From Corynebacterium kroppenstedtii (GTDB lineage: Bacteria > Actinomycetota > Actinomycetes > Mycobacteriales > Mycobacteriaceae): DNA of 64,000 nucleotides. A program made the position numbers and the translations under genes. Each line of letters opens with the position of its first letter. The first letter of the stretch is position 1. The DNA lies in the NCBI RefSeq assembly GCF_016894245.1, contig NZ_CP069792.1, positions 1,798,001 through 1,862,000 on the forward strand, read 5' to 3'. The notes under the pieces were generated by a model. That model had not been told where the DNA came from and searched no databases. It worked only from the letters and a program-made list of their open reading frames with translations. This document shows positions 1 through 64,000 of the stretch, in pieces.

Positions 1-543
1 AACCTAGGGGGTAGCGATGTTGACATCATCGGGTACTCCGAGGGTGGCTCGATGGCTGCCGCGTACACCAAGCGTAAAGAGGGTAAGGGCGTCGGTAAGG
101 TCATCACCCTCGGTGGTGTTCTCAAAGGCACCACGCTGGTCGGAGTGAACCACCTCTATCAGGAGTTGGACGCTGCTGGATTGCCGATCAGCACTGTCGT
201 TGGTGCGCTGGGTGGCCCGGCGTCGAATGACCTCTTAACTGGATCAGATTTCATGACTCATGAGATGAGCGACGTTGAGGTTCCTGGGGTCAAGTACGTA
301 TCCATTTCGTCTCATGCTGATTTGGTTGTCACGCCGACAAGTCATGCGCAGTTTACGACGGCTGCCGAATCGGGCAAAGACGTTGATGTCAGCAACATTG
401 TGACGCAAGACGGATGCAATAAGGATTATGGCGATCACCTTTCGTACACGACTAATCCGCGTGTTATTGCTTATGCGATGAACGCGTTGGGCCGGGATGT
501 CGCAGTTCCGTGTGTTCCCGCCGTTTTGTTCGCGACGTCATAG
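1..543 (+). CDS. Lipase / alpha-beta hydrolase, 3' part (5' end outside window)
   Basis: The reading frame is open from base 1, so this is the C-terminal 180 residues of a longer protein. The nucleophile elbow G-Y-S-E-G is visible at fragment residues 11-15 (Ser13), a candidate catalytic Asp at about 107 (in SHADLVV) and a His at about 146 (in YGDHLSY), giving a complete Ser-Asp-His order. This fits the secreted class 2 lipase / triacylglycerol lipase families that are common in corynebacteria; such enzymes release fatty acids from lipids outside the cell. The signal peptide would lie upstream and cannot be seen. The internal ATG at 52 lies downstream of the catalytic serine and is not a credible start. 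Substrate is not determinable from this fragment. Confidence 0.8.
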   Translation, partial: NLGGSDVDIIGYSEGGSMAAAYTKRKEGKGVGKVITLGGVLKGTTLVGVNHLYQELDAAGLPISTVVGALGGPASNDLLTGSDFMTHEMSDVEVPGVKYVSISSHADLVVTPTSHAQFTTAAESGKDVDVSNIVTQDGCNKDYGDHLSYTTNPRVIAYAMNALGRDVAVPCVPAVLFATS

Positions 544-569
544 GCGGTGGACTCGGCAAAGTTGTTGCC

Positions 570-594
570 CCACTGCGATCCGCCATCGCAGTGG
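570..594 (+). terminator. Perfect 10-bp hairpin between lipase and lepB
   Basis: CCACTGCGAT (570-579) and ATCGCAGTGG (585-594) form a perfect stem with a 5-base loop, 27 bases after the lipase stop. A T-rich stretch follows only about 9 bases later (604-607), so it is either a weak terminator for the lipase gene or an operator just upstream of the lepB promoter. Confidence 0.45.
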
Positions 595-623
595 AGACAT
601 CATGTTTTGCTGAATTCTGCTGG

Positions 624-638
624 TACTATGACGGCCTG
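624..638 (+). promoter_or_regulatory. Candidate lepB promoter -10 (leaderless GTG start)
   Basis: TACTAT at 624-629 lies 8 bases before the GTG at 638. No Shine-Dalgarno sequence precedes the GTG. The arrangement matches a leaderless transcript starting at the start codon. No clear -35 box is seen. Confidence 0.5.
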
Positions 639-1597
639 TGACCGAAACTAACCCACCGGGCTGGCGCCCCCGTACGAGCCCCGAGCGTTTACGTGCGTCG
701 AGGACGAGCATCGATCGCTCGTCATCCGATGGGCGACGCGGTCGGCACCAGCCGTCACACACCTCGGTCAGGCAAGACAGCAGGCGACTACGGGCGCAAC
801 GGCATCCTCGCGGTAGCAACAGGCCTCAAAGCTATTCGGCACGACGTCGTGTCGCTGCTCCGTCGAAAGCCGAGCGCGCGAGAAAACAGTCGCCCCGTTC
901 TGAGCGTCCATGGTATATCGATGTCCCCATTATTATCGCGATTGCGCTCATAGCGACCATTGCTTTTCAAGCAGTGGTGGGGAGGGTCTATGTCATTCCT
1001 TCTGAATCCATGGAGCCCACGCTGCATGGATGTACAGACTGCAATAATGACCGAATTTTTGTCAATAAAATGGTGTATGACTTTAAGGACCCCAAGCCCG
1101 GTGATGTGGTTGTTTTTAAGGGGCCTGACTCCTGGGATAATGCGTATACAACGAGTAGATCGAGTAATCGAATTGTCCGTGGTTTTCAAAACTTAGGCTC
1201 GTATATCGGGCTCGTGGCCCCAGACGAAAATGATCTTGTTAAACGTGTGATAGCGACTGGTGGCCAGACAGTGGAATGCCTGCCTGGTGATAAAGGGGTC
1301 AAAGTTAACGGAACGTATATTGATAATTCGTATATTATGAACCCGCCTTCCCGGAGTGTCGATACTAAAGGTGGCTCGACTGCCTGCGGAGGTGAATACT
1401 TTGGACCTGTGAAAGTTCCTCAGGACCATCTGTGGGTCATGGGAGATAACCGGACCAATTCCAGAGATTCTCGGTTCCATGTGGGGGATGAGTACCAAGG
1501 AACTGTTCCGGTGGATAATGTGATTGGTCGCGTTGATGCTCGTATTTTGCCGTTTAATCGGTTAGGGACTGTGAAGCATCCTCAGATTCAGTCGTAG
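638..1597 (+). CDS. lepB: Signal peptidase I
   Basis: Membrane endopeptidase that removes signal peptides from exported proteins. After a basic cytoplasmic tail of about 90 residues comes one transmembrane segment (about 96-118), then the catalytic serine in PSESMEPTL (Ser124), the general-base lysine in DLVKRVIATGG (Lys202) and the conserved GDNRTNSRDSR box near the C-terminus. The Ser/Lys dyad and box order are complete, so it should be active. The GTG start is preferred because a -10 hexamer sits 8 bases upstream. The long Arg/Ser-rich N-terminal tail is longer than in E. coli but such tails occur in actinobacteria. It precedes rnhB, as in many actinobacterial genomes. Confidence 0.95.
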   Translation: MTETNPPGWRPRTSPERLRASRTSIDRSSSDGRRGRHQPSHTSVRQDSRRLRAQRHPRGSNRPQSYSARRRVAAPSKAERARKQSPRSERPWYIDVPIIIAIALIATIAFQAVVGRVYVIPSESMEPTLHGCTDCNNDRIFVNKMVYDFKDPKPGDVVVFKGPDSWDNAYTTSRSSNRIVRGFQNLGSYIGLVAPDENDLVKRVIATGGQTVECLPGDKGVKVNGTYIDNSYIMNPPSRSVDTKGGSTACGGEYFGPVKVPQDHLWVMGDNRTNSRDSRFHVGDEYQGTVPVDNVIGRVDARILPFNRLGTVKHPQIQS

Positions 1598-1754
1598 GGG
1601 ATCAGGTGCGCTGAAGATGCTGGGGGATGGTCTGCTGGTTGACGGACACTCGCGTAGCTTTAACCAGGTAAGAACATGCGTAGACACAAGCAAGCATGGT
1701 AGTGCTCACCATGCTGGCGCCCGGTTGAATATTCAGGCCACGCGAATTCGCCGT

Positions 1755-2393
1755 ATGCCACAAGCCCGGACATATGAGCATGCGTTGGTCAAAGCGGGGC
1801 TAGGTCCCGTCGCAGGTGTGGATGAGGCAGGTCGGGGAGCGTGTTGCGGCCCGATGGCTGTAGCCGCGTGCATTCTACCGGCAAAGCCCATTCATCCCCT
1901 GGATAAGCTGACTGATTCGAAGAAACTTTCTCCCACAATGAGAGAAAAACTATTCCCGATCATTAAAGATTGCGCTGAATCGTGGTCAGTTATTCTTATC
2001 CCGGCTGTGGATATCGATAAGTATGGAATCCAAGCCATGAATATCGCTGGAATGCGACGTGCCGTGGGTGCATTAGATGAGCGCCCTCATTATGTTCTTA
2101 CCGACGCCATGCGAGTCGATGGGTTAACCCAACCGCATCTTCCCATCATCGGTGGGGACTCGGCCGCCCGGTGCATCGCTGCCGCAAGCGTGTTGGCAAA
2201 AGTTACTCGTGACCGCTACATGTGCGATCTCGCGGGACGCTACCCCGGGTATGGACTTGAAAAGCACAAAGGCTACGGGACTGCTCAACATATTGACGCG
2301 GTGCGCCTCCACGGCGGGACGCCCGAGCATCGTTACACTTATCGGAACGTGGCCGAGGTGGTAGGTGCGTATCGTGCTCATCATTCGATCTGA
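1755..2393 (+). CDS. rnhB: Ribonuclease HII
   Basis: Cleaves the RNA strand of RNA-DNA hybrids and starts removal of misincorporated ribonucleotides. The active-site signature GVDEAGRG is at residues 21-28 (Asp23, Glu24), followed by LTDSKKLS and a further conserved Asp in VLTDAM. Length of 212 residues is normal for the family. The frame stays open upstream to an ATG at 1617, but that extension of 46 residues is not family-like; the ATG at 1755 puts the first residues directly before the conserved ARTYEHAL block. No strong ribosome binding site is seen for either start, so the start is moderately certain. Confidence 0.9.
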   Translation: MPQARTYEHALVKAGLGPVAGVDEAGRGACCGPMAVAACILPAKPIHPLDKLTDSKKLSPTMREKLFPIIKDCAESWSVILIPAVDIDKYGIQAMNIAGMRRAVGALDERPHYVLTDAMRVDGLTQPHLPIIGGDSAARCIAAASVLAKVTRDRYMCDLAGRYPGYGLEKHKGYGTAQHIDAVRLHGGTPEHRYTYRNVAEVVGAYRAHHSI

Positions 2394-2464
2394 TCGTCTG
2401 ACCGTTATTGAATTGACGTACATTGTGTCGTATATCCGGATCTGCTGTGGAGGATTGAGTTTCA

Positions 2465-2770
2465 GTGAGTGCTGAGGATCTTGAAAATTTCGAGGCCGAC
2501 GTCGAATTATCCATGTATCGCGAATACCGCGACGTGGTAAGCCAGTTTTCGTATGTCGTGGAAACGGAACGTCGGTTTTATTTAGCTAATGCGGTGGAGC
2601 TCATACCTAATAATTCGAACGGGGAAGTCTATTTCGAAGTTCGGATGTCGGATGCCTGGGTGTGGGACATGTATCGGCCCGCTCGATTTGTTAAGTACGT
2701 GCGTGTTATCACCTTTAAAGATGTCAATATTGAGGAGCTAGACAAGCCGGATATCCAGCTTCCGGATTAG
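2465..2770 (+). CDS. DUF2469 family protein (Rv2901c type)
   Basis: Small acidic protein of 101 residues, rich in aromatic residues (WVWDMYRPARFVKYVRV near the C-terminal half). It matches the actinobacterial DUF2469 family, which is found next to rnhB and yraN in Mycobacterium and Corynebacterium. Its function is not known to me. GTG start, preceded by a good GGAGG ribosome binding site. No signal peptide or membrane segment. The conserved position between rnhB and yraN supports the call. Confidence 0.9.
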   Translation: MSAEDLENFEADVELSMYREYRDVVSQFSYVVETERRFYLANAVELIPNNSNGEVYFEVRMSDAWVWDMYRPARFVKYVRVITFKDVNIEELDKPDIQLPD

Positions 2771-2796
2771 GTCGATTCGCGCTAGCGAGAATTGAG

Positions 2797-2835
2797 AGAG
2801 TGCTTTCAGAGCGCTCTCGTTCGAGCGCCTTTTTA
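2797..2835 (+). terminator. Overlapping alternative hairpins with T-run after DUF2469
   Basis: Two stems share bases: GAGAGTGCT (2797-2805) can pair with AGCGCTCTC (2811-2819), and GCGCTC (2812-2817) can pair with GAGCGC (2824-2829), which is followed by a run of T. Only the second has the form of an intrinsic terminator, and the first would block it. Confidence 0.6.
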
Positions 2836-2927
2836 GAGTTCTTTTAGTGCTCTTGTGCCCACGTGCTCAGAGTACGTATAGAGGCGGTAGCACGTTGTGT
2901 GCTCTACATAGTGTGTTTGTTACCTAG

Positions 2928-2954
2928 TTATCCCCAGGCCGGAAGTTATCCCCA
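2928..2954 (+). repeat. Tandem pair of near-DnaA boxes (TTATCCCCA x2)
   Basis: TTATCCCCA occurs at 2928-2936 and again at 2946-2954, 18 bases apart start to start. It differs from the DnaA box consensus TTATCCACA by one base. The second copy overlaps the left arm of the following terminator stem. Confidence 0.5.
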
Positions 2955-3002
2955 GCGACGCATGGTATTCACACCGAATGCCGACGTCGCTGGGGATTTT
3001 TT
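2948..3002 (+). terminator. Strong intrinsic terminator before yraN
   Basis: ATCCCCAGCGACG (2948-2960) is fully complementary to CGTCGCTGGGGAT (2985-2997), followed by T at 2997-3002. A 13-bp stem with a T-run separates the lepB-rnhB-DUF2469 group from yraN. Confidence 0.85.
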
Positions 3003-3056
3003 ATGAGAAGCTATCGCCTACACGGATATGACTGGCATCAGTAGTAGGGGGTCGCG

Positions 3057-3520
3057 GTGGGGACTGACGGTAGTGCACAGACACAGCTTTGTCTTGACGA
3101 CGATTACGTGTCGGCGTTTGTAGGGAGTTGTTCCACTCAGCTTTTAGGCCGGTGGGGCGAAGATCGCGCAGCCGAATGGTTTGTCCGCCAAGGGTTCGTC
3201 ATCGTCGACAGGAATTGGCGCTTTCGCGGTGGCGAGTTGGACATCGTCGCCACGATGAACAGCAGCGCGGGCAACTCACCGACGGTATGCGCCGTCGTCG
3301 AGGTCAAAACGCGTCGAACCCAGTTTTTCGGTGGAGGAGTTGAGGCCATAACGCGGAAGAAGCAGCAGACTCTTCGGCGGGAAAGAGCCAGTGGCTAACC
3401 GCTCACCCTGACATCCATCCCCAGTTCATTCGTATCGATTTGATCGACATTGCAGTTCATCCCCCTAGCGACGGTATGCCATGGCGTTGTTCGCTCGAGC
3501 ACTTTGAAGAGGTGGCGTGA
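3057..3520 (+). pseudogene. YraN / UPF0102 endonuclease-like protein, frameshifted
   Basis: The first 108 codons encode the UPF0102 core: GRWGEDRAAEWFVRQGF, the FRGGELDIVA motif and AVVEVKTRR, which are the conserved Glu/Asp and Lys positions of this restriction-endonuclease-fold family. The frame then ends early at 3396-3398 (RRERASG stop). The missing C-terminus is present in another frame from 3383: a KSQWLTAHPDIHPQFIRID-type segment that runs to TGA 3518-3520 and matches the usual family ending. One extra A in the AAA at 3382-3384 would restore a protein of about 153 residues. Either a genuine one-base deletion or a sequencing error in the run. The restored stop overlaps the start of the next gene, as expected for an intact operon. 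Role of YraN is unclear; linked to DNA processing by context. Confidence 0.8.
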
Positions 3521-5193
3521 TGACAGTCGGGCGGACCTACGCAGTGGCCCTTCAAGGGGTATCCGGAATTCCTATCTCTATTGAGGCGGATTCTGGTCCG
3601 GGCTTACCCGGAATGAACGTCGTCGGTTTGGGGGATACGGCGGTATCGGAGGCGCGCGACCGCATCCGATCAGCGGCGAGAAACTCCGGCCTCGAGTGGC
3701 CAAAAACGAAGATCGTTGTCGGTCTTTCGCCTGCGTCGTTGCCAAAGAACGGATCCGGCTATGACCTTGCTCTGGTGATCGCGGTTTTAGCCTCGAATGC
3801 CAGCAGGTCTACGAATGGATCGAGTGGCTCGAAGACACGTGACCGAGACATAAAAGCTCGGCTTGACTCGACGGTCTTTATCGGCGAACTGGGACTGAAC
3901 GGTGATGTCCGTTCTGTTGCTGGTGTGCTCCCCGCCGTGATCGCAGCGCGTGACCAGGGAATGACGGCCGCCATTGTTCCCGCGTCCAACGCAGCGGAGG
4001 CCTCCTTAGTTGCGGGTATTTCGGTGTGGGCTGTGACCTCATTGCGCGCGGCATGGGCGTGGGTATGCACGGGACAACCGATGACGAGCGATCAATCGGC
4101 CTTGATTTCAGAAGCTGTGCAGCACGCGTGTATTCGCTGCGAGCATCACCGCGTATCGTCTGCGCCCGGCCAAGGCGACGAGACGCTGGACATGTCGGAA
4201 GTTTTCGGTCAAGAACTAGCCCGGCGCGGTATCGAAATCGCTGCCGCTGGTGGCCACCACATGCTTCTCATCGGGCCTCCTGGGTCGGGGAAATCAATGT
4301 TGGCCGCGCGTGTGCCCACAATCCTCCCGCCGTTGAGTGAACAAGAATGCCTTGAAGTGACGGCGATTCATTCGTTGTCGTCAGAGACGATGACCGATGT
4401 GGTCACTCGTCCTCCGTTTGTGGATCCGCATTATTCGATCTCAGTCGCTGGCCTTATTGGTGGGGGTTCGGGGCGTCCGCGGCCAGGCGCGATCAGTCGG
4501 GCACATCACGGTGTCTTGTTTCTCGACGAGGTGGGGGAGATGAAAGCTCGCGTCCTCGATGCTCTGCGCACGCCACTTGAGCAGGGCTATGTGCGGATTT
4601 CACGCAATCGTTTTTCCGTCGTGTATCCATCGAATTTTCAACTGATTATGGCAGCTAACCCGTGTCCCTGTGGTGCAGCAACGCCTCAGGAATGTCGGTG
4701 TACAGGTCGTGTTCGCTCGACGTATTTGTCCGGATTATCGGGCCCACTCCTAGACAGAATTGATCTTGCTGTGACGACGGCTCCGAAGGGATCCGTGGTG
4801 TCGTCGGTGCGTCGTGGTGAATCGTCAGAATCGATACGACGGCGAGTATGTCAGGCCCACATGAGTGCGAGGCGACGATGGGAGTCCGCCGGTTTGGGGC
4901 CGATCACGAACTCCCGCGTCCCAGGAAAATGGATCCGCGAGTGGTTAAGCACCGTCCCGATGGTGGCCAGTTACGTCGACTATTTATTACGAACGGATGC
5001 GGTAACCCAGCGAGGGGTTGATCGGTTGTGTCGGGTGGTGTTCACCATTGCGGATCTTGAGGCAGGGGCGTTTGGCGCTGGTGATGTGGGTTTGTCGGGG
5101 ATGGACGAGGGGTTCGAGCTGTCTCACGTGACGCTCGACCATTTTGATGAAGCACAGTCTTTACATGAGGGGGTAGACAACATTGGGCGATAA
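3517..5193 (+). CDS. comM: YifB/ComM-family Mg-chelatase-like AAA+ ATPase
   Basis: ComM-type proteins are hexameric helicases that promote branch migration during natural transformation and recombination. The N-terminal ChlI-like fold domain (about 1-200, with MNVVGLGDTAV and LPKNGSGYDLA) is followed by the AAA+ core: Walker A GPPGSGKS at 253-260, Walker B VLFLDE at 333-338, and the ANPCPCG cysteine motif, then the C-terminal domain. The 558-residue length is a little longer than usual because of an insert at about 93-118. Start is GTG 3517 or ATG 3520. It sits between yraN and dprA, a conserved DNA-uptake/processing trio in bacteria; whether this organism is naturally competent cannot be told. 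Confidence 0.93.
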   Translation: MMTVGRTYAVALQGVSGIPISIEADSGPGLPGMNVVGLGDTAVSEARDRIRSAARNSGLEWPKTKIVVGLSPASLPKNGSGYDLALVIAVLASNASRSTNGSSGSKTRDRDIKARLDSTVFIGELGLNGDVRSVAGVLPAVIAARDQGMTAAIVPASNAAEASLVAGISVWAVTSLRAAWAWVCTGQPMTSDQSALISEAVQHACIRCEHHRVSSAPGQGDETLDMSEVFGQELARRGIEIAAAGGHHMLLIGPPGSGKSMLAARVPTILPPLSEQECLEVTAIHSLSSETMTDVVTRPPFVDPHYSISVAGLIGGGSGRPRPGAISRAHHGVLFLDEVGEMKARVLDALRTPLEQGYVRISRNRFSVVYPSNFQLIMAANPCPCGAATPQECRCTGRVRSTYLSGLSGPLLDRIDLAVTTAPKGSVVSSVRRGESSESIRRRVCQAHMSARRRWESAGLGPITNSRVPGKWIREWLSTVPMVASYVDYLLRTDAVTQRGVDRLCRVVFTIADLEAGAFGAGDVGLSGMDEGFELSHVTLDHFDEAQSLHEGVDNIGR

Positions 5194-6490
5194 CAGTAGT
5201 TGTCAGGCGGTTCAGGCAGATGATTATGAGAGCGGGAGGGTGACACAGGGAAGCGGGTCGAATAAAGCAATGCCTTCTTTGGTTCATTCGGCCATTTTTA
5301 AGGACACACCCGAGTTCGCGGCACGGCATCAAGCGTGGGCTTATCTCAACCGAGTTGTGGAGGGGCCGAATGCGCATCTTTTGGCTCTGATTTGGGAAAG
5401 CGGGGAATCGGATCCGGTTTCTGCTGCTGTACGGATTATTCGTCGTGATCCGAGTCTTTCGCCCAAGGTGTTGAGTGCCACCGAGTCGCGATATGAATGG
5501 TTCCAACCGCTGGCCGACCTTCATTCCGCAGCCTCCGTCGGAGCACGTTTTATCACACCCGATGACGACGCATGGCCTGGCCCAGTACTTGCCGAATCTT
5601 TTCACGTTTCCCGCATCGCCGATGGGGCGAAATCCCATCACGATGATGCGATCCCGCCACATGGGTTATGGGTGAAAGGTGGGAATGCTCGGGCCTTGAC
5701 GGAGAAAGCGATCACCGTTGTCGGCACACGTGCTGCCACAAGGTACGGGAATGCGGTCGCTGCAGATATCGGCGCTGAATGCGCCACTCACGGGTGGACA
5801 GTGGTCTCGGGAGGCGCCTTCGGTATCGACATCAGCGCGCACCGTGCAGCGCTCCGCGTCGGTCATTCCACTTTTGCCATCGTGGCCCACGGTATCGACG
5901 TCACCTATCCCGCAGCCCATAGAACTGAGTTCAATGACATCGCTCGAGAAGGAGCGGTGATCACGGAGTATCCCCCGGGCACGCGTCCGGCTCGGCATCG
6001 ATTCCTGACCAGGAACCGCCTATCAGCGGCCTTGGGGCAAGGGGTCGTGGTTATCGAGGCTGGTTATCGCTCTGGTGCGCTCAATACCGTGAGCTGGGCC
6101 GAAACGATGGGCAAGCAGGTGTTCGCAGTACCCGGGGCAGTGACGTCACGATCATCTCACGGCTGTCACCGACTCATCCGCGAAGGTCGCGCCGAATTGA
6201 TTGAAAGCGGGGCGGACCTCATCGAATCACTGAGTCCCTTGGGAACAGTGGATAGCGATGCCCAGCTAGAAATGGATTATCCCGCGACGGACGTCCAGCG
6301 CCTTGATCGACCGTCATTACGCGTGTTTGATGCAGTAAGCGGTAAGAGATCTGACGCAGCCGCCATCGCCGCGTCGTCCGGGCTGCCCGTGGTACAGACC
6401 ATGACGATCTTGTGTGAACTCAGAGACAAGGGACTGATTAGCCGGACCGGAAATCTCTGGCAACGTGACACTGCTGCATCCTCGGTGTAA
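5183..6490 (+). CDS. dprA: DNA processing protein DprA
   Basis: DprA binds incoming single-stranded DNA and loads RecA. A Rossmann-like core is clear: VVGTRAATRYG (179-189), SGGAFGIDI (209-217), the EYPPGTRP and FLTRNRL segments and the VEAGYRSGAL-like loop, followed by a C-terminal winged-helix region of about 65 residues. Length 435 is typical of actinobacterial forms. The TTG start lies inside the comM 3' end (11-base overlap), which suggests translational coupling; an ATG at 5270 is a possible alternative. No strong ribosome binding site is visible for either. Confidence 0.93.
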   Translation: MGDNSSCQAVQADDYESGRVTQGSGSNKAMPSLVHSAIFKDTPEFAARHQAWAYLNRVVEGPNAHLLALIWESGESDPVSAAVRIIRRDPSLSPKVLSATESRYEWFQPLADLHSAASVGARFITPDDDAWPGPVLAESFHVSRIADGAKSHHDDAIPPHGLWVKGGNARALTEKAITVVGTRAATRYGNAVAADIGAECATHGWTVVSGGAFGIDISAHRAALRVGHSTFAIVAHGIDVTYPAAHRTEFNDIAREGAVITEYPPGTRPARHRFLTRNRLSAALGQGVVVIEAGYRSGALNTVSWAETMGKQVFAVPGAVTSRSSHGCHRLIREGRAELIESGADLIESLSPLGTVDSDAQLEMDYPATDVQRLDRPSLRVFDAVSGKRSDAAAIAASSGLPVVQTMTILCELRDKGLISRTGNLWQRDTAASSV

Positions 6491-6541
6491 ACGCGTACTC
6501 GGTGTGATCACATGTCCTGGGTGGAGTCGTGTCTCGGCACC

Positions 6542-6556
6542 TATACTCGATATACA
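6542..6556 (+). promoter_or_regulatory. Candidate xerC -10 (leaderless ATG)
   Basis: TATACT at 6542-6547 lies 8 bases before the ATG at 6556. There is no ribosome binding site. A GTG at 6529 in the same frame would lie upstream of this hexamer. Confidence 0.5.
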
Positions 6557-7539
6557 TGGCCGGAACACCGAATTCATCCGATACTGGTTGCAGTAAAGAA
6601 CGGAATGATACTGCGCCGGATAATGAACCGGCCGTATCGGCGCAGTGGGACGGCATTATCGAGGACTATCTAGACTTCCTCACATTCACCAAGGGACGTA
6701 GCGAAAACACGGTCAAGGCTTATCGCAACGATCTTCACTCGCTTGTCGACGGGCTAACGACGGTCGATCAGCTCACCTTGCACCACATTCGACGCTGGCA
6801 GGCGGATGCTTTGCGCGCCGGGCATGCGCGATCGAGTCTTTCGCGTCGAGCTTCAGCGGTGAGGAATTTCGGCCGATGGCTTGAACACCGAGGAATCGTG
6901 CAAAGCGATCCAGCATCCCGCTTGTCGTCGCCACGACCGGATAAAACGCTTCCGCGTGTCTTAGCTGCTGATCAAACTGCAGAGATACTTCACAACTTGG
7001 AAGTTGGTGCGGAAGAAGAGGACCCCATTGCGCTCCGCGATCTCGCGATGGTCGAGTTTATGTACGGCACCGGCGTGCGAGTATCTGAACTGTGTCGGCT
7101 CAACATTGGCGACCTAGATTTCGCGAGACAGACGGTCACCATTCTGGGAAAAGGCAATAAACAACGTGTCGTCCCCTTCGGGGAGTCTGCTGTGCGAGCA
7201 CTGAAGCGGTGGATGGATGTCGGACGGCCCGTGATCGCTGATCACGGGCATCATAAGGACGCCGATCAGGCTGTTTTCCTAGGAAAACGGGGTGGCCGGA
7301 TCGACCCGCGTCAAGTCAGAACGGTTGTTCATCAAGCGACCTCCACCGTGACGGGCGGGGATGTTTCCCCACACGCACTCAGGCACAGCGCGGCCACTGA
7401 TGTTCTTGAAGGGGGAGCGGATCTTCGAGTTGTCCAAGAAATGCTGGGACACGCCTCGCTAGCAACGACGCAGATTTACACCCATGTTGATTCAGAGCGC
7501 TTGAAAGCGGTGTTTAACCAAGCCCACCCTCGGGCGTGA
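6556..7539 (+). CDS. xerC: Tyrosine recombinase XerC
   Basis: Resolves chromosome dimers at dif with XerD and FtsK. N-terminal SAM-like core-binding domain (about 35-115) and C-terminal catalytic domain with all expected residues: Arg175 in GTGVRVSELC, Lys199 in LGKGNKQR, His273 and Arg276 in PHALRHSAAT, His299 in MLGHAS and the nucleophile Tyr308 in QIYTHV. 327 residues from the ATG at 6556; an in-frame GTG at 6529 would add nine residues. The position between dprA and the rpsB region is the normal chromosomal place for xerC in actinobacteria, so it is a core Xer protein and not a phage integrase. Confidence 0.93.
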   Translation: MAGTPNSSDTGCSKERNDTAPDNEPAVSAQWDGIIEDYLDFLTFTKGRSENTVKAYRNDLHSLVDGLTTVDQLTLHHIRRWQADALRAGHARSSLSRRASAVRNFGRWLEHRGIVQSDPASRLSSPRPDKTLPRVLAADQTAEILHNLEVGAEEEDPIALRDLAMVEFMYGTGVRVSELCRLNIGDLDFARQTVTILGKGNKQRVVPFGESAVRALKRWMDVGRPVIADHGHHKDADQAVFLGKRGGRIDPRQVRTVVHQATSTVTGGDVSPHALRHSAATDVLEGGADLRVVQEMLGHASLATTQIYTHVDSERLKAVFNQAHPRA

Positions 7540-7642
7540 CCGGACGTTGTCAGGCCGGCCGTCGCGTGGCCGTACATTGCCTGTCGGAACGTCGTTTGCA
7601 CCGCACAGGTCGCGTCGAGACTGATCCTGGTGTTGGCCTCCC

Positions 7643-8269
7643 TCATTGAGGCTTCAACCTCACTTCTGATCGGCCAAGGAGAGTTAGAGGGTCGATGTAA
7701 CTCTCGCCGATTTTTGCTCCCCAACCAAGCCCTGGGCCGTGAGTCGCTTCATTCTCGTTGGCAAGGACACCAATAATGTCACCCCTGCGGACAACGTCGC
7801 CACGGGAGCGTTGAGAAATTACAGGGTCATACGTGGTCCGGATACCGTCTGCGTGCTGGATCGATACCACCGGCCGGCCACCAACCTGCCCAGCGAATGC
7901 AATGGTCCCCGACATAGACGCTCGAATAGGTGTGCCAGGAGCGGCTTCAAGATCAACACCGCGATGGCCCGACAACCAGGGCTCTGGTGGAGCTTTGAAG
8001 GGAAGAATCACCTTTGATGCCACGGGTAGTCGATGTCGGTGGATATGGTGGTGCGCTGTGAGTGGGGCGCGGTCGAGCGATGTCTCGTCGGTAGTACCCT
8101 CCGCATGAGCTACAGTCGTGTGGCGCGTGCTCGCTGATGCCATCAAAACAGGGCTATGAGCAGGACAAAGACTGAGCGCCGTGACCCACAGAATGGTCAC
8201 CACCGTGAACAACACGGTCAGCGAACTGCGTGTACGAATCTTGGAAACAAATGGTGTTGACAAAGCCAT
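7643..8269 (-). CDS. M23 (LytM-like) peptidase-fold protein, metal site degenerate
   Basis: Exported protein of 208 residues with one N-terminal hydrophobic segment (about 16-45, signal peptide or anchor), a His-rich linker and a C-terminal LytM domain. The first zinc motif is intact (GHRGVDLE, His102 and Asp106) and the HADGIRTTYDP strand is present, but the usual LHWG of the second motif is LGWG (181-184), so the His that should bind zinc is Gly182. Active M23 enzymes cut peptidoglycan cross-links; without this ligand it may be a non-catalytic regulator or binder, as known for degenerate LytM proteins such as EnvC and NlpD. Convergent with xerC and divergent from rpsB, the position held by an M23 gene in many corynebacteria. 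Confidence 0.85.
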   Translation of the reverse strand: MALSTPFVSKIRTRSSLTVLFTVVTILWVTALSLCPAHSPVLMASASTRHTTVAHAEGTTDETSLDRAPLTAHHHIHRHRLPVASKVILPFKAPPEPWLSGHRGVDLEAAPGTPIRASMSGTIAFAGQVGGRPVVSIQHADGIRTTYDPVISQRSRGDVVRRGDIIGVLANENEATHGPGLGWGAKIGESYIDPLTLLGRSEVRLKPQ

Positions 8270-8332
8270 GACATAAGAGTCCGCTTATTCACACAAATCG
8301 GGGTGTGATCGACCGCCGGTCACCACTCATTC

Positions 8333-8359
8333 TGTGGATAACTGGAGGCCTGTGGATAA
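8333..8359 (-). repeat. Tandem pair of perfect DnaA boxes
   Basis: TGTGGATAA (reverse complement TTATCCACA) occurs at 8333-8341 and 8351-8359, again 18 bases apart start to start with a 9-base spacer. Both match the DnaA box consensus exactly. Confidence 0.65.
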
Positions 8360-8440
8360 CCCAGAATCGAGGAGCGACGACTTAACTGTTCCCGTTCGAT
8401 TCTCATTCGAGTCGCGCCAGAGTGCGTCGTTTTTTAGGAC

Positions 8441-8469
8441 TTGGGGAAAAGCGTTCTAAGCAGTACAAT
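8441..8469 (+). promoter_or_regulatory. Candidate sigma-A promoter upstream of rpsB
   Basis: TTGGGG (8441-8446) and TACAAT (8464-8469) are separated by 17 bases, the ideal spacing. This is the best housekeeping-type promoter in the gap. Confidence 0.55.
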
Positions 8470-8621
8470 TAGCCGTTGCAATGTGTCTACGTGGGCCGCG
8501 TAGAGCTAATAACGGACACCGTGGCGGTGAGCTTAGAGTCTCACAGCCGCATGACACCGTTGACGCCTCGACGTGGTTTCGCCGTATGACCATTGACTTC
8601 GCGTGACCATCACGCCCACTT

Positions 8622-8637
8622 CTTTAACGCGTTAAAG
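8622..8637. promoter_or_regulatory. 16-base perfect palindrome in rpsB leader
   Basis: CTTTAACGCGTTAAAG reads the same on both strands. A further half copy (CGTTAAAG) follows at once. It could be an operator for a dimeric regulator or an RNA hairpin. No regulator can be named. Confidence 0.4.
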
Positions 8638-8828
8638 CCGTTAAAGCCTTATTTTTTGTCTACGTGGCAGCAGCTACGTCGGCGAAAGCCAAGGACTTGT
8701 TCTGCGTTAAAAATGAAGGGTAAGGGAGAGAATGTGGTCTCGGGAATCGCAATACCGCCGGTAGGGAAGCAGTTTTCCTGCTTTCTGGCGTTGTTGTGAT
8801 TCGCGAGTATTCGAACCCGATGGCACCA

Positions 8829-8874
8829 GGGTGTGGAGGAAACCCACACAACCACGTCAGCTGGTCAAGCTGAC
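8829..8874 (+). ncRNA. Two adjacent hairpins in rpsB 5' leader
   Basis: GTGTGG (8831-8836) pairs with CCACAC (8844-8849), and GTCAGCT (8856-8862) pairs perfectly with AGCTGAC (8868-8874). They lie 137 bases before the rpsB start, in a region without coding potential, so a structured leader for autogenous control is plausible but unproven. Confidence 0.4.
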
Positions 8875-9010
8875 ATGTAAGAAATAACCACTACGTCCGA
8901 GCAGAAAGCGAGGAGGGAAGCCGGACCGCTGTGTTCCGCGCCGGGAATCGGTACAAACCACCTGGCACAACGAGCACCTAAGCGTCCCCAATGTGCTTCC
9001 CAATAAATAT

Positions 9011-9871
9011 ATGGCTGTTGTAACCATGCGTCAGCTCCTTGACGCCGGTGTCCACTTTGGCCACCAGACCCGTCGTTGGAATCCGAAGATGAAGCGCTAC
9101 ATCATCACGGAACGCAACGGCATCTACATCATTGATCTTCAGCAGACACTGACCTACATCGATTCTGCCTACGAGTTCGTTAAAGAGACTGTTGCTCATG
9201 GCGGCAACATCCTCTTCGTCGGTACCAAGAAGCAGGCCCAGGAAGCAGTTGCAACCGAGGCCGAGCGCGTTGGTATGCCGTACGTCAACCACCGCTGGTT
9301 GGGCGGCATGCTCACCAACTTCCAAACCGTCCACAAGCGCCTGGGTCGTCTGAAGGAACTTCAGGCCATGGACGCAGCGGAAAACGGCTACGAAGGTCGC
9401 ACCAAGAAGGAAGTCTTGATGCTGACCCGCGAGCGTCAGAAGCTCGAGCGCGTTCTTGGCGGTATCTCCGACATGAACAAGGTTCCGTCTGCGATCTGGA
9501 TCGTCGACACCAACAAGGAACACATCGCTGTCTCCGAGGCTCAAAAGCTGAACATCCCTGTCGTGGCCATTCTGGACACGAACTGCGATCCTGACGTCGT
9601 TGACTACCCGATTCCGGGTAACGACGACGCTATCCGTTCGGCTGCGCTGCTGACTGGCGTCATTGCCTCCGCCGTTGAGGACGGCAAGAAGGCTCGCGCC
9701 GAGCGCGCCCAGGCTGAGGCCAAGGCTGCTGCTGGCGACAACGATGCGCCTGTTTCTTCCGAAGGTGAGAGCGCAGAAGCGGCTTCCGATGCTGCGTCTA
9801 CGGCATCTGAGACGACGGCGACCTCCAGTGATGAGTCCGCAGCCGAATCCTCTGAAGCTGAGTCAAAGTAA
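9011..9871 (+). CDS. rpsB: 30S ribosomal protein S2
   Basis: Structural protein of the small ribosomal subunit. The N-terminus [19 protein letters not shown] and blocks such as [20 protein letters not shown] and [11 protein letters not shown] are diagnostic. The last 65 residues are an Ala/Glu/Ser-rich acidic tail, as in other corynebacteria. The ATG at 9011 is chosen from the conserved N-terminus; the frame extends to a GTG at 8993. No Shine-Dalgarno sequence precedes it and no -10 hexamer at leaderless distance, only an A/T-rich stretch, which is odd for such a highly expressed gene. tsf follows after 33 bases, as in nearly all bacteria. Confidence 0.97.
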
Positions 9872-9904
9872 GACCCGTTTTCACATACTGAAGGAGAATC
9901 GCTG

Positions 9905-10732
9905 ATGGCGAATTACACTGCAGCTGATGTCAAGAAGCTCCGTGAGATCACCGGTGCAGGCATGATGTCCTGTAAGAAAGCTTTAGAGGAGGCTGACGGC
10001 GACTTCGACAAAGCCGTGGAATTCCTCCGCATCAAGGGCGCGAAAGACGTCGGTAAGCGCGCAGAGCGCACCGCTGCCGAAGGGCTCATCGCCGTGTCCG
10101 GCAACACCATGATCGAGGTCAACTCCGAGACCGACTTCGTTGCTAAGAACGCCGAGTTCAAGGAATTCGCGGACAAGGTTGCTAAGGCCGCTGATGAGGC
10201 CAAGGCTAACTCGCCCGAGGATCTGGCCTCTGTCAACGTCGATGGCACACCGGCAGAGGAAGCCCTGCAGGCTTTCTCGGCCAAGATCGGTGAGAAGCTG
10301 GCTCTCCGTCGTGCTACCACCATCGACGGCGACAACGTTGCTGTTTACCTGCACCACCGTTCCGCAGACCTCCCGCCAGCAGTCGGCGTCCTGGTCGCGT
10401 ATGAAGGTGAAGGCGACGCAGCGAAGGAAGCAGCTCACAACGCTGCCATGCAGGTTGCCGCGTTGAAGGCCAAGTACCTGAAGCGCGAAGACGTTCCGTC
10501 TGACATCGTCGACAAAGAACGCTCTATTGCGGAGGCGACTTCTCGTGAGGAAGGCAAGCCCGAGAAAGCTCTTCCGAAGATCGTCGAAGGCCGTCTCAAC
10601 GGCTTCTTCAAGGACGTTGTGCTGCTGGAGCAGCCTTCCGTCGCTGATCACAAGAAGACCGTTAAGCAGTTAATGGATGAGGCTGGTGTAACCTTGACCG
10701 GCTTCCGTCGCTATGAAGTTGGCCAGCAGTAA
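9905..10732 (+). CDS. tsf: Elongation factor Ts
   Basis: Nucleotide exchange factor for EF-Tu. The N-terminal UBA-like domain ([21 protein letters not shown]) and the [11 protein letters not shown] motif that inserts into EF-Tu are intact; 275 residues is the usual size. A clear AAGGAGA ribosome binding site precedes the ATG. Co-transcribed with rpsB and closed by a strong terminator. Confidence 0.97.
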
Positions 10733-11036
10733 TCTAGTTAGCTTCATCTGGTGAGCGACACTACCTCGGTTTCTTTTCCACCTATGAGGAAACGAGACCG
10801 AGGTTTTTTGCTTCCTGCCGGCAGAAACGGTGTTCGAATAGTGGGCGAGTGGTGGGATATTTACCTCCTCCCACTCCCTCCAACTGTTAAGTTGTGTTCT
10901 TGTCCAGAGAGCCAGGTAGGATGTCACGAGGAAAACCGAACGGGTTACCCACTGGCCCCTTCGCTGTTTGCGGCAGCGTCCACGTTGGTCGGTTCAGGTA
11001 GGGTCGCACACTCAACTTCATGAGGAGACATCCAGA
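10733..11036 (+). other. Gap between tsf and pyrH
   Basis: Holds the tsf terminator and a weak promoter candidate for pyrH: TTGTGT (10892-10897) and TAGGAT (10917-10922), 19 bases apart. Nothing else is recognisable. Confidence 0.4.
10763..10809 (+). terminator. Terminator after tsf
   Basis: ACCTCGGT (10763-10770) pairs with ACCGAGGT (10797-10804), extended inward by further partial pairing, and is followed by TTTTTT (10804-10809). Confidence 0.85.
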
Positions 11037-11801
11037 ATGGCGCAGAATGACGCCCCCATTTCACCTGCACACGGTCCTCATCGATCACCATATAAGAGGG
11101 TCATGTTGAAGCTGGGCGGTGAAATGTTCGGCGGCGGCAAAGTCGGAGTTGACCCCGACGTCGTCGACAATGTTGCTCGTCAGATCGCCGAAGTTGCTCG
11201 CAACGGAGTTGAAATTTGTGTGGTCATTGGGGGTGGCAACTTCTTCCGCGGAGCGCAGTTGTCCCAGCGGGGAATGGATAGATCGCGTTCCGACTATATG
11301 GGCATGCTCGGCACTGTGATGAATTGCCTGGCTCTCCAGGACTTCTTGGAAAAGCAGGGAATTGAGACCCGCGTTCAGACAGCGATCAACATGGCACAAA
11401 TCGCAGAACCCTATCTTCCTCTTCGCGCGACCCGCCACCTTGAGAAAGGTCGTGTCGTCATTTTCGGTGCGGGCATGGGAATGCCTTACTTCTCGACGGA
11501 TACCACAGCGGCCCAGAGGGCGCTGGAAATAGGCTGTGAGGTCCTATTGATGGCGAAAGCCGTCGATGGAGTCTATGACGACGATCCCCGTAAAAACCCG
11601 GACGCCACCATGTATGCGGAAGTCACTCCGCGCGAATGCCTTGACAAGAAACTGAAGGTGGCTGACGCTACAGCCTTCAGCCTATGTATGGACAACAATA
11701 TGCCGATCCTCGTCTTCAATTTGCTCGTTGAAGGAAATATTGCGAGGGCTGTCAATGGCGAAAATATCGGCACGCTGGTCCGTTCGTCTGATAATGATTA
11801 A
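11037..11801 (+). CDS. pyrH: UMP kinase
   Basis: Phosphorylates UMP to UDP in pyrimidine nucleotide synthesis; bacterial UMP kinases belong to the amino acid kinase fold. Seen here: [13 protein letters not shown] near the N-terminus (phosphate binding), [10 protein letters not shown], the [17 protein letters not shown] block and the [15 protein letters not shown] segment. 254 residues from the ATG at 11037, which has a GAGGAG ribosome binding site; the frame extends upstream to 10968 but without family similarity. The order tsf, pyrH, frr, cdsA is the conserved bacterial order. Confidence 0.96.
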
Positions 11802-11903
11802 TACAGCCATAGTTTGTTAGACGCCATAGCCAATGAAGCGAAGGCATGAAGCCCTTGCGCCCATGCCACCGCGTTTATTACGACACACTGCGAGGTACAC
11901 ATC

Positions 11904-12461
11904 ATGATCGATGACACACTGCTAGAGAGCGAAGAGCGTATGACCCAGTCGGTGGAATACGCTCGTGAGGATCTCACGACGATTCGTACCGGTCGCGCGA
12001 ATCCGTCGATGTTTAATGGAGTTCAAGCCGAGTATTACGGAGTTATGACGCCGATTACGCAGATGGCAACGATCAGCGTCCCTGAACCACGAATGCTGCT
12101 GATCAAGCCATATGAGCCCAGCATTATGAACGCCATTGAAAATGCTATTCGCAATTCGGATTTAGGCGTCAATCCGACCAACGACGGTCAAGTTTTGCGT
12201 GTCACCGTACCGCAGCTAACTGAGGAACGTCGTAAAGAGATGGTTCGGCTCGCTAAGAGTAAAGGGGAGGACGCGCGTATCGCTATCCGTAACATTCGCC
12301 GGAAGGGAATGGACGAGCTCAAGCGAATCCAGAAAGACGGCGAAGCGGGAGAAGATGAGGTCCAGGCCGCCGAGAAGGAATTGGACAAGACGACCCACGA
12401 GTATGTGTCCCAGGTGGACAAGCTCATTGAGGCTAAAGAAAAAGAATTAATGGAAGTCTAG
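11904..12461 (+). CDS. frr: Ribosome recycling factor
   Basis: Splits post-termination ribosomes together with EF-G. 185 residues, the normal length, with the signature [19 protein letters not shown] near the N-terminus, [14 protein letters not shown] in the middle and the [17 protein letters not shown] helix at the end. A GAGG ribosome binding site lies upstream. It follows pyrH by about 100 bases. Confidence 0.97.
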
Positions 12462-12494
12462 CGTAACTTGCAATAGAAAGCTCGGGGATAGCCG

Positions 12495-13373
12495 ATGAAG
12501 GTAAGCGAGCGGGGTTCCGACGGCAGTTCTCTGCCGCACCCACGCAACAGCGCGGGGCGTAACGTCCCTGTAGCCATCATTGTGGGCGTCGTACTCGGGG
12601 CCTTAATCATCGGATGCCTCATCATCCCGCACGCGTGGTACCCGCTTTTAGCTGTCATCATCCCACTAGCAACCCTTGAGGTGTCTCGCCGCCTCGAGGA
12701 GCATGACTACGATGTCCCAGTTCTGTCCATGCTGGCTGGTGGGCAGCTGATACTGTGGTTGTCGTTGCCGTGGGGGGCGAAGGGCATGCTGATGGGCTAC
12801 ATTGTGTCCGTCGGCGCGATTATGATCACCCGATTATTCCACCGTGGAACCAACCGACCACCGACGAATTACCTTCGCGATATGTCAGTGGCCGTCTTTG
12901 TTTTGACGTGGATTTCAGTATGTGGGACGGCCGCTGCACATCTCACCCTGTTTAACGAGGGAAGTCTTCGTGGCTGGGCCCTCATTGCGACATTCATCTT
13001 GTGCGTTGTTGCCAATGATGTAGGTGGGTTTACAGCTGGGGTATTTTTCGGAAAACATCCTCTTGCACCGGCCGTCAGCCCCAAGAAATCGTGGGAAGGA
13101 TTCGCAGGCTCCCTCGTCTTTGCGGCCATTGTTGGGGTAATAACCACCTGGCTCTTGCTTCACCGACCCCCGTGGGAGGGCATCGTGGTCGGCCTGTTTC
13201 TTGCTTGTGCCGCCACGCTCGGTGATCTCGTTGAGTCCCAATTCAAACGAGATCTGGGAATTAAAGATATGGGGAGGCTTCTCCCTGAACATGGCGGGCT
13301 CATGGACCGGTTGGATAGCCTGCTTCCTGCAGCGGCGATGACCTGGATTATCGCTACTGTTCTCCAAATGTGA
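12495..13373 (+). CDS. cdsA: Phosphatidate cytidylyltransferase
   Basis: Makes CDP-diacylglycerol from phosphatidic acid and CTP, the precursor of phosphatidylinositol, phosphatidylglycerol and cardiolipin. Multi-pass membrane protein of 292 residues with about eight hydrophobic segments. The family signature is complete: SPKKSWEGFAGS, GDLVESQFKRD, and the terminal GGLMDRLDSLL block. It starts 33 bases after frr and is probably in the same transcript. The ino1 product made elsewhere in this window feeds the same phosphatidylinositol route. Confidence 0.95.
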   Translation: MKVSERGSDGSSLPHPRNSAGRNVPVAIIVGVVLGALIIGCLIIPHAWYPLLAVIIPLATLEVSRRLEEHDYDVPVLSMLAGGQLILWLSLPWGAKGMLMGYIVSVGAIMITRLFHRGTNRPPTNYLRDMSVAVFVLTWISVCGTAAAHLTLFNEGSLRGWALIATFILCVVANDVGGFTAGVFFGKHPLAPAVSPKKSWEGFAGSLVFAAIVGVITTWLLLHRPPWEGIVVGLFLACAATLGDLVESQFKRDLGIKDMGRLLPEHGGLMDRLDSLLPAAAMTWIIATVLQM

Positions 13374-13393
13374 TTGATCCGCGTCGTGCTTCC

Positions 13394-13963
13394 TTATTTC
13401 CGTAGTTGGTGGATTTGTCGTCGCAACTGAATCATCCGAACGGAACCAACAGAGAGCATAATGACAGCTCCAATAATGGCAGCGAGGAGGAAACCCACAC
13501 CTGCCGGGAACGAGACCGTCCAGAAAAAGACTGTTAGCGTAACAGACTCCATGTTCTGAATAATGAAAATTAGGAGAAGCACTAGGAGAGCAATTCCGAT
13601 ACTCAATGCTACCCATGTGCTTCCCGCAACGGAGCCCTGGACATCGGTCTTATTCTTCATTGGGCCAGCATTGGTGTCAGTTCCCTCTCTGTTCACACGA
13701 CGACGCTCGGTACGTGGCTCATCATCGGAGGAACTAACAGGGGTGGAGCTACCCTGAGCTCGCTCAGCTTGCTGCGCATCCTGGTTGCGTGCAGCTTCGC
13801 CATGCTGTTGGCGCTCGGCCTTTTTCCGCTCGCCCTCAGGTGTTGGTCTAACGACGCTCGGTGTGCGTGCCTCTGTGTCACTTTTTCCGTCCATACGTGG
13901 GCGACCCACCGCATTATCGGCCCGAGTCGATTTGTTGTCCTTAGGTTTTGGTGATGTACTCAT
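13394..13963 (-). CDS. LapA-domain (DUF1049) membrane protein
   Basis: A 189-residue protein with a hydrophilic, charged, Ser/Arg/Glu-rich N-terminal region of about 110 residues and two transmembrane segments at the C-terminus. The block FIIQNMESVTLTVFFWTV followed by a second hydrophobic helix and a basic RMIQLRRQIHQLR tail is typical of the LapA domain. In Gram-negative bacteria LapA helps lipopolysaccharide assembly; here that role does not apply and function is unknown. The ATG at 13963 has a CGGAG ribosome binding site; the frame extends to 13987. Convergent with cdsA, only 20 bases apart. Confidence 0.8.
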   Translation of the reverse strand: MSTSPKPKDNKSTRADNAVGRPRMDGKSDTEARTPSVVRPTPEGERKKAERQQHGEAARNQDAQQAERAQGSSTPVSSSDDEPRTERRRVNREGTDTNAGPMKNKTDVQGSVAGSTWVALSIGIALLVLLLIFIIQNMESVTLTVFFWTVSFPAGVGFLLAAIIGAVIMLSVGSVRMIQLRRQIHQLRK

Positions 13964-14078
13964 TGCTCCGTAACAATACCTCAACATCCATAGGCACGTC
14001 GGTTCCCTGACATACCGTTGTGGTCACCGATGGGCTGTGATTGGATTATCCTCTCGTATCGTAGGCAGAATATAAGTA

Positions 14079-15263
14079 ATGACGGAAACACATTCAGAAA
14101 CACACAACGATTTGGGTCTCAAACCCGTCGAATCTCTCAATAGAGCCGATAACAAAGCTCAGCTGAAATTTGCCGCTCCGCGCCGTGGAAAACCGCCAAC
14201 GCATTTCGCGGATCTGACCGTGGATCAGCAGAAACAGGCCGTGAAGGACTTGGGGCTGCCGGCTTTCCGGGCGAACCAACTGGCCCGGCATTATTATGGC
14301 CGATTTGAGGCATCTCCTGAGACAATGACGGACTTGCCGGCTGCGTCGCGTGAGCCGGTTCAGAAAGCTCTTTTTCCCGAACTTATGACTGAGGTCCGCA
14401 ATATTTCGTGTGACCAGGGTATGACGCGAAAGACATTGTGGAAGTTGCATGATGGCACCTTGCTCGAGTCGGTCCTGATGCGATACCCGGGCCGAGCCAC
14501 CTTATGTATTTCTTCCCAAGCAGGGTGCGGCATGGCCTGCCCGTTTTGTGCAACCGGCCAAGGCGGTTTGCATCGTAACCTGTCGACGGGGGAGATAGTA
14601 GACCAAGTTCGTGCCGCCGCGGCCGCGATGAGCAGAGGCGACGTTGCTGGTGGCAAAGGGCGCCTGTCTAACGTGGTTTTCATGGGAATGGGCGAGCCGC
14701 TGGCGAACTATAAACGCGTCGTCAGTGCTGTTCGACAGATTACCGACCCCTCGCCACGGGGATTTGGTTTGTCTCAGCGAAACGTGACGGTGTCGTCGGT
14801 AGGGCTTGCACCAGCAATACGCCGATTCGCCGATGAAGGCCTCTCTGTTACGCTGGCGGTGTCGCTACACACGCCTGATGATGAGCTCCGCGATAGCCTT
14901 GTCCCCGTCAACAATAGGTGGTCAGTGGAGGAGGTCTTGGATGCTGCTGCGTATTATGCGGATCGGTCTGGGCGCCGAGTCTCTATCGAGTACGCGCTCA
15001 TCCGTGACGTTAATGACCAGGGGTGGCGTGCGGACCTCTTAGGTAGGAAGTTGAGGAAAGCGCTCCATTCCAAGGTCCATGTGAATGTGATTCCGCTGAA
15101 CCCGACGCCTGGGTCTATTTGGGATGCGTCAACAAAGCAGCAACAACATGAATTTGTCCGACGAGTGAAAGCACAAGGTGTCGAGTGCACCGTACGTGAT
15201 ACCCGCGGACAAGAAATTGCCGCAGCCTGCGGACAGCTAGCTGCGGAAGAAAAGACTGCGTAA
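14079..15263 (+). CDS. rlmN: Dual-specificity 23S rRNA / tRNA (adenine-C2)-methyltransferase
   Basis: Radical SAM enzyme that methylates A2503 of 23S rRNA and A37 of some tRNAs. The iron-sulfur cluster motif CGMACPFC is at 150-157 (Cys150, Cys154, Cys157), the SAM-binding GMGEPLANY follows, and the C-terminal Cys near residue 385 (AAACGQLA) is the expected catalytic residue. 394 residues, normal for actinobacteria. The short interval to the convergent DUF2631 gene holds a GC-rich hairpin. The neighbourhood rlmN, DUF2631, rip1 follows that of mycobacteria. Confidence 0.95.
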
Positions 15264-15276
15264 AACTGGGCCAGAG

Positions 15277-15296
15277 GCCGGGGGATGCGACCCGGC
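15277..15296. terminator. Hairpin between convergent rlmN and DUF2631 genes
   Basis: GCCGGG (15277-15282) pairs with CCCGGC (15291-15296), followed by a short T-rich stretch on the plus strand. It may serve both genes as a bidirectional terminator. Confidence 0.45.
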
Positions 15297-15313
15297 AACT
15301 GATTTTGTATTAG

Positions 15314-15730
15314 TTAGTTCCCCTGGACGGCGCGCTGCCCCTTCAACGTCGCCGGGTCAATGTTGAGTGAACGCAACTGAGAGTCGGAAAGGTCAGAATA
15401 TGCTCCATGGAGGTTGAGCTGATCAGCAGCCCAGTCGCGCTCAACGTAGTCCGCTGCCTTATTGTGGGCGGTTACGGTCCGAACTTGATTGAGCTTGGGA
15501 CGCAGAGCGATCAGCAATGCTCCGACGAAGCACAGGGCAGCGGTTGCGATGAGGAAAATATCTTCGACATGGCCCTTGTGATTACCGACAAGCATGAACA
15601 AGAGGAAAAGGCCGCCAACTATGCCGGCGATAATGACCGGGCGCCGGCCTAGATCATGCCAACCCCAGAATGCGGATGGCTCGTCCTTTGTCGATACGCC
15701 GTCGTATACTTTGTCTTTCGTCTCAGACAC
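15314..15730 (-). CDS. DUF2631 membrane protein
   Basis: A 138-residue protein with two transmembrane helices (about 35-55 and 63-82) between a short charged N-terminus (SETKDKVYDGVSTKDEPSAF) and a soluble C-terminal region of about 55 residues. It matches the actinobacterial DUF2631 family (Rv2876 type). Function unknown. The start is GTG at 15730, chosen because GAGGAGAGG precedes it; the open frame continues to 15772 without a ribosome binding site. In mycobacteria this family lies in the dxr-rip1-ispG neighbourhood, as here, except that dxr is not present. Confidence 0.85.
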   Translation of the reverse strand: MSETKDKVYDGVSTKDEPSAFWGWHDLGRRPVIIAGIVGGLFLLFMLVGNHKGHVEDIFLIATAALCFVGALLIALRPKLNQVRTVTAHNKAADYVERDWAADQLNLHGAYSDLSDSQLRSLNIDPATLKGQRAVQGN

Positions 15731-15961
15731 GAGAACCTCTCCTCTAGCTCTGCCGGAACAGTGACGATCCACGTCTGATGCATGTGTCCGGTGCGATTCC
15801 GCGGGACCAGTGGGGTATTTTTGTCGACGTTTCAGTCACACTGCTGTCGTTTACATTACCTCAAATTAATTCTCAGCCATAGTGGGGTAGTGCCTCGACC
15901 AAGACTAATACACCCTGTTGGTGGTAATTCTGTGAAAAGCCGGTGTGGTCTGCACATAGCA

Positions 15962-15988
15962 GCGTTCTTTCGTGGAACGCGGTAGGGT
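15962..15988 (+). promoter_or_regulatory. rip1 promoter region with inverted repeat
   Basis: TAGGGT (15983-15988) lies 8 bases before the ATG at 15997, consistent with a leaderless transcript. Directly upstream GCGTTC (15962-15967) and GAACGC (15975-15980) form a perfect inverted repeat that would lie between the -35 and -10 positions. Confidence 0.45.
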
Positions 15989-15996
15989 TGGCCCTC

Positions 15997-17283
15997 ATGA
16001 GTTTCATCGTGGGGCTTGTTCTATTCGCCTTGGGGATCGTTCTGACCATCGCGCTGCATGAATGTGGCCACATGGTTTCCGCACGCGCTTGCGGGATGCG
16101 CGTGCGTCGATACTTTATCGGTTTTGGCCCAACGCTCTTTTCCTTCCGTCGGAAGGAGAAGAAGACGTCGGCAGCAGCTGGGCATCCCCTCATGACGGAA
16201 TATGGCCTTAAAGCTGTTCCCTTCGGTGGTTTTTGCGATGTCGCCGGGATGACAGCGATCGATGAAGTCGCCCCAGAAGACGAGCCATTTTCCATGGTCA
16301 AACGGCCGGTGTGGCAGCGCCTCATCGTGCTGCTGGGGGGTATCATGATGAACCTGCTGATCGGTGTCGTTGTGATGTACTTCGTGGCCGTCGCGTGGGG
16401 GCTTCCCAATCCGAACGTCGATTTGTCAGCCAAAGTCGGCTCTACACAGTGTGTTCCGCAATCAGCGTCTACGAATAGTTCGTCCTCCGATTCTTCGGCG
16501 ACTGACTGTAGCGGTCCCGGCCCTGCGGGGAAGGCCGGAATCCGTCAGGGAGATACGATCACCAAGGTTGACGGTCACGACACTCCAGACTTCACGACGA
16601 TGGGCGATGTCGTTCAAAAGATCGGACATGACCATGCAAGTGATGACCATGACCCCACCGTTCCCGTTGTTGTGGAGCGCAACGGGGAAACACGAACGGT
16701 TGATGTCATTATCCAGCGTGTTCAGCGGGAGACCACGCAGGGCAAGACGGTGACTGTTGGCGCTATCGGGATGACCTGGCAGCGTCCCAACAATATGTAT
16801 TCGCAGTACAACGCACTCTCCGCTATCCCGGGCTCCTTGCATTATTCCGGTTACATGATCGGGCAATCGGTTGTCGGCCTGGCGAAATTGCCGGCATCAG
16901 TTCCGGGAGTGGTCAGATCGATAGGCGGTGGTGAGCGCAGCGAAAGCTCGCCGATGAGCGTCGTTGGGGCCTCTGTGGCAGGTGGCGACTTGGTCAAACA
17001 CGATCAGTGGTCGTCATTCTTCCTTCTCCTGGCTAGCCTGAACTTTTTCCTCGCATTGTTTAACCTCGTCCCCTTGCCTCCTTTAGATGGTGGTCATGTA
17101 GCCGTCACGATCTGGGAGAAACTCCGCGACATGGTGCGACGGCTTCGCGGTGTAGCGCCATTAGGGCCCGCCGATTACACGAAATTGATGCCGCTGACCG
17201 TTGCCGTCTTCGTCCTCTTATTCGGTTTTGGTGCACTGGTTATTGTGGCGGATGTTGTTAACCCCATCAGACTTTTCGGCTAA
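15997..17283 (+). CDS. Site-2 intramembrane metalloprotease (Rip1/RseP type)
   Basis: Cuts transmembrane segments of anti-sigma factors and other membrane proteins, and so controls envelope stress responses. The zinc motif HECGH is at residues 21-25 inside the first membrane helix, a PDZ domain occupies about 150-290 (GKAGIRQGDTITKVDG is its ligand-binding loop), and the second active-site motif NLVPLPPLDGGH is near the C-terminus. 428 residues with about four membrane segments. The ATG at 15997 is preferred over upstream starts because of the hydrophobic N-terminus and the -10 hexamer 8 bases before it. In relatives it lies between dxr and ispG; neither neighbour is present here. Confidence 0.92.
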   Translation: MSFIVGLVLFALGIVLTIALHECGHMVSARACGMRVRRYFIGFGPTLFSFRRKEKKTSAAAGHPLMTEYGLKAVPFGGFCDVAGMTAIDEVAPEDEPFSMVKRPVWQRLIVLLGGIMMNLLIGVVVMYFVAVAWGLPNPNVDLSAKVGSTQCVPQSASTNSSSSDSSATDCSGPGPAGKAGIRQGDTITKVDGHDTPDFTTMGDVVQKIGHDHASDDHDPTVPVVVERNGETRTVDVIIQRVQRETTQGKTVTVGAIGMTWQRPNNMYSQYNALSAIPGSLHYSGYMIGQSVVGLAKLPASVPGVVRSIGGGERSESSPMSVVGASVAGGDLVKHDQWSSFFLLLASLNFFLALFNLVPLPPLDGGHVAVTIWEKLRDMVRRLRGVAPLGPADYTKLMPLTVAVFVLLFGFGALVIVADVVNPIRLFG

Positions 17284-17458
17284 GAGCCGGTGGTATGGCC
17301 CGATTCCGATAGCGCTCGTTTGTAATATCACTTATTTTCGACGTTTCCTGCGCCTCGAGGACCACACGGCTCCCGATGCACACCCACTCTGTAACCCGGC
17401 GTAAAAATGTCGGCGGGTCGTAGCCGAGAGGCCGCTGAACGCTGCTAGGTTTCGTACC

Positions 17459-19336
17459 ATGCAGCGCGTGAGGCTTCGTCGGTACGGACATGGCGGAAAG
17501 AAGATACTGGCAGTGGCTTCGGTCACCGCCTTGGCGGCCTTAAGCGCATGTACACCAAAACCAGCTGGAGCGCGCGAAGCCGCAACTGATTTCGCCAAGC
17601 AACTAAGCGCGATGGCCTCATCCCAGGACAAAGACGGGGATGCTAGCGATGATGAGCCCAATGACCACGTCGACAAGGCAGCCGATACGACGGACAATAA
17701 ATCGGCAGCACAGGCAAGCATCACGGATTCGTGGAAGGGATTACAGGCGCAGGACCTGAAAGTCAGCTTGAAAGATTTCTCCTCGTCCGGGGACGTGTCC
17801 GTAGCTACTTATCACTATGACTGGACCTTGCCGAAAAATCGTTCACTCTCATACGACGCTAAGGCCACGTTCGCTAAAACGAACCAAGCGTGGAAAGTGC
17901 GGTGGAAGCCTGCGGTTATCCATCCCGACCTTGGCTCTGATCAGCATTTAGAGCTGCGGTCTCTCCAGGCGGATCGCGCGCCCGTTATTGGTTCGGATGG
18001 CCAGGTACTACTCGAACCGGGAACCCAATTCCGCGTACTTCTCAACAAGCATGACTCGGCGACCATCAATCATCTCGCGTCCATTCTCAAAGACGGCCAC
18101 GCGGGAGACGCAGCGGTTCCGACGATTGACCCTTCTGCCGTCCATCAATCTGTGAAAAACGTCAATGGTGATTACTCCGTTGCGATGGTGCCCTCACGTG
18201 CGCACGACGTCGTTGAAGCACTCAAATCCGTGGAGGGAGTCACTCTCAATGAAGAACCGGCTCTGGTCCGTCCCGACCCGACGTTTGCGCCTGACATTCT
18301 GAGCAGGGTGTCGTCGATAGTGAATGACGAACTCGATGGGAAAAATGGGTGGCAAGTGGCCTCTGTAAACCCCAATGGGGCTATCATTAAGAGCCTGGAA
18401 GAGCAGCAACCAACTCCCGCTCAGTCGGTCAAGATCAGTTTGAGCAAGCGGGTGCAGGAGGCCGCCCAAAAAGCCGTGGATACCCGTGCGGACACCGAAG
18501 CGATGATGGTCGTGATTCGCCCGTCGACGGGTGAGGTACTCGCCGTTGCTCAGACGGCCAATGCTGATAAAAAAGGTGATCTGGCTCTGACGGGTTTGTT
18601 CCCCCCTGGATCAACTTTCAAGATGGTAACAGCAACGGCGGGGATGCAGCAGGGATTGGTCACACCGGATTCCACTGTGCAGTGCCCGGGAACGATGGAA
18701 ATTGGTAGCCGTGTTGTGCACAATTACAACGATTTCAGTTTGGGCAATGTCTCCTTGACAAAGGCGTTTGCTCAATCGTGCAACACCACTTTTGCGGACG
18801 TGTCCAGCAAGTTGAAACCGGGTGAATTAAAATCCACTGCCCAACAGTTCGGCATTGGGCAAGACTACAAGATTGACGGGTTGGACACCTTGACAGGACA
18901 AGTGCCACAGGCTGATGAGCTGGTTGATCGTGTGGAAGGCGGTTTCGGCCAGGGGAAAGACTTGGCTAGCCCGTTCGGCATGGCTCTTGTTGCTGCCACC
19001 GCCGCAGCAGGAAAAACTCCGACTCCTACCTTGATCGAATCCCACAAAACGACGGTTAAGAACACCAACGTGCCGACGATTGATCCTCCCACCATCGATA
19101 AATTGCGCGGAATGATGCGAGCCGTCGTGACATCAGGTACGGCTCGTGCGATCGCAGATCAGGGCGATGTTTTCGGCAAGACCGGTGAAGCTGAAGTCTC
19201 TGAGGGATCACATGCCTGGTTCGCTGGATATCGGGGCGATCTCGCCTTCGCCACTCTTATCCCCATGGGTGGCGGGTCAGAACACTCGGTTGCCATCACT
19301 CAGTCCTTCTTCCAGAACCTGGGTGGCGATGACTAA
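17459..19336 (+). CDS. Penicillin-binding lipoprotein (class B transpeptidase)
   Basis: Cross-links peptidoglycan at the outer face of the membrane. Signal peptide with lipobox LSAC (lipid-attached Cys31), an NTF2-like N-terminal domain (about 40-150), a dimerisation region and a C-terminal transpeptidase domain with all three motifs: STFK in FPPGSTFKMV (nucleophile Ser), SCN in AQSCNTTF, and KTG in FGKTGEAEV. 625 residues, like Rv2864c and its corynebacterial relatives. A TAGGTT hexamer (17446-17451) lies 7 bases before the ATG and no ribosome binding site is seen, so a leaderless transcript is likely. Upstream of map as in other mycolata; ispG, normally between rip1 and this gene, is absent. 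Confidence 0.92.
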   Translation: MQRVRLRRYGHGGKKILAVASVTALAALSACTPKPAGAREAATDFAKQLSAMASSQDKDGDASDDEPNDHVDKAADTTDNKSAAQASITDSWKGLQAQDLKVSLKDFSSSGDVSVATYHYDWTLPKNRSLSYDAKATFAKTNQAWKVRWKPAVIHPDLGSDQHLELRSLQADRAPVIGSDGQVLLEPGTQFRVLLNKHDSATINHLASILKDGHAGDAAVPTIDPSAVHQSVKNVNGDYSVAMVPSRAHDVVEALKSVEGVTLNEEPALVRPDPTFAPDILSRVSSIVNDELDGKNGWQVASVNPNGAIIKSLEEQQPTPAQSVKISLSKRVQEAAQKAVDTRADTEAMMVVIRPSTGEVLAVAQTANADKKGDLALTGLFPPGSTFKMVTATAGMQQGLVTPDSTVQCPGTMEIGSRVVHNYNDFSLGNVSLTKAFAQSCNTTFADVSSKLKPGELKSTAQQFGIGQDYKIDGLDTLTGQVPQADELVDRVEGGFGQGKDLASPFGMALVAATAAAGKTPTPTLIESHKTTVKNTNVPTIDPPTIDKLRGMMRAVVTSGTARAIADQGDVFGKTGEAEVSEGSHAWFAGYRGDLAFATLIPMGGGSEHSVAITQSFFQNLGGDD

Positions 19337-19458
19337 GAACTCCAGGCGACGAATAAAACACGAATTAAACACGGGCCGGTGTGCGAAAAAACTGCTGATG
19401 GCGAGCCCGAGGACGCGCTGGCATCGGCGTGCTTGATAGACCGCGCTACGATGTGGTC

Positions 19459-20397
19459 ATGATTAACGGTTCAGCAAAGAAATCTCACACATCTGTAGTG
19501 GGGCATGATGGCGATCGCGCACCACTAAAGCCCGGGCATGCCACTCCTATCCGGCACGTCCCCGCTCATATCCCGCGTCCTGAATACGTTAACAGTGGCA
19601 AAGATCCCCAAGAGGGGATTGGGGAACCCCTCATCCAGACTCCCGAGAACATTGAGCGGATGCGCGAAGTGAGTGTTATCGCGGCAAACGCTCTGCACAA
19701 GGCAGGGGAAGCAGTTGAACCGGGAGTGACGACGGATGAGTTGGATCGTATTGTTCACGATTACTTCATTGAGCACGATGCCTATCCGTCTTGTTTGCAT
19801 TACCGGGGTTACCCGAAAGCTAGTTGCATAAGCCTCAATGAGATTGTGTGTCATGGAATTCCTGACACCACCGTCGTGCAGGACGGCGACATTGTGAATA
19901 TTGATGTCACGGCATTTAAAAATGGGGTTCATGGTGACACCAATGCGACATTCCTGGCGGGGAATGTCTCTGACGAACATAAAAAGCTGGTCAAGGTCAC
20001 AGAAGAAAGCATGTACCGGGCTATTAAAGCGTGTAAACCGGGACGGCCTGTGAACATGATTGGTCGCGTGATTGAGTCGTACGCCCGTCGTTTTGGTTAT
20101 GGCGTAGTGCGTGATTTTACTGGTCACGGCATCGGAACGACATTTCACAATGGACTTGTCATTTTGCATTACGATGCATCGTGGCCGGATGACATTATGG
20201 AACCGGGGATGACCTTCACTATTGAACCAATGATCACACAAACGGAGAACCTTGATTACCGTGTGTGGGATGATGATTGGACTGTCCAACTAACTCAACC
20301 AGGGAACTGGACTGCACAGTTTGAGCACACCCTGGTCGTGACCGAGGACGGCGTTGAGATTTTGACTCAGCCAGACTTCTCTATCGACGAAGCATGA
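19459..20397 (+). CDS. map: Type I methionine aminopeptidase (MapB type)
   Basis: Removes the initiator methionine from new proteins. The catalytic domain has the metal ligands in order: the Asp of IDVTAF and GDTNATF, the His of [12 protein letters not shown], and Glu residues in FTIEPM and [12 protein letters not shown]. The N-terminal extension of about 45 residues with a HIPRPEYV proline motif is typical of mycobacterial MapB. 312 residues from the ATG at 19459, 6 bases after a TACGAT hexamer (19447-19452); the open frame continues to 19429. Followed after 33 bases by cobQ. Confidence 0.95.
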
Positions 20398-20430
20398 GAA
20401 CCGACTGTGCGTGGTTCGATTTAACTACCC

Positions 20431-22080
20431 ATGAATTCTGACTATGAACAGGCCGATCTCGGCGTAGCCCCGGCACTTTTGGTGACCGGGTGTACCTCAG
20501 ATGCTGGCAAATCGGTTGTCGTTGCTGGCATGTGCCGGTCATTGGCACGCCGTGGTTACCGTGTCGCGCCTTTCAAGGCGCAGAACATGTCGAATAATTC
20601 GGCCGTCGTGTTAGCGACCGATTATTCCGCTGACGGGGGCGACTCGGCCCAAGGGGAGACGGAGCTCTTAACCCCAACTTCCCGCCATAAGAACAGGACC
20701 CATCTCATCGCAGGGGAAATCGGTCGGGCCCAGGCACTGCAGGCTTTTGCGGCCGGAGTGACTCCGAGCGTTGATATGAACCCAGTTTTGCTTAAGCCGG
20801 AAGCAGATCGTCGAAGCCAATTAGTCCTCCGCGGAGTAGCAACCGGTACCGTCGGCGCCCGAGACTACATTGAACACCGCACGCACCTGCGCCAGGTCAG
20901 CGCTCAGGCCTTAGAATCGCTCCGCCGCGACTATGATGTAGTTATTTGTGAAGGAGCCGGTTCCCCAGCAGAAATCAACCTCCGTCACACGGATATCGCG
21001 AACATGGGGTTGGCGGAAGCAGCGGATCTCCCTGTTGTCCTTGTCGGTGATATCGACCGCGGCGGTGTTCTCGCACACTTTTTTGGCACTTACTACATTC
21101 TCGACCCCACTGATCGCGACCGGTTCCAAGGTTTCATTGTCAACAAGTTCCGTGGGGACGTCGGCATCCTCCAGCCTGGATTGGACGAGATCACGCGTCG
21201 AACGGGCGTACCGACACTCGGTGTCATCCCATTCATTGAGGGCCTGTGGATAGATGCTGAAGATTCTCTATCGGGTGCGAGTGGGCGAGTGGGCCCGGGA
21301 CGTCCGCCTATTGGGACCGACACCATCCGGGTAGCTGCAGTTCGCCTACCTCGGGTCTCCAATAGCACCGATATTGAAGCGCTGTCATGCGAACCTGGCG
21401 TTGATGTGGAATGGACCACTTCTCCGGCGGCTATCGCCTCGGCGGATCTAGTGGTCATTCCGGGCTCAAAGTCCACTATCCACGACTTAGAGTGGTTGAA
21501 GAATACAGCAGGATCTCAGCTTCAAGAACGTTACCGTGCCGGTCGACCAATTCTAGGAATATGTGGCGGATTTCAGATGCTCTGTCACTCCATTACGGAC
21601 CCCGTCGAGTCCGGCCACTCCGAACCCATCGCAGGCTTCGATTTCCTGGACATTGATATCCAGTTTTTCCCCGAAAAAACACTGGCTAATTACGGAACAG
21701 CATTTGAGATCCATCATGGTCGAGTTGTCCGTCAAAACTGCCCAGGGTGGATCGGGCCACTTTCAGCCGGTGAAGACCCAGACAACCAGGACTCAGGCAC
21801 ACTCGTTGAGTCAGGCAACAATGCCGGCACCGCAGCACGGTACGAGGGGGCACACGAAAATGCCGTGTGGGGCACACACCGGCACGGACAGCTAGAGGTC
21901 GATTCTTTTCGGCGTCAGTTCCTTCGTGACGTTGCCCGGACACGTGGCCTATCTGGATTCGTTCCCGGACACGTCAGTTTCCATGATGCTCGCGCTGAAC
22001 AAGTCGACCGTTTAGCCGACGCCGTGGACGCAGCCTTGGGGAAAGATTGGCCCGAACGACTGAGAATCGCGACAACCTAG
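20431..22080 (+). CDS. cobQ: Cobyric acid synthase
   Basis: ATP- and glutamine-dependent amidation of adenosylcobyrinic acid a,c-diamide at four side chains, late in cobalamin synthesis. N-terminal P-loop-like segment [12 protein letters not shown] and [10 protein letters not shown], the [11 protein letters not shown] motif, and a C-terminal class I glutamine amidotransferase domain with the nucleophile Cys in [10 protein letters not shown] and a His in [10 protein letters not shown]. 549 residues; longer than usual because of about 28 extra residues between NNSAVV and [10 protein letters not shown]. The stop codon overlaps that of the convergent MFS gene (shared CTAG). It belongs functionally with the cobalamin cluster 7 kb downstream. 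Confidence 0.95.
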
Positions 22081-23480
22081 GGGGCGTTACTGACGTTATT
22101 CCGTGCTACGTCGTCAATATGTCCGCACCTTCGTCCGATGACTGCGATGAATACAGGTGAAAGAACTGCGACCGCGTATACGACGCCGAAGGCCCCTCCT
22201 GTGGATAGAGGTACGAGGGTGTGAATAAGAGTTGCTGCGGAGACTGACATCGTCATCCCGGTCATGCCTGATACCTGCAGCGCAGACCCCATAAAACCGG
22301 CTCTTTCAGCCGGGGACAAGCTCAACGCTGCCGAGTTGATTCGGGGATAGCTGTATCCCACACCAAACCCGGTCACCGTCCAAAACGCTGTTATCCACGC
22401 CCAATGCGCCCCTGATGCGCTGCTAATACCGACACCGGCGGCGCCGACACCCATGACCACAGCGGAAATCCACAACGTCACGGGTAGCGACCGTGGTTTG
22501 GCGCTCGACTGCACTTGCGATCCGATAAACCAGGTGATCCCCGTGCCCGTTAGCGCTAGCCCGGTCAGCGTTGGCGGCAATCCATCACGACGTGCCAGAA
22601 GCAGAGGGATGAGCGCCTCGAGCCCGAAGAAAGCGTCGAAAAGAAATCGCAGAAGAACCATCGACGGAACATCACCTGCGGCGCGGAATGTACCGGCGGG
22701 CACGAGCGGACGAATCGCGACAGCAGTCACTCCCGTAGCAAGGAGGAAGACGAGAACACCCCACGCTGAGAAATCACCCGAAATCGAGAGCGGATAGGAC
22801 GCAATCGCGATAATGAGCGCCGCAATGAGCATCTTCGTTGCATTGCGATGTTCGGTCTCACGCGTTAATGGCGTGGCCGCGCGGGGGAGGAGAGGGAACA
22901 CGATGATCGACGCCACAGCTGAAATGCCAAAAAGCCAATGCCAGCTGAGACTTTCGGTAATGATCCCCGCAACTCCAGGTCCAACGAGTGTCGGTATCAC
23001 CCACGCACCAGCCAGCGCCGCGAACATTTTCGTCTGCAGCTGGGAGGGGTAGATGACGGCGATAATCGCATAGATCGCCACCACGATGGCACCCCCGCCG
23101 AGCCCCTGAAGCACGCGTGCGACCAGGAAGATCGGCATTGTCGGAGTGACAACAGCGAGTATCAGACCTGCCACAAAGACGAGACCGGACCCGCGTAGTG
23201 TTCTCATTGCTCCGCGGGAGTCAGCGAGCATCCCGCCAGCTACCATGGCGAAAATCGATGCTGCGGTCGCCACGGTGAATGTCAACGTATATGCGGTGCC
23301 CCCTGGTGCTCCCAGACTTGAGGTGATGGTGGGCATGACGGACATCACTGCCGTCTGGTCAAACGCAGCAATGGTAATGAGCGTGATCATCCCGACCGTG
23401 AGCGCACGATACTGCGATGAGAGTAGGCCTTCCTGGGCGTCTGACGTCGACTCCTTGAGGGCAAACCTATTTCCAGCCAT
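22077..23480 (-). CDS. MFS transporter
   Basis: Integral membrane protein of 467 residues with about 12-14 hydrophobic helices. The [13 protein letters not shown] start and the [14 protein letters not shown] loop between helices 2 and 3 are typical of drug-efflux-type major facilitator proteins. Substrate cannot be inferred. The ATG at 23480 is chosen: the open frame runs on to 23633, but that extension overlaps the end of mtr and has no membrane or family character. Convergent with cobQ (stop codons overlap) and downstream of mtr on the same strand with a 121-base gap. A tie to cobalamin is possible only by position. Confidence 0.85.
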
Positions 23481-23601
23481 AGATTGAGCAGTTACCTCTA
23501 CACTTTCTCTTTCGCCAATTGACCACCTGTTTATATACGACGATGGGCGGGTAGGGCCACTCGTCCCACTGCGGGACTCCAGTAGGGCTACACATGCGTG
23601 A

Positions 23602-25143
23602 CTATAACCCCAGCCCCAGGAGAGCATTTTCATTGACCTCCGACAGCGCCGGGTGGATCCAATACTGACCCTCGGCCACCTCAGGGACGGTGAGTTTCTG
23701 CTCCATCATGGTTATGAATTGGTGGATCAAAGTTGTGGCTTGTGGGCCGATGATGTGGGCACCAAGCAACTGTTTGCTCGTCGTATCAGCAATGAGTTTC
23801 ACAAACCCGGTGCTATCTTCCATCGCCCAGCCATAGGCCACATCACCATAATTCTGCGTTTTCACGGCCACGGTCGTGTCATTCTCGTCCGCCCAGTTCC
23901 GCGCTTCGTCCTCCGTCATACCGACGGTTGCGATCTGCGGGTGGGTAAACACTCCTGCAGGAACATATGTGTGGTGGAAGGCTTGTTTGCCAGCATCGGG
24001 GCCGCTCGTGGCTATCTCTCCCATGCCGGCTCGTGCTTCGTCAGGGCTCTTCAACAGCCCCATATCAAGCAAAACATTGTGCTTGACGACCTTCGCCTCG
24101 TGATTGGCCACGTGCTTCAGTTGATACGGCGACGACACATCGCCAAGCGCCCACACACCGGGAGCAGTGGTTTCGCCGTACGCATTGACGACTATTCTTC
24201 CTCCATCATCGAGGTCCATGCCGGCTTCAGTGACGTTGAGGAGATCGCCGTTGGGGGTTCGTCCCATGGCGACGAGAAGCATCTCAGCGCTGACTGTGGT
24301 GCCGTCGTCGAGAGTTAGGGTGACTCCGTCGGCGCTTTCTTTCTTTCTTTCCGCCTTGGTGACGGTGCGGCCAAGGTATGTAGTCCAGCGCTCGGACGCG
24401 ATCTCAGTGAAGCGCTCCGAAATGTCTGCCTCGAACCGCTTGAGCAAATGAGGCGACCGGTTGATGACGGTCACGTCCACCCCGAGCGCACCGAAGACGT
24501 GGGCAAACTCGGCGGCGATAACTCCACCACCAAGGATGATCATTGATGAGGGGAGATCAGGGATCCGGAGGATATCTTCATTCGTGTGGTAGGCCACATC
24601 CGAATCCGTAATGACGGATGGGATGAATGGCCGCGAACCTGCCGCCACGATAATACGATCCGCTGTGATCGTGACAGGCTGATCACCTTGTCCGGTTGCC
24701 AGGGTTCGTGGTCCGATAAAACGGGCGAACTGGTCGTAGACGTCCACTGTCGGGTTCTCATCGCCACGGCGGTATTCTTCGCCACCGCGCGCAATGGGGT
24801 CGATACGGCGTTCAAAAATACGACGCACGATGGCGGGCCAATCGACCCCGTCAACGTGAGCATGCACCCCGTACCGTTCGGATTCCCGCGCAGCCTCCGC
24901 AATATCGGCCGCATAGACATACATCTTGGTGGGAATACAGCCGACGTTAAGGCACGTCCCCCCGAACGTGCCCTTTTCGACGATGGCTATCCGCTTATCA
25001 CCGAACTCAGGCCCCGGGATCATATTCCCTGATCCCGTTCCGATAATCATGAGGTCATAGTGCCGCGTCGGTGCTTCGGGGCCATTGTGGACGGGTTGAG
25101 GGATAACAGGATTATTGCGCTCAGCCGTCGAGGTTGGAGCCAT
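23602..25143 (-). CDS. mtr: Mycothione reductase
   Basis: NADPH- and FAD-dependent disulfide reductase that keeps mycothiol reduced, the main thiol buffer of actinobacteria. FAD-binding segment MIIGTGSGN (32-40), redox-active pair Cys64 and Cys69 in GGTCLNVGCIPTK, a second dinucleotide site IILGGGVIAAEF, and a C-terminal HPALSEVNENALLGL stretch carrying the active-site His and Glu. The GSGN in place of the usual GxGxxG end is typical of mycothione reductase and separates it from glutathione reductase and lipoamide dehydrogenase. 513 residues, with about 28 extra N-terminal residues. AAAGGA ribosome binding site. Divergent from mqo. Its presence shows that the organism makes mycothiol, for which inositol phosphate from ino1 is the precursor. 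Confidence 0.93.
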   Translation of the reverse strand: MAPTSTAERNNPVIPQPVHNGPEAPTRHYDLMIIGTGSGNMIPGPEFGDKRIAIVEKGTFGGTCLNVGCIPTKMYVYAADIAEAARESERYGVHAHVDGVDWPAIVRRIFERRIDPIARGGEEYRRGDENPTVDVYDQFARFIGPRTLATGQGDQPVTITADRIIVAAGSRPFIPSVITDSDVAYHTNEDILRIPDLPSSMIILGGGVIAAEFAHVFGALGVDVTVINRSPHLLKRFEADISERFTEIASERWTTYLGRTVTKAERKKESADGVTLTLDDGTTVSAEMLLVAMGRTPNGDLLNVTEAGMDLDDGGRIVVNAYGETTAPGVWALGDVSSPYQLKHVANHEAKVVKHNVLLDMGLLKSPDEARAGMGEIATSGPDAGKQAFHHTYVPAGVFTHPQIATVGMTEDEARNWADENDTTVAVKTQNYGDVAYGWAMEDSTGFVKLIADTTSKQLLGAHIIGPQATTLIHQFITMMEQKLTVPEVAEGQYWIHPALSEVNENALLGLGL

Positions 25144-25554
25144 TGAACGTCCTTTCTATGTCGATAACATGCGAATGATGCCGTCGCTTTATCATGCGCA
25201 CGTGAGTCTACATTTCGACTAACACCGCAGAGGCGAGTCCTGTTCCCACCGGGCGTCATCGGTGACAGCTTTGGGCTTCCCCCGTTTAAGGGTGCCGGTG
25301 ATATGTAAATGGTCATTATGTTGGGCTTTCCACGACGGTTATGCCGTGCCTGTCCGTGGCGCCGGGTACTCTCAGACGGTGGGATGGTTCCGCCTTGGGA
25401 TCGACCCACGATTCATGGTTTTTGGCCGTGACGGGTCGCCATAGCAATTGGCTGCGGGCCGTTTTGCGCACTATGACAGACCAGAACGAATAACAACTCG
25501 CTTCTCTTACTGGCGTCGCGTTGGTTCGTGGCGTTTCGAAGGATGATGAAAATC
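25144..25554. other. Divergent intergenic region mtr / mqo
   Basis: No gene seen. A promoter candidate for mqo is TTGGCT (25448-25453) and TATGAC (25472-25477), 18 bases apart. Nothing else stands out; a 60-codon frame at 25262-25444 has no recognisable features. Confidence 0.35.
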
Positions 25555-27051
25555 GTGTCAGAATCCACTGATCGCGTAGGAAAAGGCACCGATACCGATG
25601 TTGTGCTCATCGGTGCCGGAATTATCAGCTCTACGCTAAGTACTTTGCTCAAAGAGCTTCAACCGGATTGGGATCAGGTGATCCTGGAGCGTCTTGATAT
25701 TCCGGCGGGGGAGTCGTCGTCACCATGGAATAATGCTGGCACTGGCCACTCGGCGCTATGTGAACTGAACTACACGCAGGAAGTCAATGGCGACATTGAC
25801 ATTACAAAAGCGGTGAGTGTGAACGAGAAGTTCCAGATCTCTCGCCAATTCTGGAGCTACCTCATTGAGGAAAATAAGCTCGGCAATCCGCGTGAGTTCA
25901 TTAACAAGTGCCCCCACATGTCGTTCGGGCACAGCGGTGAGCAGGTCCGTTTCCTCCGTAAGCGTTTTGATGTTCTCAGCAAGCACCCCTTGTTCCCGGG
26001 GATGCATTTCACGGATGACAACGAAAAGTTCGCTGAAAAACTCCCCCTGATGGCGCGCGGCCGTGACTACACGGAACCAGTGGCGATTTCGTGGACCAAC
26101 GAGGGCACGGATATTAACTTCGGTGCTCTGACTCGCCAATATATTGACTACGTCACCCAGAATGGCGTCGAAATCCGGTATGGCAATGAGGTTCAAAACA
26201 TCTCTCGAGAGGGCAGTCACTGGAAGGTGACCTCGAAGAACCTTCACACCGGGGACACGTCGGTCATTACCGCAAACTTCGTATTCGTCGGTGCGGGCGG
26301 AATGGCCCTGCCGCTCCTGGAGAAAGCCGGTATCCCAGAAATTAAGGGCTACGGTGGTTTCCCTGTGTCCGGTGCCTGGTTGCGCTGCACCAACGAGGAC
26401 TTGATCAAGCAGCACGCTGCGAAGGTGTATGGCAAGGCGTCCGTGGGTGCTCCCCCGATGTCGGTGCCGCACTTGGATACCCGCATTATCGACGGGAAGC
26501 GTGGCCTTTTGTTCGGCCCCTACGCTGGCTGGACACCGAAGTTCCTTAAGAAGGGCAGCTTCTTGGACCTACCGAAGTCGCTGCGTCCGGGGAATATCGC
26601 GTCGCTGGTCGGCGTCGGCCTTCAGGAATTCGGCCTCACCCGTTACCTCGTGGAAGAGGTGTTGAAGAACCAGACCGCTCGTGTGGAGTCGCTCCGTGAA
26701 TACATGCCGTCGGCACGTGCCGAGGACTGGGAGCTGGTTACCGCTGGTCAGCGTGTTCAGGTCATCAAGCCGATTGGTGCGCCGAAGTTTGGTTCCTTGG
26801 AGTTCGGAACCGCGGTGATCTCGAGCAACGACGGTTCCATCGCCGGTTTGATGGGTGCTTCGCCGGGAGCTTCGATCGCTCCGTCGGCAATGATCGAACT
26901 GCTGGAGCGGTGCTTCGGCAGCAAGATGATCGAGTGGGCGCCGAAGATCAAGGAAATGGTGCCATCGTACGGCAAGTTGATGTCGCGTCACACCGATCTG
27001 TTCCATGAGCAGTGGGATCGTTCGCAGAAGGCGTTGCAGCTGGAATCCTAA
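25555..27051 (+). CDS. mqo: Malate:quinone oxidoreductase
   Basis: FAD-dependent membrane-associated enzyme that oxidises malate to oxaloacetate and passes electrons to menaquinone; in corynebacteria it is the main malate-oxidising step of the citric acid cycle. Diagnostic blocks: VVLIGAGIISSTL (FAD), PAGESSSPWNNAGTGHSALCE, and C-terminal VISSNDGSIAGLMGASPGAS. GTG at 25555 gives 498 residues, the usual size, with GAAGGA about 11 bases upstream; ATG 25543 and GTG 25528 are alternatives. Closed by a strong terminator. Confidence 0.95.
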   Translation: MSESTDRVGKGTDTDVVLIGAGIISSTLSTLLKELQPDWDQVILERLDIPAGESSSPWNNAGTGHSALCELNYTQEVNGDIDITKAVSVNEKFQISRQFWSYLIEENKLGNPREFINKCPHMSFGHSGEQVRFLRKRFDVLSKHPLFPGMHFTDDNEKFAEKLPLMARGRDYTEPVAISWTNEGTDINFGALTRQYIDYVTQNGVEIRYGNEVQNISREGSHWKVTSKNLHTGDTSVITANFVFVGAGGMALPLLEKAGIPEIKGYGGFPVSGAWLRCTNEDLIKQHAAKVYGKASVGAPPMSVPHLDTRIIDGKRGLLFGPYAGWTPKFLKKGSFLDLPKSLRPGNIASLVGVGLQEFGLTRYLVEEVLKNQTARVESLREYMPSARAEDWELVTAGQRVQVIKPIGAPKFGSLEFGTAVISSNDGSIAGLMGASPGASIAPSAMIELLERCFGSKMIEWAPKIKEMVPSYGKLMSRHTDLFHEQWDRSQKALQLES

Positions 27052-27064
27052 ACGGCTATTGAGC

Positions 27065-27104
27065 ACGGCCTGGAATCGGTGAATGTTCGGTTCCGGGCCG
27101 TTTT
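27065..27104 (+). terminator. Terminator after mqo
   Basis: ACGGCCTGGAA (27065-27075) pairs with TTCCGGGCCGT (27091-27101), one G-T pair included, followed by TTTT. Confidence 0.8.
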
Positions 27105-27189
27105 CTCGTGTCTTTCACTTGTCGCATCCTGGTGTTTATTATCAGTGGCGGTAAACCGTTCACGGTAGGAAGCCTCTAGAGTAGGAAGT

Positions 27190-28365
27190 ATGTTGCCTTC
27201 GTCACACAGCGTTTCGCTTTTCCCCTTCAGTGCCGTGGTTGGGCAGGACCAACTGAAATTAGCGCTGATCTTGACCGCTATTTCTCCCCGCATCGGCGGT
27301 GTCGTTGTTAGAGGCGAAAAAGGCACGGCTAAGACGACGACAGTTCGCGCTTTCTCCCGGATGCTTCCGGACCCGAAGGCGAAGGTTGTTAACCTCCCGT
27401 TGGGTGCAACAGAAGACCGTGTGGTGGGCTCTATTGATGTCGAGCGTGTTCTGACAACAGGCCATGCTGAATACCAGCCCGGCTTGCTCAGTGAAGCAAA
27501 CGGGGGAGTGCTGTATGTCGATGAAATCAACCTGCTGGCGGACCATTTAGTCGATATCATTCTCGACGCTGCCGCAACTGGCCATATCAGCATCGAACGC
27601 GACGCAGTGTCCCACACTGAGGACACCGACTTTGTCCTCGTCGGCACGATGAACCCGGAAGAAGGGGAGTTGCGCCCCCAGCTCTTGGACCGGTTTGGTT
27701 TGGCTGTCGACGTTTCCGCGCCGCGTGACACGAAGTCGCGGACGGAAGTAATGCGCCGGCGCTTGGCCTTCGATGAGAACCCCGAGGAATTCCTCGAGCA
27801 GTGGGCCGATGCCGAGAGGGACATCGCAACGCGCATTGTCGCTGCTAAAGAGCGTGTGACAGGAGTAGAACTCACCGACGTCGTCTTGGGGCGAATCGCA
27901 TCCATCTGTGCATCTTTTGATGTCGATGGCATGCGCGCAGACCTCGTGATTGCCCGTGCCGCCGCCGCCCATGCTGCCTGGGAAGGCCGGACAACGATCA
28001 AGGACTCGGACATTAAAGTCGCGGCCGAGTTGGCGCTCCCGCACCGACGTCGGGACCCCTTCGATTCCCCTGATATCAGCGACGACGAGCTCGACGAAGC
28101 GTTGGACCGCGCACGTGACGAGGTCCCCGATGAACCGGATGACGACTCCGCGCCGGACAACACCGAGGACAGTGATGGTGACGTCGATACTAACGATGTC
28201 GACGACCCCACCAGCGACGATGGCCACTCGGATGAGACCCCTGACCCCAGCGCTGAGCAGCCCACACCGCAGCAGAACAAGTCCGATGCAGATAACGATG
28301 ACAACCGCGGTCCGGCACCGCAGGAAGGAGGCCGCGCCGCCCAGGGCGCGCCCTTTCGTCGCTAG
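27190..28365 (+). CDS. Mg/Co-chelatase AAA+ subunit (ChlI-like part of split chlD)
   Basis: The zero-frame product is 391 residues. Residues 1 to about 290 form the AAA+ domain: Walker [11 protein letters not shown], Walker [11 protein letters not shown], the sensor-1 segment [19 protein letters not shown], and the [10 protein letters not shown] end. An Asp/Glu/Pro-rich linker (about 295-375) follows and the frame stops at UAG 28363-28365, right after GAPFRR. In relatives such as Rv2850c the protein goes on into an integrin-like domain, which here lies in the +1 frame. The short product resembles a chelatase small subunit (BchI/ChlI). With CobN it would insert cobalt into hydrogenobyrinic acid diamide. 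No cobN and no separate chlI is present in this window. First gene of the cobalamin cluster chlD-cobO-cobB-sumT. Confidence 0.85.
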
Positions 28366-28366
28366 G
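28322..28366 (+). promoter_or_regulatory. Candidate +1 frameshift site in chelatase gene
   Basis: Zero frame reads GCG CCC TTT CGT CGC TAG. Skipping one base at CCC-T or TTT-C gives [11 protein letters not shown] and enters the downstream frame. Upstream is a perfect anti-SD-like AGGAAGGAGG (28322-28331), 19 bases before CCC, and a short stem GCGCC/GGCGC just before the site. These fit programmed recoding, though the spacing is longer than in prfB. A one-base sequencing error in the C or T run is the alternative. Confidence 0.45.
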
Positions 28367-29146
28367 CTTGTTCAGCTTCAGAAGTTAGGCCAGGTCGAAT
28401 CCACCGCGCTGGGGCGACGATCGCATGCCATCTCAGCGCACGGCTCAACTATCCGAGCAGTACGAGACGGTCACGGTTTCAACGTCGTGGGGACGGTCCT
28501 CGCCGCGGCAGATCGTGGAGCGCGGATCGACAATCACACTCACCGTGTTCCTCTGGAATCGAATGACGTGCGCGGAAGCGTTCGTCGTGGATCGGAAGCA
28601 AACCTCGTCGTGTTCCTCGTCGATGCCTCGGGGTCGATGGCAGCACGCGACCGTCTCTCAGCTGTGACAGGAGCGATTATGTCGATGCTAACCGACGCTT
28701 ACCAGCGCCGCGACAAGGTCGCCGTGATCACTATCCATGGGTCAGAAGCAACAGTCGTTCTTCCGCCTACACGGTCGATCACGATCGCTGCTCGTCGTTT
28801 AGCCGATGTCAAAATAGGTGGACGTACCCCGTTGGCCGCCGGGCTCGATAAAGCTTATGAGCTAATTACCCGCGAGCATTATCGCGAGCCTGGCCGTAGA
28901 GCTATCCTCATGTGTCTGTCGGACGGACGCGCAAATGGCAAAGGTGGTCTGGCTGCTGCCGAGGTAGCAGCTCGTCGTATCGCTCGCCGAGGGCTTGTAG
29001 GGAGCGTTGTCATCGATTGTGAACGCCCAGGCCGGGTGCGATTAGGTTTAGCATCACGACTAGCAGCGAACCTCCATGCCCCGTGTGTTCGGTTAGATGA
29101 GTTGTCGGCCGATAACCTAGGTGGAGTCATCAAGACGGTGAGCTAA
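28354..29146 (+). CDS. Mg/Co-chelatase von Willebrand (integrin I) part of split chlD
   Basis: The +1 frame from about 28352 encodes 263 residues that complete the chelatase medium subunit. A linker with [12 protein letters not shown] and GRRSHAIS leads to the metal-ion-dependent adhesion site of an integrin I domain: DASGS in [13 protein letters not shown], the Thr of [10 protein letters not shown] and the Asp of MCLSDGRAN. No convincing start codon or separate function is seen for this part, so it is most simply made by frameshifting from the upstream frame, giving one protein of about 651 residues (Rv2850c, its apparent counterpart, has about 630). The frame is also open upstream to 27950 but that stretch is an out-of-frame shadow of the AAA+ part. 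Confidence 0.8.
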
Positions 29147-29283
29147 AGCGACGACTCTGCTCAGCTCCGAGTAGACGCAGCGATAATTGCATAGACGCAC
29201 GCTCGCAGACTAGATTGTGAAAGCCCTGGTCAGGCGCGTTGATGGAGCACAGGCAACGACAGTCACCGAGGAGAAAGACGACA

Positions 29284-29904
29284 ATGCCCAAAGGAAAAGT
29301 TGATCCCGCAAACATCCCCAATGACGGATTAACGACACGACAACGACGGATGCTCCCCGTCACCGCAGTCAACACTGGCGATGGCAAAGGAAAATCCACA
29401 GCCGCTTTCGGCATGGCCCTGCGCGCGTGGAACCAAGGAATGAACATCGGCGTCTTCCAGTTCGTCAAATCGGCGAAATGGCGAGTCGGCGAGGAAGCCG
29501 TCTTCCGGAAACTTGGGGAGCTCCACGACGAGACTGGTGTCGGCGGACCCGTCGAATGGCACAAAATGGGAGAAGGATGGTCATGGTCTCGGACTAAGGG
29601 AACCGAAGACGACCACGCACGCAATGCCCTCGATGGGTGGCATGAGGTTGCCCGACGGCTTCACGAGGAAACCCACGACTTTTATGTTCTTGACGAATTT
29701 ACCTATCCCATGGCATGGGGATGGGTTCCTGTCGAGGAAGTAGCCGAGACACTCCGGAACCGCCCTGGAACCCAACACGTCGTTATTACGGGCCGGCGAG
29801 CACCCCAAGAGATCATTGACGTAGCCGACCTTGTGACCAAGATGGAGAAAATCAAGCATCCCATGGATCAAGGAAGAAAAGGTCAGAAAGGTATCGAGTG
29901 GTAA
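29284..29904 (+). CDS. cobO: Cob(I)yrinic acid a,c-diamide adenosyltransferase
   Basis: Transfers the 5'-deoxyadenosyl group of ATP to reduced cobalt of corrinoids. CobA/CobO-type P-loop GDGKGKS is at residues 32-38, followed by RAWNQGMNIGVFQFVK and the DEFTYPMAWGW segment. 206 residues, normal. The ATG at 29284 has a GAGGAGAAAG ribosome binding site; the open frame runs back to 29239. It lies between the chelatase gene and cobB, the same order as in Mycobacterium, and overlaps cobB by 7 bases. Confidence 0.95.
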   Translation: MPKGKVDPANIPNDGLTTRQRRMLPVTAVNTGDGKGKSTAAFGMALRAWNQGMNIGVFQFVKSAKWRVGEEAVFRKLGELHDETGVGGPVEWHKMGEGWSWSRTKGTEDDHARNALDGWHEVARRLHEETHDFYVLDEFTYPMAWGWVPVEEVAETLRNRPGTQHVVITGRRAPQEIIDVADLVTKMEKIKHPMDQGRKGQKGIEW

Positions 29905-31421
29905 ACACCCAAGATACGGGCGCGCCGGGACTCGTCATTGCCGGTTCAGCCTCTGGGACGGGAAAGACGACGCTTGCCACTGGTCTGATGGCGGCATTGA
30001 GCCGACGCCATGTTGTTGCACCGTTTAAAGTGGGCCCCGACTACATTGACCCTGGTTACCATGGTGTAGCCACGGGACGGCCGGGACGTAACCTCGATTC
30101 AGTCATGTGTGGAACCGACCGTATAGCACCGTTGTATCGTCACGGCTCATTGGGCGCGGATATTGCTGTGGTGGAAGGTGTGATGGGTCTTTTCGACGGT
30201 AGAATCCCGGCCTTGTCCTCGCACGGTAGAGACAAAAGTAGTGCAGTGGACAGCGGTTCCCTTGCTAGCGGCTCCACGGCCGAAGTGGCGAGGCTAGTTG
30301 GCCTTCCTGTCGTTCTCGTCATTGATGTCCGAGGCATGAGTCAGTCGGTCGGAGCCGTCGTGAAAGGTTTTATGACTCTGGATCCGGATGTGACCATCGC
30401 TGGCGTGATCTTGAATCGAGTGGGTTCCACTAGACACACGGCTGTCGCGACGAAAGCGGTCGAAGAGCAGGGGGTCCCAGTTATTGGTGCGGTTCCGCGT
30501 GCCGTCGATGTTGAGGTGCCTAGTCGGCATTTGGGGCTAATCACGACGTCTGAGTGGAGTGCGGAAGCGCAAGAAGCTGTCGACCATATGGCAGACATGG
30601 TGGAAGACTCTGTTGACCTGGACGCTGTGCGCGCCCTGGCTACACCGCCCGCGCCGGGCCCGGTGTGGAATCCTGCTGAGGAGATAAAGCAGTACCCTTC
30701 GCCTACGACGCATCACCACCCTGGCGCGGGTTCTTGTCGCCAACGACCATTGATTGCCATGGTTGGTGGGCCAGCATTTAGCTTCTCATACGCAGAGCAT
30801 CGGGAACTGCTCGACGCAGCAGGTGCTGATGTCATTGATGTGGATCCGTTGGGGGATGAAGAAACGGCGTGCGATGCTGTCCGGCGATCTGACGGGATTA
30901 TCATCCCTGGAGGTTTTCCGGAAGAGCATGTGAAGGAGCTGTCCTCGAGACGACACTTAGCTCAGCTCATCCGTGAATCAGCGAATTGCCATCGTCCTAT
31001 TCACGCCGAGTGCGCTGGGTTGTTGTGGCTCCTTGAGAGTTTGGAAGGCTATCCCATGTGTGGGGTATTTCCGGCATCCGCACATATGAACAAGCGGGTG
31101 ACCCTTGGCTACCGAGAAGCTACTGCTACACAGTCGTCAGTGTTATGGCATCACGGGGATCGACTTATTGGTCACGAATTCCACCACACATCCCTCGTCA
31201 TTGACGACGTTGCTACGGGGGGTTCGACTGATCCGTCAGAACATCAGTCTGCGTGGACGTGGACCGGGTGGGACGGCCACAATGTCTACGAAGGTTGGGT
31301 GCGCAACAACATTCACGCGTCGTATTTGCATACCCATCCCGCCGCCATGCCCAGCGCTATCGTTCATTTTGTCGACGCTTGCCGCGAGTTTCACGATGAG
31401 CAGGCGTCGCATTGTGCGTGA
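29898..31421 (+). CDS. cobB: Hydrogenobyrinic acid / cobyrinic acid a,c-diamide synthase
   Basis: Glutamine-dependent amidation of the a and c side chains of the corrin ring. P-loop SASGTGKTT at 17-25, KVGPDYIDPGYH, then a C-terminal class I amidotransferase domain whose nucleophile Cys is in HAECAGLLWL (about residue 372), with YLHTHPAAMP near the end. 507 residues. The GTG start overlaps the cobO stop, so translation is probably coupled. Together with cobO and the chelatase it forms the middle of the cobalt-insertion and amidation steps; whether the pathway starts from an aerobic or anaerobic ring contraction cannot be decided here. Confidence 0.93.
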   Translation: MVNTQDTGAPGLVIAGSASGTGKTTLATGLMAALSRRHVVAPFKVGPDYIDPGYHGVATGRPGRNLDSVMCGTDRIAPLYRHGSLGADIAVVEGVMGLFDGRIPALSSHGRDKSSAVDSGSLASGSTAEVARLVGLPVVLVIDVRGMSQSVGAVVKGFMTLDPDVTIAGVILNRVGSTRHTAVATKAVEEQGVPVIGAVPRAVDVEVPSRHLGLITTSEWSAEAQEAVDHMADMVEDSVDLDAVRALATPPAPGPVWNPAEEIKQYPSPTTHHHPGAGSCRQRPLIAMVGGPAFSFSYAEHRELLDAAGADVIDVDPLGDEETACDAVRRSDGIIIPGGFPEEHVKELSSRRHLAQLIRESANCHRPIHAECAGLLWLLESLEGYPMCGVFPASAHMNKRVTLGYREATATQSSVLWHHGDRLIGHEFHHTSLVIDDVATGGSTDPSEHQSAWTWTGWDGHNVYEGWVRNNIHASYLHTHPAAMPSAIVHFVDACREFHDEQASHCA

Positions 31422-31557
31422 GCTGTTCCCGCATCGTGCTTGAGCTGCCGCGGTACGCGTGAGCCGTCGCCTCGTCGATAATGGCGACAACCTGCGCACA
31501 CAGCCAACCCATCCACCAGCGTCAGCCCCCAACGAGACCGAGACTAAGCTGAAGGCT

Positions 31558-32352
31558 ATGACCGATTTGCCACCAGTGACCCTTCGACCGCTGCCGTCGG
31601 AGACTATCAGCGATATCCGAGGACAGCTTCGTGGAACAGTTGCCTTAGTCGGTGGTGGCCCAGGCGATCCAGGTCTGATCTCGTACCGTGGATATCAATA
31701 TGTGGGGGCCGCGGACGTCATCTTGATCGACCACTTAGCACCTGATCTCTCGCCAATCATTCCCCCTGATTGCGAAGTTATTGATGTGGCAAAGTTGCCG
31801 TATCGAAAGTCGGTAGCCCAGGAAAAAATCAACTCGATGCTGGTTGAACACGCAGAAGCCGGTGAATTTGTCGTCCGACTGAAGGGCGGAGACCCCTTCA
31901 TTTTCGGTCGTGGGCTCGAAGAGCAAGAGTACTGCGAAGAGCAGCATGTGTCGGTCACGGTCGTCCCGGGTATAACAAGCCCCATTGCTGTTCCTGAAAC
32001 TGCCGGCGTGTCCGTGACTCAACGCGGTGTGACTCATGATTTCACCGTGGTGTCAGGTCACGTGCCGCCCGGGCACCCCAAGTCACTCGTGAATTGGGAA
32101 GCATTAGGCCACATGAGAGGCACAATTTGTATCATCATGGGCGTGAAAAATGGTGGCGCCATTGCCCAAGCGCTGATGGATGCAGGTCGTGATCCTGAAA
32201 CCCCAGCCTTTGTTACCCAAGAAGGAACGACGTCCAACGAACGATCGATTGCGACGACGTTGGCCTCATTAGGGCAAGTGCTGGAAAACGTCGATCCGCC
32301 GGCGGTGATTGTCATCGGCGACGTCGCGGTACCGCGTCCCCACGCAGAATAG
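31558..32352 (+). CDS. cobA: Uroporphyrinogen-III C-methyltransferase
   Basis: Methylates uroporphyrinogen III at C2 and C7 to precorrin-2, the entry to cobalamin and siroheme. Signature VGGGPGDPGLIS at 31-42, VVRLKGGDPFIFGRG, VVPGITSPIAVPE and GTTSNERSIATTL. 264 residues; a single-domain SUMT without the CysG dehydrogenase or UroD fusion. The ATG at 31558 follows TAAGCT (31545-31550) by 7 bases; the frame is open from 31459. It may have its own promoter despite lying in line with cobB. A weak GAAGG is also present near the ATG. Confidence 0.93.
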   Translation: MTDLPPVTLRPLPSETISDIRGQLRGTVALVGGGPGDPGLISYRGYQYVGAADVILIDHLAPDLSPIIPPDCEVIDVAKLPYRKSVAQEKINSMLVEHAEAGEFVVRLKGGDPFIFGRGLEEQEYCEEQHVSVTVVPGITSPIAVPETAGVSVTQRGVTHDFTVVSGHVPPGHPKSLVNWEALGHMRGTICIIMGVKNGGAIAQALMDAGRDPETPAFVTQEGTTSNERSIATTLASLGQVLENVDPPAVIVIGDVAVPRPHAE

Positions 32353-32355
32353 CCC

Positions 32356-32387
32356 CTCACGCGAACTCGGCTCTCAAGCCGCGTGAG
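32356..32387. terminator. Hairpin between convergent cobA and yaaA
   Basis: CTCACGC (32356-32362) pairs with GCGTGAG (32381-32387), with an inner stem GGCT/AGCC (32369-32372, 32377-32380). No clear T-run, so a bidirectional terminator is likely but not certain. Confidence 0.5.
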
Positions 32388-32389
32388 CT

Positions 32390-33265
32390 CTACTGCGGAA
32401 TGAGCATGGTGACGAGGTCCCCCTTCGTCCCTTTCACCGCACCTGGCCGGATTTCCGTCGCGAACCCCAACTCCTTATCGATCACGCTGGATAAAAGCTC
32501 GGCGGCATGTTCCTGCTTACATTCAGAAGCTTCCGCCAAGTGCCGAGCGACCAGGCCTTTATAAAACTTGTTGAAGTGGGAGACCACTTTCCGTTTTCCG
32601 GCAGCATCAATCGTTTCGACGCGAAGTTCTGTCGCGCCGGGCACGGGGCCCAAATGTCGGTACGTTCCGGAGCGAAAATCGAATACCGCATTGGACTGTG
32701 CGTCGGTACTGCCGCGCCACTCGACCAGAGCCTGAGTCAAGGCTGGCTTCCAGCGCGCCCGCATTGTGGAGTCGTTCAAGGTTACGGTGCCGGATAGTCG
32801 GTGATGAGGGATGAAGTCGTCGGCAGAAATAACCCCGAATAATGCCGAACCTATGGCCAGGCGACGCATAGCTGCGGCGGATAAAGGCCCCACAGCTGGA
32901 CAAATGTGACCCGCTTTCGTGACGGGGTCCTTTCGTCCCGAAGGAGCCAGTGCGTCGTACAGAACACCGGTATAGATCGTCAAAGCGGGGGCAGCCTGGC
33001 TGGTTAAGAGCTGGGCGTTCGATGCGCGCTCGGCATCAAGGCGTTCAGACAACCCCAATACTTCTCGAGCCTGCGCCCGCCCTTCCTCAGTCTCGACGTT
33101 GCACAAGGCGATGAGCTCGTGAGCGATCTCCTGGCGTGTCGGGTTGAGAGAAGGAAAGTGCAGTGTGTCCCAATCCAAAGTTGGACCATCACCGTGGGAG
33201 GAGCCACGATCCGCAGTATCGGCTGGGCGAGATTGTGACTCCGACGGCGGAAGGATTATCAACAT
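32390..33265 (-). CDS. yaaA: YaaA family peroxide-stress protein (DUF328)
   Basis: 291 residues with the N-terminal MLIILPPSESQSRP, the LTIYTGVLYDALAP block, FGVISADDFIPHHRLSG and the FNKFYKGLVARHL segment, all typical of the YaaA family. In E. coli YaaA lowers intracellular free iron during peroxide stress; members bind DNA. Role here is inferred from family only. A TAGGCT hexamer (33272-33277 on the minus strand) lies 6 bases before the ATG and no ribosome binding site is seen, which suggests a leaderless transcript. It follows ino1 on the same strand with a 53-base gap. Confidence 0.9.
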   Translation of the reverse strand: MLIILPPSESQSRPADTADRGSSHGDGPTLDWDTLHFPSLNPTRQEIAHELIALCNVETEEGRAQAREVLGLSERLDAERASNAQLLTSQAAPALTIYTGVLYDALAPSGRKDPVTKAGHICPAVGPLSAAAMRRLAIGSALFGVISADDFIPHHRLSGTVTLNDSTMRARWKPALTQALVEWRGSTDAQSNAVFDFRSGTYRHLGPVPGATELRVETIDAAGKRKVVSHFNKFYKGLVARHLAEASECKQEHAAELLSSVIDKELGFATEIRPGAVKGTKGDLVTMLIPQ

Positions 33266-33318
33266 GGGGAAAGCCTATCGGGCGATCATTCCGGTACCGC
33301 GCTGAGGGGCGTCGATAA

Positions 33319-34398
33319 TTATTCTCCGCTGATAAAATCTTCGAGCTGCTGCCGAGCAACCTCATCGCGCAGCTGTTTCGGGGGCGACTTCATGAGGTAA
33401 GAGGCGGCCGAATAAACCGGACCGGATACCCCTCGATCTTTCGCAATTTTCGCCGCGCGAAGAGCGTCGATAATTATTCCGGCTGAGTTAGGGGAGTCCC
33501 ATACTTCTAATTTGTATTCAAGATTGAGCGGGACATCACCGAAAGTCGTCCCCTCGAGCCGCACATACGCCCATTTCCGGTCATCGAGCCAACTAACATA
33601 GTCCGAGGGTCCGATATGGACGTTGCCTTCACCCATATCGTGCTCGAGATTCGACGTCACCGCCCGAGTCTTAGAAATCTTTTTAGATTCAAGACGGCGG
33701 CGCTCCAGCATATTTTTAAAGTCCATATTTCCACCGACATTTAACTGCATCGTGCGGTCAAGCCGAACTCCGCGATCCTCAAAGAGTTTCGCCATCACGC
33801 GGTGGCTGATTGTCGCCCCGACTTGCGACTTAATATCGTCGCCAACAATCGGGACGCCGGCGTCTTCGAACTTCTTGGCCCATTCTGGGTCGGACGCGAT
33901 GAATACGGGGAGTGCATTAACAAACGCCACGCCAGCGTCGATCGCGCACTGCGCATAATGCTTGTCGGCTTGTTCGGATCCCACGGGCAGATATGACACG
34001 AGAACGTCCGCCTCGGTATCGCGAAGCACCTGAGTGACGTCGACAGGTTCCTCGCTCGACTCATCAATTGTCTCTTGGTAGTACTGACCTAAACCGTCGT
34101 ACGTGGGGCCACGCTGAACAGTGACTCCGCTGGAAGGAACGTCGCAAATCTTAATCGTGCAGTTCTCTGACGCGTTAATGGCGTCGGACAGATCAGTGCC
34201 AACTTTCTTTGCATCGACGTCGAATGCGGCGACAAATTCAATATCTCCGACGTGATAGTCGCCGAATTTCACATGCATGAGTCCGGGAACTTTTTCTTCC
34301 GGGTCAGCGTCTTTGTAATATTCCACACCTTGAACGAGTGACGAGGCACAGTTTCCGACCCCCGCAATCGCCACGCGAATAGGCTTTCGTTCAGACAT
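33319..34398 (-). CDS. ino1: Inositol-1-phosphate synthase (actinobacterial type)
   Basis: Converts glucose-6-phosphate to myo-inositol-1-phosphate with NAD, the source of inositol for phosphatidylinositol, its mannosides and mycothiol. N-terminal NAD-binding [42 protein letters not shown] and the [14 protein letters not shown] segment identify the family; 359 residues, normal. AAAGGAG ribosome binding site. Two other genes in the window use its product downstream: mtr through mycothiol, and the CDP-diacylglycerol made by cdsA for phosphatidylinositol. In Corynebacterium glutamicum ino1 is controlled by the inositol-sensing regulator IpsA; a 7-bp inverted repeat about 100 bases upstream is a candidate site. 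Confidence 0.95.
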
Positions 34399-34805
34399 AG
34401 AGTCTCCTTTCGTTATTTAGTGATGTTCGGCACGGGTGTGCAGGCACAGCGGACACTTTAATGTCGGAAATACGTGTATTTGTTCAGCTCAGCTGGTTTG
34501 TTAATCGTTGTAGTTGATCGATTAAGAGGGTGTATCCAGGCGCAAAAAGGTGCTAAAAAAGAACGGATAGTTTTTATTGAGTGTTGGAATTTACCCCTAT
34601 GTAGGTGTAGTTACGGCTATTGCGGGCCAGGTTCGACGCTGACTGTGAGTTGACTGTGACGCTGACTCTTACGCTGAGGTAGGCGATGGCGTGACGATGG
34701 CGTGGCGATGACACTGTGTAAATTTTTTCAGGCGCACCACCACCATGGTTATTCTCATCCACCGGAGCGCGACCTTACTGAAACTGTGGGGTAATGTATC
34801 GAGCC
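34399..34805. other. Divergent intergenic region ino1 / proS
   Basis: No gene seen. It contains an inverted repeat (34501-34525) and, at about 34630-34710, a run of short imperfect direct repeats based on GACGCTGACT and GATGGCGTG. A -10 hexamer for proS is at the right edge. Confidence 0.45.
34501..34525. promoter_or_regulatory. Inverted repeat in ino1 upstream region
   Basis: TTAATCG (34501-34507) and CGATTAA (34519-34525) are perfect inverted copies with an 11-base spacer. The position about 100 bases upstream of ino1 fits an operator for a dimeric regulator. Confidence 0.4.
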
Positions 34806-34806
34806 A
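34792..34806 (+). promoter_or_regulatory. Candidate proS -10 (leaderless ATG)
   Basis: TAATGT (34792-34797) lies 8 bases before the ATG at 34806. An upstream in-frame ATG at 34794 falls inside this hexamer and cannot be the start if it is used. Confidence 0.5.
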
Positions 34807-36578
34807 TGATTACCCGTATGTCCTCTCTTTTTGTGCGAACCTTGCGTGAAGACCCTGCCGATGCAGAAGTCCCTAGCCATAAGCTCCTCGTTCGGGCGGG
34901 TTTTATACGACGCATCGCACCCGGTGTTTATTCTTGGCTGCCGCTCGGGCTCAAGGTTCTACGAAACATTGAGCGGATTGTGCGGGAAGAGATGGACGGC
35001 ATAGGCGCTCAAGAAATTGAATTACCTGCCTTGCTTCCACGTGATTCGTATGAAGTGACGGGCCGATGGACAGAGTATGGAGACGCTCTTTTCCGGTTAA
35101 AAGACCGTAAGAAAGGCGACTATCTCTTAGGACCTACTCACGAGGAAATTTTTACTGAGACGGTGAAAGGTGAGTACTCCTCGTATAAAGATTTCCCCGT
35201 CACTCTGTATCAAATTCAAACCAAGTACAGGGATGAAGAACGCCCTCGCGCGGGAATTCTGCGCGGACGGGAATTCGTCATGTGCGATTCCTACTCCTTC
35301 GATATGAAAGACGAGGGGTTAGAGAAGTCGTACCAGGATCACCGAGCCGCCTATCAGCGCATGTTTAACCGTTTAGGGCTCGATTACGCGATCTGCGCTG
35401 CGACGTCCGGTGCGATGGGCGGGTCCGCCTCCGAGGAATTCCTCGCTGTCTCGCCCGTTGGCGAAGACACGTTTGTCACGTCGACAAGCTCCGATTATGC
35501 GGCCAATGTGGAGGCTGTCGTTACCCCTGCACCGACTGTCGACGAGCATGCGGTCGATTCGATTGAGCCGGCGATCACACTTGAGTCGCCTAACTGTACG
35601 ACGATTGCCGCGCTGGTGGACTGGGCCAATACGAACCAGACGGTGTCCCAGCGGTACGGTCGTGAAATCACGGCTCAAGACACCCTGAAATGTGTGGTAG
35701 TGAAGACGCGGAAACCGGGGGAGAGCGACTTCGCGTATGCCATTATTGCCATTCCCGGTGACCGTGAAGTGGATATGAAACGTCTCGAGGCTTCGTTGGA
35801 GCCGAAAGAAGTTGTCCTTGCTGAGAAGGAAGATTTCGACGGCCATGACTTCCTCCCCAAAGGCTACGTCGGCCCAGTGGGCATGGCGGAGCACGATGTG
35901 AGGGTCCTTGTTGACCCGCGCGTGGTATCGGGTACACGGTGGATTACCGGAGCTGGGGTAGATGGCCACCACAGCGTTGACGTCACGGTGGGGCGCGATT
36001 TCACCCCAGATGGCACTATCGAGGCCGCCGAGGTGAAAGAGGGAGATCTTGCACCGGATGGAACCGGCACCTTACTTCTCAAGCAGGGGATTGAGATAGG
36101 CCACATCTTCCAACTCGGTCGGAAGTACACAAACGCTTTCGAGCTCGATGTGCTGGATGAAAATGGTAAACGCTCACGCCCGACAATGGGATCCTACGGA
36201 GTGGGAATTTCGCGTTTGGTCGGTGTGGTTGCGGAGCAATACCACGATGATAAAGGCTTAAAGTGGCCTGTCAGTGTTGCACCGTTCCCAGTTCATCTCG
36301 TGGTTGCGAATAAGGATGCAGAGGCAGCGGAAGCAGCGTCTGCCCTCGCGGAGGATCTATCCAATCGTGGGCTCGACATCCTCTTCGACGATCGGCCAAA
36401 GGTCAGCCCGGGTGTGAAGTTCAAGGATTCGGAACTGCTGGGTATGCCCTACGTTGTGGTGTTGGGCCGCGCGTTCAAGGAAGGAAAAGTTGAGGTTCGC
36501 GATCGGTTGGCCGATTCGGTGGAAACGGTCCCCGTCGAGGGGGCTGCCGAGCATATCGCGAGGCTCGTCAAAAGCTAA
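34806..36578 (+). CDS. proS: Prolyl-tRNA synthetase
   Basis: Class II synthetase that charges tRNA-Pro. N-terminal [21 protein letters not shown] and [25 protein letters not shown] are conserved; motif 2 lies in [27 protein letters not shown]; an editing (INS) domain fills about 220-385; the C-terminal anticodon-binding domain begins near [12 protein letters not shown]. 590 residues is the bacterial long form with editing domain. Start ATG 34806 from conserved N-terminus and -10 position. Stop is convergent with the DUF4439 gene. Confidence 0.96.
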
Positions 36579-36602
36579 CGTCGCCGTGTGAAAAGGCGAC
36601 GT
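36578..36602. terminator. Hairpin between convergent proS and DUF4439 gene
   Basis: ACGTCGCC (36578-36585) pairs perfectly with GGCGACGT (36595-36602). No proper T-run follows, so terminator function is moderately supported. Confidence 0.5.
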
Positions 36603-36647
36603 CGCTTTGTAACAAGCCAACGTCGGCGGAACCGACCAGAGGTGGGA

Positions 36648-37844
36648 TTAGCTGTGTGCCGACGTCCCCTTCCCTGGTAGATGGAGGCGATCGTCATTCA
36701 TCGCGTTTCCTCCGGCTTTATCGATGAAGTATGCGGCGTCCACGGCTGAATACGTCATCAGTGAGGAGGCTATCTCCATCGCGCTACCTGTGTTCATAGC
36801 CCGCGCCTGGTCGTACGTTTTGGCACACGCAAGCAGCTCCAGGTTAATCAGGAATTGCTGGGCGGTTTCTGAGTCTGTCGGCGGGGCTTCATAGGAGTAT
36901 GCAGCATCGGCGAGGGGGATGTTGTTCTGAGAGACCTTCGCCTGGTCCTCGAGCCATGAAATGATGCGGTCCCGCGTCGCACGGTGCTTATCCGCTGCAG
37001 ACGCGATGCTCTTTTTTAGTGCGGAGTCCGCAAAAGGGAGGGCTAACCCGAAGCCGTAGATAATTTGATACTCAGTCGTGAGCAGCGTGGTCATTGCGGT
37101 GACATCAGCTTTATTAGGGCGACGGTTGTCGCTCGATGAACCCGGCGATGCGGTGAGCCTCGATGGTGAAGCACCATCGTTGCCCTCCTTCGTCTCCGTG
37201 CTGCCGGAGTCCGATTCACCGAGCGACGTTTGCGCGGCAATGGTCGATAGTGATGAAGCAATAGAGAGAAGTAAACCGTTATTGCGTTTAGTGTCCGCTT
37301 GAGATGCCACCGAGACGATCGACGAACGAAGATCGCTCAGCTTTTGGGATAACTCTTCGTCACTGCTTCCGCCACCCGGTTGCGGATTATCGCCGCCCTG
37401 ACCGCTGTTCGTGCCGTCTCTCGAGCCAGCGTCACTGTCGCGTTCAGAATCCAGCGTGGAATCTGAGCACGTTGACGGCGAATTCCCGTCTTTATCTGTG
37501 CCGCATATGCGTCGGATTTCTTGTCGGAGTGCATCTGCGTGGGTATGAACAAAAACCGCGGCATCGTGGTGTTGGGAAGCGTCAAGTGAATTCGCCACTC
37601 CGTTGGCCTGTGCGTAGAGGTCGGATAACTTCTGGTCAGGCTTAGTGTGTGTAGATTCGCACCCGGCTAGCAGGCCGCTTCCGGAGAGCACTGTGACGGC
37701 GACGGCAGCACCTATGGCTCGCGCGGAGCGTCCGAAGAAGGCCCGCCGAGATAGAGCAGCACCGGGGGTTTCACGTGAACTGTTCTGTTTCAGCTGTTCA
37801 GCACTACTGATCCTCGTCTGCGGGCTTTTCACGTTCCTCATCAC
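36648..37844 (-). CDS. DUF4439 Tat-exported lipoprotein
   Basis: 398 residues. Twin-arginine signal SRRAFFGRS (Arg33, Arg34), hydrophobic stretch and lipobox LAGC (Cys62) predict folded export and lipid anchoring. A Ser/Gly/Asp-rich disordered region (about 115-250) leads to a C-terminal helical, ferritin-like domain of about 140 residues with EYQIIYGFGLALPFADS and AADKHRATRDRIISWL, which matches DUF4439. Function unknown. GTG 37844 or ATG 37841 as start. Divergent from rimP, 58 bases apart, the same neighbourhood as in mycobacteria. Confidence 0.85.
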   Translation of the reverse strand: MMRNVKSPQTRISSAEQLKQNSSRETPGAALSRRAFFGRSARAIGAAVAVTVLSGSGLLAGCESTHTKPDQKLSDLYAQANGVANSLDASQHHDAAVFVHTHADALRQEIRRICGTDKDGNSPSTCSDSTLDSERDSDAGSRDGTNSGQGGDNPQPGGGSSDEELSQKLSDLRSSIVSVASQADTKRNNGLLLSIASSLSTIAAQTSLGESDSGSTETKEGNDGASPSRLTASPGSSSDNRRPNKADVTAMTTLLTTEYQIIYGFGLALPFADSALKKSIASAADKHRATRDRIISWLEDQAKVSQNNIPLADAAYSYEAPPTDSETAQQFLINLELLACAKTYDQARAMNTGSAMEIASSLMTYSAVDAAYFIDKAGGNAMNDDRLHLPGKGTSAHS

Positions 37845-37890
37845 CGTTCTAGTCTCTCACAGGCGGTTAGTGGGCTTGGCTGGTACTCGT

Positions 37891-37903
37891 TATCCTGGTT
37901 TTA
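37891..37903 (+). promoter_or_regulatory. Candidate rimP -10 (leaderless ATG)
   Basis: TATCCT (37891-37896) lies 6 bases before the ATG at 37903, without a ribosome binding site. Confidence 0.5.
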
Positions 37904-38472
37904 TGGCTTTCCCGACGGCAGAAGAGATTACGCAGCGCGTGGAAAATATCGTGGGTCCGCGTGGATTTGATGTTGAAAAGGTCGATATTAAAAAAGCGGG
38001 CGCGAAGTCTGCCGTCATTATCCGTATCGACGGTGATCAGCGGCCTGATCTGGACGTTATCGAGGAACTCTCGGACGAGATTTCCCGCCATTTCGATGCC
38101 GCCGAGCGCGATGGCGAGTTGAACTTCGGGGCCGGTTATCGCCTTGAGGTCTCAACCCCAGGTTTTGATGAACCCTTAGTAGCTGCTCGTCATTTTCGAC
38201 GTCAACGTGGGCATATAGCCACGTTTGTTCTCACCCAGGCGGACGACGCCCGTGGAGGAGACAACGCCGGTAACGCTCAGTTTGTGGCGCGAATCGGTGC
38301 TTTGAACGCCGACGAGACCGAGTTGGCGGTTGTTCTCCCAGGGAAGAAGAAACCGTCGGTGGAGACCTACCCGCTGGAGCAGATTCGTGAGGCGAAGCTA
38401 GAAGTGGAGTTTTCAACCCCGCCAGAAGCTGAAATGGCTCTTGTTAACACACCCTTTGAGCAGTTGGGGTAG
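37903..38472 (+). CDS. rimP: Ribosome maturation factor RimP
   Basis: Assists 30S subunit assembly. N-terminal MAFPTAEEITQRVENIVGPRGFDVEKVDIKK region with VIIRIDGDQRPDLD and the LEVSTPGFDEPLVAARHFRR motif are diagnostic; 189 residues. The open frame extends far upstream (to 37645) over the DUF4439 gene on the other strand, but the RimP fold starts at the ATG 37903, which has a -10 hexamer at leaderless distance. First gene of the rimP-nusA-ylxR-infB-rbfA cluster. Confidence 0.94.
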   Translation: MAFPTAEEITQRVENIVGPRGFDVEKVDIKKAGAKSAVIIRIDGDQRPDLDVIEELSDEISRHFDAAERDGELNFGAGYRLEVSTPGFDEPLVAARHFRRQRGHIATFVLTQADDARGGDNAGNAQFVARIGALNADETELAVVLPGKKKPSVETYPLEQIREAKLEVEFSTPPEAEMALVNTPFEQLG

Positions 38473-38585
38473 CGCCTGAAAATAACTGCACGTGATGGTG
38501 TGGCGGGGCACATTTTGCGACGAAACGACCAGTGAGTAGCCTATGGGAAGTTGAGGTTGCAGGTACAAAAATCGAAGGGCTACAA

Positions 38586-39572
38586 GTGAACATCGACTTG
38601 AGCACGCTGCGTGCGATTGAACGTGAGCGCGGGGTGTCCGTGGAAGACATGACAGCCACCATCGCGAAGGCTCTGCTGGAAGCGTGGGAGAAGTCGTCAG
38701 GGGGTGATTCAGAAGCGCGTGTCGATGTCGATCCCGACGATGGGCATGTGGCCGTTATTGTTACTGAGCGAGACGACGACGGTAACGTTATCGCCGAAGT
38801 CGACGAGACCCCGTCGGACTTCGGCCGTTCATTCGCTGGTACTGTCCGCGAGGCAATGGTTGCTCGTCTGCAGGAGGCGGAAGCAGACCAGACTTACGAA
38901 GAGTATGCATCGCTGACCTCGAAGGTTGTTACAGGCATCGTTGAGGCAGATTCTTTCGCGCGGGCGAAAGGGATCGTTATTGCCCGTCTTGGCACGGAAG
39001 CGCACGGGAATGACGGAACGTTGCTTCCCGCCGAGCAGATTCCAGGCGAAAAATATCCACACGGCAAGCGCCTCAAGTTCTACGTGGTTAACGTCAATCG
39101 CGGGCCACGTGGCGTGCAGATCATGATCTCCAGGACGCACCCCGAATTCGTGCATCGCTTGTTCGAACTAGAGGTTCCTGAAGTTGCCGACGGTTCCGTC
39201 GAGATTGTCTCCATTGCTCGTGAAGCTGGCCACCGCTCCAAGGTTGCCGTGCGGTCGACCATCGATGGCGTGAACGCTAAAGGATCGTGCATCGGCCCTC
39301 GCGGGCAGCGCGTCAGAGCGATCATGGACGAGCTTGGCGGCGAAAAGATCGACATCATCGACTTCGATGAGGACCCCGCTACCTTCGTTGGGAATTCTTT
39401 GGCCCCGTCGAAGGTTCTCAAAGTTGAGGTTGTTGATCCGGAGGAACAAGTCGCACGGGTGACTGTTCCGGATTATCAGCTGTCCCTGGCCATCGGTAAG
39501 GAAGGGCAAAATGCCCGTCTTGCTGCACGTCTGACCGGGTGGCGGATCGATATACACTCGGACACTGAATAA
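38586..39572 (+). CDS. nusA: Transcription termination/antitermination factor NusA
   Basis: Binds RNA polymerase and modulates pausing, termination and antitermination. N-terminal domain (NIDLSTLRAIERERGVSVEDM), S1 domain (about 105-180) and two KH domains with SRTHPEFVHRLFELEVPE, GACIGPRGQRVRAI-like and LAIGKEGQNARLAARLTGW. 328 residues, the short actinobacterial form without the acidic repeats of E. coli. GTG at 38586 is chosen because of AAGGG six bases upstream and the conserved N-terminus; an open frame extends to 38532. Confidence 0.95.
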   Translation: MNIDLSTLRAIERERGVSVEDMTATIAKALLEAWEKSSGGDSEARVDVDPDDGHVAVIVTERDDDGNVIAEVDETPSDFGRSFAGTVREAMVARLQEAEADQTYEEYASLTSKVVTGIVEADSFARAKGIVIARLGTEAHGNDGTLLPAEQIPGEKYPHGKRLKFYVVNVNRGPRGVQIMISRTHPEFVHRLFELEVPEVADGSVEIVSIAREAGHRSKVAVRSTIDGVNAKGSCIGPRGQRVRAIMDELGGEKIDIIDFDEDPATFVGNSLAPSKVLKVEVVDPEEQVARVTVPDYQLSLAIGKEGQNARLAARLTGWRIDIHSDTE

Positions 39573-39731
39573 ACGCTGGTAAGTTCGCGTAAATCAGTCT
39601 GTGACGTTACACTGTTGTATGCCCTTCCATGACGAGGGACGATGACGCACGCTCTGATGGGTTCAGAGCGTAGTTGTCACAACCAACAGAGAGTTATACA
39701 CAGAGTTACTGCGATAGGAGAGTGGCAGAGA

Positions 39732-40061
39732 GTGCATCGCCAGGGTTCAGCCCTCGTCCGCATACGCACTTGCATTGCTACTCGGACGCGGTGCTCTGAC
39801 ACTCGTATGTTGTGTGTCGTCCTAAGGCAAGACGGTGCATCACAGGGCGGTTCGTCAAAGAAAGAGGCTGTGATTATTCCAGATCCCTCCCGGTCTTTAC
39901 CAGGTCGAGGGGCATGGATTATTCCCACAGCAGAAAACTTTGAACGGGCCCGTCAACGGCGTGCTTTCGAGCGTGCCCTCCGGATATCAGGTAAGGCTGA
40001 TACCCGCCAGATCGGTGAATACATCGAGTCATTGGAGTCAGGGAGCGTTACTGCCACCTAA
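39732..40061 (+). CDS. ylxR: YlxR / DUF448 family RNA-binding protein
   Basis: Small basic protein, about 109 residues. The family signature is present: RIRTCIATR, then VIIPDPSRSLPGRGAWIIP and RQRRAFERALRIS. Located between nusA and infB, where ylxR is found in most bacteria. The exact function is not settled; it is a nucleoid or RNA-associated regulator in some species. The start is uncertain: GTG 39732 is placed just before the conserved part, while the frame is open to ATG 39642. Confidence 0.85.
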   Translation: MHRQGSALVRIRTCIATRTRCSDTRMLCVVLRQDGASQGGSSKKEAVIIPDPSRSLPGRGAWIIPTAENFERARQRRAFERALRISGKADTRQIGEYIESLESGSVTAT

Positions 40062-40290
40062 TCGACGCCAGTTTTAAGTCTGGCTTTCTCTTTTCCGCAC
40101 ACGGATAGAGGTTGATTGAGATGGCGGACAGTACAACTAACCCGAACTCTGCACACTCAGTAGGAACCATTGAACGAAGGAAGACCTGAACACTGATGAG
40201 CACACGATGAAGCATCAGCGATGAATGTCAATAGTTAACCCCGGAGTCGACGCGGCATGAAGGCCCTCGACTCCACAAGTGAGGAGAGTA

Positions 40291-43200
40291 GTGCCAAAGC
40301 TTCGTGTCCACGAGCTCGTTAAACAGCTCAACCAGCTAGACAGCAGTCTTAAATTAACAAGTAAAAAGCTGCTCGCTGCGCTCGAAGAGCAGGGAGAATT
40401 TGTCAAGACCGCGTCGTCGACGGTCCAGCCTCCCGTTGTTAAAAAGATGAAGGAATACTACGGGGTGGCTGATAAGTCCTCCGGTTCACCGTCATCGAAG
40501 TCGAACCCCGCGGCCACGGCTGCTGCAGCTGCCGCTGCAGCAGCGCACCGTAGAAATCCTTCGGCATCGCCGTCGCCCGCGTCGATGGCCAATCGAAAGA
40601 ATGCCAAAGGCGGGGAAAACCCCAAGTCGAATCAGTCGGCTACATCAGCTGGTAGTGCGAAGTCGGATTCCGCTGCAGCTTCGGCATCGGCTGGGAAAGC
40701 TAGTGGAAAGGCTCCCTCGGCAGCCGATCATTCGACGCCGACGCCGGGACAGCGGCGGCGTCCATCTGGTCCGACTCCGGGTACAGCTGCCCGCGCCTCG
40801 GGAAGCCCGAATGCTCCCCGTCCTGCACAGAGCGGTAGCAATTCGTCAGCTCAGGGTGCCGGAAAGCCGTCTGCATCCAAGTCAGAGGCATCGTCCAAGC
40901 CATCGGCTGGGAAGTCCTCACCCAAGCCCGGTCAGCCACGGTTTGAAGAACCGCGGGCGGCAGGGAAGAAGTCTCCGAAGCCCGGTCCGAAGCCGAGTGA
41001 TCAGGCGGCACGTTCTCAGCGTCCGACCCCGAAGCCGGGTCAAGGGGCTCCGAAGCCAGGCGCTAAGCCCGGTGGCAAACGAGCTCCCCGTGTAGCGAAT
41101 AATCCGTTCTCCTCGGGAACACGGCCTGCGCCGCGCCCGCGTGGTGGGGATATGCCACGTCCGGGTGGCACCTCAGGTAAGCCCGGCCAGCGTGGTGGCG
41201 GTCAGCACTCGCCGCGTCCCGGTGGACACACGAAGCCGAGCGGTCGCGGTCGCGGTGGTAACCGCAATGAGCGATCCTCGAAGCAGGGCAGTGGACACGC
41301 TCCAACACCTGCGATGATGCCATCCCACCCGAGCCCCGGTCAGATGCCCTCCAAGTCCTCGAACCACTTCGGTGGCGGCCGAGGCCGTGGCGGACATGGA
41401 CCCGGTGGCGGACATGGTGGTGGTCCTCGCGGTGGTCGCGGAGGCCGTCGCGGCGGTACCGCGGGTGCATTCGGACGTCCCGGTGGCGCTCCGCGTCGCG
41501 GTCGTAAGTCGAAGCGGCAGAAGAGGCATGAGTACGAGGCAATGCAGGCCCCGACCGTTGTTGGTGGCGTCAAGCTGCCTAATGGTCATGGCAAGGCTAT
41601 CCGCCTCGCCCGTGGTGCCTCCTTGGCTGACTTTGCGGACAAGATTGATGCAGATCCGGCCGCATTGGTTCAGGCTCTGTTCAACTTGGGTGAAATGGTC
41701 ACCGCGACAGCATCGGTTTCCGACGAGACCCTGATGCTTCTTGGGGACGAGATGGACTACAAGGTTCAGGTCGTCTCACCCGAAGATGAAGACCGTGAGC
41801 TCCTTGAATCCTTCGACCTCCAGTTCGGTGAGAACGAAGGTGGCGCAGAGGATCTGACTAAGCGTCCTCCGGTGGTTACCGTCATGGGTCACGTTGACCA
41901 CGGTAAGACTCGGCTGTTGGACACGATCCGTAAAGCCAATGTGGCTTCTGGCGAAGCCGGTGGCATTACCCAGCACATCGGTGCCTACCAGGTTAAGGTT
42001 GACTTGGACGGCGAGCACCGCTTGGTGACATTCCTGGATACCCCGGGCCATGAGGCGTTCACCGCCATGCGTGCCCGTGGTGCTCAGTCCACCGATATCG
42101 CCATCTTGGTGGTCGCTGCCGACGACGGCGTCATGCCCCAGACCGTAGAGGCCATCAATCACGCGAAAGCAGCCGACGTCCCGATCGTCGTCGCTGTCAA
42201 CAAGATTGATAAAGAAGGCGCGGACCCGGAGAAGATCCGTGGCCAGATGACCGAATACGGTCTCACCCCAGAAGAATGGGGCGGGGACACCATGTTCGTG
42301 GATATCTCAGCGAAGCAGGGCCAGAACATCGACAAGTTGCTTGAAGCAGTTCTGCTGACTGCGGATGCATCGCTCGAGCTGGTGGCCAACCCGGACATGG
42401 ATGCCCAGGGTGTTGCCATCGAGACCCACCTCGATCGCGGACGTGGACCGGTCGCCACCGTCATCGTCCAGCGCGGTACGTTGCACGTGGGTGACTCGAT
42501 CGTCGTGGGTGACGCGCATGGTCGCGTCCGTCGTATGACCGACGAACGTGGCAACGACATCACCGATGCTGGTCCGTCGGTGCCTGTGCAGGTTCAGGGA
42601 CTTACCAGTGTCCCCGGCGCTGGCGATAACCTCCTCGTTGTCGAGGACGATCGCACTGCCCGCCAGATTGCGGATCGTCGTGACGCACGACGTCGTAACG
42701 CCTTGGCGGCCCGCTCCCGCAAGCGCGTCTCCCTCGAGGATCTGGACAAGGTCCTTAAGGAGACCAGCAGCCTGAACCTCATCCTTAAGGGTGACAACGC
42801 CGGTACCGTTGAGGCCCTGGAAGATGCTCTGCTTAAGCTCGACGTTGGAGACGAAGTTGAGCTCAACATCATCGACCGCGGCGTCGGTGCCGTCACCGAG
42901 ACAAATGTCCACTTGGCGGCTGCCTCGGATGCGATCATCATCGGGTTCAACGTCCGTGCCGAAGGCAAGGCCACTGAGGCCGCCCACGCTGAGGGCGTCG
43001 ATGTCCGGTACTACTCGGTCATCTACAAGGCGATTGAAGAAATCGAGGCTGCTCTTCGCGGCATGCTCAAGCCGATCTACGAAGAGCGTGACCTGGGTAC
43101 CGCCGAGATCCGTCAGCTGTTCAAGGCCTCCGCAGTTGGTCTTATTGCCGGCTGCATGGTTGAGACAGGCGTCGTTAAGCGAAATGCGACAGTCCGGTTG

Positions 43201-43407
43201 GTTCGCGATGGCAATGTTGTTGCCGATAAAGCAACCGTTACGTCGCTGCGCCGCGGTAAGGACGATGTCCAAGAAGTCCAGCACGGCTACGAGTGCGGTA
43301 TGGTCTTGTCCTACCCCGACATTTTCGTCGGAGACAAGATCGAGGCCTACGAATTGGTTGAGGTTCCTCGGGACAAGCAGAACAAGAAGGCCTCGAAGAG
43401 CAAGTAA
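40291..43407 (+). CDS. infB: Translation initiation factor IF-2
   Basis: GTPase that delivers initiator tRNA to the 30S subunit. The N-terminus has [15 protein letters not shown] and the [19 protein letters not shown] domain, then a very long disordered region (about 70-410) of Lys/Pro/Gly/Ser repeats ending in Arg/Gly-rich RGRGG runs. The G domain starts at [15 protein letters not shown] (P-loop about 532-540) with [15 protein letters not shown] and [12 protein letters not shown], followed by the C1 and C2 domains. 1038 residues. GTG 40291 has a GAGGAG ribosome binding site at good spacing; an in-frame GTG 40279 overlaps that site. Confidence 0.96.
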
Positions 43408-43468
43408 CCATAAGCCCTTCGTTGGCCAGGGCGATCTCCTGATCAGGTGATCGGGTTGATCGTCAGGT

Positions 43469-43503
43469 AAACTCCCTCCACGTAGATAATGGAGGGAGTT
43501 TTT
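43469..43503 (+). terminator. 12-bp hairpin with T-run that includes the rbfA ribosome binding site
   Basis: AAACTCCCTCCA (43469-43480) pairs perfectly with TGGAGGGAGTTT (43490-43501), loop of 9, followed by T up to 43503. It has the form of an intrinsic terminator after infB, and its right arm carries the GGAGGGAG that is the rbfA ribosome binding site. Confidence 0.8.
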
Positions 43504-43506
43504 CTA

Positions 43507-43974
43507 ATGGCTGATCGCGCTCGCGCTGCGCGCATGGCTAAGCGCATCCAAACTATCGTGGCGAACACCATCGAACATAGTGTGAAGGACCGCCGTTTAG
43601 AGCTCGTTACCATCACCGATACCCAGCTCACCGGCGACTTGCACGACGCTACCGTTTTTTACACGGTCCGTGGGCGCACTCTCGACGAAGAACCCGACCG
43701 TGAACAGGCGGCCGAAGCACTTCACCGGGCACGTGGTCAACTACGGAAAGCCGTGGGGGACCAGTTGGGAGTTCGGTTTACTCCGACCTTGACATTCACT
43801 TTGGACACTGTTCCGGAAACAAGTGCTCGTTTAGAGGAGCTTTTAGCCCAGGCTCGACAGCGAGACCAAGAAGTTGCACGTCAAGCTGAAGGGGCAACTC
43901 CAGCCGGGGACGCCAATCCGTACAAAACCTCGACGCACGAGGGACGTCCTGAGAGCGAAGCGGATGGGTGGTAA
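43507..43974 (+). CDS. rbfA: Ribosome-binding factor A
   Basis: Late 30S maturation factor, needed at low temperature in E. coli. 155 residues with [22 protein letters not shown], the central [21 protein letters not shown] and the [20 protein letters not shown]-like segment. The C-terminal 30 residues form a polar tail. The ATG at 43507 is preceded by GGAGGGAG, which is buried in a hairpin, so translation may be controlled. It overlaps the next gene by 11 bases. Confidence 0.95.
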
Positions 43975-45031
43975 CGATTCGACATTCATCCCGCGCGGAT
44001 TGCCGGTGACAGATCGGGACGCATGGGTCTTCTTGCAGGCTATGGCCTGGGAGTCTCATGCTCTTGCCGACGACGAACGCGCTCTGCATCCCTGCGTTGT
44101 GATCAGTCACGTGCGCCCGGATGCGGATACTGTTGGCTCGGCCTGCGCTCTCGTCCATCTCATCCGTCGGTGGGGTGGGACTGCTGTGGCTGTGGACGCC
44201 GACGGTGGAGTGCCGTCATCTGCTTTCTCTGTTCTGAATACAGAGGATGTGTACGTCCCGCTCGAGGACATCCCTCGTGATCCCATCGCGGTGGTGTGCG
44301 TTGACACGGCTTCCCTGGATCGGTGCGGAGTCGCCGTCGATATGGTCGAGCGCGCCTCAGAGAAAGGTCGCTCTTTGGTGATTGACCACCATGAGACCGC
44401 AACCAATTTTGGCAGCATCAATTGGGTTCACCCGGATGCCGATTCCACGACGAGCATGCTCACTTCTTTATGTGACATGTATTCGGAAACGATCGACCGG
44501 ACCATGGCCACGGCGCTCTACGCCGGTCTCGTGACCGATACTGAGAGCTTTCGCTGGGGCGGGGCCACCCAGTTTGCGACAGCTCATCGGCTGGCATCGA
44601 CGGGAATTGATACACGGAGTATCTCGTCGTCGTTAATCGATGACCATTCTGTTCCTTACCTGCGGATGTTAGGCGCAGTGTTGTCCGACTTGGTGTATGA
44701 GCCGTTGGCAGTGAATGGTCGTGGTTTGGTGTGGGGTGTTGTCACCGATAGCCAAGCTCAAGAGGCTGTCGAATGCGATGTCGAATCAGTTATCGACGTA
44801 GTTCGGACGGCATCGGAAGCCGAGGTCGCCATGGTTCTGAAGGAATATCGGCCAGGCGAGATTGTGGTGTCGTTGCGGTCCCGTGGCGCGGTCAATGTTG
44901 CCCGGGTGGCGGAAGAGTTAGGGGGTGGGGGCCATGCGCAGGCGGCCGGATTAACCTGGCAAGGCACTCGGGACGGTTTTATGGATGCTTTTCGACAGCG
45001 TGTGGACCAAGAGGAGAAAACCGGTCGATGA
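43964..45031 (+). CDS. DHH-family phosphoesterase (NrnA-like)
   Basis: Degrades short RNA or pAp/pGpG-type nucleotides in the NrnA subfamily. 355 residues with the DHH catalytic motifs in order: [22 protein letters not shown], the hallmark DHH in [13 protein letters not shown], and [10 protein letters not shown]; the C-terminal DHHA1 domain shows the [10 protein letters not shown] nucleotide-binding loop. The ATG at 43964 overlaps the rbfA stop. Position after rbfA is conserved in actinobacteria. The exact substrate (nanoRNA, pAp, cyclic dinucleotide product) cannot be told from sequence. Confidence 0.92.
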
Positions 45032-46374
45032 GTAGTGATAACGTCGATCGCTCTGCTAGTACCGGCAGGAACGGCGACGGGGTTGGTGTTTGGAAGATCT
45101 TATCGATCGCTCTTCCATCGTTGGGTGTCCTGGCGGCTACCCCTATTTATCTCTTGTTTGATACGGCCGTGGTGGGGCGCTTAGGTAAGACGGATTTGGC
45201 TGCACTTGCTGCAGCAACGACCATCCTTGCCCAAGTCACCACGCAGCTCACATTCCTGTCCTACGGGACGACAGCTCGCGCGGGGCGTTTCTATGGTGCA
45301 GGCCGACGCGATAAATCAATTGAAGAGGGCGTGCAGTCGACATGGATCGCTGTGCTCGTAGGAATCGCTTTGGCGGCGGTGATTTGGATCCTCGCCCCGG
45401 TGTTGACGAACTGGCTGGCCGATGATCCCGGGGTAGGCAAAGAGGCGACGAGATGGCTGCGCGTTGCGTCGCCAGCGGTGCCCCTGACTCTCATGACAAT
45501 GGCGGGGAACGGTTGGCTGAGGGCAGTCCAAAATGCCAGGTACCCCCTGTATTTCACCTTGGCGGGGGTTGGACCAGCGCTTATCCTGGTGCCAATATTG
45601 GTGATGCGGTTGGGGATTGTCGGTTCCGCCCTGGCGAATGTCACAGGTGAGACTATTACATCATTGTGCTTCCTCGTCTGCCTGATACGGGAGAACAGCC
45701 GATACGAGAATTCGTGGAAACCACGATGGTCGATTATGAAAGACCAATTGGTGATGGGCCGTGACCTAATCGCGCGCTCACTGAGTTTCCAGCTGTCCTT
45801 TATCTCTGCGGCCGCTGTTGCTGGTCGTTTCGGTGCAGCATCTCTGGCAGCCCACCAGGTTTTGTTGCAGCTGTGGAACTTCTTAACCATGGTTCTCGAT
45901 TCGTTGGCTATTGCCGCGCAGGCGTTTGTTGGTGCTGCTCTTGGCGCTGGACGGTCGACTAATGCTAAAGCCGTGGGGCGGTCCATCATTAAGTGGTCAT
46001 CGCTCTTTGCCGTGGTGCTAGCCGGTGGGATGTCCGCGGGGTACTACTGGATTCCCCGCCAATTCACCCATTCGGAGAGTGTGCTCGACGCGATGGCCGG
46101 GCCGTGGTGGCAGCTGGTTGTCCTTGTCCTGCTGGGCGGGTTTGTTTTCGCCCTCGACGGGATTTTGCTCGGCGCCGGTGACGCAATCTTCCTCCGTAAC
46201 GCCACCCTGGTGTCGGCCTTGGTGGGCTTCCTGCCCCTGACCTGGATTTCCCTGAACCAGGGTTGGGGACTGGTTGGTGTCTGGTGGGGGCTTATTACCT
46301 TCTTCTTGTTCCGATTGGCGACGACTACGCTTCGATTCCTCCGCGGAAACTGGGCCCGAGTGGGCGCGCAGTGA
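45028..46374 (+). CDS. MATE-family efflux transporter (DinF type)
   Basis: Integral membrane exporter of 448 residues with about 12 helices; MATE proteins expel cationic drugs or metabolites using Na+ or H+ gradients. Two MATE repeats are visible with LPSLGVLAATPIYLLFDTAVVGRLG at the start and RSLSFQLSFISAAAVAGRFGAASLAAHQ in the second half. Start ATG overlaps the DHH gene stop (ATGA), with GAGGAG upstream; the open frame extends far upstream (44773) but out of membrane character. Overlaps the PPTase start, so the rbfA-DHH-MATE-PPTase set is translationally coupled. Substrate unknown. Confidence 0.9.
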   Translation: MSSDNVDRSASTGRNGDGVGVWKILSIALPSLGVLAATPIYLLFDTAVVGRLGKTDLAALAAATTILAQVTTQLTFLSYGTTARAGRFYGAGRRDKSIEEGVQSTWIAVLVGIALAAVIWILAPVLTNWLADDPGVGKEATRWLRVASPAVPLTLMTMAGNGWLRAVQNARYPLYFTLAGVGPALILVPILVMRLGIVGSALANVTGETITSLCFLVCLIRENSRYENSWKPRWSIMKDQLVMGRDLIARSLSFQLSFISAAAVAGRFGAASLAAHQVLLQLWNFLTMVLDSLAIAAQAFVGAALGAGRSTNAKAVGRSIIKWSSLFAVVLAGGMSAGYYWIPRQFTHSESVLDAMAGPWWQLVVLVLLGGFVFALDGILLGAGDAIFLRNATLVSALVGFLPLTWISLNQGWGLVGVWWGLITFFLFRLATTTLRFLRGNWARVGAQ

Positions 46375-47129
46375 TCCCGACGGGCTTTTTCCCCGACGGC
46401 TGTGCGTGGTCTGAATTGTGTATCTCCGAGCCTTCACAGCCGTCACGCAACGCGGAGTGGCCGTCCGTCAGCCGTAGGAACTGGGACGCTTTGCATCCCC
46501 AAGAACGCGCTTATGTCGGCGACGCTGTGCCGCTCAGACGGGCGCAATTCGCTGATGCGCGCGCGTGTGCCAGAAACGCTTTAACGGATCTCACCGGCCA
46601 TGACCATGCTGACACTGTCATTGCGAAGGGCGAGCGTGGAATGCCACTCTTTCCCCACGGCATCGTCGGATCGCTGACTCACACGACAGGTTTCCGCGCA
46701 GCGGTCGTCGCGCGTACAAATACGTTGAAGTCCATCGGCGTGGACGCAGAAGTAGCCAAGCCACTACCTGACGGTGTGTCCAACGTTGTTCTCACCCCTC
46801 GCGATCTGCAAAATATCGCTGCTGTGCGACAACATGGACAACAGGATGTGCAGCACAACAAGAGCGATCCACGGTTTTCGTCGACAGAAAAGATCTTGGA
46901 AACAGTGGTCTTCTCGGCGAAGGAGGCGCTGTATAAATCGTGGTTCCCGCTAACTCACGTTTTTCTCGATTTTGCCGAGGCAGACATTGAACTCCGCCAC
47001 GACGGAACATTGACTGCCTCCGTCCATCATGATGCGGCTTGTGGAACAGTTCCCCGGACGATACCGGGGCGATGGATGGTCAGCTCAGGGTACGTCGTGA
47101 CAAGTACGTGGATTACGCCGATCGCCTAG
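46371..47129 (+). CDS. 4'-phosphopantetheinyl transferase (Sfp/EntD type)
   Basis: Loads the phosphopantetheine arm of CoA onto acyl or peptidyl carrier proteins, for example the fatty acid synthase. 252 residues. SLTHTTGF (101-108), Mg ligands Asp125 and Glu127 in SIGVDAEVAKPL, and the FSAKEALYKSW motif (181-191) are complete. The GTG start overlaps the MATE stop (GTGA). An equivalent (PptT) lies at the same place near truB in mycobacteria. Whether it acts on fatty acid, polyketide or peptide synthases is not shown here. Confidence 0.9.
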   Translation: MIPTGFFPDGCAWSELCISEPSQPSRNAEWPSVSRRNWDALHPQERAYVGDAVPLRRAQFADARACARNALTDLTGHDHADTVIAKGERGMPLFPHGIVGSLTHTTGFRAAVVARTNTLKSIGVDAEVAKPLPDGVSNVVLTPRDLQNIAAVRQHGQQDVQHNKSDPRFSSTEKILETVVFSAKEALYKSWFPLTHVFLDFAEADIELRHDGTLTASVHHDAACGTVPRTIPGRWMVSSGYVVTSTWITPIA

Positions 47130-47169
47130 CTCGAGCGCGGCCCGCGGTGGTGTTCATGACGAGGCGTGA

Positions 47170-48318
47170 TCATGAGAGGGTTGCCGGGCGGGCGACGAAC
47201 ACCGTTTTCGCTATCTTCCCCTCGTTCTTCATTAAAGCTATAGCGTGTCCATCGGCTGACACCCCCGCGTAGACATCCTCCAGATCCGACGCAGGAATAC
47301 GTTTCCCCATCGAGACCGCGGTGGCTTCGTCGTCACTTAAGTGCCGGATGGGGAACGCCCGGGTAATGGCCTGGTCGAGGGAATAGCTAAGCGATGCCCG
47401 TGGAGTTTCGCCGGTCAACTGTTCGTCGCGAATCCGCTGCTCGCTTAGGGATTGCTCGTCGCGCAATTGGTCGAGTGTCTTGGCGTTATCGAGACTAAAA
47501 GAGCCGACGCGTGTGCGACGAAGTGCCGTCAGATGTCCCCCGACTCCCAGTATTTCGCCCAAGTCCCTCGCGAGCGCGCGAATGTAGGTGCCCGACGAAC
47601 AATCGACGGTGACATCGAGGTCGATTACGGTGACAGCATCATCCCCAACGTCGATGGGGGCCTTTCTCACATTGCGAATAACAAAGCTGGAGACGGTGAC
47701 GGGCCGTGGGGGAAGGGAAACTGTTTCACCAGACCGTACGAGGTCATAGGCACGACGGCCGTTCACCTTGATGGCGCTGACGCTGCTCGGCCGTTGCAGG
47801 ATATCGCCGGTGAGTTGCTCGCAGGCCTGATTTATCCGGTCCGGTTCAGAGAGCAGCAGTGATAGTCGCTCGCGGGTGGCCAGGCTAATGAGAGGATGCT
47901 CGGCGGCTTGGGCGTAATTGTCATCAGCGTTATAGGGGTAGGGGATCGGTTTGCCTTCTGCATCATCCGTTGTGGTGGCGAACCCGAGGCGGATCGTGGC
48001 GTCGTACGACTTCGTGTCCGCCACTAAGTGCGTCATAAATTTTGTGCCGCGCTCAATTCCAAGGATCAAGACGCCGGTTGCCGCTGGATCGAGCGTCCCC
48101 GCATGCCCAACCTTGCGCGTCCGCATCAGGCGACGAATCGCCGAGACGACATCGTGGCTCGTCATTCCTGCGGGCTTATCGACGATGACAATGCCGGAGC
48201 GGTCCAGTACCGATGATGAGTGCGTCGACGAACTGGTGGTGTGTGGTGTTTCGCCACGCGGACGCTGTGTACGTGGCCGTTGTGTAGAGGACTGTCCGGG
48301 GTTCTCTGAGGCATTCAC
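47170..48318 (-). CDS. truB: tRNA pseudouridine(55) synthase
   Basis: Makes pseudouridine 55 in the T-loop of tRNAs. GIVIVDKPAGMTSHDVV, then GHAGTLDPAATGVL with catalytic Asp77, and VDCSSGTYIRALARDLG. 382 residues; the first 40 are a Ser/Thr/Arg-rich extension. GTG start, 6 bases after a TACGCT hexamer on the minus strand, so probably leaderless. Divergent from ribF (139-base gap), convergent with the PPTase gene. Confidence 0.95.
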   Translation of the reverse strand: MNASENPGQSSTQRPRTQRPRGETPHTTSSSTHSSSVLDRSGIVIVDKPAGMTSHDVVSAIRRLMRTRKVGHAGTLDPAATGVLILGIERGTKFMTHLVADTKSYDATIRLGFATTTDDAEGKPIPYPYNADDNYAQAAEHPLISLATRERLSLLLSEPDRINQACEQLTGDILQRPSSVSAIKVNGRRAYDLVRSGETVSLPPRPVTVSSFVIRNVRKAPIDVGDDAVTVIDLDVTVDCSSGTYIRALARDLGEILGVGGHLTALRRTRVGSFSLDNAKTLDQLRDEQSLSEQRIRDEQLTGETPRASLSYSLDQAITRAFPIRHLSDDEATAVSMGKRIPASDLEDVYAGVSADGHAIALMKNEGKIAKTVFVARPATLS

Positions 48319-48445
48319 GGGTTTAGCGTAGCTGACGTCTTACTCGTGGAGCGCGAAGGACTGTGGGCTGAGGAGGACCCTGAGCCACACCGTCGTCACG
48401 GTTGTTTATATCGGGGTCGTATCGCAGAACGTCGCCCCTGTGACG

Positions 48446-48458
48446 TACGCTATTCACG
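48446..48458 (+). promoter_or_regulatory. Candidate ribF -10 (leaderless GTG)
   Basis: TACGCT (48446-48451) lies 6 bases before the GTG at 48458. truB, read the other way, has the same TACGCT with the same spacing to its GTG. Confidence 0.5.
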
Positions 48459-49423
48459 TGGATATTTGGCACGGGTTGGATAACATACCGCAGTCCCTCG
48501 AAGCGTCCGTCGTTACTATTGGTGTGTTCGATGGTGTTCATCGTGGGCATCGTCGGCTTATCGGTACTGCTGTCCGTCGTGCTCGTGAACTGCATGTTCC
48601 CTGTGTGTTGATGACATTCGAACCTCACCCGGTCAAGGTGTTTGCGCCGGAACGTACTCCACGGCTCTTGGGAAGTTTGAAGGATCGTCAAGCGATGGCC
48701 GAAGAGCTGGGCGTGGATTATTTCTTGACCGTTGATTTCACGCGAAGCTTGGCTGCCTTGAGCCCAACTGAGTACATCGAGCAGGTCCTTGTTCAGCAGC
48801 TCCATGCCAGGGCCATCGTGGTTGGTGAGAACTTCACGTTTGGTCACAAAGCGGCAGGCACGTCTCAGACACTGGAAACTGAAGGACCTCGGTATGGATG
48901 CGATGTTGATATTGTCCCGCTGTTGAGTGAGGACGGTCATACGATTTCCTCGACATTCATTCGTTCTCAACTTGACCAAGGACATGTCGACGAGGCCGCG
49001 TGGGCTCTCGGGCGTCCGTATTCCGTCTATGGCGAGGTTGAACACGGCGCCGGGCGGGGTGGCCGGGAACTGGGATATCCCACGGCCAATCTCTATATCA
49101 ACCCGGAGCGTGCGTTGCCCGCAGATGGCGTCTATGCCGGCTGGTTCACGATTGATCCTGGTGAGACCGTCGATGGAGATATGGAACCGGGAGTTCGGTA
49201 TCCAACCGCCATTTCGGTGGGGATGAACCCAACATTTAACGACGATCGTCGGTCGGTTGAATCTTTTGTGCTTGATAAGCACGCGGATTTGTACGGTTTG
49301 CATGCGACAGTCGAGTTCATCGGTTATGTCCGGGGAATGGAAACATTTTCGGGTGTTGACGAGCTTCTCGCTGCCATGCACCGCGACGTTGACGCAGTAA
49401 GGGCGATGACGGCTCGGAAGTAG
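48458..49423 (+). CDS. ribF: Bifunctional riboflavin kinase / FAD synthetase
   Basis: Makes FMN from riboflavin and FAD from FMN. The N-terminal nucleotidyltransferase domain shows TIGVFDGVHRGHRRL (20-34) and ENFTFGHKAAGT; the C-terminal kinase domain shows GRGGRELGYPTANLYI and SVGMNPTFNDDRRSVESFVL. 321 residues. GTG 48458 (protein start M-D-I-W) is chosen from conservation and from the -10 hexamer; the open frame runs to 48440. The cofactors feed mqo, mtr and thyX in this window. Confidence 0.95.
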   Translation: MDIWHGLDNIPQSLEASVVTIGVFDGVHRGHRRLIGTAVRRARELHVPCVLMTFEPHPVKVFAPERTPRLLGSLKDRQAMAEELGVDYFLTVDFTRSLAALSPTEYIEQVLVQQLHARAIVVGENFTFGHKAAGTSQTLETEGPRYGCDVDIVPLLSEDGHTISSTFIRSQLDQGHVDEAAWALGRPYSVYGEVEHGAGRGGRELGYPTANLYINPERALPADGVYAGWFTIDPGETVDGDMEPGVRYPTAISVGMNPTFNDDRRSVESFVLDKHADLYGLHATVEFIGYVRGMETFSGVDELLAAMHRDVDAVRAMTARK

Positions 49424-49532
49424 GATGAGCGCGGGTGCTTTAGTATTTCCTGGGGTGTGCATGACCTGGTTTTGGGCCTGCTGGATGGTATTTCGGGTCC
49501 ATCCGAACATGTGGTAGCCTCGGTCGGGTATC

Positions 49533-49580
49533 AACTGCGGTCCGTTGCAGTTGTGAAAGCTGTGTCTTTTACGACATAGC
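49533..49580 (+). ncRNA. Structured leader of rpsO
   Basis: Two hairpins precede rpsO: AACTGC/GCAGTT (49533-49538, 49547-49552) and GCTGTGTC/GACATAGC (49559-49566, 49573-49580, one G-T pair). S15 represses its own translation through leader structures in several bacterial groups, so a similar role is plausible. Confidence 0.45.
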
Positions 49581-49623
49581 GCATACGGACTGAAATAACG
49601 ACCTCAATCTCAGGAGTTTTCCT

Positions 49624-49893
49624 ATGGCTTTGTCCGCTGCAAAGAAAAAAGAAATCCTTTCCGAGTTCGGTCTTCATGAGACCGACACCGGTTCAACCGA
49701 GGCTCAGGTTGCCTTGTTGACCGAGCGCATTCGTCAGCTGACGGAGCACCTTCGTGAGCACAAGCATGATCACCACTCACGTCGTGGGCTTATGCTCTTG
49801 GTCGGTCGTCGCAAGCGTTTGTTGAAGTACTTGGCTGCTAACGACGTCGATCGTTACCGTAACCTGATTGCCCGTTTAGGTCTCCGCCGCTAA
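49624..49893 (+). CDS. rpsO: 30S ribosomal protein S15
   Basis: Primary rRNA-binding protein of the 30S platform. 89 residues, the universal length, with the conserved [20 protein letters not shown] and [30 protein letters not shown] ribosome binding site. Followed by a strong terminator and then pnp, as in most bacteria. A structured leader lies upstream. Confidence 0.98.
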
Positions 49894-49913
49894 TTGCTGC
49901 GTCGGCAATCGTG

Positions 49914-49949
49914 ACTCGGTTCTGCACAGTGCGGCAGGGCCGAGTTTTT
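49914..49949 (+). terminator. Terminator after rpsO
   Basis: ACTCGGTTCTGC (49914-49925) pairs with GCAGGGCCGAGT (49934-49945) including two G-T pairs, followed by TTTTT. Confidence 0.85.
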
Positions 49950-50168
49950 CATATCTGGAGCTTGTGAACGGTGCTTGGACCTGGCCGTGGTATCGCTGAT
50001 GAAGCCATCCATAGAGGTAGGTAGGCGTGTCAACACCCCGTCGTCCTGCTCTTCCAGGTTTCACCTGCTAAGATGAGGTCGCCTGAAGATATATGAAGAA
50101 GAGATTTCTCGCTGGCGACACCGATGATCGCCCGGGGCACCCATAGAGAAGGACGGATTCCCCCTTTT

Positions 50169-52451
50169 ATGACCAATAATCACTCCGTTTTTTATGACGA
50201 AGAGTTTGGCACCCATTCTGTCGAAGCCACGATTGATAATGGCGACTTCGGCTCACGCACTATTCGATTAGAGACCGGACAACTAGCTCGCCAGGCGAAT
50301 GGCTCCGTCGTTGCGTATCTCGATGAAGACACCATGATGTTGTCGACGACGACCGCGTCATCCAAACCTCGAGAGGGCTTTGACTTCTTCCCGTTGACCG
50401 TAGACGTGGAAGAGCGCATGTATGCCGCTGGACGTATTCCTGGCTCTTTCTTCCGCCGGGAAGGCCGCCCAGGCACCGACGCTATTTTGGCGTGCCGCCT
50501 GATCGACCGCCCGTTGCGTCCGACCTTTGTGAAGGGACTGCGCAACGAGGTTCAGGTTATCGTCACCGTGATGTCCTTGGACCCGAAAGACATGTACGAC
50601 GTCGTCGCGATCAACGCGGCATCTGCGTCGACCCAGCTTTCGGGGCTGCCCGTGTCGGGCCCGGTTGGTGGCGTAAGAATGGCTCTCATCGTCGACGACG
50701 ATCATGAGGATGGTCAGTGGGTCGCATTCCCCACTCGAGAACAACACGAGTCGGCTGTGTTTGAAATGGTCGTTGCCGGTCGTTTGACTGATGAGCAAGT
50801 CCCGGAGAAGCCACGGAAGGGACGTCGTCGCGGTCGCAAGTCGAGTCCACGGAAAAAGACCGACAATGTTGCGATCATGATGGTGGAAGCGGGAGCGACG
50901 GAAACCGTTGTCGATCGCGTCAACGATGGTGCACCTGCCCCTACCGAGTCCATCGTCGCTGAGGGTATTGAGGCAGCAAAGCCCTTCATTGCCGAACTGT
51001 GTGGCGCTCAGCAGGCTCTTCGTCAGGCTGTTGACCCTGAGACCGAAGAGTTTCCTCTGTTCCCACCCTATGGGGCGGATATCTTGGCCGCTGTCGATTC
51101 TGAGTCCAAAGGGCGCATCAGCGACATCATGTCCATTGCCGATAAGCAAGAACGTGATGAAGCCCTCGCGTCAGACATGGATGACACGGTTGAGGCTTTG
51201 CTTGAGGAATTCCCGGAGCGTGAAGCGGAGATTCGTGCCGCCCATAACGCCGTAACAAAAGAGGTTGTCAGGTCGCGGATTTTGGCTGATGGTTTCCGCA
51301 TCGATGGCCGCGGCGTCGAGGATATCCGGGATCTCGATGTCGAGGTTGATCTTGTTCCTCGTGCCCACGGCTCCTCGCTGTTCCAGCGCGGTGAAACCCA
51401 GATTCTCGGGGTAACGACGTTGGATACGCTGAAGATGGAGCAGCAGGTCGATTCCCTGGGACCCGTCGATCACCGTCGTTATATTCACCACTACAACTTC
51501 CCGCCTTATTCCACTGGTGAGACGGGCCGTGTCGGTTCCCCGAAGCGCCGTGAGATTGGGCATGGTGCGCTAGCAGAACGTGCTCTGATGCCCATGATTC
51601 CGTCCCGCGATGATTTTCCCTACACCATCCGTCAGGTTTCAGAGGCCCTGGGCTCGAACGGTTCTACTTCGATGGGGTCGGTGTGTGCATCGACGTTGTC
51701 CCTGTACAACGCTGGTGTTCCGCTGAAGGCCCCGGTTGCAGGTATTGCAATGGGCCTCGTGTCTGGTGAAGTTAACGGGAAAATGACATACGTCACCCTC
51801 ACCGATATCTTGGGCGCTGAAGACGCGTTCGGCGATATGGACTTCAAGGTCGCGGGCACGGAGGACTTTATTACCGCGCTACAGCTGGATACGAAACTCG
51901 ACGGCATCCCGTCGGATGTTCTTGCTGGTGCGTTGAAGCAGGCTCGAGAGGCTCGCCTCGAAATCCTCAACACGATGGCTGAGGTGATTGATGAGCCTGA
52001 CCCGATGAGTGATTACGCCCCGCGCATCACGACGATCTCTGTGCCGGTCTCGAAGATCGGGGAAGTCATCGGCCCTAAGGGTAAGAACATTAATCAAATT
52101 ACGGAAGATACCGGTGCTCGCGTGTCCATCGAGGATGACGGTACTGTGTTCATTTCCGCAACGTCCGGTGGCTCCGCTGATGCAGCGGTGGACCGGATTA
52201 ATGAGATCGCCAATCCTCAACTGCCTAAGGTGGGAGAGCGGTTCCTGGGCACTGTGGTGAAGACCACGGCGTTCGGGGCTTTCGTGTCAATCCTTCCGAA
52301 TCGTGATGGGCTTGTGCACATCTCGAAGCTTGGTGGCAAAAAGCGCATCGAGAAAGTCGAGGATGTTGTGAAGGTCGGTGACAAGCTTGAGGTGGAGATC
52401 GCCGACATTGATAACCGAGGCAAGATCTCGTTAGTCCCCGTGGATGACTAA
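50169..52451 (+). CDS. pnp: Polyribonucleotide nucleotidyltransferase (PNPase)
   Basis: Phosphorolytic 3'-5' exoribonuclease. Two RNase PH domains are visible (first with [13 protein letters not shown] [15 protein letters not shown] and [15 protein letters not shown], second with [28 protein letters not shown] and SDRDDFP-type active site [21 protein letters not shown]), then KH ([17 protein letters not shown]) and S1 ([19 protein letters not shown]) domains. 760 residues. A short Lys/Arg-rich insert [16 protein letters not shown] lies in the first core domain. The ATG at 50169 is chosen from family N-termini; the open frame begins at 50124 and AAGGA lies about 15 bases upstream. Confidence 0.96.
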
Positions 52452-52510
52452 TGAAGCTGATATCCCCTGGGGTATCCATTGTTTCTTTGCCTCATGTCGT
52501 TCCTCACTTC

Positions 52511-52548
52511 TTGTTAAGGCTCGACTAACGGTTATAAACTAATCCGCA
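52511..52548 (+). promoter_or_regulatory. Promoter of the YwiC-like gene
   Basis: TTGTTA (52511-52516) and TAAACT (52535-52540) are 18 bases apart, and the ATG follows 7 bases after the -10. One of the clearest promoters in the window, for a leaderless transcript. Confidence 0.65.
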
Positions 52549-53420
52549 TGGCGCGCGCGATTAGTCCCTGGGTACCTAACCAACATGGGGCGTGGGCAAT
52601 GCTTCTGCTTCCCATCATCATGGGAATCTGCTTGGGCATTTGTACTCTGGTGAATGGTTCACCATCGGCCGGTGTAGTCATCATGGGTGTTTCCCGGTCG
52701 GTGGTGTTGTTAATAGCTTGGGCGGTCGGCTATTTTGCTTTTTTCGCGTGGGGGCTCTGGGCCAAAATACCGCCACCACGGAACGGCCGGTCGTCCGAGC
52801 GTAAGCACCAGGCTTTTGTAGCGACGGCTACGTATTGTGCAATCACGCTCGTGGCGGCGCTCATTACCGTGGCGCTTCGTCCGAGCTTGTTGCTGTGGGC
52901 ACCCGCCTTTGCCATCGTCATGGGGGCTGCTCTGTGGGAAGTAGTCAGAAAGCGCCCGCGTTCTTTGCTTTCAGGTATAGCGACAGTGGTTGCGTCCGTA
53001 TTAATGGTTCCCGTCGCCGACCACACGATCCGGGGCAGCATAAACGGAATCGCGTGGTGGTGGACCCTCATTTTAGGCATCTATTTCACGGGTACGATTA
53101 TTTACGTCAAGACGATGATTCGGGAGCGCAACAATCCGCGCTATTTGACGTTCAGTATTGGATATCACGCAATATTTGTCCTTGTTTCCCTCGTGTTTGC
53201 TGTCTTAGCTTCGTGCGGGATTGTCACAGAATTGTCGCCCTATACAGGGCGGTGGTTGATCGTGGGAGCTTGGTTGCTTGTAGTTGCGGCCTCCATATCG
53301 CTGTTTCGTAGTTGGGCAGTGCCCCGCTCGGCGCACAACGGCGGGAAGTGGTCGCCGAAGCGGGTCGGGAAGACTGAGCAGCTCGTCACTCTTGGTGTCG
53401 TGATAGCGCTCGTTCTGTAG
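52548..53420 (+). CDS. YwiC-like membrane protein
   Basis: 290 residues with about seven or eight hydrophobic helices. The N-terminal motif SPWVPNQHGAWAMLLLPIIMG is characteristic of the YwiC-like family; GWAGYFAFFAWGLWAK-type and RKHQAFVATATYC segments follow. Function is unknown in this family. Start ATG is supported by the promoter hexamers. Convergent with the peptide-binding gene oppA, only four bases apart. Confidence 0.85.
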   Translation: MARAISPWVPNQHGAWAMLLLPIIMGICLGICTLVNGSPSAGVVIMGVSRSVVLLIAWAVGYFAFFAWGLWAKIPPPRNGRSSERKHQAFVATATYCAITLVAALITVALRPSLLLWAPAFAIVMGAALWEVVRKRPRSLLSGIATVVASVLMVPVADHTIRGSINGIAWWWTLILGIYFTGTIIYVKTMIRERNNPRYLTFSIGYHAIFVLVSLVFAVLASCGIVTELSPYTGRWLIVGAWLLVVAASISLFRSWAVPRSAHNGGKWSPKRVGKTEQLVTLGVVIALVL

Positions 53421-53424
53421 GGGC

Positions 53425-55155
53425 CTACTTCTTCTTCCAGCCAATGTCCTGCAGTTTGACGTTGCCGAAGAACTTAGGACCAAAGTTAACGAGATCCGGA
53501 TTAGCCGCCGTAATGGACGGCCCATTAGTCACCGGCATAATCCCGTAACGCGCGAACGCCTCTTTTTCGAGTTCATTGGCCCGACGAATCTGTTCATCTT
53601 CGGTCGGAAGTTTCTGCAGCTCATTAATCTTTTCGTCCATCTCTGCGGTACCAGTTCCGGAGCGATTCAACTGAGAATCAGATGCATAGGTCTGTTGGAA
53701 ATAAGCGACGCCATACGGATCCGACTGGCTAAATCCCATCGGGAACATATCGAAGTCACGACGCGTGACCACGTCGGAAAACTCCGAGCTTGGCCGTTCC
53801 TGGATCGATAGCTGCACACCAATATCGGACATCATCTTTTGTGTTGCTTGGGCCGTTGCCCGAGAAAGGCTGTCATCCCCAAGTAACACGTACTTCAATT
53901 GCAGTTTTTTACCGTCTTTCCTCCGCACACCGTCGGACCCACGTTTCCACCCGTCCTGCTCAAGTATCTGTTGCGCTTCGTCTTTATTGAACTTCACGAC
54001 GGCACCGAAGTTGTCGTCATACCCTTTTTGACGGCTAAAGAGCTGGAACGATCCGGGCAGTTTCTCTGAGTACCCCATGCCATTGAACCTAATGGTGGCA
54101 AGCTGTGACCGATCAATGCCCGTCATGACCGCCTTACGAACGTTGATGTCGGAGAGAATATCTGACTTCGCATTGAGAGTGATCAGTGACGTGGACGGTG
54201 CGGCCCCGGTACGAATATCGACAAGCTTGCCCATTTTTTCTGCTGTCTTGAGCCGCTCACGGCTACCTACCGAGGTCGCGTCGATTTCACCGGCACGTAA
54301 GGCATTGATCGACGCTTGTGGTTCCATCTGCCGGAACGTAATGGAATCGAGTTTTCCTTTATCGCCCCACCACTTATCGTTACGTTTAAAGACGACTTCG
54401 CCTTTTTTAAAGTTGACGTGGTCAACAGTGTAGGGCCCAGCACCCCATTCAGGATGCAGAGTGCTTTTATATGCGTTATTGAACGTCTTAGCATCTGAAA
54501 CTTGTGGGGGGAGCAGAATGTTGAATAGACCTTTCCACCAGGGATATACCTGGGAGAACGTCACTACTGCTTGTTTATCGTTCTCGCCGGGAGTTACAGA
54601 TTCGATGAGTTTGTACCCATCGGTGGAGGAGGGGATGTAATCCTCATCAGTCCCGTTGTTTGCTTTCCACGTGTTTTCAAAAGCACGCCAGTCAATCGGT
54701 GTGCCGTCGTTGTACACAGCACGCGGATTGATGGTGTAGGTCAGAACCGTTTTGCCAGAACTTGTGTCTTCCTTGATATCAGTCACATAGTCGTGGTTCG
54801 GAGAGAACTCACCGCGCGGGGTGTACATAGCCAATTCGGGGTTGTAATACGACCAGATCGTGGTGGTGTAGCTCGTACCGTCGCCATGGAAAGGATTCTC
54901 TTGGGTCGTTAATTCGTCAATAGCTAAATTGAGATGCCCACCATCTTTTATCTGGTCTCGGCTCGTCGGTTTGTAGTCAGCAATGTGGTCATATCCCCGG
55001 TGTGAACTGCTAGCGTCGTCGTTATAACCGCATGCAGCCAGAGGCATACTTGATGTCGAAACAATGACGACGAGGGCCATGATGACCTTCGCGCGCACGC
55101 GCCGTTGTGCGTGTCGAACGGAGTGCCGCAGGGACACGAGTAAGGGGACGTTCAC
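53425..55155 (-). CDS. Peptide ABC transporter substrate-binding lipoprotein
   Basis: Solute-binding protein family 5 (OppA/DppA type). Lipobox LAAC (Cys42) after a basic N-terminus and hydrophobic segment anchors it to the membrane. Family features include YTINPRAVYNDGTPIDWRAF, the KGEVVFKRNDKWWG strand and FRQMEPQASINALRAGEIDA. 576 residues. The GTG at 55155 has AAGG seven bases upstream; an open frame runs on to 55227 without a ribosome binding site. Last gene of the oppB-oppC-oppDF-oppA operon. It may import oligopeptides; substrate not determined. Confidence 0.9.
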   Translation of the reverse strand: MNVPLLVSLRHSVRHAQRRVRAKVIMALVVIVSTSSMPLAACGYNDDASSSHRGYDHIADYKPTSRDQIKDGGHLNLAIDELTTQENPFHGDGTSYTTTIWSYYNPELAMYTPRGEFSPNHDYVTDIKEDTSSGKTVLTYTINPRAVYNDGTPIDWRAFENTWKANNGTDEDYIPSSTDGYKLIESVTPGENDKQAVVTFSQVYPWWKGLFNILLPPQVSDAKTFNNAYKSTLHPEWGAGPYTVDHVNFKKGEVVFKRNDKWWGDKGKLDSITFRQMEPQASINALRAGEIDATSVGSRERLKTAEKMGKLVDIRTGAAPSTSLITLNAKSDILSDINVRKAVMTGIDRSQLATIRFNGMGYSEKLPGSFQLFSRQKGYDDNFGAVVKFNKDEAQQILEQDGWKRGSDGVRRKDGKKLQLKYVLLGDDSLSRATAQATQKMMSDIGVQLSIQERPSSEFSDVVTRRDFDMFPMGFSQSDPYGVAYFQQTYASDSQLNRSGTGTAEMDEKINELQKLPTEDEQIRRANELEKEAFARYGIMPVTNGPSITAANPDLVNFGPKFFGNVKLQDIGWKKK

Positions 55156-55226
55156 GGTTTTACCTTCCGACGAAGATGTGGCGGGGTGATGGATCGCTCG
55201 ATCACGATGCATGCGCATGACAATCA

Positions 55227-57154
55227 CTACTCGGCATCCACAGTGTGGACGGGTCGGTCGTGCGCTGCGTGAGGATCCGGAATCGGGATAGCGGCCAGCA
55301 GCTTTTTCGTATATTGGTGCTGGGGGTTGTCGAAAATGTCATCGGTATTTCCCTGTTCGACGAACTCTCCTTGGTACATCACCGCGACACGATCGCTGAT
55401 ATGTCGAACGACGGACAGATCGTGAGCAACGAACAAGTAGGAAAGACCTAGCCGACGCTTGAGGTCGTCGAGAAGATTGATCATCCCGGCTTGAATCGAA
55501 ACGTCGAGGGCAGAGACTGGCTCGTCCAGGACGATGAGCGCGGGATTTGTTGCCAAGGCGCGGGCAAGACCAATTCGTTGCCGCTGACCACCAGAGAACG
55601 CACTGGGGAAGCGGTCGATATGCGCAGCGTTGAGACCAACAAGCTTCATCAACTCGGTCACGCGCTCGTTAATGTCCCCGTCGAAACCAAGACTCTTCAA
55701 TGGCTCGGTAATGATCTCGCGCACGGTCATGCGCGGGTTGAGAGACCCCATAGGATCCTGGAAGACAATTTGTATGTTCTGACGCGCCTTCAGACGTGAC
55801 TTCCGCGTGAAACGTGCCGCGGATTCTCCGCACAGTTCGATCGCAGTTCCGTCCGGCGGATTCAGATCCATGATCTCTAGCAGTGTGGTTGTTTTCCCGG
55901 ATCCCGATTCGCCGACGATCGCAAAGCATTCGCCTTGTTTAATGTCGATATCGACGCCACGGACAGCGTGAACCGTACCCACACGACGCTTAACGAGTGC
56001 ACCCTTGAGTAACGGGAACTCCTTGCGGAGGTTCGTCACAGACAACACTGTCGATCGTTCGCTACGTGGAGTGCCGGCGAGAATGTCATCGGCGAGAACA
56101 GGAGGCGGATACATCCTCGTATTGTCGATTCTTTGATCAACAACTTCGTGGGATCGGAAGCAGGCTGTGTTGTGGTCGGGGTTATCGTCGAGGGGGATCG
56201 CGAGTGGCTCTTTCTCCCGGCACTTGTCGATAACCACAGGGCATCGAGCAGCAAAGGGGCACCCCTGCGGGAGATCGATCAGCATGGGCGGGTGCCCAGG
56301 GATAGTGGGGAGTGCTCCTCCCGCTTGTTTGTCCACACGGGGAGTCGACTCCAGCAGTCCAATCGTGTACGGCATCTTTGGGTTGTGAAATATCGACGAC
56401 ACATCGGCGCGTTCGACGGGCCGACCGGCATACATGACAAGCACGTCGTCGGCCGTTTCCGCGACGACGCCCATATCGTGCGTGATCATGATCGTCGCAG
56501 CGCCTGTCTCCCTCTGCGCCACTTTGATCAGATCCAGAATCTGTGCCTGGACGGTGACATCCAAAGCAGTGGTGGGCTCGTCGGCAATGAGTATGCGCGG
56601 ATTATTAGCGATCGCAATGGCTATGACGACACGCTGACGCATACCACCGGAAAACTCATGCGGAAAGGCCTTCACACGCTTGTGCGGCTCCGGAATGCCA
56701 ACCATATCGAGTAGCTCAATAGCGCGCTTCCAGGCATCAGCCTTCGACATGGGGGAATGGCACTGAATGGCTTCAACAATTTGTTCACCAATGTTAAACA
56801 CGGGGGTCAGAGACGACAGCGGATCCTGGAAGATCATGCCGATGTCTTTTCCACGGATCGCGCTCATGTCTTTATCGTTCATACCTATGAGCTCGCGGCC
56901 ATCAAGTTTGATTGACCCAGAAATCGCAGCTGAGTCAGGCAAGAGGCCCATCACCGCCAGAGAAGTGACGGATTTACCCGATCCGGATTCACCAACAATC
57001 CCCAGAGTACGTCCTGGATATAGGTCGAAATCAACACCGCGGGCGGCGTGAACGGTTCCCGCCTCCGAGGGGAAACGAATGGTGAGTTCACGGACGGAGA
57101 GAATAGGTTTTCAGTCGACCGCGTCTGAGTAGATGACAACACTTCAGATGTCAT
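55227..57154 (-). pseudogene. Peptide ABC transporter, fused OppD-OppF ATPase, frameshifted near N-terminus
   Basis: Two ATPase domains in one chain (about 640 residues if restored). The frame open from 56954 lacks the first Walker A. The missing part lies upstream: PILSVRELTIRFPSEAGTVH, then IVGESGSGKSVTSLAV (Walker A), in the same frame but after an in-frame TGA. The likely start ATG 57154, which overlaps the oppC stop (ATGA), is in another frame (MTSEVLSSTQTRSTE). One more A in the AAAA at 57108-57111 (minus strand) would join them as STEKPILSV. The second domain is intact: GESGSGKTT, the ABC signature FSGGQRQRIGLARAL and LIVLDEPVSALD. Either a true one-base deletion that disables the transporter, or a sequence error. 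Confidence 0.85.
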
Positions 57155-58011
57155 GAGACATGTCCTCCAGCAGCAGAATAGGGATCCAGAGCATCGCGCA
57201 GGCCGTCAGCGATAAACGCCATGGAAATTGTCAGGAGTGTAAGGATCAGAGCCGGGAAGTAGAACTGCCACGGTGATGCGTCGACAGCTCCGGTACCGAC
57301 CGTTAGAAGAGTGCCCAGGGACACGTCGGGAAGCTTCACTCCTAGCCCGAGGAATGATAAACCTGTTTCTGTCATCACCGTGGCGGGAACTCCGAGTGCA
57401 AATTGGATAATTAAGAGCGAACCAATATTGGGAATAAGGTGCCTAATCACAATGCGGGGAGTGTTAACACCCATATATTGTGCTGCTTTGACATAGTCGT
57501 TCTGTTTGACCGATAACGCCATTGACCAAATGACGCGCGCTGGGTAAATCCATCCGAAAATGATCAGAACTAAGATCAATAGTTTCCAGTCCCCGCCCGA
57601 ACCAGAAACTAGTAGAGCGATGATCAAGAAGGAGGGGATGGCCAACATAAAGTGAATGAAGGTCAAAATGATCTTTTCTGCAATACCACCCAAGAGCGCC
57701 GCTACACATCCGATGAGCGCGGAGAGAATAGACACACCGAGAGAGACCGTCACAGCGATAATGAGTGACCGTCCTAATCCGTGGATTGTCTGGGCGAAGA
57801 GATCATTTCCAGAGTCTGAGGTTCCAAACCAATGTTCAGAACTAGGGGCAGTGGCTAGGTGGAGAAAATCCGGTTCCTCATAACTCCACTTCGAAATATA
57901 TGGTCCAAAAATCGAAGCGAAAACCAAAATAAGAAAACCAACGACGCCGATAAGGGCCAGTTTGTTTCGTGCGAAACGACGCGCGTATAAGGCAGTTTTA
58001 TGCTGAGCCAT
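57151..58011 (-). CDS. Peptide ABC transporter permease (OppC type)
   Basis: 286 residues with an N-terminal helix, a periplasm-side loop and a BPD-transp-1 domain of five helices; the EAA-like loop ALSVKQNDYVKAAQYMGVNTPRI is the contact to the ATPase. Start ATG directly follows the oppB stop (TAAATG) and its own stop overlaps the ATPase start, so the operon is tightly packed. Works with OppB as the heterodimeric pore. Confidence 0.92.
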   Translation of the reverse strand: MAQHKTALYARRFARNKLALIGVVGFLILVFASIFGPYISKWSYEEPDFLHLATAPSSEHWFGTSDSGNDLFAQTIHGLGRSLIIAVTVSLGVSILSALIGCVAALLGGIAEKIILTFIHFMLAIPSFLIIALLVSGSGGDWKLLILVLIIFGWIYPARVIWSMALSVKQNDYVKAAQYMGVNTPRIVIRHLIPNIGSLLIIQFALGVPATVMTETGLSFLGLGVKLPDVSLGTLLTVGTGAVDASPWQFYFPALILTLLTISMAFIADGLRDALDPYSAAGGHVS

Positions 58012-58995
58012 TTAACTCACCCTTACCCGGGGATCTAAGATCACGACAGTTATATCTGCGAGAATTGCTGCCACCGCGGTCGTGAAAGCACCGAAGGCGG
58101 CGACGGCTACGGTTCCGTATATGTCATTGTGCGATAACGCCGTAATGAAATAATCGCCCATTCCCTGCCAGGCGAAAATTTTCTCAGTCATAATGGCGCC
58201 CGTGAAAATCCCGGGAATAGAGAATGCCACCGAGGTCGCCACCGGAATTATCGACGTACGCAAGGCGTGTTTCCGAATAGCTTTACGCCGAGGTAGACCT
58301 TTCGCCCGGGCCGTACGGACATAGTCGGCGTTGAGGTTATCGAGGAGCAATGAGCGCTGCATCATGTGGTAGCCCGCGTAACTTACCAAGAGGAGTGAGA
58401 ACGTCGGTAGAGCAACGTGCTGAAGGAAATCGAGGAGGGTAGGGAAGAATCCGTGAACGCCATATTTCGATGCGCCGGTGACATAAAAAATTCGGGAACC
58501 AGTGATTCGGTTGACCCATAAACCAAAGGCCACAGTAATGATCGATGCGACAACGATGTGGAGGTTCATGGTAACAATCGAAATTCCTTGCCAAATACGA
58601 TCGCCCATTTTGTATTGATTACTGGCGGTGTACACGCCGATAGCAACACCGATGATGACGGATAACACTGTTGCTAACAGAAGAAGCTCTGCCGAGACCC
58701 AAATGCGAAATGAAATCTGCTGGTTAACAGACTCGCCGAGCGGAGACTCTCCCCAGTCCCAGTGAAACAAGATATTCGATAACCATGTCCACCACCGCTC
58801 GAAAAGTGGGGTGTTATCAGAGAGATTCAGCGGCTGAAGTGTGCGTTGAATTTGATCCTCTGGCAGCGGAGGTCGTCTGCCGACATAGTTTGACTTGGGA
58901 TCGAGGAATGCAGTCGCAAGGAAGAATGTGATGTTAGTGGCAATGAAGATGATAGCGAGCCATCCGCCTAGCTTCTTCACCAAATATTTCGTCAT
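58012..58995 (-). CDS. Peptide ABC transporter permease (OppB type)
   Basis: 327 residues with the OppB-type N-terminus MTKYLVKKLGGWLAIIFIATN, a long extracytoplasmic segment, and the EAA-like loop DYVRTARAKGLPRRKAIRKHAL. The ATG at 58995 has GAGG about nine bases upstream; the open frame continues to 59016. First gene of the operon, divergent from dapB. Confidence 0.92.
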   Translation of the reverse strand: MTKYLVKKLGGWLAIIFIATNITFFLATAFLDPKSNYVGRRPPLPEDQIQRTLQPLNLSDNTPLFERWWTWLSNILFHWDWGESPLGESVNQQISFRIWVSAELLLLATVLSVIIGVAIGVYTASNQYKMGDRIWQGISIVTMNLHIVVASIITVAFGLWVNRITGSRIFYVTGASKYGVHGFFPTLLDFLQHVALPTFSLLLVSYAGYHMMQRSLLLDNLNADYVRTARAKGLPRRKAIRKHALRTSIIPVATSVAFSIPGIFTGAIMTEKIFAWQGMGDYFITALSHNDIYGTVAVAAFGAFTTAVAAILADITVVILDPRVRVS

Positions 58996-60055
<1,060 letters not shown>

Positions 60056-60826
60056 ATGGCAACACCTAAGCCATGTGAAGTGTCTCTTATTGCTCATACC
60101 TCGTTTACTCTTCCCACGGGGATGGACTTGGGCTTTATTAAAGACTCTTCCGATGCGGATTCATTAGTCGAGTTTGCTGGCCGCGCCTGCTACGAAACAT
60201 GGGATCGCCCCAACCCCCACACGGCGTCGAATGAAGCTTATATTCGGCACATTATGGAGGTAGGGCATACTGCTCTCCTTGAACATCCGACGGCGACGTT
60301 TTATATCCGGGGGCTTTCCCGGGGTTGTGCCCATGAATTTATGAGGCACCGTCACTTGTCTTTTTCTCAACTCTCACAGCGCTTCACGCCGGATGATGAC
60401 ATTGATGTCGTTGTTCCTGCAGAAATTGCCAAAGACAAACAATTAACAGATTTGTTCCTCGAAGCGTGTGATGTAGCCAGAGATACCTTTTCGGAGTTAC
60501 TGAGTAGCCTCGAGAAGAAGACTCTAGGTGGGGCGTCGGGGCGTATGAATGCCCTTTTGCGACAGAAGCAAGCGCGGCAAGCGGCACGGGCGATTTTGCC
60601 GTCGGCAACCGAAACGCGGTTAGTTGCCACGGGGAATTTTCGGACGTGGCGTCACTTTATTGGGATGAGAGCGACGGAAAATGCGGATCAAGAGATCCGA
60701 CACCTAGCTATTGCGATCTTGAAAGAGCTTCAGTCAGTGGCGCCTCATGCTTTCGGTGATTTCTCTGTGATCGAGCTCAGCGACGGGACTGAGGTCGCGA
60801 CAAGCCCGTTTGTTAGTGAAAGCTAG
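60056..60826 (+). CDS. thyX: Flavin-dependent thymidylate synthase
   Basis: Makes dTMP from dUMP using methylene-tetrahydrofolate, FAD and NADPH; an alternative to ThyA. The ThyX signature [13 protein letters not shown] is at 97-109, fitting RHRxxSxxxxSx[21 protein letters not shown] segment ([18 protein letters not shown]) carries substrate contacts. 256 residues. The ATG is immediately after the dapB stop, so translation is coupled. Whether a thyA gene also exists cannot be seen. Confidence 0.95.
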
Positions 60827-60850
60827 TTGTTTGTGCCCGTGCCCCGCGGG

Positions 60851-60865
60851 TACCCTTGTCCGATA
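60851..60865 (+). promoter_or_regulatory. Candidate dapA -10 (leaderless ATG)
   Basis: TACCCT (60851-60856) lies 8 bases before the ATG at 60865. No ribosome binding site. The in-frame TTG at 60856 would overlap the hexamer. Confidence 0.45.
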
Positions 60866-61770
60866 TGAGCACTGGTATTGCAACACGGGCCGGCGCCGAA
60901 ACTTTCGGAACTATTGCCGTAGCAATGGTGACGCCCTTCGATAGCGACGGTCACGTCGATATATCCGCAGGGGTGTCGTTGGCTAAGCACCTCGTTGATC
61001 AAGGGTGTGATTCCCTGGTTCTCGCTGGGACTACAGGCGAGTCCCCGACGACGACCGTCGAAGAGAAGTTGCGGTTGCTCAAGGCTGTTAAACATGAGGT
61101 GGGAGATTCCGCCCGCATTATCGCGGGGTCGGGAACAAACAATACGGCGACGAGTATCGAGTTATCCCGTGCTTCAGCAGAGGCTGGCGCGGATGGACTC
61201 CTCGTTGTGACTCCGTACTATTCGAAGCCAAGTCAAGAGGGCATTTATCAGCATTTTACGGCCGTTGCCGACGCTGTGGACGTGCCCGTCATGATTTATG
61301 ACATCCCATCGCGTAGTGTCATTCCGGTTGCGAAGGAGACGCTGGCTCGCTTGTCCGAGCATCCGCGTATCGCAGCTGTTAAGGATGCGAAAGGGAATCT
61401 CGCAGAGGCCTTAGAGCTTATTCAGTCCACTGAATTGGCCTGGTATTCCGGGGACGATCCCATCAACCTTCCATGGTTGTCTGTTGGTGCAACGGGTCTT
61501 ATCTCTGTAGTCGGGCACATTGCTGCTCCCGTGCTGCGAAGAATGTACGACGCGTATGATTCCGGAGATCTCCCTGAAGCTCAGCGTTTATCAGCATCGT
61601 TGTCCCCGCTCTATCATGCGCAAGCACGACTCGGCGGGGTAAGTTTTGCCAAAGCAGCTCTGCACTTGCAGGGCATTAATGTAGGAGAACCTCGTTTGCC
61701 TCAAATTTCCCCCAGTCCGTCACAGCTCGATGAGCTTGCTGATGATATGCGAAAGGCTGGTGTTCTGTAG
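60865..61770 (+). CDS. dapA: 4-hydroxy-tetrahydrodipicolinate synthase
   Basis: Condenses pyruvate with aspartate semialdehyde at the branch to lysine. TIM-barrel protein of 301 residues with [23 protein letters not shown], the catalytic Tyr145 in MIYDIPSRS and the Schiff-base Lys173 in [10 protein letters not shown]. Start at ATG 60865 by conservation ([10 protein letters not shown]). Its stop overlaps the rnj start codon. Confidence 0.95.
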
Positions 61771-63929
61771 TGCCAGATAACCGCACTCGCGGTCGGCGAT
61801 CGACGCGTAAGGCCGGGTCGCCTGATGTTGACACATCTCAGCGTCCAGAGTTCACAGAGCCGAAAGCCAATACACGTAGTCAGTCCTCACCATCGTCGGA
61901 TGACAATGAAGGCCACGCCGACCGCAATAAAGGCAATGGGCGTGATGGAAACCGCAATGGTTCATCGGGCCGATCGAATCGTGGTGGCAATAACAAGCAC
62001 GGTGGCGGCAATGGTAATAAAGGCCGTAACAACCGTGGCAGTAACAATAAAAACGACAATGGTCGTTCAGAGCGCGGCGGTTCCCGGAACTCGAATAAGA
62101 ACGGGAAAAACAATCGGCCCAATAAACGAGGCCGTGACCGAAACAGGGGACACAATAAGAATCGCTCTGTCGTGAAATCCATGCAGGGAGCTGACCTCAC
62201 TCAGCGCCTGCCTGAGCCTCCTAAAGCGCCAAAAGATGGTCTACGCATTGTCGCTTTGGGTGGTATTTCCGAAATCGGCCGTAACATGACCGTTTTCGAA
62301 TACCACAATCGCCTTCTCATTATTGACTGTGGCGTTCTTTTCCCAAGTTCGGACGAACCCGGCGTCGATCTGATTCTTCCTGATTTTTCCTATCTGGAAG
62401 ACAAGATGGATCGCGTCGAGGCGTTAGTCGTTACCCACGGCCACGAAGACCACATTGGTGCGATCCCGTGGTTGCTGAAGCTGCGGTCTGATATTCCCAT
62501 AGTGGCCTCGCGCTTTACATGTGCTTTGATTGCGGCGAAATGCCGTGAGCACCATCAGCACCCGAAGCTGATCGAAGTTAATGAGACATCCCACGAGAAG
62601 TATGGTCCGTTTGACTTGCGCTTCTGGAATGTGAACCACTCCATTCCGGATTGCCTAGGTATTGCGCTGAAGACAGGAGCCGGGCTTCTGATTCACACGG
62701 GTGATATCAAGCTCGATCAGACTCCGACCGGTGGCCGTCCCACCGATTTGCCGGCATTGTCCCGGTTCGGTGATGAGGGCGTCGACATCATGTTGGCGGA
62801 TTCGACGAACTCCGCTACGCCTGGTTTCTCAGGGTCGGAAGCAGATGTGGCTCCGACGTTGAAACGTCTCGTTGCCGAAGCGAAACAACGTGTCATCATC
62901 GCCTCCTTCGCCTCGAACGTGTACCGAGTCCAAGCCGCAGTGGATGCTGCCGTCGCGGCAGGTCGAAAAGTTGCGTTCAATGGCCGGTCGATGATCCGCA
63001 ATATGCAAATTGCGGAAGAGATGGGCTATTTGGAGGTTCCACGAAACACCATTGTTTCTATGGATGACGCCGCGAAGATGGCTCCGCATAAGGTTCTGCT
63101 CGTCACGACGGGTACGCAGGGCGAGCCTATGGCTGCACTGTCCCGTATGGCACGGCGTGAGCATCGGCAGATCACTGTCCGTGATGGTGACCTTATTGTT
63201 CTGTCGTCGTCGTTGGTGCCGGGCAATGAAGAGGCCGTTTTCGGTGTGATCAACATGCTCTCGCAGATCGGCGCCCGTGTGGTGACCAGTAAAGACGCTA
63301 AGGTACACACCTCGGGTCACGGTTTCGCTGGTGAGCTCTTGTTCTTATACAACGCAGCCCGCCCCAAGAACTTCATGCCTGTGCATGGTGAGTGGCGTCA
63401 TTTGAGGGCCAATAAACAACTGGCCATATCGACGGGGGTTCGTGAGGATCACACCGTGCTGGCACAAAATGGCGTGGTTGTCGACCTCGTGGATAAACAC
63501 GCCGACGTTGTTGGACAGATCCCCGTCGGAAACCTCTACGTCGATGGTGTCACCATGGGCGATGTGAACGCCGAGGTTCTGGAAGACCGCGCCCAAATGG
63601 GCGAGGGTGGCGTCATTTCTGTCACTGTCGTGATCGATAACCGAACAGGTATGGCATTGGAAAAGCCCCGAGTTGTGGCGTCCGGTTTCTCGGATGAGTC
63701 GCGCGAGATGATGCATGAGGTGGAGGACCTCGTCGACAACACCTTGCTTGACTTATCAGGCGAGGGCGAAAACGATCCTTACCGGATGGCTCAGCAAATC
63801 AAGCGTCGGATCACCAAGTTCGTGGGCGAGAAGTGGCGTCGGAAGCCATTTGTTGTCCCGACGGTTGTTCCTATGACATCCGACGAACCGTTAGTATCCG
63901 ACGTGACGGGTACACGCGAATCGTTGTGA
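61770..63929 (+). CDS. rnj: Ribonuclease J
   Basis: 5'-3' exo- and endoribonuclease of RNA maturation and decay, metallo-beta-lactamase fold. The first 135 residues are a basic disordered extension with Asn/Gly/Arg/Lys repeats; the catalytic part follows with LRIVALGGISEIGRNM, the zinc motif HGHEDH (223-228), HTGDIKLDQTP, a beta-CASP domain with VIIASFASNVYRVQ and SGHGFAGE, and a C-terminal domain. 719 residues. GTG start overlaps the dapA stop. With pnp it forms the RNA-decay machinery in this window. Confidence 0.95.
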   Translation: MPDNRTRGRRSTRKAGSPDVDTSQRPEFTEPKANTRSQSSPSSDDNEGHADRNKGNGRDGNRNGSSGRSNRGGNNKHGGGNGNKGRNNRGSNNKNDNGRSERGGSRNSNKNGKNNRPNKRGRDRNRGHNKNRSVVKSMQGADLTQRLPEPPKAPKDGLRIVALGGISEIGRNMTVFEYHNRLLIIDCGVLFPSSDEPGVDLILPDFSYLEDKMDRVEALVVTHGHEDHIGAIPWLLKLRSDIPIVASRFTCALIAAKCREHHQHPKLIEVNETSHEKYGPFDLRFWNVNHSIPDCLGIALKTGAGLLIHTGDIKLDQTPTGGRPTDLPALSRFGDEGVDIMLADSTNSATPGFSGSEADVAPTLKRLVAEAKQRVIIASFASNVYRVQAAVDAAVAAGRKVAFNGRSMIRNMQIAEEMGYLEVPRNTIVSMDDAAKMAPHKVLLVTTGTQGEPMAALSRMARREHRQITVRDGDLIVLSSSLVPGNEEAVFGVINMLSQIGARVVTSKDAKVHTSGHGFAGELLFLYNAARPKNFMPVHGEWRHLRANKQLAISTGVREDHTVLAQNGVVVDLVDKHADVVGQIPVGNLYVDGVTMGDVNAEVLEDRAQMGEGGVISVTVVIDNRTGMALEKPRVVASGFSDESREMMHEVEDLVDNTLLDLSGEGENDPYRMAQQIKRRITKFVGEKWRRKPFVVPTVVPMTSDEPLVSDVTGTRESL

Positions 63930-63957
63930 TGTAGATATTGACTTGCAGCCTTGTCAG

Positions 63958-63993
63958 AGTCCTGGTCCCGCGCATCGGGGTCAGGACTTTTTT
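63958..63993 (+). terminator. Terminator after rnj
   Basis: AGTCCTG (63958-63964) pairs with CAGGACT (63982-63988), with further pairing GTCCCG/CGGGGT inside, followed by TTTTTT. Confidence 0.85.
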
Positions 63994-64000
63994 GTTATGA

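Follow-up and report, generated by a model that had tools for sequence, protein, structure and literature searches.

A genus-wide +1 frame break in chlD of Corynebacterium and a candidate upstream hairpin signal for programmed frameshifting

The chlD gene of Corynebacterium kroppenstedtii is divided between two reading frames, which raises the question of whether the break is a fault in the sequence, a mark of decay, a boundary between two genes, or a signal by which ribosomes obtain two proteins from one message. The gene lies in a 64,000-nucleotide stretch of DNA, referred to below as the window, from a genome that consists of a single contig of 2,483,614 bases. A first-pass annotation had placed the break between the AAA+ and von Willebrand (VWA) halves of the protein, with the zero-frame stop at 28363-28365, AGGAAGGAGG at 28322-28331 and a CCC TTT C at the site; all of these hold, CCC TTT C lying at 28351-28357. 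The zero frame runs on the forward strand from the ATG at 27190 to the TAG (27190..28365, 391 aa), and encodes the AAA+ half with an acidic linker, the predicted short, ChlI-like product. Past the shift, the +1 frame (28358..29146, forward strand) encodes the BchD-type VWA half, which stays open up to 29146 and would form the end part of the predicted long product. Sequence comparison confirmed the identity of both halves: the first matched AAA+ proteins of the ChlI/BchI type and the second the VWA part of BchD, the nearest solved structures by sequence being the 38 kDa (1g8p) and 60 kDa (2x31) subunits of Mg-chelatase, respectively. The gene belongs to a vitamin B12 cluster. Its downstream neighbours, all on the forward strand, are genes for cob(I)yrinic acid a,c-diamide adenosyltransferase (29281..29904), cobB (29898..31421) and cobA, uroporphyrinogen-III methyltransferase (31459..32352); cobQ is found in the same window at 20431-22080.

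A survey of 242 Corynebacterium genomes gave 74 that hold the VWA half at E ≤ 1e-20, and all 74 loci were examined. The gene was split between its AAA+ and VWA halves in 72 of them, with a clean +1 offset of the second half in 71. The remaining split gene (G113) carries a shift site of the usual kind and a second half offset by 2; the match to its C half (locus L156) begins only at residue 70 and lies in another frame, and a second break is likely. The second half was in frame in two genomes, G125 and G014, the latter holding a distant copy. One C. xerosis record (L006) duplicates genome G237 and was omitted from the counts of 71; as the species are not independent, conservation counts are given without probabilities. 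The two halves lie in overlapping frames, as in the fs-chlD genes described previously, and the overlap is 60 nt or less in 29 of the 71 species. It is shortest in G194 (20 nt), where the +1 frame opens 8 nt 5' of the TTT and the zero-frame stop falls 9 nt past the first base of TTT.

These observations bear on the simplest explanation, that the break is a sequencing error or belongs to a decaying pseudogene. Two other frame breaks, at A-runs, had been mentioned within the window, and the apparent second break of G113 fits the same explanation, but an identical site in 71 clean cases across the genus, with both halves open and alike, leaves it with practically no credit. This conservation already refutes both notions: the chlD sequence is correct at the split, and the gene is not decaying. 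The alignment across related species that had been proposed as a check thus came out in favour of a conserved split and shift site.

For comparison outside the genus, the best 80 of 588 loci matching the first half were taken. In 76 of these, from other actinobacteria, both halves were in one frame; one was a C. xerosis locus with the +1 offset, and in three (L026, L032 and L037) the second half was not seen within the stretch examined. From the 76 relatives and the G125 gene, 52 fused genes could be anchored on a Phe or Tyr codon at the position of the shift.

The putative shift site, TTT C (28354..28357, forward strand), is the same in 71 of 71 species, and is thus kept across species as in fs-chlD; only 344 of the 833 other Phe codons of these genes are TTT. 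TTTC by itself is not special, being found in 11 of the 52 anchored in-frame relatives, which as a group are without a hairpin or Shine-Dalgarno (SD) stretch of the kind described below. The codon 5' of the shift codon, CCC in the window (28351..28353, forward strand), is CCC in 56, CAG in 8, ACC in 5 and CGA in 2 of the 71 species, and the codon following TTT is CGC in 47, CGT in 16, CCA in 3, CGA in 2, CTC in 2 and CAC in 1. The first-pass annotation had counted a stop two codons after TTT as part of the site. Such a stop is present here (TAG, 28363..28365, forward strand), but its distance from TTT ranges from 3 to 18 codons among the species, and the stop was therefore rejected as a constant part of the signal. 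An early stop nevertheless seems to be selected: where the +1-frame codon whose first two bases complete it encodes Arg, that codon is AGR in 33 of 59 cases, compared with 7.6% of 4085 other Arg codons in the same genes (binomial p 5e-22, with species not independent). Other causes of this bias are possible.

Three other routes to the second frame were considered and set aside. Slippage on the codon before TTT as a general mechanism is argued against by the 8 CAG and 2 CGA variants. A -2 shift would also lead into that frame, at the cost of an extra residue where, in the alignment, the in-frame G125 gene has a single Phe. As to transcriptional slippage, the longest run of A or T between -30 and +20 is 3 in 62 species, 4 in 7 and 5 in 2 (n=71).

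For the study of flanking elements, sites were aligned on TTTC. The alignment was gapless over 48 nt, and after removal of five identical rows comprised 67 distinct sequences from 72 loci, L006 included. The elements follow one another in the same order: 5'-most is an SD-like stretch, then comes a hairpin of 18 nt (-21 to -4), and a single codon separates the hairpin from TTT C. The SD-like stretch (28322..28331, forward strand) lies 22 nt from TTT on the linear sequence and about 3-4 nt from it with the hairpin folded away. Pairing of the region from -38 to -22 was computed against a 16S 3' end sequence that occurs three times in the source genome, and reached -8 kcal/mol or lower in 66 of 67 distinct sites, compared with 11.9% of 3350 control stretches. 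The residues encoded by this stretch vary (TGKVG, DGEVG, PQEGG, DGQEE and others).

So strong an SD-like stretch could also mean that the VWA half is a separate gene with its own, or translationally coupled, initiation, and in 35 of 71 species a start codon does occur in the +1 frame within 46 nt past the site. We regard this as very improbable. No ATG, GTG or TTG is present in the +1 frame between -23 and +63 in 34 of the 71; a start codon at -20 to -4 is found in only 4; and the positions are inconsistent. Moreover, separate initiation would leave unexplained both TTT C and the residue-by-residue continuity with the fused relatives. With no constant start codon, an own start for the VWA half was rejected.

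The hairpin was absent from the first-pass annotation and was found in the present analysis. In the window its arms lie at 28333-28338 and 28345-28350 with a loop of 6 (28333..28350, forward strand), so that it ends one codon 5' of the shift codon. Stem runs of 4 bp or more were present in 67 of 67 distinct sites and in 3.6% of 4752 control windows from the same genes; for at least 5 bp the values were 61 of 67 and 0.7%. The mean folding energy of 24-nt segments was -11.2 kcal/mol at the hairpin, compared with -2.6 to -4.8 across -150 to -30. Downstream structure was rejected as a component of the signal, the mean 24-nt energy reaching only -6.1 and -6.4 near +33 and +78, with the minimum upstream. 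The 24-nt element of the window itself folds at -15.6 kcal/mol (z -1.9) and its 48-nt cassette at -24.8 (z -2.1); over 121 nt the folding is ordinary (z 0.17). The 48-nt fold pairs part of the SD stretch with CCCUUUC; this longer stem is not favoured because eight species carry CAG instead of CCC. In the anchored fused relatives stem runs were 3 bp or shorter in 51 of 52, with a mean energy of -6.3 and a median SD pairing of -3.5, and as a group these genes are without the hairpin and SD stretch of the corynebacterial kind.

Covariation in the hairpin was modest. Compared with 500 shuffles, the proportion of paired cells (78.9 vs 73.6%), the number of double-change cells (21 vs 11.3) and the covariation score (0.143 vs 0.109) were never reached by the shuffled alignments; the number of doubly changed pairs (2 vs 2.4) and of further pair types (10 vs 10.9), two of the five measures, were not above them. 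RNAalifold gave no double change among the four core stem pairs, and 46 of the 67 distinct sites leave the outermost pair open. Since the core stem bases fall within invariant Ala and Gly codons, and covariation of the core pairs is weak, the +1 shift might be real and the hairpin a side effect of the coding for a conserved peptide, with only the SD stretch or TTT C being of consequence. This is possible but doubtful, for the outer and loop-closing pairs vary on both sides (the 21 double-change cells noted above), stems of differing make-up all pair, and the fused relatives have the short runs given above.

Rfam gave no match across 27000-29500. A model of the site (R1) recovered 69 of the 71 clean chlD sites, missing G192 and G193, and likewise missed that of G113. 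Elsewhere in the 242 Corynebacterium genomes it gave five matches at about chance level (E 0.018-0.099; G015, G056, G033, G224 and G163). In 397 genomes of the order it gave nine, namely four Corynebacterium chlD sites and five weak matches (E 0.004-0.048) at loci resembling neither chlD half.

Taken together, the overlapping frames, the invariant TTT C, and a hairpin and SD-like stretch that stand at fixed places and that in-frame relatives lack make a programmed +1 ribosomal frameshift inside chlD very probable. Counted against it are the modest covariation, the overlap of the stem with invariant Ala and Gly codons, and the A-site codon, mostly CGC or CGT, which offers no obvious pause. The idea of a corynebacterial signal of its own type, raised in the first-pass annotation, is strongly supported by the genus-wide conservation. 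We envisage that some ribosomes would continue past TTT and soon stop, releasing a ChlI-like AAA+ protein of 391 aa, while in others the peptidyl-tRNA-Phe would slip from UUU to UUC and translate on in the +1 frame to yield a ChlD of about 651 aa. The anticodon of tRNA-Phe, GAA, finds a better match in UUC than in UUU, and good pairing is thus retained after a +1 slip; the next codon being CGC in 47 or CGT in 16 of 71, no stop holds the ribosome. The push would come from behind, and in either of two ways: the hairpin may act as an SD duplex beside the E-site codon, or by folding it may remove 18 nt and bring the SD stretch to within 3-4 nt of UUU. The short and long products would then act with CobN as a cobaltochelatase.

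The premise that no separate chlI exists fails in the source genome, which encodes a 311-aa ChlI within a second chelatase operon (BchH-ChlI-ChlD) away from the split chlD, so that the lack of a separate small-subunit gene, one of the marks of fs-chlD, does not apply to it. In that operon BchH-like, ChlI and ChlD genes lie side by side at G000:C1:2460500-2474000 (L116 1323-8065), apart from CobN and the split chlD. The suggested genome search for cobN was borne out, as a separate CobN is encoded. Among the 72 frameshifted genomes, 61 had no second small-subunit-like match at E ≤ 1e-30; the 11 that had one are the same 11 that have a second, BchH-like large subunit, and two of these second ChlI matches contain an internal stop.

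In an even pick of 298 genomes at the level of the order, 235 matched the first half at E ≤ 1e-30, four of them Corynebacterium. The other 231 had exactly one chlD-like match each, in open frames of at least 508 codons among the matches listed. These 231 genomes suggest that a chelatase can sometimes do without a separate small subunit, and the absence of chlI by itself therefore does not demand a frameshift. CobN was above the cut-off in 58 of the 72 frameshifted genomes. Of the 14 without it, G190 is only 53% complete; the other 13 are near-complete and none has cobB over the cut-off. Those that keep the split chlD and its signal without CobN or cobB are G023, G034, G038, G042, G046, G057, G065, G066, G084, G163, G164, G205 and G214. 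In CobN-less G042, chlD adjoins cobA. In two others partial cobB-like matches lie a few kb from chlD (G046:C1:1856788-1857171 and G205:C3:30875-31255), and are perhaps remnants of a lost B12 cluster.

The 231 single-match genomes, the source genome's own ChlI and the 13 CobN-less genomes all count against the two-subunit reading. Other genera manage with a single fused protein and lack a further ChlI-like match, which would suit a frameshift that serves as a regulatory switch on the amount of ChlD, as in prfB, with a short protein that has no role of its own. We consider such a switch unlikely. The early zero-frame stop seems to be selected, and in G125 the in-frame chlD is accompanied by a separate AAA+ gene, though either may have other causes. 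The G125 chlD is single-framed at the shift point with one Phe there; the fused gene (L164 3538-5358) adjoins mqo and an adenosyltransferase gene, and the separate AAA+ protein (339 aa; L164 10649-11668) is encoded next to cobA and is 67% identical to the first half in the window. The small- and medium-subunit jobs thus seem to be divided between two genes in G125, which suggests, without proving, that both frameshift products are in use. We infer that the one chlD gene may yield two functional subunits.

The origin of the frameshift was approached through a tree of 119 first halves, sampling 40 frameshifted rows. A branch (100/99) separated the 76 sequences from other genera from the Corynebacterium first halves, the two from G125 included. 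The tree is unrooted; rooting with the ChlI of BchHID was abandoned owing to too long an outgroup branch. In-frame genes are spread over genera ranging from Streptomyces and Kribbella to Nocardia and Mycobacterium, which is most simply read as one origin of the frameshift, in the Corynebacterium stem. The fullest account, for and against which we find the case evenly balanced, would be a natural, genus-wide +1 signal acting from behind, in which a small hairpin beside the E-site codon, with the SD stretch at its foot, moves tRNA-Phe from UUU to UUC while the A site holds a sense codon. An actinobacterial chlD read in one frame would have acquired the signal once, in the stem lineage of Corynebacterium, and so have come to encode two subunits where it had made a single product; G125 would have reversed this by assigning the two tasks to separate genes.

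Frameshifting in chlD, and with it the idea of small and medium subunits from one gene, has been published by Antonov and colleagues (PMC9227772, PMC3711429), and the fs-chlD of their 2013, 2020 and 2022 papers agrees with the present case in the gene, the AAA+/VWA break and the proposed subunits. The signals differ. The fs-chlD cluster tested in 2013 uses a -1 shift (PMC3711429), a 2016 review gives A_AAA_AAR as the chlD shift site (PMC5009743), and the 2022 paper describes -1 shifts as the more frequent, associated with slippery sites rich in AT and with structures downstream (PMC9227772). Here, in contrast, the offset is +1, the site is NNN TTT C and the stimulators lie upstream. The anatomy of the corynebacterial site was not found in the literature searched, which excluded the main 2020 Mol Biol Evol paper.

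In mechanism there is a likeness to prfB, with a +1 slip in the P site and an internal SD-type duplex behind it. Two differences stand out. The codon that enters the A site here is a sense codon (CGC in 47 and CGT in 16 of 71) and not a stop, and the SD stretch, at 3-4 nt with the hairpin folded, is otherwise 22 nt from the shift codon, while the SD element of prfB in E. coli lies 3 nt from the shift codon.

On 70S ribosomes, an upstream hairpin juxtaposed to the shift site stimulates +1 frameshifting with about 60% of the strength of an internal SD (PMC6321510). That effect (Huang, Cho and Chang 2018) was obtained with a designed 12-bp stem at CUUUGA, only without RF2, and in the text found on such stimulation it is described for designed constructs (PMC6321510). 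The corynebacterial hairpin likewise lies next to the shift site on its 5' side and may act as an SD duplex does; it differs in being a natural stem of 4-7 bp, accompanied by an SD-like stretch and followed by sense codons. If the proposed reading is correct, chlD of Corynebacterium would offer a bacterial example, in a natural gene, of +1 shifting stimulated by a hairpin on the upstream side. Its apparent derivation within one lineage would also bear on the view, put forward in PMC9227772, that chlD frameshift signals spread by horizontal transfer rather than evolving again.
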